A stretch of 40,372 nt of DNA from Lentisphaeria bacterium. Its GTDB lineage: Bacteria; Verrucomicrobiota; Lentisphaeria; Victivallales; UBA1829. Below the pieces are notes generated by a model. The model did not search any database. It was not told the origin of the DNA and worked only from the letters and a program-made list of their open reading frames with translations. Below, piece after piece: positions 1 to 40,372 of the stretch (the first letter of the stretch is position 1; every line of letters begins with the position of its first letter). Where the stretch lies: contig JAGBXB010000021.1 of the NCBI GenBank assembly GCA_017629515.1, forward strand, positions 1-40,372. Reading direction: 5' to 3'. Both the position numbers and the translations under genes were made by a program.

Positions 1-2
1 CC

Positions 3-146
3 TTTTCCGCCGCAACTGCGGAAGATATCACTTCCTACATGATCGGCAAAGGGGTTTTCGCCGACTTTGAAAAGCCGGTTACTGCCGCCGCCGCTCTCTG
101 GAACGGAACAGATTTTGATTACGCTGTGGAAGATGCCGCTCTGTAA
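3..146 (+). CDS. C-terminal tail of an unrecognised protein (5' end outside window)
   Basis: An open frame enters from the left edge and ends with TAA at 144-146, giving 47 residues with an Ala-rich, acidic end (..WNGTDFDYAVEDAAL). A strong rho-independent terminator follows about 30 bases later, which supports this being a genuine 3' end. The fragment is too short for me to name a family, and its function cannot be inferred. Confidence 0.55.
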   Translation, partial: FSAATAEDITSYMIGKGVFADFEKPVTAAAALWNGTDFDYAVEDAAL

Positions 147-176
147 AAAAAGAGTGTGTTTTTGAGGTAATATTCA

Positions 177-209
177 GGAAAGACCATCCTTGCGATGTTC
201 TTTCCTTTT
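177..209 (+). terminator. Rho-independent terminator
   Basis: GGAAAGA (177-183) pairs with TCTTTCC (199-205). An inner CATC/GATG pair (185-188 with 194-197) lies inside one c/t mismatch, the loop is CTTGC, and TTTTC follows at once. It ends transcription of the gene stopping at 146. It also argues that the helicase downstream does not start at the in-frame TTG at 190, which lies inside the hairpin. Confidence 0.75.
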
Positions 210-234
210 CACTTTTTACTACCGGGATGCTGTT

Positions 235-2283
235 ATGTCCGCTATTATTGATTCACTCAATCCTGAACAGAAAGATGCCGCAAGCACCATTGAAGGGCCG
301 CTTCTTGTCCTTGCCGGAGCCGGCACAGGCAAAACAAGGGTCATCACCTGCCGTATTGCCTATATGATCGAGCAGGGCGTACCTCCTTCGAGTATTCTGG
401 GGGTAACCTTCACCAACAAAGCGGCAAAGGAGATGCGGGAAAGACTCAATGCGCTCATTGATCCTGCTCTTGCTGCAAAGGTGACACTGGGTACATTCCA
501 CTCTTTCTGTGTCCGGGTATTGCGTAAGGAGATCCATCTGGCAGGGCATTACAACTCTTCTTTCAGTATTGCGGATGATTCCGATCAGTCCAGCCTCATC
601 CGTCAGGCGGCGGCAGAGTTGGGATATGCAAAAGAGGAACTTGCCACGCCGGAGATCCTCGGTTACATCAGCCGGATGAAAAACCGCCTGAAATTTCCTG
701 CGGACGCGTTGAATGACGCTCCGGACTATTCCCGGGAAGAGGATATGGCGAAAGTCTATGAGCGTTACCAGAAGATGCTGGAAATCCAGAATACTCTGGA
801 CTTTGATGATATATTGCTTCTCACCTTGAAGATCTTTGAGGAACACCCGGAAACGCTGAAAAAATGGCAGGATATCTATCACTACCTTCTCATTGACGAG
901 TATCAGGATACCAATACCGCCCAGTTCCTTATCATAAAGCAGCTTGCGGGCGAAAAGATGAATCTTTGCGTGGTGGGGGATGATGACCAGAGCATTTACT
1001 CCTGGCGTGGTGCGGAAGTAGCCAACATCCTTGAGTTCCCCCGGTATTTCCCCGGAGCAAAAGAGATCAAACTGGAACAGAATTACCGTTCCACCAATGC
1101 TATTTTGCGTGCGGCAAATGCAGTGATCGGTCAGAATGGGACCCGTTATGACAAAAATTTATGGTCGGCAAAAGGCGAAGGGGAAAGCGTAAAAGTCTTT
1201 GCTGTGGAAAACGGGGATGAGGAGGCTAAATTCATTGTGGATACCATTGAAAGTATGCATGCAATGAATCCGGATATGAATTACAGTGATTTTGCCGTTC
1301 TCTACCGTTCCAACCATCTTTCCCGCTCTTTTGAATTGGAAATGAAACGCCGCGGGATCCGGCCGAAAATCATTGGCGGACAGGAATTTCTCCAAAGAAA
1401 AGAAGTCAAGGATGCGGCAAGTTACCTGAAACTTATCGTCAATCCCCGTGATGATCAAAGTTTGCTGCGTGTATTATCCGTCCCCCCCAGAGGTTTGGGG
1501 GATAAAGCCGTCCTCACGCTGCGGGATATGCAGAAACGGGAACATAAAAGTATTCTTGCCTGTATGGAAAATGAAGTTTGCCAGAAAAGTCTTTCCTCCC
1601 TTGCAGCCTCTTCCGTACGCAATTTTACTTCCATCGTGCAGAAGTACAAAGAACTTTTTGCCGATCCCCAGGGAACGCCTATTGCCATTATTGCAAGGGA
1701 ATACCTTATGGAGATCGGGTATCTTACCGGGATGCAGAAGATCTATAAAGACATGAAAGAAGCGGAAAAACGCCAGGAAAATGTACTGGAATTTCTTACT
1801 TTCATGGGATTATATGAAAGGAAAATGGAGGGGAAATGTACTCTGAACGATTTTCTGGAATCCTATTCTCTGCTGGATGACTCTGACAGAACGGATGATT
1901 CGGAAGATTATGACGGGCCGATCCTTTCCACCGTACACGCCAGTAAAGGATTGGAATTTCCCGTAGTATTTCTTGTAGGATTGGAACACAATACTTTCCC
2001 TCATGAACGGGCGTTAAGTGAAGGCGGTCTGGAAGAGGAGAGAAGACTCTTCTATGTGGCGATCACAAGAGCCAGACAGCAGTTGATGATCACCTTTGCC
2101 AAAAAAAGATTCAAATTCCATGAATATGTCCGGGAAAGACCATCGGCTTTTCTTTCCGAACTGCCGGAGGAGACGGAACACCCGGATTATACAGACTTCC
2201 TGAAACCAATGGAAGCAGAGGATATACAGGAAGCCTTCATAGATTATTTTGAAAGTCAACTTACTGATTACGATGATGATTGA
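235..2283 (+). CDS. uvrD: UvrD/PcrA/Rep-family superfamily 1A DNA helicase
   Basis: This is an ATP-dependent 3'-5' DNA helicase of the UvrD/PcrA/Rep family, acting in repair and replication restart. All SF1A motifs are present: Walker A GAGTGKT (about residue 28), DEYQD Walker B (about 221), GDDDQSIYSWRG (about 247), QNYRST (about 282), STVHASKGLEF (about 565) and YVAITRAR (about 607). The 682-residue length matches Rep/PcrA (about 670-730). ATG at 235 was chosen because the in-frame TTG at 190 lies in a terminator hairpin and would add a non-family N-terminus; the ribosome-binding site at 235 is weak. The C-terminus is acidic. The MATE gene starts just after the stop, so the two may be cotranscribed. 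Whether the orthologue is UvrD, PcrA or Rep cannot be decided here. Confidence 0.93.
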   Translation: MSAIIDSLNPEQKDAASTIEGPLLVLAGAGTGKTRVITCRIAYMIEQGVPPSSILGVTFTNKAAKEMRERLNALIDPALAAKVTLGTFHSFCVRVLRKEIHLAGHYNSSFSIADDSDQSSLIRQAAAELGYAKEELATPEILGYISRMKNRLKFPADALNDAPDYSREEDMAKVYERYQKMLEIQNTLDFDDILLLTLKIFEEHPETLKKWQDIYHYLLIDEYQDTNTAQFLIIKQLAGEKMNLCVVGDDDQSIYSWRGAEVANILEFPRYFPGAKEIKLEQNYRSTNAILRAANAVIGQNGTRYDKNLWSAKGEGESVKVFAVENGDEEAKFIVDTIESMHAMNPDMNYSDFAVLYRSNHLSRSFELEMKRRGIRPKIIGGQEFLQRKEVKDAASYLKLIVNPRDDQSLLRVLSVPPRGLGDKAVLTLRDMQKREHKSILACMENEVCQKSLSSLAASSVRNFTSIVQKYKELFADPQGTPIAIIAREYLMEIGYLTGMQKIYKDMKEAEKRQENVLEFLTFMGLYERKMEGKCTLNDFLESYSLLDDSDRTDDSEDYDGPILSTVHASKGLEFPVVFLVGLEHNTFPHERALSEGGLEEERRLFYVAITRARQQLMITFAKKRFKFHEYVRERPSAFLSELPEETEHPDYTDFLKPMEAEDIQEAFIDYFESQLTDYDDD

Positions 2284-2285
2284 AA

Positions 2286-3701
2286 ATGACAAATCCAAAA
2301 ACAAAAAGTAATTATACAAGAGGTTCCATCGGCGGCACGATGCTGAAAACCGGCTTTGCCATGCTTGCCGGAACTCTTGCCATGTCCGGCTACAATATCG
2401 TGGATACCTACTTTGTAGGCAATCTGGGGAAAATCCCTATGGCGGCAATGGGTTTCACCATGCCGATCATCATGCTTGTAGGGTGCTTTTTCCGGGGATT
2501 GACCATTGGAGTAATGGCCACATCCGCCCAGAGTCTCGGCGGCGGAAGGTACAGCAAAGCCAATACTCTTATCTTTTCCGGTCTTGCCCTGATCACCATC
2601 ATCTCCCTTATTGCGGGGATATGCGGGCTTTTTGTTTCGGAATATCTCATCCGGTTGATGAATGCTTCGGCGGCGGCTCTGCCTATGGCAAAAGAGTATA
2701 TGGATATATGGTTTTTAGGCTGCGTCACGGCTTTTGTGGGGCTGACCGGCAATGACCTGCTCATTTCATCGGGGTATTCCCGGACAGCCAGTACCCTTAT
2801 GGTGGCGGGACTTGTCCTCAATACCATTCTTGACCCTCTCTTTATTTTCGGCTGGGGACCGGTTCCGGCAATGGGGATGAAAGGAGCGGCTCTTGCTACG
2901 GTGATCGCCCAGGCGTGTTCAGCGGCAGTGGCTCTTACGGTGCTTCATCACAAGGGATTGTTTATTTTGAAAGTTCCGGAATGGAGAAAAATGGAAAAAG
3001 CATGGTTCCTTATCATCAAATATGCCATTCCCTCTGCGCTGGGGATGCTGATGATGCCGTTGGGATCTTTTGTCATCACCTGGATCACTGCCAAATTCGG
3101 TGATGCGGCAGTTGCGGCGACAGCGGCGGCGGCAAGATTGGAGATGCTTGCTTTTGTATTTCCCATGGCGTTGGGGATCTCTCTTATGCCCATGGTGGGG
3201 CAGAATTTCGGGGCGAGACTTTACGGCAGGATCAGGGCATGCAAACGATTTTCGTTCCTGTTTGCCTTCTTTTTCCTTCTGGGGATGGCGGCAGTTTATT
3301 TCGTCCTTGCGGATGTGCTTGTAAAACAGTTTTCCCCCGACCCGGAGGTACGCAAGATCATGGCTTGTTGTATGCGGATCATCCCCTGGGGTTTCTGGGC
3401 TACGGAGATCCACAGATATTCGGGCTTTTTCTTTACCGGATGCGGGCATCCACGGATCTCTGCCTATCTTAACGGTTTCCGTATGATCGGACTTCTTCTG
3501 CCCTTTTCCTTTATTGCTTTATATTTCAACAATCTGGAAGGATTGTTCTGGGCGCGGTTTGCGGCGGATGTGCTTGCCGGCTTTACAGGTATATACCTTG
3601 CATCCGGTCTCACAAAAAATCTTCCGCTGGAAGACGGCAAACCCTATGACGGCAAACATGTCTGGCAGGATCTTCTTCCTTTTCTGAAAAAAAACAACTG
3701 A
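2286..3701 (+). CDS. MATE family efflux transporter
   Basis: This inner-membrane multidrug and toxin extrusion antiporter exports organic cations in exchange for Na+ or H+. The protein is about 471 residues, the usual MATE length (440-480), and almost entirely hydrophobic with about 12 predicted membrane segments in two similar halves. The N-terminal stretch (..SGYNIVDTYFVGNLG..MAAMGFTMPI) is typical of the family, as is the conserved block near LILDPLFIFGWGP in the first half. ATG at 2286 lies 3 bases beyond the helicase stop. An in-frame TTG at 2280 overlapping that stop (TTGA) is a less likely start. No good Shine-Dalgarno is visible, so translation may be coupled to the helicase. The substrate is unknown. 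Confidence 0.92.
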   Translation: MTNPKTKSNYTRGSIGGTMLKTGFAMLAGTLAMSGYNIVDTYFVGNLGKIPMAAMGFTMPIIMLVGCFFRGLTIGVMATSAQSLGGGRYSKANTLIFSGLALITIISLIAGICGLFVSEYLIRLMNASAAALPMAKEYMDIWFLGCVTAFVGLTGNDLLISSGYSRTASTLMVAGLVLNTILDPLFIFGWGPVPAMGMKGAALATVIAQACSAAVALTVLHHKGLFILKVPEWRKMEKAWFLIIKYAIPSALGMLMMPLGSFVITWITAKFGDAAVAATAAAARLEMLAFVFPMALGISLMPMVGQNFGARLYGRIRACKRFSFLFAFFFLLGMAAVYFVLADVLVKQFSPDPEVRKIMACCMRIIPWGFWATEIHRYSGFFFTGCGHPRISAYLNGFRMIGLLLPFSFIALYFNNLEGLFWARFAADVLAGFTGIYLASGLTKNLPLEDGKPYDGKHVWQDLLPFLKKNN

Positions 3702-3726
3702 AAAATCTTTTTCCATTTGCAAAAAA

Positions 3727-3767
3727 ACTTTCAGGGTATATTTTATCATAAAAAGGACACTGAAAGT
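3727..3767. promoter_or_regulatory. Inverted repeat around a candidate promoter of the PHP gene
   Basis: ACTTTCAG (3727-3734) and CTGAAAGT (3760-3767) form a perfect 8-bp inverted repeat. Between them lies TATATT, which could act as a -10 with TTGCAA upstream at 3717, although the 14-base spacing is poor. The right arm ends directly before the GAGG ribosome-binding site of the GTG-initiated PHP gene. It could be an operator or an RNA hairpin beside the ribosome-binding site. Confidence 0.3.
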
Positions 3768-3777
3768 GAGGTAAAAA

Positions 3778-5190
3778 GTGAAAGAAGATCTCTATTATAT
3801 TTCTCCCCGTATCGTTGCTGCAAATAAAGAACAGGCAATTATGGTAAAGGGGCGTTTCCCCCATTCTGACTTACGGAATTTCAAAGGGGAGATCGTTGTT
3901 GACAGCGTAAGAGCGGACGGGCTTTTCACCACAGAGGAACTTCCCGGCTATACCTGCGGAAATCAGTTTGATATGGGGAGACCTCCCTTTGAAGAAATCA
4001 AAAATGCTTCTCTGGATGAAATGGGAGTCTTGCGCTTTACTTATCCCTTTGCCGGAGAGGGGGAAAATACCTTCCGTGTCCGTATGGGGGAAAGAGTTCT
4101 TGTGGAGTTCCGGGTCTTTTCCATGCCGGAAAAATATCTTTCTCTGCGTCCATTCAAAGGGGATACCCACCTGCACAGCGGTTTTTCCGGCTGCTGTCAC
4201 CAGAAAGAGTATTTGAGTCCGGAATATTATGCGGCATTAAACTGTTCCATGGGACTGGATTTTATCGGGATAGCGGATCATAAACAGCATTTCCCCTCCC
4301 TGAAAGCCATGGATTTTGTACGGCAGTGCGGCTGTTCCTTTCAAGTTTACACTTCGGAAGAAGTGCATCTGCCGGATCTGCATACCATCCACAATCTGAA
4401 TTTCGGCGGCGATCAGGGGATCTCATGGAGGCTCTTCAAGGGACGGAAAGAGTATGATGCCATTTACAATCACTATCTTTCCAAAGTACCTGCCTATAAA
4501 GATCATTTTATGCGGCACCTTGCGGCAAATTATCATGTGATCCATGATCTTGTGCATGAAGCGGGCGGGGTGAATATTTTCTGTCATCCCTTCTGGCGGC
4601 CCAACAGCAGACTTTTCCTGCCCCCTGTCATACGGGAATATGTACTGGAAAACCATCTTTTTGATGCCATAGAAGTTTTTGGAGATGGCAGACGCAATGT
4701 GGATGAAAGTCATGCTATGTATATGGATCTCTGCCTGAAAAAGGGCCGTTATTTTCCGGCAATGGGCAATACGGATTCTCATTGCATAGAGGGGATCGGC
4801 AAAAATCAAACGGTGATCTTTGCAGAAAAAAATGAGTTTTCCAGGTTGAAAAATGCTCTTCTTGCCAGTCAGAATGTGGCGGTAAGTTTCCTTGCAGGGG
4901 AGTTTCCCCGTACCACCGGGAGTCAGTTCTGGGTAACATTCTATCACTTCCTGCGGGAAAATTATTTTGAAAAACATGATGAATTGAGAAGGAAAGAAGC
5001 CTCACTTCTGTTCAAAGCCCTTGCCACCGGCGGAACAGACCCCCAGTATGAGTCTTTTATCCATCGCCCCTATAAAGAAAGGCTTGACGGAGTGGAAGAG
5101 ATGCAGAAACTTGTATTTATGCCGGATAAAGAAGGTTTTGCCGCTCTTCATAAAGAATTTACGGAGCTGGAAAAAGAGTTCTGGGGATAA
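3778..5190 (+). CDS. PHP-domain metal-dependent phosphoesterase-like protein
   Basis: This is a 470-residue cytoplasmic protein with no signal peptide. After about 125 residues of beta-rich N-terminal sequence comes a PHP (polymerase and histidinol phosphatase) domain with metal-ligand motifs in order: FKGDTHLHSG (about 127-136), GIADHKQHF, EVHLPDLHTIH, FCHPFW and GNTDSHC. These are expected to build a multi-metal site for phosphoester hydrolysis. The start is GTG at 3778, with GAGG 7 bases upstream. The substrate is unknown. The N-terminal extension and the roughly 120-residue C-terminal tail are not part of the minimal PHP domain. The gene stands alone between the MATE gene and a convergent radical SAM gene. 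Confidence 0.82.
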   Translation: MKEDLYYISPRIVAANKEQAIMVKGRFPHSDLRNFKGEIVVDSVRADGLFTTEELPGYTCGNQFDMGRPPFEEIKNASLDEMGVLRFTYPFAGEGENTFRVRMGERVLVEFRVFSMPEKYLSLRPFKGDTHLHSGFSGCCHQKEYLSPEYYAALNCSMGLDFIGIADHKQHFPSLKAMDFVRQCGCSFQVYTSEEVHLPDLHTIHNLNFGGDQGISWRLFKGRKEYDAIYNHYLSKVPAYKDHFMRHLAANYHVIHDLVHEAGGVNIFCHPFWRPNSRLFLPPVIREYVLENHLFDAIEVFGDGRRNVDESHAMYMDLCLKKGRYFPAMGNTDSHCIEGIGKNQTVIFAEKNEFSRLKNALLASQNVAVSFLAGEFPRTTGSQFWVTFYHFLRENYFEKHDELRRKEASLLFKALATGGTDPQYESFIHRPYKERLDGVEEMQKLVFMPDKEGFAALHKEFTELEKEFWG

Positions 5191-5216
5191 AACTCTTCTT
5201 TTCTTTTTCCTCCGGT

Positions 5217-5245
5217 AAAAAAAGAGCAATTGCCGGAAATGGCAA
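5217..5245 (-). terminator. Weak candidate terminator for the aminomutase-like gene
   Basis: Read leftward, TTGCC (5245-5241) pairs with GGCAA (5234-5230) across a 6-base loop, and a run of seven T (5223-5217) follows after TTGCTC. The stem is only 5 bp, so the call is tentative. It lies 25 bases past the stop of the leftward radical SAM gene. Confidence 0.35.
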
Positions 5246-5269
5246 AAAGGGGGGAAACAAAAGAAGGAG

Positions 5270-6358
5270 TTATTCCTCCACATCGGGGAAGTCCCACAGT
5301 TCGCCGCAGAAATTCCGGTAGGTGATGATACGCCCTTTGCGGGAGACTTCATGGTCAGGCACAAGCTGGATCTTCCCTCCCCCGCCGGGGAGATCTATGG
5401 CATAATGCGGTACTGCCATCCCGCTGGTCTTGTTCCGTAAGAAATCCATCAATTCCAGACCTTTTTTCAAAGACACCCGGAAATGTTCCGTTCCGAAAAC
5501 AAGATCGGCATGGAAAAGATAATAAGGATGCACCCGGCAGGCAAGCAGTTTACGCATGAGAGTTTGGAGAACAAGCGGATCATCATTGACCCCTTTCAGC
5601 AATACAGTCTGACTGCCAAGTACGATCCCGGCATCTGCCAGCAAATTCAAGGCTTTGGCAGATTCCGGCGTGATCTCCGCCGGATGATTGAAATGGACAT
5701 TCATATAAAGGGGATGATACTTTTTAAGTTTCTTCACCAGTTTTGTTGTGATCCGCTGGGGCAGTACACAGGGTACTCTCGACCCGATACGGATGTAATC
5801 CACATGATCTATGGCGTGCAGTTTCTCCAAATACTCTTCCAGAAGAGATTCATCCAGAAGAAGGGGATCACCGCCTGTAATGAGCACATCATGGATGCTG
5901 TGTGTGTTGCGGATATACTCAATGCCTTGCAGGACTTTCGTTCTGTCCACGCACATGGGAGTCTCAAACTTCCGTTTTCTTGTGCAGAAACGGCAATACA
6001 TGGCACAGGAATTGGATACAAGAAGCAGACACCGGTCTTCGTAACGGTGAACGATACAGGGCGCAGGAGTGTGCGCTTCCTCCCCCAGAGGATCATCCAT
6101 CAGGTCTTCATTACCAAGTAATTCCATTTCATCGGGAATACATTGTTTGTAAATGGCATCGCCCTTTTCCCTGATGAGAGAGAAATAATAGGAATTGACA
6201 AAGAAAGGGAATTTATTTGTGATCTTCTCCAATTTCTCCAGATCCAGATCATATTTTTCAGCTGTCTCTTTAAGAGAAATGCCGGATTTACGGAGGATCT
6301 TCTGCCACTTTTCCATCTGTGAAATGCCTTTTAAAAATTGAAATATTCTTTTTCCCAT
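5270..6358 (-). CDS. Lysine 2,3-aminomutase-like radical SAM enzyme (KamA family)
   Basis: This is a radical S-adenosylmethionine, PLP-dependent aminomutase of the KamA/EpmB/YodO family. It carries the cluster motif CxxxCxxC (CAMYCRFC), a GGDPLLLDE block, and a PLP-lysine motif DLPGGGGK resembling that of clostridial lysine 2,3-aminomutase. Both aspartates that bind the lysine side-chain amine in KamA appear conserved (HADLVFG and AIDLPGG), favouring lysine over glutamate. At 362 residues it is shorter than classical KamA (about 416) and near EpmB (about 340), so it could modify elongation factor P instead of free lysine. ATG at 6358 has only GAGAG touching it. ATG at 6316, with AAGG upstream, is an alternative start. 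A near-consensus promoter precedes it. Confidence 0.86.
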   Translation of the reverse strand: MGKRIFQFLKGISQMEKWQKILRKSGISLKETAEKYDLDLEKLEKITNKFPFFVNSYYFSLIREKGDAIYKQCIPDEMELLGNEDLMDDPLGEEAHTPAPCIVHRYEDRCLLLVSNSCAMYCRFCTRKRKFETPMCVDRTKVLQGIEYIRNTHSIHDVLITGGDPLLLDESLLEEYLEKLHAIDHVDYIRIGSRVPCVLPQRITTKLVKKLKKYHPLYMNVHFNHPAEITPESAKALNLLADAGIVLGSQTVLLKGVNDDPLVLQTLMRKLLACRVHPYYLFHADLVFGTEHFRVSLKKGLELMDFLRNKTSGMAVPHYAIDLPGGGGKIQLVPDHEVSRKGRIITYRNFCGELWDFPDVEE

Positions 6359-6377
6359 CTCTCAAAAATACAGTAGA

Positions 6378-6406
6378 AATATACATGAAAATCCCTCTTT
6401 TGTCAA
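6378..6406 (-). promoter_or_regulatory. Sigma-70-type promoter for the aminomutase-like gene
   Basis: Read leftward, TTGACA (6406-6401) and TATATT (6383-6378) are separated by 17 bases, close to consensus. The transcript would start near 6371, leaving a leader of about 12 bases to the ATG at 6358 or about 55 to the ATG at 6316. Confidence 0.7.
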
Positions 6407-6446
6407 GAGAAAGCGTCAGAAAAAAACAAAAATTCCTCCGGAAAAC

Positions 6447-6474
6447 TTGACATTGATTTTTTTTATGCTAAAAT
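6447..6474 (+). promoter_or_regulatory. Sigma-70-type promoter for the ceramidase-like gene
   Basis: TTGACA (6447-6452) and TAAAAT (6469-6474) are separated by 16 bases, 46 bases upstream of the ATG at 6520. It is divergent from the aminomutase promoter, with the two -35 boxes about 40 bases apart. Confidence 0.65.
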
Positions 6475-6519
6475 TAGAAAAACAATGGAAGCAACACAGA
6501 AAATATTCAGGAGAAAAAA

Positions 6520-7812
6520 ATGCAAATCGCCTTTTTCAAAGAAGATATCACTCCGGAAGTGGGCGTTTACCTTGCCGGATACGGTTTGAATGATAAATCC
6601 ACAGCCATTCTGGATAAACTTTATGCCGCAGGACTTTACATGGATGACGGAAAAAAGAAAGTTCTGCTGATCTCCTGCGATCTTCTGGGACTGGATGAGT
6701 GGTATATCAAAAAGTGCAGAAAAAGTATTGCACAATATTTGCAGATCCCCCCGGAAGCGGTAATGATAAGCTGTACCCACACCCATACAGGCCCGGAGAC
6801 CCGTACTCTGGCTTCCGCTCCGCAGCAGTTGAATTCCTCTTATCTGGATAAACTGGAAAAAATCCTTCTGGCAGGAGTGAAAAAACTTGTCTCTTTTACA
6901 GAGTGTGATGTATTTTTCTTTTCCGAATACTGTGATGCCAACCGCAACAGAAGATATGTTGCAGGGGATAATCACGCCACATTCACCCCTCACAGACGGG
7001 AAGTCATTGAAAGAAGCGAAAAACTCTTTGCTGATAAGGAACTGGGGGGACTCCTGTTTGCCGATAAAGAGACTCATCTTCCCGTGTATATCATAGGCAA
7101 TTACGCCGCCCATCCTCTTGCGGGCCACAGTATCGGACTGGGTGGGTTGAGGATCTCTGCGGATTACCCCGGCGCATTCCGGGATTATATTACAAGAAAT
7201 ACCGGCGCGGAATGTATGTTTATTTCCGGAGCGGCAGGGGATATGGTTCCCAAAGAAGATGAACTGGGCGACGGGGCGATCCTGGATCTGGGCAAAAAAC
7301 TGGGGAAAGCGGCTCTGGGGGGAGTTCTGGAAGCAAGGAGAAATCCGGCACGGTTCGGCATGAAAGATGCAACAATCGGTTATTGCATGAATTCTTTTAC
7401 TGTCCCTCTGCGGAAAAAGTATGCCGATAATCCGGCAAAACTGCCTGCCCCCTATCTGGGCAGCGATACGGTAACATTGGATATTCAGGTCATATCCATC
7501 GGAGAAACCGCCTTTGTGGGAGTTCCCGGAGAACTCTGTTCGGAACTTGGTCAGGAGATCAAGTGGCACAGTCCCTTCCGCAGAACATTTATTGCTTACG
7601 ATGCAACTGCCTACTTCTCCTACATGGGAGGGGCAAACAACCTTGTTGCCGGAGGGTATGAAGCATTTTCCCAGCGTTTTTCCTGCCGTGGCGGGTTGAA
7701 ACTCCTGTGCTGTGCAGAGGAAACACTGTTCAAAGTATATGAAGAAGTGTTTCCGGGGAAAAATCCGGATGATTGTGAAGATAAAACCGTAAATATTCTT
7801 CCCAATAATTGA
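6520..7812 (+). CDS. Neutral/alkaline ceramidase-like protein, cytoplasmic short form
   Basis: The 430-residue protein resembles the N-terminal metal-hydrolase domain of the neutral/alkaline non-lysosomal ceramidase family. The zinc-ligand stretch CTHTHTGPE (about residue 85), NYAAHPLAGH with a following DYPG, and ISGAAGDMVP are all present. True secreted ceramidases are about 650-760 residues with a signal peptide and a C-terminal domain; here both are missing, so the enzyme is probably cytosolic. Its substrate may be a sugar- or amide-containing catabolite and not ceramide (inference). AGGAG at 6509-6513 lies 6 bases before the ATG. The gene sits beside a glycosidase-like gene in the same direction, 180 bases upstream of it. 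Confidence 0.8.
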   Translation: MQIAFFKEDITPEVGVYLAGYGLNDKSTAILDKLYAAGLYMDDGKKKVLLISCDLLGLDEWYIKKCRKSIAQYLQIPPEAVMISCTHTHTGPETRTLASAPQQLNSSYLDKLEKILLAGVKKLVSFTECDVFFFSEYCDANRNRRYVAGDNHATFTPHRREVIERSEKLFADKELGGLLFADKETHLPVYIIGNYAAHPLAGHSIGLGGLRISADYPGAFRDYITRNTGAECMFISGAAGDMVPKEDELGDGAILDLGKKLGKAALGGVLEARRNPARFGMKDATIGYCMNSFTVPLRKKYADNPAKLPAPYLGSDTVTLDIQVISIGETAFVGVPGELCSELGQEIKWHSPFRRTFIAYDATAYFSYMGGANNLVAGGYEAFSQRFSCRGGLKLLCCAEETLFKVYEEVFPGKNPDDCEDKTVNILPNN

Positions 7813-7911
7813 TTTTTTATGTAGAGAGAGGGAAGAAAGGATTTCCGTCTTTGTTTCCCCGCTTTTCTGCAATATACAGTTTATTTTAGTTGTTTTTTCA
7901 AATCATTTTAC

Positions 7912-7939
7912 TTGCAAAAGTCAGGAACAGGGATAAATT
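7912..7939 (+). promoter_or_regulatory. Candidate promoter with overlapping inverted repeat
   Basis: TTGCAA (7912-7917) and TAAATT (7934-7939) are 16 bases apart. AACAGG (7926-7931) and CCTGTT (7952-7957) form a perfect 6-bp inverted repeat spanning the -10, a position typical for a repressor operator. It lies 54 bases upstream of the glycosidase-like gene. Confidence 0.4.
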
Positions 7940-7992
7940 ATACCCGGAAAACCTGTTACAACAAAGGAAATATAATATAACAAGGAGCAATG

Positions 7993-10350
7993 ATGAATAC
8001 AGTTTCCAATGGTATCACCGTAAACCGTGTAACATTTTATTTCGGCAGCAATGGGCTGCCCGAAAGGATCATTCTTCCGGAAGAACTGGACAATAACGAT
8101 CTGCTTGCCGCCCCCGGCAAATGGAATATTCTGGATGAAAAAGGCAACCGCCTTGAAGTCGTTACAACTGCGGAAAGCGGTGTGGATGTATTGAGAAAAA
8201 AAGATTATACTTCCGTAATATTCCATAAACTGCAAATTCTCGGCGACGATACCCTGCAGATGGATGTGCGTTACACTCTTTTTGATGATGGTGTTGTTTT
8301 TGCAGAACCGTTCTTCTTCGGAAGTATCTGCAATCCTCCCAAACTTACCAAACTGGAACTTGTTCTCCCCCTTTCCATGCAGCAGTATCCCACCATCCGT
8401 TTTGCCATGCCCTACCGCCCCAAAACGGTTGACGGCAAACTCATCCAGACTTCCGCTCCGGAACGGGAACTTGTCCCCGGAGATGACCGGATCATTGAAG
8501 ATGGTATTTTTCCCCAGATCGGGTTGTATGTCTGCTCTGAAAAAGGCCCTTCCTTCTATGCAGAGATCTTTATGGAATCCGATGGTTCCGCAGCAGGGAA
8601 AAATGCCGATACCAACTCTTCCGTCATCTGGAAGGATGGCAACCCAACTCTTACATGGAATTTCCAGAACCGCCCCGATGCTCCTGTCTGCGGTCCCTGG
8701 CAGTGGAGAAACCGTTTCGGATTTGTCATTGCCCCTGCTCCCAAACAGAGAAAATATCCGCCCTTTGCCATGTATCACTACTTCGATAACTTCCAGAGAT
8801 TCCCCACAGATCAGGCTTTGCAGGCCGTGGCGGATGCGGGAGCGGATGTACTCATCATCCATGAAAACTGGCGTACAGATATCCAGAACGGCGGTATTCC
8901 CATTGACCGCAAACGGCTGAAAGAAGTGGTGGATTTTGCCCATGCCCACAATATCCGGGTCGCCCTCTATATGCGGGGAAGTGAACCTTCCGTGGATGAA
9001 AACCACCTTGACTGGTTTGCGGAAAACCTTAAACCGGGTTACGATGGACTTTATATGGACTACGGAGGACCTTTCGGTTTCAAACGCCCTGCATGTGAAT
9101 TGTATCCCGGCGGCTCCATCCGGTTCTGCCACCACCATAATCTGGCGGTATTGAGAAGAAATACTGTGGAAAAAACAGGTATCGTTCTTTCCCATACCGG
9201 TCCCATGTATTCCGCTATCGGTATGACCGGAAATCTGATCGACGGCTATGTTTCCGGTGAAGGGGAAAGAGGTCTTCTCCTCCGCAGCAGATTTGACCAC
9301 GCCTATTACTCCATGGCGGCAGTCTGCTCCGGTTCTCTGTGGAGTGCGGCATTCCCGGAATACGGAAGCAAAGAAATCGTTCCTTTCCTTGCCGCTACCG
9401 GTCAGTACCCCCATGTACCTCTGGGAACACAGTTCAAAAGCTGTTCTCTTTCCCATCCCTCTGTACCGGGGATCAATGATGCTCCTTTCATGCCGCTGTG
9501 GAGATTGTGGCAGTTGATGAAAGGCAAAGAAGATCTTGCCATCTACAATGATTACAACTCTTACGGCGTATTCCCCAAAGAGGAAAATATCTCCCACTAT
9601 ATGATGATTTCCGGTAACGAAAGAGCCGTGTGTATTTACGGTAACTTCTCCAAAGATCCTGTCGGGGTGGATCCCGCCATCTTCTGGGAAAAGACCACAT
9701 TTGCTTCCGAAGGCAAAAAAATCACCCTCTGCATGGATGGAAAAGCCGTTGCATGGGATGGAAAAACCCCCTTTACTCTTGCCGGACTCGGCGTTGCCGC
9801 CATCTGCGTCGGTGAGGCTGATTTTGCTGCATACGAAAGACCTTATCCCGCCTTGTGCAAACAGGGGGAAGAGCATCTTGCAAAAGTAAAAATGCAGGAG
9901 GAATTGCGTAAATGCCCGGAAGAAGCGGAAAATTACTTCCTCCGCATCAATGTACCGGATATTGCCCTTTCCTATGAAAACTCCATGGTGCTTGACCTTT
10001 ATGACAACAGATTCGTTCTTGGGGAAGTCATGGAAGATGGTTCTTTCAAACAATTGGGCTATCTGGGGATCAATGGTTTCCAGAAAGATGAGACCAAACA
10101 GGAGGAATTTGTGATGAATGGTCAGCAATCCCCCTGGATCGACCTGAAAGCCATTGTGGGAAGCGGAACAAAAAATCTTGCCATCTGGAGTCTGCACCGG
10201 GGCGATCTCTATTACGTGAATACGCCTTTCTACTCCTTCATCCAGGCGGAACTGGGGAAAGAAAAGGGAAAAGCAGATTATATGCTTGAATTTATGAACG
10301 AACTGGAAGATGACAGGGCATTCCTGCACTTTACAGTAAAAATCAAGTAA
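7993..10350 (+). CDS. Large TIM-barrel glycoside hydrolase-like protein, family not assigned
   Basis: This is a 785-residue protein without a signal peptide, so probably cytoplasmic. The N-terminal 240 residues are beta-rich. A central (beta/alpha)8-like region follows, with strands such as ADVLIIHENW, RVALYMRG and GLYMDYGG (Asp near residue 356), and then GIVLSHTGPMYS. That order resembles alpha-galactosidase-type (GH36/GH27-like or DUF6259-like) proteins, and the YMDYGG aspartate is a candidate catalytic nucleophile. The C-terminal 200 residues look like accessory beta-sheets. AAGGAG at 7982-7987 fits ATG 7993 (5-base spacer) better than ATG 7990 (2 bases). Its placement after the ceramidase-like gene suggests a shared catabolic role. 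The specific activity cannot be stated. Confidence 0.7.
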   Translation: MNTVSNGITVNRVTFYFGSNGLPERIILPEELDNNDLLAAPGKWNILDEKGNRLEVVTTAESGVDVLRKKDYTSVIFHKLQILGDDTLQMDVRYTLFDDGVVFAEPFFFGSICNPPKLTKLELVLPLSMQQYPTIRFAMPYRPKTVDGKLIQTSAPERELVPGDDRIIEDGIFPQIGLYVCSEKGPSFYAEIFMESDGSAAGKNADTNSSVIWKDGNPTLTWNFQNRPDAPVCGPWQWRNRFGFVIAPAPKQRKYPPFAMYHYFDNFQRFPTDQALQAVADAGADVLIIHENWRTDIQNGGIPIDRKRLKEVVDFAHAHNIRVALYMRGSEPSVDENHLDWFAENLKPGYDGLYMDYGGPFGFKRPACELYPGGSIRFCHHHNLAVLRRNTVEKTGIVLSHTGPMYSAIGMTGNLIDGYVSGEGERGLLLRSRFDHAYYSMAAVCSGSLWSAAFPEYGSKEIVPFLAATGQYPHVPLGTQFKSCSLSHPSVPGINDAPFMPLWRLWQLMKGKEDLAIYNDYNSYGVFPKEENISHYMMISGNERAVCIYGNFSKDPVGVDPAIFWEKTTFASEGKKITLCMDGKAVAWDGKTPFTLAGLGVAAICVGEADFAAYERPYPALCKQGEEHLAKVKMQEELRKCPEEAENYFLRINVPDIALSYENSMVLDLYDNRFVLGEVMEDGSFKQLGYLGINGFQKDETKQEEFVMNGQQSPWIDLKAIVGSGTKNLAIWSLHRGDLYYVNTPFYSFIQAELGKEKGKADYMLEFMNELEDDRAFLHFTVKIK

Positions 10351-10365
10351 ATCCTTACAGGAAAA

Positions 10366-10691
10366 CAAAAGGGGCTGTTGCAAAAATGTTTTGCGGAGAA
10401 GACACCTTTTTGAAAAAAGGTTCTCTTCCCCGCCCCCCCCATCTTCCAAAAACTTTTGACGGAATTGCTTTTATCGTCAACGATAAAAACAATTCCAACT
10501 TTTTTTATAAACGATCAAAATCCAGTTCCATCAAACACAATGTTTGAGCAATGGAATAAATAGCCTTGTGTATTTACAAAATAAGGTATAATTCTCTTCT
10601 GTTATGACCTGTTATACCTCCAAGATTCAGCTCAAACAATAAAAAAGGCTGTTGCTCACCTTTTTTAAAGGTTTTGCAACAACCCCTTTTG
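10366..10691. repeat. Hairpin-rich non-coding element bounded by inverted repeats (MITE-like)
   Basis: The 470-base gap between the glycosidase-like gene and the lipoprotein holds a 326-base segment with no convincing ORF. Its ends are a 20-bp inverted repeat with one mismatch: 10366-10385, and 10672-10691 on the other strand, core GGGGCTGTTGCAAAA. Inside are several further stems: 10461-10477 with 10480-10496 (17 bp, one mismatch), 10584-10591 with 10612-10619 (8 bp perfect), an imperfect stem at about 10395-10430 ending in a run of eight C, and a compound hairpin at the right end. The terminal sequence resembles insertion-sequence ends such as those of the IS6 family. No flanking target duplication is evident. 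Confidence 0.5.
10645..10690. terminator. Compound hairpin, possible bidirectional terminator
   Basis: GGCTGTTGC (from about 10647) pairs with GCAACAACC (to about 10685), with an inner ACCTTT/AAAGGT pair. A-rich sequence lies on the left and CCTTTT on the right. It could end transcription from the left and is also the right end of the inverted-repeat element. Confidence 0.4.
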
Positions 10692-10757
10692 CATATCTTT
10701 TGAAAATATCTCTGCAGATAAAGGAAAAAAGGATTTTTTTTTCTTGCCGCCTTGCTT

Positions 10758-10785
10758 TTTACAGCAGGAAAGTGCATATTATATA
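10758..10785 (+). promoter_or_regulatory. Candidate promoter for the lipoprotein-mur operon
   Basis: TTTACA (10758-10763) and TATATA (10780-10785) are separated by 16 bases. TATTAT at 10777-10782 is an alternative -10. It lies outside the inverted-repeat element and 35 bases before the lipoprotein ATG. Confidence 0.4.
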
Positions 10786-10820
10786 CAATAAAGAAAAAAC
10801 AAGGATGAAAGGATAAAAAT

Positions 10821-11417
10821 ATGAAAAAAATTCTGACAGTTTTCTGTTTATTGATTTTGACGGTACTTTTTACCGGATGCGCCCGGCAGACGGTGATCCC
10901 GGAAGAAGTGATGCAGCTGCCTCAGTATGCACAAATATATACAGCTTTCAATCTGTGGAGCAATCCTTCCCCCGATAAGGAAGAGGGCAGTATTATTGAT
11001 GAACTCAATACCCGGAAAGGGGAACTCATTCCTTTTGGCACACAGATCGAATTTCTCAAATCTGATGCGGAAAATATTATTTTCAAAACAGTAAAAGACC
11101 AGAAAAAACATACTCTTAAATACAGTGCCGGAAAAAGTGTCCGTAATATTGAAGAAGTGATCAAAACTTTCTTCACCACAAAAACAATGACAGAACTTAC
11201 CGCCGGCATCCGTAAACCCGACATTGAAAAACTTAAACGCGGTCTTGTGGAAAAAGGTATGCGCAGAAATGAAGTTTTGCTTGGCTATGGACTTCCCCCA
11301 CCCCTGCGTACCCCTGTTCTCAATGTGGATACCTGGACATATTATACAGATTACGGGGTAACACAGAAGGTTGTCTTTTTCCGGGATAAAGTTGTAGAAA
11401 TCCTTGCAATAAACTGA
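10821..11417 (+). CDS. Predicted lipoprotein with BamE/SmpA-like C-terminus
   Basis: This is a 198-residue protein with a lipoprotein signal: a KK-rich start, a hydrophobic core and the lipobox LFTGC (Cys at residue 19). It should be lipid-anchored in the envelope. The C-terminal 60 residues (VEKGMRRNEVLLGYGLPP, then DTWTYYTDYG and a final KVVEILAIN strand) follow the SmpA/OmlA (BamE-like) pattern of a short helix, a G-x-P turn and W-x-Y strands. Function in outer-membrane assembly is only inferred from that fold. AAAGGAT lies a few bases upstream of the ATG. It precedes murF by 23 bases, so it is probably the first gene of the envelope operon. Confidence 0.75.
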   Translation: MKKILTVFCLLILTVLFTGCARQTVIPEEVMQLPQYAQIYTAFNLWSNPSPDKEEGSIIDELNTRKGELIPFGTQIEFLKSDAENIIFKTVKDQKKHTLKYSAGKSVRNIEEVIKTFFTTKTMTELTAGIRKPDIEKLKRGLVEKGMRRNEVLLGYGLPPPLRTPVLNVDTWTYYTDYGVTQKVVFFRDKVVEILAIN

Positions 11418-11440
11418 TAAAAGCGTATTGAGGAGATAAA

Positions 11441-12856
11441 ATGCCTTTATTTACCGGAGAAGAACTGTTTAAACTGGTAAAGGAATATGGCTCTTTTCCG
11501 GAAAATTCCGGCGTATGCGCCTTTCCTGACATTGAGGAAATCTCCACAGATTCAAGGAAAAAGAGTACTTCTTCTCTTTTTATCGCTCTTGACGGAGAAA
11601 ATTTCGATGCCCATGATTTCATTGCTTCTGCGGTGGAAAATGGCTCTGTCCTTGTTTGTGCGGATATAAGAAAAAAAGAGAAAGTACCAGCCCGGGTTTC
11701 TGCTTTTTTTGTGGAAAGCCCTCTGAAATTTTATCAATATCTTGCCAACTGTTACCGGAAGCGTTTCAAAGATCTCTTTCTTATCGCCCTCACCGGCTCC
11801 TGCGGGAAAACCAGTACAAAAGAAGCACTCCGGGCAATTTTCAGCGAATATGCAGGCAGTGACAGAGTCCTTGCCACAGAGGGGAATACCAATAATCAGA
11901 TCGGTGTACCGCAAAATCTTTTCCGTCTTACAGAAAAACACGCGTTTGCCATTATAGAAATGGGTACAAACCATTTTGGAGAGATTTTACCATTGGCGGA
12001 AACTGCTTTGCCGGATGCATCTCTCGTTGTCTCCATCGGCAGTTGTCACCTGGAATTCCTGAAAAATTTTGAAGGGGTCGCAACGGAAAAAGGAGAGATT
12101 TTTTCTCTTCTGAAAAAAGATGCCCCCTGTGTCATTCCCTCCAACTGTCCGGCTGTGGAGATCTTACGGGAAAAAGCGGCAGCAAGAACGGAAAATATTT
12201 ATACATTCGGAGAAAATGATCCCTCTGTCAGTGTAAGTTTCACCTATTTGGGCGGGGATATGGATGGCAGTAAATTTTTACTGGATTTTCAAGGCAGGAA
12301 AGAAACAGTCCACTGGGCATTATCCGGCAAACATCAGGCACAGAATGCGGCGGCAGCAGCGGCAATGGCATTTGCCTGTAAAGTACCTCCGGAAGTGATA
12401 AAAAGAGGCCTTGCCAATACAGTTCTTCCGGGTATGCGGATGAAAAAAAGCGTGTATAACGGGGCTTCCTTCCTGAACGATTCCTATAATGCAAACCCCG
12501 ACAGTATGCGGGCAAGTCTCGCTTTTCTTGCCGATTTTGCCCCGAAAGATAAGACAGTACTTGTACTGGGCGACATGGGGGAAATCGGGGAAAATTCTTT
12601 ACGGGAACACATGAAAGTATTAAGTTATGCCGATGATCTTTTTCCCGCTTCAAAAATCATTTGTGTAGGCAGGATGATGCGTCAGGCGTATGATGTATTT
12701 TCTCTCCTTTCCCGGAATGAAAATATGATCTCCTGTGCGGATGTGGAAGAAGCGCGTCCTTATGTGCTGGCGGAAGCAAAAGAGGGGGTACTGCTTTTTC
12801 TGAAAGCCTCCAACTTCATGAAGTTTTATAAACTTGATCCCTCTTCCGGAGCATAA
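11441..12856 (+). CDS. murF: UDP-N-acetylmuramoyl-tripeptide--D-alanyl-D-alanine ligase
   Basis: MurF adds D-Ala-D-Ala to the UDP-MurNAc-tripeptide in the cytoplasm, the last soluble step of peptidoglycan precursor synthesis. The 471-residue protein has the Mur-ligase layout. The N-terminal substrate domain contains ISTDSRK and FIALDGENFDAHDF. The ATP-binding P-loop GSCGKTST is at about 119-126, followed by GNTNNQIGVP (about 148) and IEMGTNHFGEI (about 173). The C-terminal ligase domain contains LNDSYNANPDSM and VLGDMGEIGE. The NTNNQIGVP and EMGTNHFGEI blocks distinguish MurF from the other Mur ligases. GAGGAG lies just before the ATG. murE starts one base after its stop. Confidence 0.95.
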   Translation: MPLFTGEELFKLVKEYGSFPENSGVCAFPDIEEISTDSRKKSTSSLFIALDGENFDAHDFIASAVENGSVLVCADIRKKEKVPARVSAFFVESPLKFYQYLANCYRKRFKDLFLIALTGSCGKTSTKEALRAIFSEYAGSDRVLATEGNTNNQIGVPQNLFRLTEKHAFAIIEMGTNHFGEILPLAETALPDASLVVSIGSCHLEFLKNFEGVATEKGEIFSLLKKDAPCVIPSNCPAVEILREKAAARTENIYTFGENDPSVSVSFTYLGGDMDGSKFLLDFQGRKETVHWALSGKHQAQNAAAAAAMAFACKVPPEVIKRGLANTVLPGMRMKKSVYNGASFLNDSYNANPDSMRASLAFLADFAPKDKTVLVLGDMGEIGENSLREHMKVLSYADDLFPASKIICVGRMMRQAYDVFSLLSRNENMISCADVEEARPYVLAEAKEGVLLFLKASNFMKFYKLDPSSGA

Positions 12857-12857
12857 A

Positions 12858-14381
12858 ATGCAGGAAAATCTTTCGTTATCTTCTCTTCTGGATTTTCTTT
12901 CACCCGTCCTGATAAATTGTGAAAATGAGAGCAGTTTTCCCGTTTCGATCCGTGGGATCACCTCCAATTCCGCCAACGTGGAAAAAGATTTTATTTTCTG
13001 CGCCGTGGAGGGGGCTTCCTTTGATGGGCACGATTATATTTTTCAAGCGTTGGAAAAAGGGGCGAAAGTTATCATCCATACCCATGGAGAGGGGATTCCG
13101 GAAAATACAGTTTCCATCAAAGTAACCGATTCCCGTTATGCCTGGGCATTGTGCAGCAGTTTTTTTTACGGAAATCCGGCGGAAAAATTGAATACCTATG
13201 CTGTTACAGGCACAAACGGCAAAACCTCCATTGCTTTTATGGTCAAAAAACTTCTGGAATCTGCCAAAGGGGAAAAAAGCGGTCTTGTCTCCACTGTGGA
13301 ATATGATTGCGGCGACTCTTCCCGTATCCTTGAAGGAGTCCGGACGACCCCCGATGCCATGCTTTTACAGGATTTTTTTGCAAAAATGGTGGAAAACAAC
13401 TGCCGGAACTGTGTGATGGAAGCATCCAGTCACGGTCTGCATCAGAAAAGAATGGGGAATACCCTTTTTGCCGGAGCGATTTTCACCAATCTTACCGGTG
13501 ACCATCTGGATTATCACAAAACGATGGAAAATTATTATCAGGCAAAGAAACTTCTTTTTACAGACCATATCCGGGAAAACGCTCCCTGTGTCATCAATAT
13601 AGATGATGTATGGGGAAAACGCCTTGCAGATGAGTTGAAAGAAGCGGGAAAAAAAGAGCTTTTCAAAGGGAAAGTCCTTACCCTTTCCTGCAGGGAAAAA
13701 GAGGCGGATGCCTATATCGAAGTAAAAAAACTTTCTGCAGAAGGCAGTTTTTTTTCCCTCATTTTTGAAAAGAAAGTATATGATTTATCGCCCCGTCTTA
13801 TCGGGTTGCATAATATTTATAATGCAGCGGAATCTTTCCTCCTTGCCATTGCCTGCGGAGCAGATGCAGGCAAAGCCGTACAGATCCTTCAACAGCGCAA
13901 TATTGCCCCTCCCGGCAGACTGGAAGGATTTTTCCTCCCCTCCGGAGCAGGCGTGTTTGTAGATTATGCCCATACGGACGATGCTCTTGCAAGAGTGTTG
14001 GAAAGCCTTGTTCCCCTGAAAGAAAAAAGATTGCTCACGCTTTTCGGCTGCGGCGGGGACAGAGACAGGACAAAACGCCCCCGTATGGCACTTGCGGCAA
14101 GCCGTTTTTCCGATATGGTCATGGTAACAAGCGATAATCCCCGTACGGAAGAACCTTCTTCCATTATAGAAGATATTGTAAAGGGCTTTCCGGAAGATTT
14201 TGTTCCTCTTGTGGAAGTTGACCGGGGCAAAGCCATAGAAAAACTCCTTTCCATGGGGGAAAAAGGCGATATCATCCTTATTGCCGGAAAAGGACATGAA
14301 AATTATCAGGAGAGTAACGGGGTCAAAAGTTATTTTGATGACCGCGATGAAGTAAGAAAGTATATAAAAAGCCATGAATAA
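12858..14381 (+). CDS. murE: UDP-N-acetylmuramoyl-L-alanyl-D-glutamate--2,6-diaminopimelate ligase
   Basis: MurE adds the third stem-peptide residue to UDP-MurNAc-L-Ala-D-Glu. The 507-residue protein shows the P-loop GTNGKTS (about 117), TTPDA (about 164), EASSHGLHQKR, the carbamylated-lysine region and the substrate-selecting motif DNPRTEEP (about 426). DNPR is the meso-diaminopimelate type, not the lysine type. ATG at 12858 is favoured over the upstream TTG at 12834 because GGAG sits 6 bases before it and the sequence from there aligns with the family. Spacing from murF is one base and the 3' end overlaps miaA by 8 bases, so the three are translationally linked. The order murF-murE is reversed relative to the common dcw cluster. 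Confidence 0.95.
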   Translation: MQENLSLSSLLDFLSPVLINCENESSFPVSIRGITSNSANVEKDFIFCAVEGASFDGHDYIFQALEKGAKVIIHTHGEGIPENTVSIKVTDSRYAWALCSSFFYGNPAEKLNTYAVTGTNGKTSIAFMVKKLLESAKGEKSGLVSTVEYDCGDSSRILEGVRTTPDAMLLQDFFAKMVENNCRNCVMEASSHGLHQKRMGNTLFAGAIFTNLTGDHLDYHKTMENYYQAKKLLFTDHIRENAPCVINIDDVWGKRLADELKEAGKKELFKGKVLTLSCREKEADAYIEVKKLSAEGSFFSLIFEKKVYDLSPRLIGLHNIYNAAESFLLAIACGADAGKAVQILQQRNIAPPGRLEGFFLPSGAGVFVDYAHTDDALARVLESLVPLKEKRLLTLFGCGGDRDRTKRPRMALAASRFSDMVMVTSDNPRTEEPSSIIEDIVKGFPEDFVPLVEVDRGKAIEKLLSMGEKGDIILIAGKGHENYQESNGVKSYFDDRDEVRKYIKSHE

Positions 14382-15399
14382 AAGTAAACAAATCATCCCC
14401 ATTCTTGTTGTTCTCGGCCCTACTGCCTCCGGCAAAACCTCTTTTGCCGTGAAACTTGCCGCCCATTTCGGAGGCGAGATCATTTCTGCGGATTCCCGTC
14501 AGTTGTATAAAGGCATGGATATAGGAAGCGGCAAGGATATTACAGAATATACTCTTCCCGACGGAAGAATGATCCCCTATCACCTTATTGATATAGTGGA
14601 GCCTACGCAAGAATATAATCTTGCCCAATTTATGAAGGACTGCCATGCTGCCGTAAGAAAAATACATAAAAACGGCAATAAGGTCATCCTTGCCGGCGGC
14701 ACAGCATTGTATCTGGATTCCATTCTGCGCTCCTATAAACTTGCAGGGGGAGCCCCCGGACAGGAAGAAAGAAAATCATTGAGGAGTCTTTCCGCGGATG
14801 AGTTGCGTAAAAAACTTGCATTACTGGAACCGGATTCGGAAATATTGAAAAATGAACCGGAGAATCTGAACCGTATCAGCCGCAGGATCGAAATACTGGA
14901 AAAAGCCCCGGATGAGGAACTTCTTGCGGCAACACTTCAGGATGAAAATATCCAATACCGTTTTCTGGTCACAGGAGTATTCCGGAGCAGGGAAGAGATA
15001 AGAACGCGTATTGAAGCAAGACTGGATGAGCGTCTGGCAAACGGGATGCTGGATGAGGAAAGATTTTTGCATGAGGAAAAGAAAGTAAGTTACGAAAAAC
15101 TGGAATTTTTCGGTCTGGAATATAAATATATGGCACTTTATCTGCAAAATAAACTTTCCTTTTCCGAAATGCGCAGCCAGTTACTCAATAAGATCCGGCA
15201 GTTTGCCAAAAGACAGGATTCCTGGTACAGATACATGGAAAGACGGGGCGTACCCATTTACTGGTTCACTCCGGAAGAAGAATGGGAAAAAGCCGTTGCA
15301 CTTGGAGAAAAGTTTTTTGCCGGGGAAGAATTACCCCCTCCGGAGAAAAAATTATCGGATATTTTTTACGGTAAAGTAACAAGTATCGGAAAAAAGTAA
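14374..15399 (+). CDS. miaA: tRNA dimethylallyltransferase
   Basis: MiaA transfers a dimethylallyl group to N6 of A37 in tRNAs that read codons starting with U. The 341-residue protein has the P-loop GPTASGKTS (about residue 16), the family motif ISADSRQLYKGMDIGSGKD, the YHLIDIVEP block, AGGTALYL, and a C-terminal IRQFAKRQDSWYR tRNA-binding motif. The residues after MDIG read SGKD where the classical enzymes have TAKP, as in some divergent MiaA versions. The start ATG at 14374 overlaps the end of murE by 8 bases with no strong Shine-Dalgarno, implying coupling. It is the last gene of the envelope operon and converges with the GH20 gene. Confidence 0.92.
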   Translation: MNKSKQIIPILVVLGPTASGKTSFAVKLAAHFGGEIISADSRQLYKGMDIGSGKDITEYTLPDGRMIPYHLIDIVEPTQEYNLAQFMKDCHAAVRKIHKNGNKVILAGGTALYLDSILRSYKLAGGAPGQEERKSLRSLSADELRKKLALLEPDSEILKNEPENLNRISRRIEILEKAPDEELLAATLQDENIQYRFLVTGVFRSREEIRTRIEARLDERLANGMLDEERFLHEEKKVSYEKLEFFGLEYKYMALYLQNKLSFSEMRSQLLNKIRQFAKRQDSWYRYMERRGVPIYWFTPEEEWEKAVALGEKFFAGEELPPPEKKLSDIFYGKVTSIGKK

Positions 15400-15460
15400 A
15401 CCTTTCTCCCGATACTCATCAAAAAAGCGGAAACTATATTTTTCCCGAAAGGATGCAGAA

Positions 15461-16891
15461 TCATTTCCGCAGGAATTCATAGTATCCAGCCGCTTCCAGA
15501 TACTCTTTTCTTCTGGCAAAATCGTAATAATCTTTTCTCTCATTTCTGCTCCACGCACATTCACTGTAAGCGGAAAGACGGGGCAGCAGTTTGGGAATAA
15601 GACGCCACTGGGGAATGGTCTCCGTCCAGAGACACGCTTCCGGACCGAGAATGGTATCGGAAAGGATATTTTCCCAGAGGATATAGGGGTCTGTCATATA
15701 AACCCCCTTTTCAGTAAGTTCAAACATCCAGCTTTCCAGAGGTTCACTCTGATTGGCGGGATAATCAAAGTAAAGGGAAGTATGCACAGAATAGACTACT
15801 TTATTTTTATTGGGGGCAATGCGTAAAGGTTCCCGGATATCCAGCCATGCCTGCATAATGGTATCGGCGGGATAGATTTGACCGGAACAGGTGCCCCACA
15901 TCATGGGCGTACGGTTCTTTGATACGATATACCTTGTAATACCGGTCATAAAATCATTTTCCAGTTCCCGCATATTCTTAAAGCCTTTTTCTTTCATAGC
16001 GGCAAGACACCGGGGACACTTTTCCCATGCGGAAGTATCCGCTTCATCACCGCCCACATGAATAACGGGACTGTCAGGAAATAATTCCATGACTTCATCC
16101 AGAAGTTTTTGAATAAATACTTTACTTTCCGGATTGCCCAGACAATATTCGCTTCCGGGATTTTCCTTATCGCAGGCAAGATCCCGGTTGGCGGAAAGGA
16201 TCATTCTGGAATGGCCCGGCACATCCAGTTCGGGAATGATCGTAATATTGTTTTTTGCGGCAAAAGCAACGATTTCTTTTATATCCTCCCTGGAATATGC
16301 TCCATCCGTAAGAGTGCCTTTTCCCACGATACCCGGAACATTGCCGGATGGCATACGGTAGGATTGATTGTCCGCAAGATGCCAGTGCAGAGTATTGATA
16401 CGGAATGCGGCAAGCAGTTCTATCGCCTTTTTCACCGTTGAGGTATCCTGAAAATGCCGGGAGGGATCAAGCATGAACCCACGGTAGGCAAAACGGGGAC
16501 TGTCAGAAATTTCCCCACCGTCAAAATATGCGGTGGAGGGCCCCTCCCGCAAAGCGGCAAACCCCATCTGGATCACGGCTTCCGCTGCATAGGAAAATCC
16601 GGCTTTACCGCCGGAAGTTATCCGGATATTCCGGGAATCCACCTCTATTTTCCATTCTTCCTTTCCCAATGCGGAGTCATGGGCAAAAAGGATCTGGAAA
16701 TCCTTTCTGCAATCGCTTGCAGAAAGAGTTTTTCCGGTAAAAGCGAAGAAAGAAAAAAGTTTTTCCATTGCACCGGAAGCAGAATCGGAAGAAGAATATA
16801 TACTTTCCAGAGAATGGAAAGAAAGTTTTTCCCCGTTTTCTTTTACAGAATGAGGAACAGGAATAATACAGTTCAAGGTGGAATAACGCAT
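15461..16891 (-). CDS. GH20 beta-N-acetylhexosaminidase, predicted cytoplasmic
   Basis: Glycoside hydrolase family 20 enzymes remove terminal GlcNAc or GalNAc by substrate-assisted catalysis. The 476-residue protein has the GH20 N-terminal alpha/beta domain, then a TIM barrel with RGFMLDPSRHF, LHWHLADNQSYR, IPELDVPGHS and the catalytic Asp-Glu pair in HVGGDEAD (about residues 282-283). No signal peptide is visible, so it probably acts on imported oligosaccharides or on recycled wall sugars. AAAGG precedes the ATG by about 6 bases. Cys-Pro-Arg-Cys follows the catalytic pair in an insert. It converges with miaA with no clear terminator between them. The upstream 430 bases separate it from the divergent jelly-roll protein. 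Confidence 0.88.
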   Translation of the reverse strand: MRYSTLNCIIPVPHSVKENGEKLSFHSLESIYSSSDSASGAMEKLFSFFAFTGKTLSASDCRKDFQILFAHDSALGKEEWKIEVDSRNIRITSGGKAGFSYAAEAVIQMGFAALREGPSTAYFDGGEISDSPRFAYRGFMLDPSRHFQDTSTVKKAIELLAAFRINTLHWHLADNQSYRMPSGNVPGIVGKGTLTDGAYSREDIKEIVAFAAKNNITIIPELDVPGHSRMILSANRDLACDKENPGSEYCLGNPESKVFIQKLLDEVMELFPDSPVIHVGGDEADTSAWEKCPRCLAAMKEKGFKNMRELENDFMTGITRYIVSKNRTPMMWGTCSGQIYPADTIMQAWLDIREPLRIAPNKNKVVYSVHTSLYFDYPANQSEPLESWMFELTEKGVYMTDPYILWENILSDTILGPEACLWTETIPQWRLIPKLLPRLSAYSECAWSRNERKDYYDFARRKEYLEAAGYYEFLRK

Positions 16892-17010
16892 AAAAAGCCT
16901 TTATTGAAAATAAATTTTTGTTTTATTTGAGGCAATGAAAAAAGTCATCCGGAACAAAGAAAAAAAATAGCAACAAAGTTCTGTGAATGGTAATTTGGTA
17001 CGGGTGCGTA

Positions 17011-17078
17011 AACAACCGCTCAAAATACTCATCTCATTTTCAGGCTGCTACCCACAGCGGTAACAACCGGAAATACTC
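17011..17078. repeat. Pair of short direct repeats in the GH20 upstream region
   Basis: The 433-base gap between the GH20 start and the exported jelly-roll protein has no gene. It carries AACAACCG followed by AAATACTC twice (17011-17030 and 17062-17078, with a 3-base difference in the inner spacer), about 51 bases apart. ACCGCT and AGCGGT also form a 6-bp inverted repeat overlapping them. This is a possible regulator-binding region; the regulator is unknown. Confidence 0.3.
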
Positions 17079-17250
17079 CATTTGCAGAACAAAGTCAATA
17101 ACTTTTCAGACTTTTGGGGACTTTTGAAATTTCCTCATTTCATGGTAAAAGCAATATAACACCATAAAAAAGAATTGCAAGAAAAAATAGAAAAAAATCT
17201 ATTTCTTCCCGGTGTTCAAGAGATAAATAAGAGAAAAAAAATTTCCGCCC

Positions 17251-17279
17251 TTGATTATTGCCGGATAAAGAAGTATAAT
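17251..17279 (+). promoter_or_regulatory. Sigma-70-type promoter for the jelly-roll protein
   Basis: TTGATT (17251-17256) and TATAAT (17274-17279) are separated by 17 bases. Transcription would begin near 17286, downstream of any earlier in-frame start, which supports the ATG at 17325. A GGAGGA at about 17284 has no normal start codon at the right distance. Confidence 0.6.
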
Positions 17280-17324
17280 ATTAGGGAGGAAACATACATA
17301 ATAAAGACAGAAAGAAAAATAAAA

Positions 17325-18059
17325 ATGCTGAAAATAAATAAATTATCCGTACTTCTCAATCTGTTCATTTGTTTTATGGCAGGAATTCTTGCAGGACAGG
17401 AGGAAGTAAAAATCTCTTTTGCAAAAGGCAAATGGGATAAAAGCAAATGGCTGGAAGTAAAAAGTCCCCGTTGGAGTTATCTGGGGAAAATGGTGCAGAA
17501 TGAGGATCATATCATCAATCAGACGCCTGATCTTCCGGATGAAGTCATCTTTAAAAAATATGGCAACAAAGTCTATTCCGGACTTATGTACGATAAAGTT
17601 TTTTCCGGGAAAAAAGTGATCATCCGGTCAAAAATGAGTTTTGATCACCGTATGGCCCCTCTGATCGTCATAGCGGAGGAACTGGGCAAAAGCAAAGAGG
17701 GGATCCCGGAATTCCGGGAACATTTTGAGATCGTGCTTTACGATCAGGGGTTGAATATATGGCATCACACCTATAAAGACGGGAAACCCTCCTGGCATAA
17801 GGCGGCATTCCTGAAAGTGGATTATCAACCGAAAAAGATCTATGATTTGGTTATTACTTTGCACAAAGCAAAAAATATCATGCAAATGACGGTGGAATGT
17901 GATGGAAAAGTTTTCGGTTATCAGGATAAGGCTCTGCCGGAAAAATTCTATGCCGGGATCATTGGCTGTGAGGGCCGCTGCAGATTTTATGATTTCCGTG
18001 TAACAACTTTCCCACATAGAAAACCTGCCAGAAAGCCTGCAGCAAAAAGCAAGATCTGA
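17325..18059 (+). CDS. Exported jelly-roll (concanavalin-like) domain protein
   Basis: The product is about 244 residues. ATG at 17325 gives a signal peptide (MLKINKLSVLLN then a hydrophobic core ending near LAGQ), while the longer frame from 17175 would run through the promoter. The mature part alternates beta strands and ends YAGIIGCEGRCRFYDFRV. That is the usual last strand of LamG/DUF1080-like (3-keto-disaccharide hydrolase) jelly-roll domains, which bind or process sugars. No catalytic residues can be assigned. The C-terminal tail KPARKPAAKSK is basic. It is probably periplasmic and carbohydrate-related; the confidence in family is moderate. Confidence 0.65.
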   Translation: MLKINKLSVLLNLFICFMAGILAGQEEVKISFAKGKWDKSKWLEVKSPRWSYLGKMVQNEDHIINQTPDLPDEVIFKKYGNKVYSGLMYDKVFSGKKVIIRSKMSFDHRMAPLIVIAEELGKSKEGIPEFREHFEIVLYDQGLNIWHHTYKDGKPSWHKAAFLKVDYQPKKIYDLVITLHKAKNIMQMTVECDGKVFGYQDKALPEKFYAGIIGCEGRCRFYDFRVTTFPHRKPARKPAAKSKI

Positions 18060-18119
18060 TCGCGTTCTTCTTGTCGTATTTTTTTCGTTCCAACCTGCGG
18101 AACGCTTTATTTATTTGGA

Positions 18120-18149
18120 GTTCTTTCCCCATTTTTCAGGGGAAAGAAC
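18120..18149. terminator. Bidirectional terminator between convergent genes
   Basis: GTTCTTTCCCC (18120-18130) pairs perfectly with GGGGAAAGAAC (18139-18149) across an 8-base loop, with CTCTTTTGTTT to the right. It sits between the jelly-roll gene (stop 18059) and the leftward oxidoreductase (stop 18170), so it can serve both. Confidence 0.75.
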
Positions 18150-18169
18150 CTCTTTTGTTTACAGGAAAA

Positions 18170-19294
18170 TTACTTATTCCAGGGATATTTGATCTCCAGA
18201 ACTTTTCCACCCTGTTTAGCGGACATTTCCGCATAGATACCGGGAATGGTCATACGCAAACCTTCCCGCAAGGATATGGGGGCGGGTCCGCCTTTGACCA
18301 AAGCCTGGAAAAAGTGATCCAGAAGAGCGTAATCCATACCGCCGTGACCGGTGGCTTTGGGATTATCCGCATAATCCAGCGGCATATATTCCCCGGTCTG
18401 TTCCAACAGTTCCCCGGCTGAATAGAATTTTGTGGAGTTATACCGGATCTTGGGACCGGTAGAGCCCCGTTCACTGGAACGTTCAAAATACCCTTCCGTA
18501 CCGAATACGCGATAGGCGTGATTCCCGATCCTGGCACGGCATCTGCCGTTACGCATCAGACGCACAACAACTCCGGAGGGAGTACGGAACTGAGCGCACT
18601 GCATATCATCTTTGGGGAATCCCCCGTAAGATTCAATGGGAGCCTGGGGCCCGGTGCCGAAGCAGGAAACTTCCGCAAGATCTTCTTCCATAATGGCAAG
18701 GAGCGGACCCAGAGAGTGGGTGCAGTACCTTATGGGGCAGAGCAATCTGCGCCAGTTGCCGTTTTCTGTAAGGAACTTGGAGGTGGCTCCGCTGCTCCAA
18801 TGGATGTATTCGGCTTCCATGCAATAGGGTTTCCCCAGAAATCCCCGCTGATACAGGTCTTTGAGCATAACGGAAAATTTTGCCTCATTGGGATTTGCCC
18901 CGGTGGAGAACATACCTTTGGAAGTTTTTGCCACTTCCCAGAGCATATCGGCTTCTTCCAGATTGGCCACAACGGGGATATCGCTCATCACATTGATATT
19001 GCGGCTCAATCCATCCGCACAGAACTGGGCATGGACATCCGCTCCGGTTTCCACAAGAAGCACATCCAGTTTTGCCTCATCAAGCATTTTATGAAAATCT
19101 TCATAGAAAACGGTTTCCGGGAAAGACTCACACATGGGTTTCGTCTGCTGGAACTTTGTTTCATACCAGTTGGAAGGGATAAGATCACATGCGGCAGCAG
19201 GGATCACCAGATCGGGGAAAGAATCTGCTGCAAGTTTGAACATATTACGGCCACGGTGTCCGAGACCAACCACACCTAAACGGAATTTTGTCAT
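18170..19294 (-). CDS. Gfo/Idh/MocA-family NAD(P)-dependent oxidoreductase
   Basis: This is a 374-residue sugar or inositol dehydrogenase-like enzyme. The N-terminal Rossmann fold has GVVGLGHRG (residues about 6-14). Then come the DVLLVETGADVHAQFC strand-turn region and a central SDIPVVANLEEADMLWE segment corresponding to the EKP-type catalytic loop of the family (here DIP, so the usual EKP lysine is not obvious). The C-terminal domain contains HSLGPLLAIMEE and a final GGMDYALLDHFF. ATG at 19294 was chosen because AGAGGA precedes it; an upstream in-frame ATG at 19384 lies inside the previous gene. It is the last gene of the AraC-linked leftward operon, 22 bases after the NodB-like paralogue, and may oxidise the sugar product of that pathway. 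Confidence 0.85.
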   Translation of the reverse strand: MTKFRLGVVGLGHRGRNMFKLAADSFPDLVIPAAACDLIPSNWYETKFQQTKPMCESFPETVFYEDFHKMLDEAKLDVLLVETGADVHAQFCADGLSRNINVMSDIPVVANLEEADMLWEVAKTSKGMFSTGANPNEAKFSVMLKDLYQRGFLGKPYCMEAEYIHWSSGATSKFLTENGNWRRLLCPIRYCTHSLGPLLAIMEEDLAEVSCFGTGPQAPIESYGGFPKDDMQCAQFRTPSGVVVRLMRNGRCRARIGNHAYRVFGTEGYFERSSERGSTGPKIRYNSTKFYSAGELLEQTGEYMPLDYADNPKATGHGGMDYALLDHFFQALVKGGPAPISLREGLRMTIPGIYAEMSAKQGGKVLEIKYPWNK

Positions 19295-19316
19295 TTTTTT
19301 CCTCTGCTTTCTTTTG

Positions 19317-20510
19317 TTATTCGCCCCACGCCATATTGCCCAGGAATCCTTCCGCATAGAATGTACCGGTATAACCGGCTTCAACAGCCGTTTTTACAGC
19401 CAGTTCGATCCTCTGCATGTGATCGGGCAAAAAGTTGGGGTAATAAGAATATGTATATTGTTCATGGCTTGCCATATTCATCACTTCACAGCCGCTTTTC
19501 AAGTTGGCTTCGATATTGCTTTTCACCTTTGCGGCGGTCTGATCCAGCGGGGTAAGATTGCTGCAAACTGCGCCGGGACCGGTGATAACAAGCCCCATAA
19601 GCGGATCATAGTAGTTGCGTTCACTTCTCAAATAACTTTCCAGTTCATGATCTTTATAGTAAAGGGCAAGTCCCTGTGTTCCGGTCTTCCGGTCTGCGCC
19701 AGACGTGGAACGCTCCTGCACCTTTTTCATATCTCCGCCCCCGGTGCGTTCTGCAAGGGAGGGTCCCCCCATTACACAGGGCCGCATGAAAGAAGGATAA
19801 CAGCGCACGCCGCGTTTCACACACTCCTGTGCCACAGTAGGGTGGATGTTGCCCCAGTGGATCACTACCGGCGGGATATAACTTTCCTCTCCGGCAAAGC
19901 GCACGATCTCATTCTGTACCATATCCCAGTCTTTACCGAACTCTTCCGGGTTGCTTTCCAGATAGAGGCGGTCGGGGAATTCACTTCTGGCATGGAAAGA
20001 AAATTTCAGCCAATCGGAGTTGTCGATAAATTCCTGTTTCCAGGTATCAGGCATCTGATCCAGCGTGAAGGATTTATCATGGTCATTATAATAAAAACAG
20101 TTCAAAGTGACTTTGAAAGGATATTTGTTCCGAATCTCTTTCAAACCTTTGAGATAGAAATGGTCAAAGGCACTTTTGGGGCGTTCTCTTGCAAGATCGG
20201 TAAAAAGGAAACTGTGATCGTCAATATAGAAATTGAATCTCTTGAAAGATTTTTTATCCCAGACGACGGTGATTTCCTGTGAATAACGCCCGAAAGGAGT
20301 CATTTCGCTTACAGTAATATTATTAAATTTTTCTGTAAGAGCCACCTCTTTATAAAAGCGTCTGCCGACCATTTCGGCATTTTCTCCATTGACTTGCACG
20401 GGTCTGCCGCTTCCGAAACCTTCCAGAAGGATGGTCAGAGAGTCGGTCGTTTCCGTCCCGTGATTGTGATTGAGGATCGCCCCCTGGCGGATACTGGTTA
20501 TTTCAATCAT
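19317..20510 (-). CDS. NodB-like polysaccharide-deacetylase-fold protein, copy 2
   Basis: This is a 397-residue cytoplasmic-looking protein without a signal peptide. About 95 beta-rich N-terminal residues precede a region with IDDHSFLFTDL, KVTLNCFYYND and LKFSFHARSEFPDR. This order resembles a NodB/polysaccharide-deacetylase barrel: the paired aspartates would correspond to the first metal motif and the histidine stretch to the second. HWGNIHPTVAQE follows as another conserved block. The substrate is unknown and enzymatic activity is inferred from fold only. AAGGATGG precedes the ATG at 20510. The upstream paralogue ends 13 bases before it. By eye the two are about two-thirds identical, so this is a tandem duplication. 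Confidence 0.65.
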   Translation of the reverse strand: MIEITSIRQGAILNHNHGTETTDSLTILLEGFGSGRPVQVNGENAEMVGRRFYKEVALTEKFNNITVSEMTPFGRYSQEITVVWDKKSFKRFNFYIDDHSFLFTDLARERPKSAFDHFYLKGLKEIRNKYPFKVTLNCFYYNDHDKSFTLDQMPDTWKQEFIDNSDWLKFSFHARSEFPDRLYLESNPEEFGKDWDMVQNEIVRFAGEESYIPPVVIHWGNIHPTVAQECVKRGVRCYPSFMRPCVMGGPSLAERTGGGDMKKVQERSTSGADRKTGTQGLALYYKDHELESYLRSERNYYDPLMGLVITGPGAVCSNLTPLDQTAAKVKSNIEANLKSGCEVMNMASHEQYTYSYYPNFLPDHMQRIELAVKTAVEAGYTGTFYAEGFLGNMAWGE

Positions 20511-20523
20511 TTTTCCATCCTTT

Positions 20524-21714
20524 TTATTTTTCCCATGCAGTATTGCCCATAAATCCATCACTGAAAAATACAGGTTCATACCCGGCTTCCACAACAGTCT
20601 TTACAGCAAGATCCAACCTTTCAAGGTGGTCAGGCAGATAGTTGCAGTAGTAAGGGAATGTGTACTGCTCATGGGTGGCGATATTCACATATTCCGCACC
20701 GGTAGCCGTATTGGCATCAATAAATTCTTTTACTCTGCCTTCAATCTGATCCAGGGGGACAAGGTTACAGCAGACAGCCCCGCCGCTGCGGATGACAAGG
20801 CCCATAAGGGGATCATAATACCCCCGGTGTCTGGCAAGATAACTCTTTTCTTCGTGATTTTCATAGTAAAGGGCAAAACCTTCCAGATCATTTCTTTCCT
20901 TGAAGAATTCACGGGAGGGCAGTTTGGTCATATCTCCGCCTTTCATACGGGCGGCAAGACTGGGCCCGCCCATAACGGTAGGCCGCATGATGGGAGTATA
21001 GTTGGTCACACCTCTGTTCACACACTCCTGGGCAACGGTGGGATGGATATTGCCCCAGTGGATCACGGTGGGGGCGATATAGGATTCTTTTCCGGCAAAA
21101 CGCACGATCTCATTATATACTTCATCCCAGTCCTTTCCGAATTCTTCCGGATTGCTTTCAAGATAGGGGCGGTCGGGGAATTCGCTTTTGGAGTGAAAAG
21201 AAAATTTCAGCCAGTTGGAATTGTCGATAAATTCCTGTTTCCAGATATCGGGCATTTTATCCAGTGTAAAATGTTCCGGATCATGGTCATTGCGGAAGAA
21301 ACAGTTGAGAGTGACTTTGAAGCCATATTTATCATGGATATTTTTCAATCCTTTCAGATAGAAATGGTCAAAGGCACTTTTGGGGCGTTCTTTGGCAAGA
21401 TCGGTAAAAAGGAATACATTGTCATCAATAAAAGTATTGTAGCGTTTGAAAGATTTTTTATCCCAGAGGACGGTGATCTCCTGTGAATAAAGTCCGAAAG
21501 GAGTCATTTCGCTTACAGTAATGTTATTGAGTTTTTCTGTAAGAACGACCTCTTTGGAAAAGCGTCTGCCAACCATTGCGGCCTCTTCCCCATTTACTTT
21601 CACAGGTCTGCCGCTGCCGAACCCTTCCAGAAGAACGGTCAGAGACTTTTCAGTTTCCGTTCCGTGATTGTGATTGAGGATCGCTCCCTGACGGATATTG
21701 GTGATTTCTACCAT
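20524..21714 (-). CDS. NodB-like polysaccharide-deacetylase-fold protein, copy 1
   Basis: This is a 396-residue paralogue of the next gene, first in the leftward operon. It has the same layout: a beta-rich N-terminus (IRQGAILNHNHGTETEKS), IDDNVFLFTDL, KVTLNCFFRND, LKFSFHSKSEFPDRPY and HWGNIHPTVAQE. The putative metal-binding aspartates and histidines are kept in both copies. Divergence is concentrated around residues 245-290 (after RPTVMGGPSL) and near the C-terminus, where substrate or partner preference might differ. GGGAG lies about 7 bases before ATG 21714. A promoter with TTGCAA and TATAGT lies upstream, overlapping that of the AraC gene. Confidence 0.65.
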   Translation of the reverse strand: MVEITNIRQGAILNHNHGTETEKSLTVLLEGFGSGRPVKVNGEEAAMVGRRFSKEVVLTEKLNNITVSEMTPFGLYSQEITVLWDKKSFKRYNTFIDDNVFLFTDLAKERPKSAFDHFYLKGLKNIHDKYGFKVTLNCFFRNDHDPEHFTLDKMPDIWKQEFIDNSNWLKFSFHSKSEFPDRPYLESNPEEFGKDWDEVYNEIVRFAGKESYIAPTVIHWGNIHPTVAQECVNRGVTNYTPIMRPTVMGGPSLAARMKGGDMTKLPSREFFKERNDLEGFALYYENHEEKSYLARHRGYYDPLMGLVIRSGGAVCCNLVPLDQIEGRVKEFIDANTATGAEYVNIATHEQYTFPYYCNYLPDHLERLDLAVKTVVEAGYEPVFFSDGFMGNTAWEK

Positions 21715-21769
21715 GATTTTCTCCCTTTTTACGGTTTATAAAAAAACATCTGTATTTTTTTATTACATC

Positions 21770-21798
21770 ACTATACTTGAACTTTTTATAAATTGCAA
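21770..21798 (-). promoter_or_regulatory. Promoter for the NodB-like/Gfo-Idh operon
   Basis: Read leftward, TTGCAA (21798-21793) and TATAGT (21775-21770) are separated by 17 bases. The transcript would start about 50 bases upstream of the first NodB-like gene. Confidence 0.6.
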
Positions 21799-21804
21799 TA
21801 TAGT
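21777..21804 (+). promoter_or_regulatory. Promoter for the AraC-family regulator, overlapping the divergent one
   Basis: TTGAAC (21777-21782) and TATAGT (21799-21804) are separated by 16 bases. This promoter lies inside the leftward promoter, so RNA polymerase cannot occupy both. Such divergent overlap is common for AraC-type autoregulated switches. Confidence 0.5.
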
Positions 21805-21868
21805 ATTATAGCATTTTTGAGCCAAATAAAAGCATTTTATCAACTTTTTACAAAAAAAACTGAAAAAA

Positions 21869-22729
21869 ATGAAAATAGAAGAAAAACTTTATAGAGAAAA
21901 TTTCCTGCAGTCCCTTGTTCCGTATAAAACAGATGAGGAAAATATCTTTATCCAGTACTATTTTGACTCTCTCTGGCACGGCGGCTATCAGACCTGTTCC
22001 AGTACGGAAAGTCCCCATGCCATCATTTCCCTCGTTACCGGAGGTGATGTCCTCTGTACTGATCCGGCGGGAAAAACAATACATATTCCGGAAAATTCCC
22101 TCTATATCATCTCTGTTGCGAAAAAAGGGTATTCCTATAAAGTACCGAAAAATTCCTTCTGGCAGAGAAAATGTGTCCGCTTCCGCAGAAATGCTCTTTT
22201 TGATCTTCTGGCAAACCGTTTTTTTCAGAAAGACCACCTTGTTCTTTCCCTGAAAAATCCGGAAAGGATCGGAAAAATCATGGATGAATTCAAATCCGTT
22301 CTGGAAGAAGACCCCATGGCGACCTCGGAAATAAGCGGTCTTTTTATGCGTATTCTCTGCGAGATCCGTTCCCAGATGGATTTTCAGCACTTTCCGGAAT
22401 CTTTGCTCAATGCACTGGATTATATTCAACTGCATTATAAAAACCCTGCCCTGTCCCGGCAGGAAATCGCCTCTGCCGCCGGAATAAGCACAAGAACATT
22501 GAATAGATACTTTACGGAATACAGAAAAGATTCCCCCGCCAATCTCATTGGCACACTCAGGCTGGAATATGCAAAAAGTCTTCTGGAACGCTCTCTTCTG
22601 ACCATTAAGGAGATCGCTTTGGAAAGCGGTTTTTGCAGTGCCAATTTCTTTACAAGGCGGTTTCATCTGCATTACGGCATTACACCGCTGGAATATAGAA
22701 AAAAGCATTTTTCCGGTGGAAAATTGTAA
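21869..22729 (+). CDS. AraC-family transcriptional regulator
   Basis: This is a 286-residue regulator. The N-terminal 170 residues resemble an AraC cupin-type sensor domain (GGYQTCSSTESPHAIISLVTGG, then IPENSLYIISV). The C-terminal 100 residues carry the two helix-turn-helix motifs of the AraC/XylS class: LSRQEIASAAGISTRTLNRYF and IKEIALESGFCSANFFTRRF, ending HYGITPLEYRK. It is divergent from the leftward NodB-like/oxidoreductase operon across 154 bases with overlapping promoters, and convergent with DUF4838. It probably controls the divergent operon in response to a sugar (inference from position). The nearest Shine-Dalgarno is poor. Confidence 0.92.
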   Translation: MKIEEKLYRENFLQSLVPYKTDEENIFIQYYFDSLWHGGYQTCSSTESPHAIISLVTGGDVLCTDPAGKTIHIPENSLYIISVAKKGYSYKVPKNSFWQRKCVRFRRNALFDLLANRFFQKDHLVLSLKNPERIGKIMDEFKSVLEEDPMATSEISGLFMRILCEIRSQMDFQHFPESLLNALDYIQLHYKNPALSRQEIASAAGISTRTLNRYFTEYRKDSPANLIGTLRLEYAKSLLERSLLTIKEIALESGFCSANFFTRRFHLHYGITPLEYRKKHFSGGKL

Positions 22730-22767
22730 TTATGCAGACTTTTATCCAATCCCCCGGACAGAGGGGA

Positions 22768-25605
22768 TCAGTTCAAAAGATCACTGCGTTCAATGGGGAG
22801 GATCCGGACATCATCCAGATCCGCTTCTCCGTAAACGAAAAATCCCAACCGGAGAACTTCCGTACCTCTTACCGGATAGTTCACGCTGAAAGACTCCCAT
22901 TTTGTTTTATTTTGAAGAGTAAACGCCTGAACCTGAACACGCTTCATAAATTTTCCGCTCTTACGGTCATAGAGGAACATATTTACAGCGATCCTTCCCG
23001 AGCCTCTGGCAGAAAAGCGGATGGAAAGATCCTTTGAATAGTTTTCCGGAAGAATGATTTTCTGATAAATGCCTTCTTTTTTGATATGCAGGAACTTTTC
23101 TCCGGCAAAAGCATCTCCCTTTACAACGGCACATTCGCCACCCCGGTACTCCCTTGACCAGAAGCGGGGTTGATCTTTCAGGATCGTTGTCCCCCCTTTT
23201 CTCTTCAAAGAGATTTGAGAAGCTTCTTCAAAGGAACCGTTTTTAAGAATGATCGACACACGGTTGAATGCTTCAGGATTGCCGTAAGAACCATCGCTCC
23301 ATGAGGAAAGTTCCTTTGTTCCATCTTTCAACCGGCGGGTACGGCATACATTGATACGCCACGGGGCATCCATGTAGGGAGCTGCTGCAAAGACTTTGCG
23401 GGGGATCTTAACTTCCGTAACGATCCGGTCTTTGAGGATAACGGTTTTTGATTGGATGGGGAAATTATACTTCGCATCTTTTTTTCCGGAAGCAGCGTCA
23501 TAAAATTCATCGTAAATCACATCTTTTGAATTGATGATCCAGTGGGCAAAGCGTTTGAATACCGAAGCAGGATCGGCAAGAAAGATCTCAATGGAATTGT
23601 CATTGAAAACATCGCCGTCATGTTTTGTTTCTGTAAGCAGGATCTTATCCGGAGAATCTTCCAAGGCTTCTATACCCAGATAAATATAATCCGAATCGAA
23701 AAGCACCCGTGCATGGGTCTGTTTTGTCAGGTTAGTCTTTGTATGGGCGACATTCCGGACAAAATCGCCTGTGACCGGAGCGTTCTGCCATGAAAGTTCA
23801 TCCAACTTTCCGTCAATAACGATTTTTCCATTTCTCCATGCAGCACTTACGGAACTATTTACAGCACTCTGATATTTCTTTGCCGCCTCCAGCCAGAGAA
23901 GCCGGAAATATTCCGCTTCACGCCGGATCCTGCCGGCTGTTACGGCATCGCCGGAGGCTGCTTTATTGGCTTCTTCAAGATATTTGACCAACTGTTCTTT
24001 TGAGCCTTTTTTTGCCAGACAGCGTCCGATATCCGTTCCCGGCTGCCGGTAACAGATATGGCCGGGCGCATCAAGATACAGTTCCGTCAGAAGTTTCCTG
24101 TACTGCCGCATGACATTCCACGCCTTCCCGTAATAACGGGAGGAAACATCCTCCAGGACTTTCCGGTAATCCTGATCCGGATTCCAGAGCAGACGCGCAG
24201 TCAGATAAACACTCTGCCACTGGCAGCGCCAGGATTCCCGGAACATGGCAAGAGTGGGCAGATTTTTCGGAAAGTTGCCCTCCGGAGTCGTCACAAGATA
24301 GACAAGACCGGAAACAGAATGTTTTTTGAAATACTGTATATCCCCTGCCATGACCGATTCAATGGGGAGATAAAAATACGATGCGTCATCCAGCAGAGTT
24401 TCCTGATATCCCCGTTCCACCAGAGAATTTCCGAATTTTCCCCAGTCGGAATACAATTTCCGGAAGCGTTCATTCCTTGAACAGGAATTGTCGCCCAGAT
24501 GGTGTCTGTAACAGCGGTAATGATCGCAAATGCGTATTTCAAGAGAAGGATCGGGTTTGACTCCCCGGGGCGGATCCTGATAAGTCTGGTAAGCCCATGC
24601 AAGGAGGCGTGCGCCGGGGTGTTTTTTATGAACTTCCGCGGTAACGCGGTTGATGAATTTATAGAACCTTGTTGTAACGATCCCCTTTGCCTTTTCCTCC
24701 GGATGTTCGTCTTTCCGGCATTGGGCACATTCACACCATACGGGCACATCGTTGTTTCCGATAAGATACTGTTCCGTGGCAGGGTCTGCTTCAAAGGCGC
24801 GGCATATACCGGCCACCACCATTTTCAGAACTTCCGGATTCGTGAGACAGGGTTGGGAAAGCCACCGAACCACACGCCCGTTTTTATATTCCACCTGACG
24901 GATGCGTTTACCATTTACCAGTGCAAAATATTCAGGATGTTTATCAAAAAGCCGGTCGGGAACCAGTTCCGCAAGGGTGTGACCGCCTGTATAAATGATC
25001 GCGCCACGCTCTTCCAGTTCTTTCCTCCACATGGAATATGATCCCTTGTCCGTAACAAGCTGCATCCTGTTCCGGACGATCCAGTTCCATGTATCCAGAT
25101 AACGCCCCCGGAAAGAATGGACATGCTGGATCGTGCGGGTGGAAAAGAAAGGCTTTTCCTGAATACTTCCTGCGGGAACTGAAATTGTTTTGGAAACAGG
25201 GCAGTACTCCTCACCCGGGTAAAACCAGCGGACACCTAAATATTTTTCAATGAAAGCAAATGTTCCATACATTACCCCTCTTCCGGTATTTGCACCGATC
25301 TCCATTCCTTTGTCTGTTACAGTGATCCGGTATCCCTCATTTCCCAGAGAATCATCTTTCAGCAGGCGCAGTTTTACAGGGACAAGTCCCTTGATCTCCT
25401 TTTCAGAAACGGGACACGGAACTTTTCCTGCACTTTTTCCAATATAGGAAGCAAGTTCGGAAGCGGCGAAACGGACTGTGGGAGGCGCATTGACTTCTGT
25501 AAGAATACTGCAACGCACTTGAGAATTTCTGACAAGGTCAAGAGTTTCCGCAGAGAACAAAGAAACAGTCCATAAAACAGCGAGAAGTGTGATAAATTTC
25601 AGCAT
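22768..25605 (-). CDS. Secreted DUF4838-type glycosidase with CBM9-like and C-terminal binding domains
   Basis: This is a 945-residue exported protein with signal peptide MLKFITLLAVLWTVSLFSAE. The N-terminal domain (about 20-130) resembles the GH67 N-terminal/hexosaminidase-associated domain (AASELASYIGKSAGKVP..). A DUF4838 (PF16126-type) barrel follows, with HTLAELVPDRLFDKHPEYFAL, SQPCLTNPEV, GNNDVPVWCECAQC and LLAWAYQTYQDPP. From about residue 595 a CBM9-like domain begins (IDGKLDELSWQNAP, then DVFNDNSIEIFL), and a final jelly-roll region resembles CBM4/9. It probably degrades a complex glycan outside the cytoplasm; the bond is unknown. It follows the pseudopilin gene by 51 bases, the common arrangement in Lentisphaerota, with a weak GTGAG before the ATG. 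Confidence 0.85.
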   Translation of the reverse strand: MLKFITLLAVLWTVSLFSAETLDLVRNSQVRCSILTEVNAPPTVRFAASELASYIGKSAGKVPCPVSEKEIKGLVPVKLRLLKDDSLGNEGYRITVTDKGMEIGANTGRGVMYGTFAFIEKYLGVRWFYPGEEYCPVSKTISVPAGSIQEKPFFSTRTIQHVHSFRGRYLDTWNWIVRNRMQLVTDKGSYSMWRKELEERGAIIYTGGHTLAELVPDRLFDKHPEYFALVNGKRIRQVEYKNGRVVRWLSQPCLTNPEVLKMVVAGICRAFEADPATEQYLIGNNDVPVWCECAQCRKDEHPEEKAKGIVTTRFYKFINRVTAEVHKKHPGARLLAWAYQTYQDPPRGVKPDPSLEIRICDHYRCYRHHLGDNSCSRNERFRKLYSDWGKFGNSLVERGYQETLLDDASYFYLPIESVMAGDIQYFKKHSVSGLVYLVTTPEGNFPKNLPTLAMFRESWRCQWQSVYLTARLLWNPDQDYRKVLEDVSSRYYGKAWNVMRQYRKLLTELYLDAPGHICYRQPGTDIGRCLAKKGSKEQLVKYLEEANKAASGDAVTAGRIRREAEYFRLLWLEAAKKYQSAVNSSVSAAWRNGKIVIDGKLDELSWQNAPVTGDFVRNVAHTKTNLTKQTHARVLFDSDYIYLGIEALEDSPDKILLTETKHDGDVFNDNSIEIFLADPASVFKRFAHWIINSKDVIYDEFYDAASGKKDAKYNFPIQSKTVILKDRIVTEVKIPRKVFAAAPYMDAPWRINVCRTRRLKDGTKELSSWSDGSYGNPEAFNRVSIILKNGSFEEASQISLKRKGGTTILKDQPRFWSREYRGGECAVVKGDAFAGEKFLHIKKEGIYQKIILPENYSKDLSIRFSARGSGRIAVNMFLYDRKSGKFMKRVQVQAFTLQNKTKWESFSVNYPVRGTEVLRLGFFVYGEADLDDVRILPIERSDLLN

Positions 25606-25656
25606 TGGAGCGTTCTCACCCTGTATGATATATAATTTTCCGTGGGGAAAACTGTA

Positions 25657-26391
25657 TCAGTTTGCTTCCCCGCCGAATCTTCCGCCTGTCCAGCGGATGG
25701 AGTTCCCATAGGGCTGTCCAACCCGGATGTAGCATCCCAGAGAATTGTCATTGTAAGCAAAAAATCTGTTGCACTTGCGGGAGCCTGCACGCATATCCCC
25801 ATAAAGGATGTTGATGGATCCTTCATGGCGGAACGCATCGGCAACCCCGTTACCGGCGGAAGTTGCCGGAGAGGAGCGGACAGACCATATCCCGTCCTTG
25901 GAGGCGGCATCCTTGGTATCCATAACCACATAAAGGACACTGGGACGGCGGATTTCAGCAAGTCTGGCACTGGAAGGCTCCCAGCGGCCTGTCTTGGCCC
26001 AGTTTGCCCCCAGATTCATGTAATTATATCCGTATCCGGTACGAATGGAGGTACTTCCGTTGGAATACATCTGTTCGTATGTGGTATCCGTTAAAGCAGA
26101 GTCTACAAAAGTCTTTGCGGAAACATACTTTGCATAATTAACGAAAAGTTGATTATATGTGTACCCCCCGTAATTGTAAGAAGAGTGGGCGGGGTAATAT
26201 TCCCGGTTGTCAGACAGATACATCCCGAATCCCAATCCGATCTGTTTGAGATTGTTCAGACAGGAAATATTCTGGGCTTTCTGCCGTGCCTTGTTCAATG
26301 CGGGAAGAAGCATTGCAGCAAGAATGGCGATGATGGCAATAACCACCAAAAGTTCGATAAGGGTAAAATTTTTGCGTCGCATAATATACAT
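25657..26391 (-). CDS. Type II-like pseudopilin with prepilin N-terminus and H-X9-D C-terminal motif
   Basis: This is a 244-residue protein starting [18 protein letters not shown]. The basic leader, the FTLIE cleavage site and the hydrophobic helix [18 protein letters not shown] mark a prepilin-peptidase substrate. The C-terminal domain ends with [14 protein letters not shown], a variant of the H-X9-DG motif of the planctomycete/lentisphaerote pseudopilin-like family. Hundreds of copies occur in some of these genomes. AAAGGAG at 26406-26400 lies 8 bases before ATG 26391; ATG 26382 is a weaker alternative, and ATG further upstream would place the start before the Shine-Dalgarno. Its start codon lies in an inverted repeat with an upstream copy (see findings). 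It probably shares a transcript with the DUF4838 gene. Confidence 0.88.
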
Positions 26392-26511
26392 TATGATATC
26401 TCCTTTGAGTTTGTTTTTGTTCTGTTTTAACCTTTCCATATTTCTTTCATTTCCCATTTTGTGCGGAAAAAAATGCTTTTCCATTTCACATAATGTATAT
26501 TATGCGACGCA
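26373..26511 (-). promoter_or_regulatory. Long inverted repeat containing the pseudopilin start codon
   Basis: A perfect 23-bp inverted repeat joins 26373-26395 (which includes the ATG at 26391 and codons for MYIMRR) and 26489-26511. The ribosome-binding site (26400-26406) lies in the roughly 93-base loop. The arm itself contains an imperfect palindrome (ATAATGTATATTAT). Both arms lie downstream of the promoter at 26554-26581, so the transcript would hold both and could form a stem that hides the start codon. Confidence 0.6.
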
Positions 26512-26553
26512 GAAAAACACAAAAAAGCAATGGAACACTCTGTTTACAAATAT

Positions 26554-26581
26554 ATTATACACAAAGAAGGTATTTTTTCAA
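26554..26581 (-). promoter_or_regulatory. Sigma-70-type promoter for the pseudopilin-DUF4838 transcript
   Basis: Read leftward, TTGAAA (26581-26576) and TATAAT (26559-26554) are separated by 16 bases. The leader would be about 155 bases long and carry the inverted repeat. Confidence 0.65.
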
Positions 26582-26677
26582 GAGGTGATCAAAGAAAAAC
26601 GGATATTTTTTTCAATTTTTTCCCTTTTCCGTAAAAAATCTTCCTGGCAAACCATACCGGAAATATCCATCCCTTTC

Positions 26678-27061
26678 TCATCCGGGAAACTCTTCCTCCG
26701 TCTGGGAGATAGGGGCTTTTGACCAGTCAATAAGTTTTTTATTTCCTTTTTCATCCACAGCCACAAAGGTACATTCCGCCTGAAAACGGATCTCACTGCC
26801 TACGACGACCAGAACTTTGAAAGAAAAACTTGTCTTACCTTTTCTGGGTTCGATACAGTTGAACACAAGCAGTTCGCCGGTGTGAATGGGTTTATGGAAA
26901 GAGGCTTCCGAAATACGCCTTGTCACAACTTTCGGTTCTCCGGTAGCCCAGATGGCATATACACTTGCGGCTTCATCCAGCCAGTACATCAGTTGTCCGC
27001 CGAAAAGATTCCCGCTTACACCAAGATCCAGCGTTTTACAAATATGCGTTGTTATTTTCAT
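26678..27061 (-). CDS. Acyl-CoA thioesterase, hot-dog fold
   Basis: This is a 127-residue hot-dog fold thioesterase of the YciA/cytosolic acyl-CoA hydrolase type. It opens VSGNLFGGQLMYWLDEAA, the family's active-site segment with Asp before the helix (WLDEAA), continues through VTRRISEASFHKPIHTGEL and ends with ECTFVAVDEKGNKKL. It should hydrolyse acyl-CoA in the cytoplasm as a homo-oligomer. AGAGGA is about 7 bases before ATG 27061. It lies 23 bases after the methyltransferase stop, so the two are cotranscribed. Confidence 0.85.
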   Translation of the reverse strand: MKITTHICKTLDLGVSGNLFGGQLMYWLDEAASVYAIWATGEPKVVTRRISEASFHKPIHTGELLVFNCIEPRKGKTSFSFKVLVVVGSEIRFQAECTFVAVDEKGNKKLIDWSKAPISQTEEEFPG

Positions 27062-27084
27062 TTTGATTTCCTCTGTGCATTGAT

Positions 27085-27711
27085 TCAGAATGTAAGCAAA
27101 AGTAAAGAAGCATTTTCTTTTTCAATACGCTTTGTGATTTTCAAACCGCATCCGGCACAAGCCTTTTTGATGCTTACGGGCGTATCGGGAAAAACCGGGA
27201 CAAACCGGTCAAGATACTCGATATCCTCTTTCCTTGTCTTATCCAGAGAAAGCACAACTTTCCCCTCCGGAAGCAAAAGAGAAGCGATTTTCTCCAAAGT
27301 AGCCTCTTTATCCTCCATGTGCAGAAAAGTAAGGGAGGAAAAAATCCTGTCATACTTTCCGGGAATAAAACAATAAGGAAATGCACCGCATAAAAGAGTA
27401 CGGTGTGGCGTTCCGGGAACGGAAGAAAGATTTTCCCTTGCCCTTACAATGGAAACAGGCGAAAGATCCAATCCCGTATATTCCCTGCAGGATTCCAGCA
27501 CAGCAGCGGCAAGTCTGCCTGTTCCGCAACCGATTTCCAGAACTTTTTCTTTTCCGGAGAGGTCAAGAAGAGAGAAAAACTCTTTCCCGTCCCACTTTTC
27601 CATATATTCTTTCATTTCCGGAGGATCCCGGAAGGGATCATTCTCCTCCCGGACAAGTTCATCATAATGAAAAGCGATTCTATCCATATTCTGATTTATA
27701 CTCTCATCCAT
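27085..27711 (-). CDS. Class I SAM-dependent methyltransferase
   Basis: The protein is about 208 residues with motif I VLEIGCGTGRL, motif II acidic TGLDLSP and motif IV FPYCFIPGKYDRIFSSLTFLHM split over strands, then the LLPEGKVVLSLD strand of class I methyltransferases. The target (small molecule or other) is unknown. ATG 27711 has GAGG 6 bases upstream; ATG 27723 is an alternative start adding four residues. A promoter precedes it. Its downstream partner is the thioesterase. Confidence 0.83.
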   Translation of the reverse strand: MDESINQNMDRIAFHYDELVREENDPFRDPPEMKEYMEKWDGKEFFSLLDLSGKEKVLEIGCGTGRLAAAVLESCREYTGLDLSPVSIVRARENLSSVPGTPHRTLLCGAFPYCFIPGKYDRIFSSLTFLHMEDKEATLEKIASLLLPEGKVVLSLDKTRKEDIEYLDRFVPVFPDTPVSIKKACAGCGLKITKRIEKENASLLLLTF

Positions 27712-27745
27712 ACAAAACCTCATTTCTGAAAATACTCTTTGGAAT

Positions 27746-27774
27746 AATATAATGCAAACTTCTTTTCAATACAA
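27746..27774 (-). promoter_or_regulatory. Candidate promoter for the methyltransferase-thioesterase pair
   Basis: Read leftward, TTGTAT (27774-27769) and TATATT (27751-27746) are separated by 17 bases. The leader to 27711 would be about 28 bases. Confidence 0.45.
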
Positions 27775-27844
27775 TACTCTGCCGGGAAAAGTTCGCTTTT
27801 TTTATAAAAAAAACAAGGATAAAAAAGAATCTGCAAGATACAGG

Positions 27845-29068
27845 TCAATAACGGAATGCGTTCTGCATCAACTCCTGCTCGCCCCGCCCGATTCCGGCTC
27901 TGGATGCATATTCATGCCATTGAGATACGATAGTTCTGATATGGGCGAGTTCTGCTTCCGCATTCTTCTGTTTCAACCTGAAATAAGGGGCAACTTCAAG
28001 AACAAGGTCAAAGTCCAGTGAATTATCATACCCGTTGATATTGAGAGTTAGCCCACTTCCCGCCGCAGATGGATTGACGTCATACGCAGGAGAAAGACGC
28101 CATCCACCGTTTTCCAAAAGGAACCCGTGATTTCGCAAGTGATCATCCGTATTGCTGACAGCGACAGAAAAAACAATTCTCTTCCACAATTCCTGCAGAT
28201 CCTGCTGCGGGTTACTCCCGCTTTGAATAATGAACTCAACCAAGTCAAGATAACTTTCACCACTGTCAGCATTTGCGCCATCATTCCTGCCGAGAAGTGT
28301 CATTGCCGAAGCAAAATGAATACGTTCAGTTCCTTTTCTGTCAAAACGTTTGGTCAGAAATGTGGAACCATATTTTGAAAACTTTTCCAACTTGAATTCC
28401 GAAGTCCTGATCCCGCAGTCTTTCATCATCAGCATGGTTGCAAATTCCCATGCTGCGGTATTGCCTGTATCGTTGTGTGCCGGAAATTTAGCAATCCAAA
28501 GGTTTCCGTCATTATCACAAACATTGGCTTTCGGCCGGGCTCCTCCCAGAGAAGAACCGGGAGCGATCAGCATGGAAAGCCACTTATTTTCGTTTTCGAT
28601 ATCAGACTGTTCCAGCTGACGGCACGCTTCTTCCAATTCTCTCAATCTGGTCCAGGGAGGCGCTGCCATTGCGGTATCATCGTTTATATAGTTTCCTTTT
28701 TCTTCCAGTTTGAACCGTACAGCCCCCATCCGGGTCGCATCATAAACCCCCAGAAGATAGTCAGACTCAAAAAGCGGATTGACTTTCCGTTTTTCCTGTC
28801 GTGCACGGATTGCCTCTCTGCGCTGCATAAGTTTCCGTCCCCAGCGGTCAGGTGCAGAATCCAGAAAAAGTCCAAAGTTCTTTTTATTTGTAAATTGAGG
28901 TCCTTTATAGAGTTGAAGATCCGGATCAAGAGATTGATCCGGATGCTTCAGCAGATAGGTATGGTCATATTCAAAGGTAAAATTTTCACTTCCCCGTGTA
29001 AAAAAAGAAATGAGTGTCCCCATGAATTCATCATTGAAGTAAGTAAGAATTTTCTTTTGAGTGTTCAT
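27845..29068 (-). CDS. hipA: HipA-type serine/threonine kinase toxin
   Basis: This is a 407-residue member of the HipA family, whose E. coli member phosphorylates glutamyl-tRNA synthetase and causes growth arrest. It shows the N-terminal couple-type domain, the regulatory Ser/Gly loop APGSSLGGARPK, AWEFATMLM, the catalytic SNTDDHLRNHGFLL and metal-binding LSPAYDVNP. These match active kinase motifs. Target specificity is unknown. Its ATG overlaps the hipB stop by one base (TAATG), giving the usual antitoxin-first order. It is at the left edge of the accessory region. Confidence 0.92.
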   Translation of the reverse strand: MNTQKKILTYFNDEFMGTLISFFTRGSENFTFEYDHTYLLKHPDQSLDPDLQLYKGPQFTNKKNFGLFLDSAPDRWGRKLMQRREAIRARQEKRKVNPLFESDYLLGVYDATRMGAVRFKLEEKGNYINDDTAMAAPPWTRLRELEEACRQLEQSDIENENKWLSMLIAPGSSLGGARPKANVCDNDGNLWIAKFPAHNDTGNTAAWEFATMLMMKDCGIRTSEFKLEKFSKYGSTFLTKRFDRKGTERIHFASAMTLLGRNDGANADSGESYLDLVEFIIQSGSNPQQDLQELWKRIVFSVAVSNTDDHLRNHGFLLENGGWRLSPAYDVNPSAAGSGLTLNINGYDNSLDFDLVLEVAPYFRLKQKNAEAELAHIRTIVSQWHEYASRAGIGRGEQELMQNAFRY

Positions 29069-29385
29069 TATCGGTGTCTCTTTGATGCTCTTGCCCGTTG
29101 AGGCAAACCTGCATCCTGCAATTTTCTTCCAAGTTCATCATCGGCGGCAACCTGAAGTAAATCTTGTTCAAGCCCCAGAGTCACAAGCACTTGAACATAA
29201 CTTCCGATTGCTACCGTCGGAGAACCTTTTTCAATCTGACTCAACGTCGCAATGCTGATTCCCGCCCGTTCCGCTTCCAGTTTGGCAGTAATATTACGAC
29301 GCAGTCGTGCGAGGTGCAGTTTTTCGCCAAGGTCCTTCAATAAAAGTTGAGTTTTTGGTAACAGTATGATTTGCTGCTTTGCCAT
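29068..29385 (-). CDS. hipB: HipB-type HTH antitoxin
   Basis: This is a 105-residue XRE-family helix-turn-helix protein (LGEKLHLARLRRNITAKLEA, then GISIATLSQIEKGSPTV), with a short C-terminal tail rich in Arg (QRARASKRHR). In HipBA pairs the antitoxin binds HipA and represses the operon. It overlaps hipA by one base. Direct repeats GTTTTATAAC in its promoter region are likely operators. AAAGGAT lies upstream of the ATG. Confidence 0.9.
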   Translation of the reverse strand: MAKQQIILLPKTQLLLKDLGEKLHLARLRRNITAKLEAERAGISIATLSQIEKGSPTVAIGSYVQVLVTLGLEQDLLQVAADDELGRKLQDAGLPQRARASKRHR

Positions 29386-29399
29386 AATGATATCCTTTT

Positions 29400-29454
29400 G
29401 TTTTATAACTATTGATAAAATAGCATATAAAACGGATAAGTCAAGTTTTATAAC
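29400..29454 (-). promoter_or_regulatory. hipBA promoter with repeated operator-like sites
   Basis: Read leftward, TTGACT (29444-29439) and TATTTT (29422-29417) are 16 bases apart. GTTTTATAAC occurs at 29400-29409 and 29445-29454, flanking the promoter. A perfect palindrome with a 2-base centre (ATAAC-GA-GTTAT) overlaps the second copy. HipB is the expected binder. Confidence 0.55.
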
Positions 29455-29469
29455 GAGTTATTTATTAAA

Positions 29470-29799
29470 TTAAGCGAATTCTTTTTGACACTCTTCTACC
29501 TGCAGCCACTTTTTGACAGAAAATGCAAAAATGAGCACTTTTTCTTTTAATTTCTTCTTTTGCTTGATTTCAAGCGTCCCATCATTGATCTTACGGATGA
29601 TCGTCGATCTGGAATAACGGGTAAGTTCCATGACTTCTTTGATGGTAAGCAATTTTTTATTGTCTTCAATGATTTCCTTTTGTTCCTTGCAGCTGTCGCA
29701 AAGCAATTCATGAATATCAATGCCAGCATCTTTCATTGTATTCATGATAAAACTTTTTGTCGCATCAGGGAGCATCTCCCATTTTCTAAGATCGTCCAT
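29470..29799 (-). CDS. Excisionase/MerR-like HTH DNA-binding protein
   Basis: This is a 109-residue protein. The segment KKLLTIKEVMELTRYSRSTIIRKINDG has the pattern of the HTH_17 (excisionase-like, MerR-related) family, in which a short helix-turn-helix binds near an attachment site or operator. The C-terminal part is basic and could be the wing. The start at 29799 is supported by AGGAG 6 bases upstream, and the longer frame to 29877 would run through the inverted repeat. It follows the unknown 365-residue gene in the same direction and suggests a mobile-element control function; it could also be a plain regulator. Confidence 0.68.
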   Translation of the reverse strand: MDDLRKWEMLPDATKSFIMNTMKDAGIDIHELLCDSCKEQKEIIEDNKKLLTIKEVMELTRYSRSTIIRKINDGTLEIKQKKKLKEKVLIFAFSVKKWLQVEECQKEFA

Positions 29800-29818
29800 A
29801 TTAATCTCCTTCAGTTTA

Positions 29819-29876
29819 TTTATCCCCCGGATACAGCACCATGCTGCATCCGGGACTCTGAAGGATAAATATAGCA
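29819..29876 (-). promoter_or_regulatory. Nested inverted repeat overlapping an extended -10
   Basis: CCCGGATACAGCA (29826-29838) pairs with TGCTGCATCCGGG (29842-29854), 12 of 13 positions, with the loop CCA. Outside it, TTTATCC (29819-29825) pairs with GGATAAA (29863-29869) with an 8-base bulge. An extended -10 (TGCTATATT, leftward, 29876-29868) overlaps the outer right arm, so the hairpin lies in the leader of the HTH gene. No poly-T follows, so it is not a standard terminator. Confidence 0.55.
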
Positions 29877-29924
29877 CAGATTTTTCTTTGTTTTTGAAAT
29901 GTGCAATTATTAAAAAGGCGGGTT

Positions 29925-31022
29925 TCAGACTTGCAATTTTTTGTTACCGCGGCCACCAAGTTTCCCATTTTTTTGACTTTCCCATTCTTTGTAGGAAGTG
30001 AGGCCGGAAGATAAATGTGCGAGAAGAGCAAAGACTTCTATTTTAAGCTCGTCCTGCTGCATTAATTTGAGAAATGCTTTTTCATATTCGGCGATAAATT
30101 GTTCGCACCCCTCTATCGCAATACCCATTACACTTTTACGCCATACGTCAGTAAGAAATTCTCTTGTCATATTTAAGTCTGCACAAAGGTCATCCAGAGA
30201 ATCAGCGTTCTCTTCAAGGTACTTCTTGATCATGGAATTATCCCAACGATCCTGATATTTTTTTATGTTCTCCTCAAGATGTCTTTGTTTTTTAAGCGCT
30301 CCTTCGTATTCTAACAGAAAATTATGACTTCTTTTTGTATCATTGGGGCTGAGCAGGACTTGATAGAGGATCCGAGTGAGCATTTTCCAATTTCCGGAAA
30401 AAGAGCTGCACTCAATATTTCGGCTTAAAACCCGATCCCAGAGCGGAAATGCAAAATGCAAATCAAATTTTTTTTCGAACGTAAATTTCAACCATATTAC
30501 CAATGACAATCTTTCATAAAATTTGGAGAAAGACGCACTAAAATTTTTACAAAAAAGGTAACATATACAGGACAGAGTATGCCAATAGTCTTTTGCTTCC
30601 ATACAGCAAAGAAGTGATTCCAAACATGTATTCATTTCCAGCCATTTTCTTCTCCAGGAATCTATTTTATTTGTTTTCTGAGAACCATTTTCTTTTTCAA
30701 GCATAATTCCCCAATTGGAAAAAATATCTTCTATAGAACTATTTTTGTGGACCTTATTGATAATGGCTGCGAAATTGTTCAATTTGGCCTGACTGTTCTG
30801 GCGTTCTTTTCCTGCAAGTATTTGACCGGCGATCGTCTGGAAACGCCTTTTATCTAAATCTATATCATTTGAGCATAGAGAGTATATCGCCCATAGTTCA
30901 TTGCCGAAATCTTTTCTGTTGGGCGCGAATTTTGGTAAAGATAGTAGGTCGAGTTCCGGCAACTTTATATGCAGCTCACTCGCAAATTCGTTTATTTCTT
31001 GTATGTCACACCGAACATTCAT
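29925..31022 (-). CDS. Unrecognised protein of the helicase island
   Basis: This is a 365-residue protein with no family I can name. It is charged and mostly helical by appearance, with no signal peptide and no obvious membrane segment. A Cys-rich stretch near residue 130-155 reads SLLCCMEAKDYWHTLSCICYLFC. The C-terminus is basic and Gly-containing (GGRGNKKLQV). AAGGAC precedes ATG 31022. It is divergent from the helicase gene across 250 bases and upstream of the excisionase-like gene. An island-encoded regulator or accessory protein is plausible, but the sequence does not show which. Confidence 0.7.
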   Translation of the reverse strand: MNVRCDIQEINEFASELHIKLPELDLLSLPKFAPNRKDFGNELWAIYSLCSNDIDLDKRRFQTIAGQILAGKERQNSQAKLNNFAAIINKVHKNSSIEDIFSNWGIMLEKENGSQKTNKIDSWRRKWLEMNTCLESLLCCMEAKDYWHTLSCICYLFCKNFSASFSKFYERLSLVIWLKFTFEKKFDLHFAFPLWDRVLSRNIECSSFSGNWKMLTRILYQVLLSPNDTKRSHNFLLEYEGALKKQRHLEENIKKYQDRWDNSMIKKYLEENADSLDDLCADLNMTREFLTDVWRKSVMGIAIEGCEQFIAEYEKAFLKLMQQDELKIEVFALLAHLSSGLTSYKEWESQKNGKLGGRGNKKLQV

Positions 31023-31208
31023 TAGGCTGTCCTTTTATTGTTTTGCTTACTATACTGCCGATTTTCATAAAAATCCAGAAAATTAAAAAAAAAATTATTT
31101 TTTTAAATAGATCAGAGTTGTTTTTTTTGAGTCAAGGAGATTCATGTTTTTATGTCATCATGATTCATATCAAATAATTATAAGTCGTTGATTGTAAATA
31201 TTTTAAAC

Positions 31209-31237
31209 TTGACAAGCTCTTTGTTGCATACTATATT
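31209..31237 (+). promoter_or_regulatory. Sigma-70-type promoter for the helicase gene
   Basis: TTGACA (31209-31214) and TATATT (31232-31237) are separated by 17 bases, 36 bases before the ATG. The rest of the 250-base gap is A/T-rich; ACTATA near 31050 could be a -10 for the divergent gene. Confidence 0.7.
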
Positions 31238-31272
31238 AAGCGGAGAAAAGAATCAACGAAAGGAGTTGTTGT

Positions 31273-32676
31273 ATGAAAAATGCAAATCATGGTGATGCTA
31301 TTATCACGCGCAAAAACCGTGACAAAATGATCAACGAGAGAGTTGTTGCTGAACAGATCCTTCAGAAACACGTACTGATTTTTTACCGGGGGAATTTCTT
31401 CCGGTATGTTCCTGAAGCAAAGATTTATAACAATGAGAGTGACAATTCGCTGAGGATTTTGATCGGCGATGAGGTGCCAAAAATTTGTGAAGAAGAAAGC
31501 AGTGAAGATATTTCCAGTCTGCTGACGCAAAATGTTATAAATGGGATTAAAAACTGGCTTTGTTCTCTGGCAGAGGATGACGTTGCTTTTGCCGAAAAAA
31601 AATTTATTTATCATTGCAGAAATGGTGTTCTTTGTTATGAAAACGAGCGTATTATTTTGAAGGAGCATTCCCCTGATTTCAGAAGCTTGTGGAGAAGCGA
31701 TATTGTTTATGACCCCAAGGCAGTTCCGGAACGTTTTATTGCTGAGCTCCTGACGCCAGCTTTATCCCAAGATCAAATTGAAATTCTCCAGATGTACATG
31801 GGACAATGCCTGTTCGTCCAAAATACGTCTCAGACTTTTCTGTTGCTGACAGGAACGGCAGGCGCAGGAAAATCCACATTGGCATCGCTCATAGAAAAGT
31901 TGATCGGTCGGCCCAATTATGGGACGATCCGTTTAGGACATACAAACGGACGTTTTGAGTTGTCACGCTTAATTGGACGCAGTCTGCTCACTGCAAAAGA
32001 TGTCCCGCCCAATTTTCTTTCTCAAAGCGGCGGAGCAAATTTGAAGGCGTTGACCGGTGATGATTTTATGGAAGTAGAGTTCAAAAATTCGAATGCGATA
32101 AATGAAATACGGGGCAGTTTCAATGTAATCATCACAAGCAACAGTATTTTGAGATTGAATATCGCATCCGACATAGACGCATGGCGCAGGCGGATTCTGT
32201 GGCTTGATTATCGCAATGCACCGGTAAAAGAAAAAATTGCAAATTTTGCCGATACCTTGTTCCAGAAAGAAGGCTCAGGTATTTTGAATTGGGCTCTGGA
32301 AGGCTTAATGAAATTGAGTAAAAACGGATGGCTGATTCCGAAAAGCAAAGAACAGATGCGGCAAGTAAACTTCCTTTTGAAAAGTTCAGATCCTGTTAGA
32401 ACATTTGTCCGGAATTTCATCTGTACTTCTGCAGTTGACCGCTTGCCGACGGATGAATTGGTAAAGGCTTACGGATTTATCAGTGAACACTACCGCTGGG
32501 ACTCGATCCCCAGAAGGAAACTGGAACTGCAATTAAAAACATTAATACCAGAAATTTACAACGCATATCCCTCCAACACAATAATCCGGAGAGGAAAACG
32601 CTGCCGTGGATATCTGGGGATACAACTGAAACTGTCAGCCGACATAATAGAAAAAATGAATGCAAATTCAAAATAA
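31273..32676 (+). CDS. Phage/plasmid P4-D5-type superfamily 3 helicase
   Basis: This is a 467-residue protein. Walker A GTAGAGKST (about 193-201) is followed by HTNGRFELSRLIGRSLLTAKDV, a sensor ITSNS and an arginine-finger region WRRRILWLDYR. This is the SF3 helicase order found in D5-like/P4-like phage and satellite replication proteins. The N-terminal 150 residues look like the D5_N domain. No archaeo-eukaryotic primase or zinc domain is visible, so it may be a helicase only and need a separate primase. AAAGGAG is upstream of the ATG. It is the first gene of a three-gene run with two unknown genes, probably driving replication of a mobile element. Confidence 0.82.
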   Translation: MKNANHGDAIITRKNRDKMINERVVAEQILQKHVLIFYRGNFFRYVPEAKIYNNESDNSLRILIGDEVPKICEEESSEDISSLLTQNVINGIKNWLCSLAEDDVAFAEKKFIYHCRNGVLCYENERIILKEHSPDFRSLWRSDIVYDPKAVPERFIAELLTPALSQDQIEILQMYMGQCLFVQNTSQTFLLLTGTAGAGKSTLASLIEKLIGRPNYGTIRLGHTNGRFELSRLIGRSLLTAKDVPPNFLSQSGGANLKALTGDDFMEVEFKNSNAINEIRGSFNVIITSNSILRLNIASDIDAWRRRILWLDYRNAPVKEKIANFADTLFQKEGSGILNWALEGLMKLSKNGWLIPKSKEQMRQVNFLLKSSDPVRTFVRNFICTSAVDRLPTDELVKAYGFISEHYRWDSIPRRKLELQLKTLIPEIYNAYPSNTIIRRGKRCRGYLGIQLKLSADIIEKMNANSK

Positions 32677-32712
32677 CCGTACAAGTGTAACTACTGTACA
32701 GAAAGGAAAAAA

Positions 32713-33240
32713 ATGAATATTACAAAATTACCGGATGTACCGGACATTACCGTATCCCCGCAAATGACTGCTGATTTAATCAGAGAAAAAACGGCATTGC
32801 CCCTTTCCATGGAGTTTAAGACCTATCTTGAGAAAGTCTCTTCCTTTGAGGTGGAAAAGTTTCTTTTTGCCCCGGAAGACCTTGTTTGGATGACCAAATA
32901 TTTTGATTCGGCGAACTCTGCTCATTGGGGATATAACTATGATTTCGTTCTGAAACAGGAAGCTCAATTCCTGTTACCATCGCCACTGAACTCAACTTTT
33001 CCTGTGCGAAATTTTCTGCTCCCGATAGAGAGATGGAAAAAGTTCAGGAATTATTTAGGATGTCCATGCCTGATCTTTGGGCTGTTGGCAGCATTGTTTT
33101 TTCGATTAATGCAGGCGAAGTCAGATATTGATCTGGCAGAGGTTGTCCGGATCACATTTTCTGGTAAAACTGTGTTAGAAATGGAAAAGGAATTTTATTT
33201 TTTAATTACAGGAGGCGGTTTTGATGATTTATGTCAATGA
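32713..33240 (+). CDS. Unrecognised protein downstream of the helicase
   Basis: This is a 175-residue protein with no family I recognise. The N-terminus is acidic and proline-rich (MNITKLPDVPDITVSPQ). A hydrophobic stretch near residues 115-135 (CPCLIFGLLAALFFRLM) could be one membrane segment or a core helix. GAAAGG precedes the ATG. It starts 36 bases after the helicase stop and its 3' end overlaps the next gene by 17 bases. Confidence 0.65.
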   Translation: MNITKLPDVPDITVSPQMTADLIREKTALPLSMEFKTYLEKVSSFEVEKFLFAPEDLVWMTKYFDSANSAHWGYNYDFVLKQEAQFLLPSPLNSTFPVRNFLLPIERWKKFRNYLGCPCLIFGLLAALFFRLMQAKSDIDLAEVVRITFSGKTVLEMEKEFYFLITGGGFDDLCQ

Positions 33241-34873
33241 ACGTTGTATTATAAACTGGGCCCTTTCTGCACGTGTGCGTAATGCTTCTCAGATAGATCT
33301 TATGCTGCGGAATCTTTTGAGTGCAGGAAGATTGGGGCAAGTCTTTCAAGGAAGACAGGAAGGATGTTATTTTATCCACCCTTCGGGAGAGTTTAATGTC
33401 ACAGACCGGCAAACCTATGTACCGCGCAAGCCAAATTTCTACCCTGCAATGCTCCGCAGTATGAAAATCTTGCCCTTACTCCCCCAAATGGAAGTTGCTC
33501 CGGAAGTTCATTTTTATCCGGACAAGCCTTGTGATATCCATGATTTTATATTTCCCATGCTGCGGCTTTATCGGCTGTGGCATGGGATGAAGACAAATAC
33601 ACGGGAGAGTATTGAAGAAGATGATCTTGGGCTTGCAGAACAATGCAAACTCTTTATGGATCAATACACTGCCGGGTGGCAAAAACTTCCAGGACAAAAT
33701 TACAATGAAGTTCGAACGCTTAATGGAGAAAATATTTTTCTGCCATTTTCCCAGTATCAGCACCCCTCGTATATGGTTTCGCTGACGGTCTTTGAATATG
33801 CGGCACAACCCGAGCCGATCTTCAGCCCAACAGCATATAACAGTCCGGATTTACTCCTGACATCAGACCCTGGTGTTTTTAACAAAAATCTTCAAACTGT
33901 TTTTGTCGATCAGCTGGAGCTTATTTTCATGAATGTTAATCTGCTTCGTTTTAAAAATTTACACTGGCTTTTGCTTGATGATACCAAAAGTTCATATAGA
34001 GAAGCAATTAACTTTGCCTCAAAAGCGCGTAAAGAAAACTTGAACCTCGACTTCATAAAAATTAATAAAAATGGGAAAGAAATTGAGCAGTTTACTATTC
34101 CCCGGCTGGTTAAGGAATCCAAACTTACAGAGTTTGAACTGCCGGATAATCTGCCCTTTCATTATCTCGGAATGATCGACATCTTTGGAGAAGCAAATAG
34201 AGGTCATTTTATTTCTCCCATTCTGAGTAATGGCGGGTTCACAAAAGTTTTTTGTGATTCTGTAGATACGGCCCTTCAAATATTGGGTTCTTTGCTCCGG
34301 TCTTTAACAAGCGGGATATCTGAATACGCCGGATGGATTAATCTTTCAAGAGGCTTCAAATCACTTCTTCTGATAGATTTGGACTATAGAAAACTTGCCG
34401 CAAAACATTGCTGCAGCTGTGAAAAAGATTTCCTTTTCGTTTTTGATATTGCCAGCGTGGGGGGGATGAAAGGGAATGAAAAACTTCAGACAGCCATACG
34501 GGAAAATGATCCGGAGATTGCGGTGACATTAGCGACGAATAAGGCATTATCATCCTTAGGGCCGGTTATAGAAACATTGCAATCGAAGGATATTCCGATC
34601 CTGGTATTTGCCCCGGCAAACCTTCGGGATTCAGAGATTTTCGCTACTGCAGATACTTGGATAACAGCGACGAGGATTTCCAGCACCCCAGAGAAGATTG
34701 TTATAAAACAGGATAACGATTGTAAAACATTAGAGCGTATTGAGAACGGCTGGAAGGTGTGCAAAAGCAGTGAAGGTGATATTCAGGCTTCCAACCGGGA
34801 AACTGACCCACAACGTCAACTGTCAGAAATTAAACAGATTGATAAGCTGCCAGAACAGGAGGACTTGATATAA
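33224..34873 (+). CDS. Unrecognised protein of the helicase operon
   Basis: The protein is about 549 residues and was not assigned to a family. The last 180 residues alternate hydrophobic strands and helices: LLLIDLDYR, FLFVFDIASVG, IAVTLATNKA, DIPILVFAPA and ATADTWITATRI. This resembles a P-loop-like core without a Walker A motif. ATG at 33224 was chosen because GGAGG is 8 bases upstream; TTG 33221 is also in frame. It overlaps the preceding gene by 17 bases, so the two are likely cotranslated. A conserved accessory or replication role is only inferred from the operon. Confidence 0.65.
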   Translation: MIYVNERCIINWALSARVRNASQIDLMLRNLLSAGRLGQVFQGRQEGCYFIHPSGEFNVTDRQTYVPRKPNFYPAMLRSMKILPLLPQMEVAPEVHFYPDKPCDIHDFIFPMLRLYRLWHGMKTNTRESIEEDDLGLAEQCKLFMDQYTAGWQKLPGQNYNEVRTLNGENIFLPFSQYQHPSYMVSLTVFEYAAQPEPIFSPTAYNSPDLLLTSDPGVFNKNLQTVFVDQLELIFMNVNLLRFKNLHWLLLDDTKSSYREAINFASKARKENLNLDFIKINKNGKEIEQFTIPRLVKESKLTEFELPDNLPFHYLGMIDIFGEANRGHFISPILSNGGFTKVFCDSVDTALQILGSLLRSLTSGISEYAGWINLSRGFKSLLLIDLDYRKLAAKHCCSCEKDFLFVFDIASVGGMKGNEKLQTAIRENDPEIAVTLATNKALSSLGPVIETLQSKDIPILVFAPANLRDSEIFATADTWITATRISSTPEKIVIKQDNDCKTLERIENGWKVCKSSEGDIQASNRETDPQRQLSEIKQIDKLPEQEDLI

Positions 34874-34941
34874 AATACATAAAAATTATATCAAAATGGC
34901 GAGACATAAATAATAAGATTGAAAAAGGTCGTAAACTATAG

Positions 34942-34976
34942 CAAATCGGCGTTGCTTTGTAGGCAACGCCGATTTG
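34942..34976. other. Perfect 14-bp hairpin
   Basis: CAAATCGGCGTTGC (34942-34955) pairs perfectly with GCAACGCCGATTTG (34963-34976) with a 7-base loop. There is no T-run on either side, so it is not a typical rho-independent terminator. It lies between the convergent unknown-gene and DUF499 regions. Around it, 34874-35157 contains no convincing gene. Confidence 0.6.
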
Positions 34977-35157
34977 TGACTTCAATGAATTAAAACAAAA
35001 TACCTATTATCTGGCAAGGGGGTAAGCTCTATCAAAGTACCATTAAATCATTATGACTGGACTACTAAACTCATTTGTTCCCATGAAAGATGGACGGGGT
35101 TGTTTTGGTGTTCAGCGTTTTGATCGTACACATGGGGGCACCTTGCTCCGGTGTAGC

Positions 35158-35382
35158 TTAGGTGCTTACCCGCAGTGGAAAGGTCTTTGAATGAACACCG
35201 TATTCCAACAAAATCTCAAATAAAACCTTTTTATCCGGCACACGACAAACCGTAATTTTCACCTGTTTATGACGCTTGTCAGCGGCAAGCAATGTCCGAA
35301 TCTGCTGTTGTTTTTCAGCAACCAGCTGTTTAATCCCGATATTTTCATTTTCAGAACGTTTCAGCAAAAGTACCTTTGCCAT
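35158..35382 (-). CDS. Short hypothetical protein downstream of the DUF499 gene
   Basis: This is a 74-residue Lys-rich frame (KRHKQVKITVCRVPDKKVLFEILLEYG). It is in the same frame as the 51-residue frame just upstream, separated only by an in-frame TGA at 35403-35401 and six codons. The pair may therefore be one gene broken by a stop, or two small genes. The Shine-Dalgarno is poor. Its function is unknown. Confidence 0.4.
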   Translation of the reverse strand: MAKVLLLKRSENENIGIKQLVAEKQQQIRTLLAADKRHKQVKITVCRVPDKKVLFEILLEYGVHSKTFPLRVST

Positions 35383-35400
35383 TTTCTTTTTAGCATCCGG

Positions 35401-35556
35401 TCATTTGTGAAATTTCCACGCTCTAGAGCATTTTGCCCGTTTGAGTGCAGCACGGACAGGCTTAAATTCCTGCTCGATAGCTTTGAGCATTGCAAGAAAT
35501 TCCTCGCAACTCAAAGAGCCATGCAGGGCATCCGGATTTAATACAGGACGATTCAT
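35401..35556 (-). pseudogene. Short frame before an in-frame TGA, possibly half of a broken gene
   Basis: ATG 35556 starts a 51-residue frame (..EEFLAMLKAIEQEFKPVRAALKR..) ending in TGA. Reading on in frame reaches the 74-residue ORF after PDAKKK. Upstream, the same frame is open to near 35630, inside the end of the DUF499 gene. A nonsense mutation, stop-codon recoding or two adjacent small genes are all possible. Confidence 0.35.
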
Positions 35557-35599
35557 AAGCTCTTTTAGTTTACGGACATTACCGAGTTCATAGGCATTT

Positions 35600-38428
35600 T
35601 TAATCTTCCGTGAAATCGAAAGACTCCAGTTTCAAAACGACACTGTTTTCTTTCGCAGCCCGGATCGTATTGTCGTCAAACGGTGTTTGAGAAGATGCCT
35701 CAATGTCGAGTTTCAGAGAAACCTCGATTCCCGGTTTTGTCGTAAACAGTGATACCAGCTCCTGCATGACATTCTGGAGTTGCAATGCTCCGGTAACGGG
35801 ATCTAATTCAATGGTTCCGAAGAATCTTTTATATTGCTTTTTCGGCTGACCACCAGGCTGAACCGTAGAACCTCCCGCAGCGGGAGTTGCTCCACCGTTG
35901 CCACCAGTTTCCGGAATCACAGCACTTCCGCCACTTGCCGGATCACCAGGCTGGACAGGAACGGGAACTGGCTGAGCATGTGCCGCTTTATAATTGGCAG
36001 CAGCATCACACTCGATCAAGAGAGCACTATCGTCAATTTCCAGAGTAAAAACCTGTTCGCCGTATTTGAAGCCGAGGTATTTTTCTCCCTCTTTGCCATC
36101 CGCAAAACCGAAGTAATCACCTTTTGTCACGCCATCGGTCATTGAGCGGTCAAAAACATCTTCATTCAGCAGGCGCGGCATTTGATAATACGTACAACAA
36201 TCCTGCCAAACTTTTAAGACAGAAACCTCGGTCTGACCGTTTTTGAAGTAGTTATCAGCCAGATGTTTTTTCAAGAACACCGGGGACCATCGCTGGATGA
36301 TATATTCTCCTTCAGTAAGAACTTTTTCCACTGCTGAAGCGATATTACTGTTCGTTGTACCTATGCGTCTAACTTCAAAACCGACCTTGCTCGGACCATT
36401 TTGCTCAGGGATCATAAGGAACCGATAACACTCAAGCAGTGTTTGTTCCAAAATAGTAGAGGCGGCATCACATTCTTTCTTGGCCTGATTTATCTGGAAT
36501 GTATCCAGATTCAGACGCATTGCTTCAATATCAGCAACAATTTCTTTCCACGCCAAATATATCCGACACTGTTCAAGGACACGACCGATATTGTTCAGAT
36601 CTGGCGCCAGAAAGAAGAGGCGATTTCTGCGCAGACGCGGCTGTTCTCCGCGTCGTTCCAATATGGATTCAGCAGCGCCAAATGCAAGTCTTTTATCCGC
36701 ACTGGAATAAGCATTACCAATTTCCGGAGGCAAAACGACCAAACGGGGACCGTTGCCGATTTCGTCCGGGATGTCTGCGTGAGAAGTAAAAACATGAACC
36801 CCTGCAAACAAATTACCATGTCCAACCAGCTTTGAAGTCGAATCTTTCAAAGTTTTATTCAAAAGAGTTAGATCAATTTTTGCTTTTCTGCTTTCCATTT
36901 CTCTGCGCAAATTCGGACGCGTATCAAACCAGAAGCGATCCACATCTGCAAAAAGATAATGAAGTTTGTCGCGCAGGCGTTTCAACACATCCTCATAAAC
37001 AGATAAGCTCTGGTCAGGAATTGCGCTTCCAAGCAAAATACGCCCCATAGCGATCCCACGATGGCCCTGGGCAGAAGATGAAGGAGCGCTTCCCAGGAAG
37101 ATCGTTCTGGCAGCACGACGGGCAGCAAAGATGCTGCCGAATCGAGTATCATTTCCGTCAATTCGGGCCGGTTCGGAACTGTCGCCATCAATTTCTTTGT
37201 CGATGATCGGGTCCCAGCCCTGGGGAAGATAATGAACGCTCTTAATTCGGACATTGGTATCTTCCAGCGGAATTGAGCCGGGCATAATCATGGGATCTTG
37301 GTCATTGCTGTTCCAGAGCCGGTGAATAATAATCGCCATATACTGCAGGACGCCGCGTGTTTTCTGGAATTTATCAAGAGTTGACCAGTCCTGATACAGT
37401 CGATCAAAAATTTCCGGGTGAATCGGATAGGATTTTTTCAGACGTTCAGCGTAGGAGCCTTCTTGAATTTCTGGCGGGAGCTTATCTTTGTTTTTGCGAT
37501 AATAGTCTACAAATTCCTGACAGACGTTTTCCAGTTCTGCCTGATCGCCCATCGAGTCAAACAACCGGCGTCGGACAATTTCAAAAGATTCATCGGAGGC
37601 AACGGGCTTCCAGACGCTTTCGACACGCCCAAAGTATTTTTCGAGAGTATCCAAGACGCGCTGACCAAATGAACCGACAGCTTCTGTGTTGGATTCGGGA
37701 AGAGAGGCCAGCAGAATCGCATTGGGGACAGCTTTCACACTTTCTGTGAGAGACTGAATAAAGCTCATGTTGCTTTCAAATGTACCGGCAGACAAACGAG
37801 CCGAACCATCCAGCTGACGATAAAATGCCACCAACTCGTCAAGGAGCAAAACGCAGGGAGATGCTTTTTTCAGCAAGTCAATCATGACTTCTTTGCCGGG
37901 AGCAGAACCGGAGTCATCACTATCCTTTACCATATCATAGCCTTCTGCGCCCAGGAGTTGATAGGCGATCTGGCCCCAGATGGTTTTGATTTTAAGAGCT
38001 CCACGTTCCATCGGCTGATTCGGAGAAAGATTTGTCCCGTCAATAACAGCGATCCTGGCAGTTGGCAAATGGGTGATCCCCGCTTCATCCAGCAAGGAGG
38101 GAATTCCGGGGAGTTTATCCGTAGAAACCTTACGACTGGCCAGATGATAGACAGCGAGCAGCGTGTGAGTTTTACCACCACCAAAGTTGGTCTGGAGCTG
38201 AATTACCGGATCGCCAGCTTTGCCAGCAAGACGCTGAGCCACAGAAATCAAAAGCAGACGCATCCCTTCGGTAATATAGGTGCGGGCATAAAATTTCTCA
38301 GCATCCTGATATTCCGGTGTTGCGATTCCACGTGCTACTTGTGAAATATCTGCAGCAAACTCTGATTGTTTAAAAGTACCTTCCAGCACATCTTTGTGCG
38401 GACGAGCGATCTGTCTCCACGGTTTCAT
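35600..38428 (-). CDS. DUF499-family AAA-type ATPase
   Basis: This is a 942-residue protein. Walker A NFGGGKTH (about 81-88) and Walker [12 protein letters not shown] (about 193-202) fit the DUF499 ATPase family. Members of this family are often found in defence islands beside DUF1156 DNA methylases; none is seen here. A Pro/Gly-rich low-complexity linker ([14 protein letters not shown] and following) at about residues 820-860 separates a C-terminal region. ATG 38428 was chosen because AGAGGA precedes it and the upstream gene's TGA overlaps it (ATGA). It is the third gene of a tightly packed operon. Its composition is far richer in G+C than its upstream neighbours. Confidence 0.82.
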
Positions 38429-39048
38429 ATTTTTTCCTCTACTTTCCAAGAATATGCTGTTGATGGTATTGCCATTGCGTCCATATCAACAACATGTAAA
38501 TAATCTTTCATCGGTCCAAGTTTTTGAGCTAATTTCTCTTGAATATCTAAAAGAGGAACTATTTTCCTTTTAGAGCCATACAAACCAGAAGAATATGGGA
38601 CTACAGGTGATTCAAAATGAAAGACAAACTTTATGCTAATATCTTCCATCCTAATCTTTTTTAAGAAGTCTTTACAACTTTCATCTGCTGAGATAAAACC
38701 AATGCACCAAACTCCGAAGAGAGTATCTCGAAATTTTTTGGCAACCTCTAAAATGATATGATCAATTGGAGGGGTTGATTCTTTTCGATAATCTTTAGCT
38801 TCTATTAAATAAAGACAATCTGATGTTTTGTACAAAACATCGACTCCTTTCAAACCTTCGTTTTTCTTTTGCCGTTTACATATTGAATAATCTTTGCATT
38901 CTTTTTTAGGACAGGAATGACTGCCACATTGAATACACTCACATTCCAATTGGAATGCTGTACTTAACTGCTGAAAAGTCTTTTGCGCATCAAATTTTTT
39001 TGCATTTTCTGGCAGTTCAAATGTAAATTTTAAGCTATCAACATCCAT
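38425..39048 (-). CDS. PD-(D/E)XK nuclease-like protein with cysteine cluster
   Basis: This is a 207-residue protein. A Cys-rich stretch ([20 protein letters not shown] and one more Cys) at about 45-70 looks like a metal-binding cluster. Directly after it, [20 protein letters not shown] fits the PD-(D/E)XK motif: Asp, then Glu-x-Lys as E-A-K. ATG 39048 has GAGG 5 bases before it, and that GAGG overlaps the stop of the ATPase gene. A longer frame starting at 39138 would overlap that gene by about 80 bases. Its 3' end overlaps the DUF499 start by 4 bases. It is inferred to be a nuclease partner of the ATPases; activity is unproven. Confidence 0.65.
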
Positions 39049-39055
39049 AGTGGCC

Positions 39056-40372
39056 TCAATATCTTGTTGATAGTATTCTATCTGATTGAAGCAATTCTTC
39101 ATCAAGAGATGTAATATGTCGTAGATCAGATGTTTCATAACTTTGATCTATTGAACCATCAGGATGTAGTCCGATATAACGTACAAATTTATCATTATGT
39201 TCAAGCTTTGATAAATATTCCAATTCTCTCAGCAAGAATAAACTGTGAGTTGTCAAGAAAATTTGCACGCCAATTGAACCCAATTTTGCTATTACTTGAG
39301 CAAGAACTTTTATCAGAGCCGAGTTTTGGTTTGCTTCCGGCTCATCCCAAAACAAAATACTACCTGGTGCAATTGCTCCCACTTTTAACAACTGCAATAT
39401 TTCACCCAGTTTGCGCCAACCTTCTGCCGCCATATCAACTTCAAAAGGTTTACCATTTCCACGTTTTTGCATCATAAAACGATTGGTTGCGTAATCCAAA
39501 TAAAAAGTTGCTCCAATAGAGTTCTCGATAATAGAACATATTTCGTGGATAGCTATATTCTGCGAATCTAAACTTGGCAATCCTAAAAGCGATACCGTAT
39601 CATAATATGTTTGATCATAAGGCATTTTTTCTTTATAAGTATTAAAAATGGAAATAAACCCTGGATAGATGGATAGGAGTTCTCTTGTCGGCAAAAATAC
39701 CACGCCTGAAGTGATTAACTGTTTTGCAAAAAAAGGTTCATAATCAACCAGTTTTCTATTCTTTTTACCATATACAAAATATTTTTGTTTTTGCATGGAA
39801 AATTCAATAAAAAAGTTATCTCCTGAATTTCTGCGAACAAGATCCGATTTATTTTTAATACCAAAAATTTTCCTCGCAATATTTATAAATCTATCTTCAA
39901 CTTGCAGTTTTTCATTATTTATAAATCTATCTTCAACTTGCAGTTTTTCATTATTATTTCCCGTCAACAATTTAAAAATTGAATACAACAGTTTTAATAG
40001 GTGTGTTTTTCCTGTTCCATTTGCACCTATTAAAACATTTATATTTCTTCCAAAATCAAAAGTAGCTGTTCGAAAAACTGTAAAATTTTGCAGTTTTAGA
40101 AAATTAGGATAATTAATGTTATCAAAAATTTCTGCACAAATATCGCTGTATTTAGGTATTTCTGTTTCAACAAAAATATCATCCCGAAACACCATGACAT
40201 CAAACGAATTTTCTCTCTCTACATAAAGATAAAACGGACATGTGAATTTTTCAGCAACTTCGTTGGCATAGCTTTTAAATCTATCCGTAGGAAAACGTCT
40301 GGAATAACTAAGAACTTCGAAAACAGCGAGAGGATTTTCTGATACTCCAGGAGCCATAATTGTAAAATCAGA
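39056..40372 (-). CDS. AAA ATPase with N-terminal restriction-nuclease-like domain (5' end outside window)
   Basis: The frame is open to the right edge, so the true start lies outside; ATG 40357 is internal to a conserved-looking stretch. The visible N-terminus (SDFTIM then PLAVFEVLSYSRRF) matches the pattern of type I restriction HsdR_N-like folds (D, then E-x-K), with Leu where the Lys is expected, so this site may be inactive. After it come Walker A GANGTGKT, Walker B ILFWDEPEAN and the H-loop FLTTHS, an ABC/AAA_21-type ATPase like OLD-family proteins. A 12-residue tandem repeat lies after Walker A (see findings). A 12-base gap precedes the nuclease-like gene in the same operon. Confidence 0.78.
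   Translation of the reverse strand, partial: SDFTIMAPGVSENPLAVFEVLSYSRRFPTDRFKSYANEVAEKFTCPFYLYVERENSFDVMVFRDDIFVETEIPKYSDICAEIFDNINYPNFLKLQNFTVFRTATFDFGRNINVLIGANGTGKTHLLKLLYSIFKLLTGNNNEKLQVEDRFINNEKLQVEDRFINIARKIFGIKNKSDLVRRNSGDNFFIEFSMQKQKYFVYGKKNRKLVDYEPFFAKQLITSGVVFLPTRELLSIYPGFISIFNTYKEKMPYDQTYYDTVSLLGLPSLDSQNIAIHEICSIIENSIGATFYLDYATNRFMMQKRGNGKPFEVDMAAEGWRKLGEILQLLKVGAIAPGSILFWDEPEANQNSALIKVLAQVIAKLGSIGVQIFLTTHSLFLLRELEYLSKLEHNDKFVRYIGLHPDGSIDQSYETSDLRHITSLDEELLQSDRILSTRY
39882..39953. repeat. 36-bp in-frame tandem duplication
   Basis: Two identical 36-base units (39882-39917 and 39918-39953) encode NNEKLQVEDRFI twice in the ATPase gene, just after the Walker A helix. Identical copies imply a recent duplication; unequal slippage could change the copy number. 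Confidence 0.8.

What the first reader, a model, noticed from the sequence alone, without database searches (positions are those of the whole stretch)
35600..40372. Three-gene ATPase/nuclease operon with a candidate defence function
The sequence shows an ATPase with an N-terminal restriction-like domain, a Cys-cluster PD-(D/E)XK-like protein and a DUF499 ATPase, joined by stop/ribosome-binding-site and ATGA overlaps. DUF499 usually accompanies a DUF1156 methylase in defence islands. Here no methylase is visible, and the two nuclease-like domains differ: one keeps E-A-K and the other has Leu in place of Lys. This combination does not match any single system I can name.
Basis: partly seen in the sequence, partly recalled or inferred. 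Interest (0 to 1): 0.7.

Follow-up and report, generated by a model that had tools for sequence, protein, structure and literature searches.

The report
Defence nuclease swapped with ATPase tail
These three genes match the right-hand part of a predicted bacterial anti-phage operon (Hma) carrying an ATPase-nuclease pair, and relatives show that the nuclease is exchanged together with the last 55 residues of its ATPase, which likely form the socket that holds it.

Summary
The contig ends inside the first gene. In the closest complete relative (L004) the order is HmaA, PtuA-PtuB, HmaB (the DUF1156 methylase), HEC-02 ATPase, HEC-02 nuclease, HmaC. The missing methylase is therefore expected just past the edge; it was not found elsewhere in the 82%-complete assembly. 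The stand-alone nuclease keeps D...ExK. The ATPase's N-terminal nuclease-like domain keeps D and E but has lost Lys here (19 of 24 rows keep it).

The new part is a cassette exchange. Window and L004 share the ATPase core (77%) and hmaC (about 80% of bases), but ATPase tail and nuclease were replaced together (27% each). Core and nuclease trees conflict (AU p 6e-89 and 1e-39). Among relatives, two core types each occur with two tail types. Across 82 pairs the tail tracks the nuclease best (partial r 0.49, permutation p 0.001). I infer that the tail docks the nuclease; physical linkage could also explain the pattern. Defence, nuclease activity and trigger are untested. New variant of a known kind.

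The parts
35600..38428 (-). hmaC: DUF499 AAA+ ATPase, 942 aa
   Evidence: PADLOC HmaC 1396 bits over nearly the full profile; Pfam DUF499 E 3.7e-39; frame and ATG checked
38425..39048 (-). HEC-02 nuclease, Cys-cluster type, 207 aa, with D70...E83-A-K85 (codons 38841-38839, 38802-38800, 38796-38794)
   Evidence: PADLOC HEC-02A 57 bits over profile 34-168 of 170; D70, E83, K85 invariant in 34 of 34 rows; model pLDDT 86.5
38878..38943 (-). Cys cluster of the nuclease (C36, C38, C41, C46, C51, C57), possible metal site
   Evidence: CxCxxC...C in 17 of 17 close relatives; absent in 15 of the 16 short-type rows; metal binding not tested
39056..40372 (-). HEC-02 ABC-type ATPase, 438 aa present, start lost at the contig end
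40109..40372 (-). N-terminal PD-(D/E)XK-like domain of the ATPase (incomplete), catalytic Lys replaced by Leu
   Evidence: D 23 of 24, E 23 of 24, K 19 of 24 rows, Leu here; weak HSDR_N_2 match, E 0.12, in one of five sequences scanned; not folded on its own
39056..39223 (-). C-terminal tail of the ATPase (last 55 residues), proposed nuclease dock
   Evidence: tail follows the nuclease type in trees and distances; docking itself inferred
38453..39232 (-). stretch replaced relative to L004: ATPase tail plus nuclease gene
   Evidence: 17-58% base identity per 60-base piece against 95-100% just upstream and 80% or more just downstream
39880..39955 (-). exact 36-bp tandem duplication inside the ATPase gene
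   Evidence: Tandem Repeats Finder, 2.1 copies, 100% matches

Best explanation
The three genes match HmaC and the HEC-02 ATPase-nuclease pair of candidate anti-phage Hma operons, whose other genes are predicted to lie past the contig end, and the ATPase likely holds and controls the nuclease through its C-terminal tail, because relatives show tail and nuclease exchanged together. SHOWN: the family matches and gene order; the conserved D...ExK motif of the nuclease; loss of Lys in the ATPase's own N-terminal domain; replacement of tail plus nuclease between otherwise related loci. INFERRED: HmaA and HmaB lie upstream here as in L004. The ATPase forms a PtuA-like oligomer that senses infection (or inhibition of Hma) and then releases or activates the nuclease bound to its tail. 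The nuclease cuts nucleic acid as a backup to the Hma helicase-nuclease. In this lineage the N-terminal domain no longer cuts and serves binding or scaffolding.
For: Names. Complete relative L004 and position between HmaB and HmaC: (10 of 10 loci where HmaB, HmaC and an HEC-02 gene were all called). Sharp loss and return of identity at tail and nuclease. Core 77%, tail 27%, nuclease 27% against L004; P0003 and P0006 have cores 97% alike and tails 25% alike and carry the window's tail (93%) and L004's tail (87%); P0010/P0017 core 93%, tail 35%. Core tree joins window and L004 (100/100) and rejects one clade of Cys-nuclease owners (p 6e-89); nuclease tree rejects window+L004 (p 1e-39); tail tree splits the two nuclease types 100/99. 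Over 82 pairs the tail's partial correlation with the nuclease is 0.49, against -0.13 to 0.19 for windows starting at columns 0-240; 0.50 in 60 pairs and 0.44 in 54 pairs of reduced sets. The end of the tail keeps E456 and R463 in 90% or more of rows and Q460 in all of 34 (L004 numbering).
Against: No interaction, nuclease or phage assay. Tail and nuclease are neighbours, so linkage alone could carry them together; all 60 adjacent pairs have the nuclease downstream and none upstream, so no arrangement separates the two ideas. In the 54-pair set the next best piece reaches 0.36. Several ATPases without a called nuclease neighbour keep the same tail motif (for example L010, L041). The window's tail is only 37-48% like the other Cys-type tails, against 33-36% for L004-type ones. 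The tail's end has low model confidence, about 60. Twelve pairings used rest on equal contig lengths, not on DNA. No HmaA or HmaB is in the window's assembly.
Confidence: 0.62

Rival explanations
1. Plain linkage: the tail has no docking role. Recombination needs conserved DNA, the last conserved stretch before the nuclease is the Walker B / H-loop region, and the variable tail just travels with the next gene.
For: The exchange starts right after a 95-100% identical stretch and ends at the conserved start of hmaC. Partial correlations rise gradually toward the nuclease (0.17, 0.25, 0.29, 0.40, 0.49). The nuclease is always downstream (60 of 60 adjacent pairs).
Against: The tail's correlation does not fall along the nuclease gene (0.36, 0.36, 0.40, 0.43 in 60 pairs; 0.32, 0.26, 0.38, 0.40 in 54; 0.22, 0.47, 0.40, 0.43 in 82), though one tract over the whole gene would do the same. 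The tail's end is among the most conserved parts.
Confidence: 0.28
2. The apparent exchange in the window is an assembly chimera at a contig end.
For: The junction lies 1.1 kb from the contig end, and parts of the ATPase are 93-100% identical to L004 while hmaC is about 80%. P0003 and P0017 come from single short contigs.
Against: Identity alternates several times instead of switching once. The window's tail recurs on two other ATPase cores (P0003 93%, P0020 71%). P0010/P0017 show another swap. The partial correlation holds in 60 pairs without the window's group.
Confidence: 0.07
3. The pair is a self-standing defence system that merely sits next to hmaC, in a genome that has lost hmaA and hmaB.
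For: 67 of 80 relatives' loci show no Hma gene within the fetched DNA, although many are cut short. No HmaB in the assembly.
Against: hmaC is 942 aa without internal stops and overlaps the nuclease by ATGA. L004, in the same order, has the whole operon. The contig ends before hmaB could appear.
Confidence: 0.12

Closest known systems
HEC-02 (PADLOC Hma-embedded candidate)
   Same: Both genes match its models; the place between HmaB and HmaC is the same in 10 of 10 loci where all were called.
   Different: The ATPase has an extra N-terminal PD-(D/E)XK-like domain outside the 344-position HEC-02B profile, and the nuclease has an inserted Cys cluster and matches only profile 34-168 of 170. Nothing I could read says whether HEC-02 was tested.
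Hma (also called DUF499-centred BREX-Related system)
   Same: HmaC at 1396 bits; L004 shows HmaA, HmaB and HmaC.
   Different: HmaA and HmaB are not in the window; the HEC-02 pair is an added module.
PARIS (AriA-AriB) and other OLD-ABC plus nuclease pairs in BREX/BR loci
   Same: An ABC ATPase with a separate nuclease inside a restriction-type locus; pairs with PD-(D/E)XK partners are reported for BREX/BR loci (PMC12839542, section 35 part 1 read).
   Different: The partner is not a TOPRIM nuclease (no such family match), and matched exchange of ATPase tail and nuclease is not mentioned in the passages I read.
Septu (PtuA-PtuB)
   Same: The ATPase model is nearest to PtuA, tied with SMC heads. 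A real PtuA-PtuB pair sits in the L004 operon.
   Different: The partner has D...ExK rather than an HNH nuclease; the HEC-02B model scores 234 bits against 40 for the best listed PtuA model.

Membership tests
Hma | HmaC (DUF499 ATPase) | tested here: met
   1396 bits over nearly the full profile
Hma | HmaB methylase | tested here: inconclusive
   Not in the assembly (with a control genome that rang), but the contig ends where it is expected; present in L004
Hma | HmaA helicase | tested here: inconclusive
   Only three weak helicase-core matches elsewhere in the assembly; present in L004
HEC-02 | ATPase matching HEC-02B | tested here: met
   234 bits, E 5.5e-70
HEC-02 | Nuclease matching HEC-02A | tested here: met
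   57 bits, E 4.8e-16, profile 34-168 of 170; no curated cut-off is shown for this library
HEC-02 | Embedded between Hma genes | tested here: inconclusive
   HmaC side met by ATGA overlap; the other side lies past the contig end
HEC-02 | Protects against phage | not testable with these tools
   Needs an infection assay
PARIS | TOPRIM-type AriB partner (feature as described in PMC12839542) | tested here: not met
   No TOPRIM match; the partner matches HEC-02A and has D...ExK
Septu | PtuB (HNH) partner | tested here: not met
   No PtuB match for the window's nuclease
NF042962 anti-phage DUF499 protein | Score above the curated cut-off of 1200 | tested here: not met
   190 bits
PD-(D/E)XK superfamily (stand-alone nuclease) | D...ExK motif and core fold | tested here: met
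PD-(D/E)XK superfamily (N-terminal domain of the ATPase) | D...ExK motif and core fold | tested here: inconclusive
   Motif in most relatives, Lys lost here; HSDR_N_2 E 0.12 in one of five sequences; hhalign against the nuclease alignment E 0.0026 but 11.6% probability; not folded alone

The most novel reading that the evidence does not exclude
HEC-02 ATPases are sensors with a plug-in effector port: the last 55 residues are a portable docking tail, and operons change their killing nuclease in one recombination step by exchanging tail and nuclease as a cassette while keeping the sensor and the surrounding Hma genes. The nuclease-like domain at the ATPase's front, its Lys lost here, is a former effector turned sensor or scaffold.
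Probability: 0.45. Interest if true: 0.66.

Novelty: new variant of a known kind. Interest (0 to 1): 0.5.

Why it matters
How ABC-ATPase defence systems (PARIS, Septu, retron effectors, HEC) pair one sensor with many nucleases is, as far as I know, open. A natural two-by-two exchange points to a stretch of about 55 residues that probably decides the pairing, and so makes the question directly testable. It would also show how nested defence operons can renew their effectors against phage counter-defences without losing the sensor.

Tried and rejected
A wholly new system: rejected, because every part has a PADLOC model. Uma2-like N-terminal domain (my first idea from the E-V-L motif): dropped once full-length relatives showed E-V-K. 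PARIS and Septu membership: rejected on the partner gene. Sequence search of the PDB with the nuclease: nothing up to E 1. Foldseek for the nuclease: no match at E<0.001. Viral contigs: 5 ATPase loci, not informative for the exchange. Class-wide search for more loci near the window: 8 of 197 genomes at E<=1e-40; I did not compare those loci pair by pair. HmaA in the window's genome was sought with the L004 protein only, not with the HmaA profile.

Pairings: twelve database pairs (six Cys-type, six L004-type) were inferred from equal longest-contig lengths, not read from DNA. P0006's own partner could not be checked this way.

Rows dropped before the correlation: 24 ATPase rows without an acceptable downstream neighbour. 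Seven of the 80 genome loci had no ATPase frame called (L036, L049, L051, L067, L071, L075, L076). 90 pairs fell to 82 after near-copies were removed. Pairs were accepted by position and length, not by nuclease score, so a few partners (such as L088 and L078) may not be nucleases of this family. L092 is the same contig as L004.

Notebook slips: entry 7 gives 3 viral loci with a nuclease (searches show 2) and 22 g72 genomes with the pair (one search has 22 with a nuclease match; one search shows 19 of those with both genes called); entry 6 calls all structural neighbours of the nuclease PD-(D/E)XK, which I did not check for each row (the family of Upx is not known to me, that of FokI, Can2 and others is recalled).

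Papers: Payne et al. 2024 (bioRxiv, cited elsewhere as the source of HEC) and Li et al. 2024 (PtuAB) are not held, so I do not know whether HEC-02 itself was tested. Searches that might have shown a report of tail-nuclease exchange listed none whose title or abstract start says so; I opened only some of the listed papers, and the library lacks most subscription journals and all preprints.
Full report
CHECK. The window is a whole contig (C127, 40,372 bases) of an unnamed, 82%-complete genome. At its right end three minus-strand genes run inwards from the edge: an ATPase (39056-40372, start missing), a 207-aa nuclease (38425-39048) and a 942-aa DUF499 ATPase (35600-38428), joined by TGA-GAGG-ATG and by ATGA.

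NAMES. PADLOC gives HmaC at 1396 bits, HEC-02B at 234 bits and HEC-02A at 57 bits. Hma is a candidate helicase-methylase-ATPase defence operon (PMC8565338, passages), placed among BREX-Related systems in PMC12839542, which says that a later study confirmed a phage-defence role for HmaA (passages). HEC means Hma-embedded candidate (PMC12988326, passages; PMC11411939, passages). PMC12839542 section 35 (part 1 read) already reports OLD-type ABC ATPases paired with PD-(D/E)XK nucleases in BREX and BR loci. The make-up of this operon is therefore known in kind.

THE MISSING HALF. A scan of genome contigs with the ATPase alignment kept the best 80 loci. The closest, L004 (Lentisphaerae bacterium SIG96, same order as the window's genome by its G200 copy), reads HmaA, PtuA, PtuB, HmaB, HEC-02 ATPase, HEC-02 nuclease, HmaC, Fic. 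13 of 80 loci carry Hma genes. In 10 of 10 where HmaB, HmaC and an HEC-02 gene were all called, HEC-02 lies between HmaB and HmaC. No HmaB was found in the window's own assembly, so the upstream half is most likely just unassembled.

THE EXCHANGE. Against L004 the window keeps 93-98% of bases at the front of the ATPase, 55-92% in the middle (20% across the 36-bp duplication) and 95-100% at 39412-39233. It then falls to 17-58% over 39232-38453 and returns to about 80% in hmaC, where single pieces range from 38 to 93%. The lost stretch is the ATPase tail plus the nuclease gene. In protein terms: core 77%, tail 27%, nuclease 27%. Trees of 30 chosen pairs agree. The core tree groups window with L004 (100/100) and rejects one clade of Cys-nuclease owners (p 6e-89). 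The nuclease tree has a Cys clade (100/100) and rejects window+L004 (p 1e-39). The tail tree, with only 59 columns, separates the 8 Cys-type from the 8 L004-type owners (100/99) and rejects window+L004 (p 7e-5) and P0003+P0006 (p 4e-6) as pairs. P0003 and P0006 have cores 97% alike and tails 25% alike; P0003 carries the window's tail (93%) and P0006 carries L004's (87%). P0010 and P0017 are another such pair (core 93%, tail 35%). Nucleases of P0003, P0006 and P0017 were not seen.

PARTNERS. L004 against six L004-type pairs: core 38-43%, tail 49-67%, nuclease 50-65%. L004 against seven Cys-type pairs other than the window: core 37-48%, tail 25-34%, nuclease 24-32%. The window against those seven: core 35-47%, tail 37-48%, nuclease 44-52%; against the six L004-type: core 36-41%, tail 33-36%, nuclease 23-28%. 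The window's tail thus leans to its own type only modestly.

GENERALITY. Over 82 non-redundant ATPase-nuclease pairs I correlated distances of 45-column pieces of the ATPase with nuclease distances, holding the rest of the ATPase constant. The tail gives 0.49 (p 0.001; largest of 999 shuffles 0.19). Windows starting at columns 0 to 240 give -0.13 to 0.19; those from 255 on give 0.25 to 0.49. Without the Cys and g72 groups (60 pairs) the tail gives 0.50 and no other tested piece more than 0.27. In the 54 genome-contig pairs it is 0.44 against 0.36 for the next piece. The tail's correlation does not fall along the nuclease gene; in the full set the first quarter is the weakest (0.22).

READING. 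The simplest account is a docking tail: the ATPase, likely a PtuA-like oligomer, holds a nuclease by its tail, so a new nuclease comes with its own tail. Plain linkage is the main rival, since the nuclease lies directly downstream in 60 of 60 adjacent pairs. Some ATPases without a called nuclease keep the tail motif, which docking alone does not explain. Defence activity, target and trigger are inferred from the family and from PARIS and Septu, and were not tested. How Septu and PARIS work is taken from passages in PMC12948488, PMC11980606 and PMC12839542.

NOVELTY. System and embedding are known. The N-terminal domain and the Cys cluster lie outside the PADLOC profiles that matched. The matched exchange of tail and nuclease was not seen in the searches named under Tried and rejected. 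I rate it a new variant of a known kind.

Noticed in passing
window 39880-39955: Exact 36-bp tandem duplication (12 residues twice) inside the ATPase gene, not seen in the aligned relatives.
   Followed up: partly
L004:5115-7077; also L023 and L059: A PtuA gene (with PtuB in L004) lies between HmaA and HmaB, so one Hma operon can carry two embedded ATPase-nuclease pairs.
   Followed up: partly
L004:14793-15710: A Fic-domain gene matching PADLOC PDC-S72 (394 bits) directly follows hmaC.
   Followed up: no
window 31273-32676 and 33221-34873: A P4/D5-type primase-helicase frame and a 550-aa frame without any family match lie on the plus strand beside hmaC; possibly a mobile-element boundary.
   Followed up: no
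L093-L109, L111-L116: 22 genomes of one genus (g72, same phylum) have a nuclease match, 19 of them with the ATPase called beside it; those nucleases are 247-265 aa.
   Followed up: partly
L084-L088: Five viral contigs encode HEC-02-type ATPases; two have a recognisable downstream nuclease, L084 and L086.
   Followed up: no
L074:11055-11651: A short-type nuclease from an Isosphaeraceae genome has its own, differently spaced Cys stretch at the same place as the window's Cys cluster.
   Followed up: no
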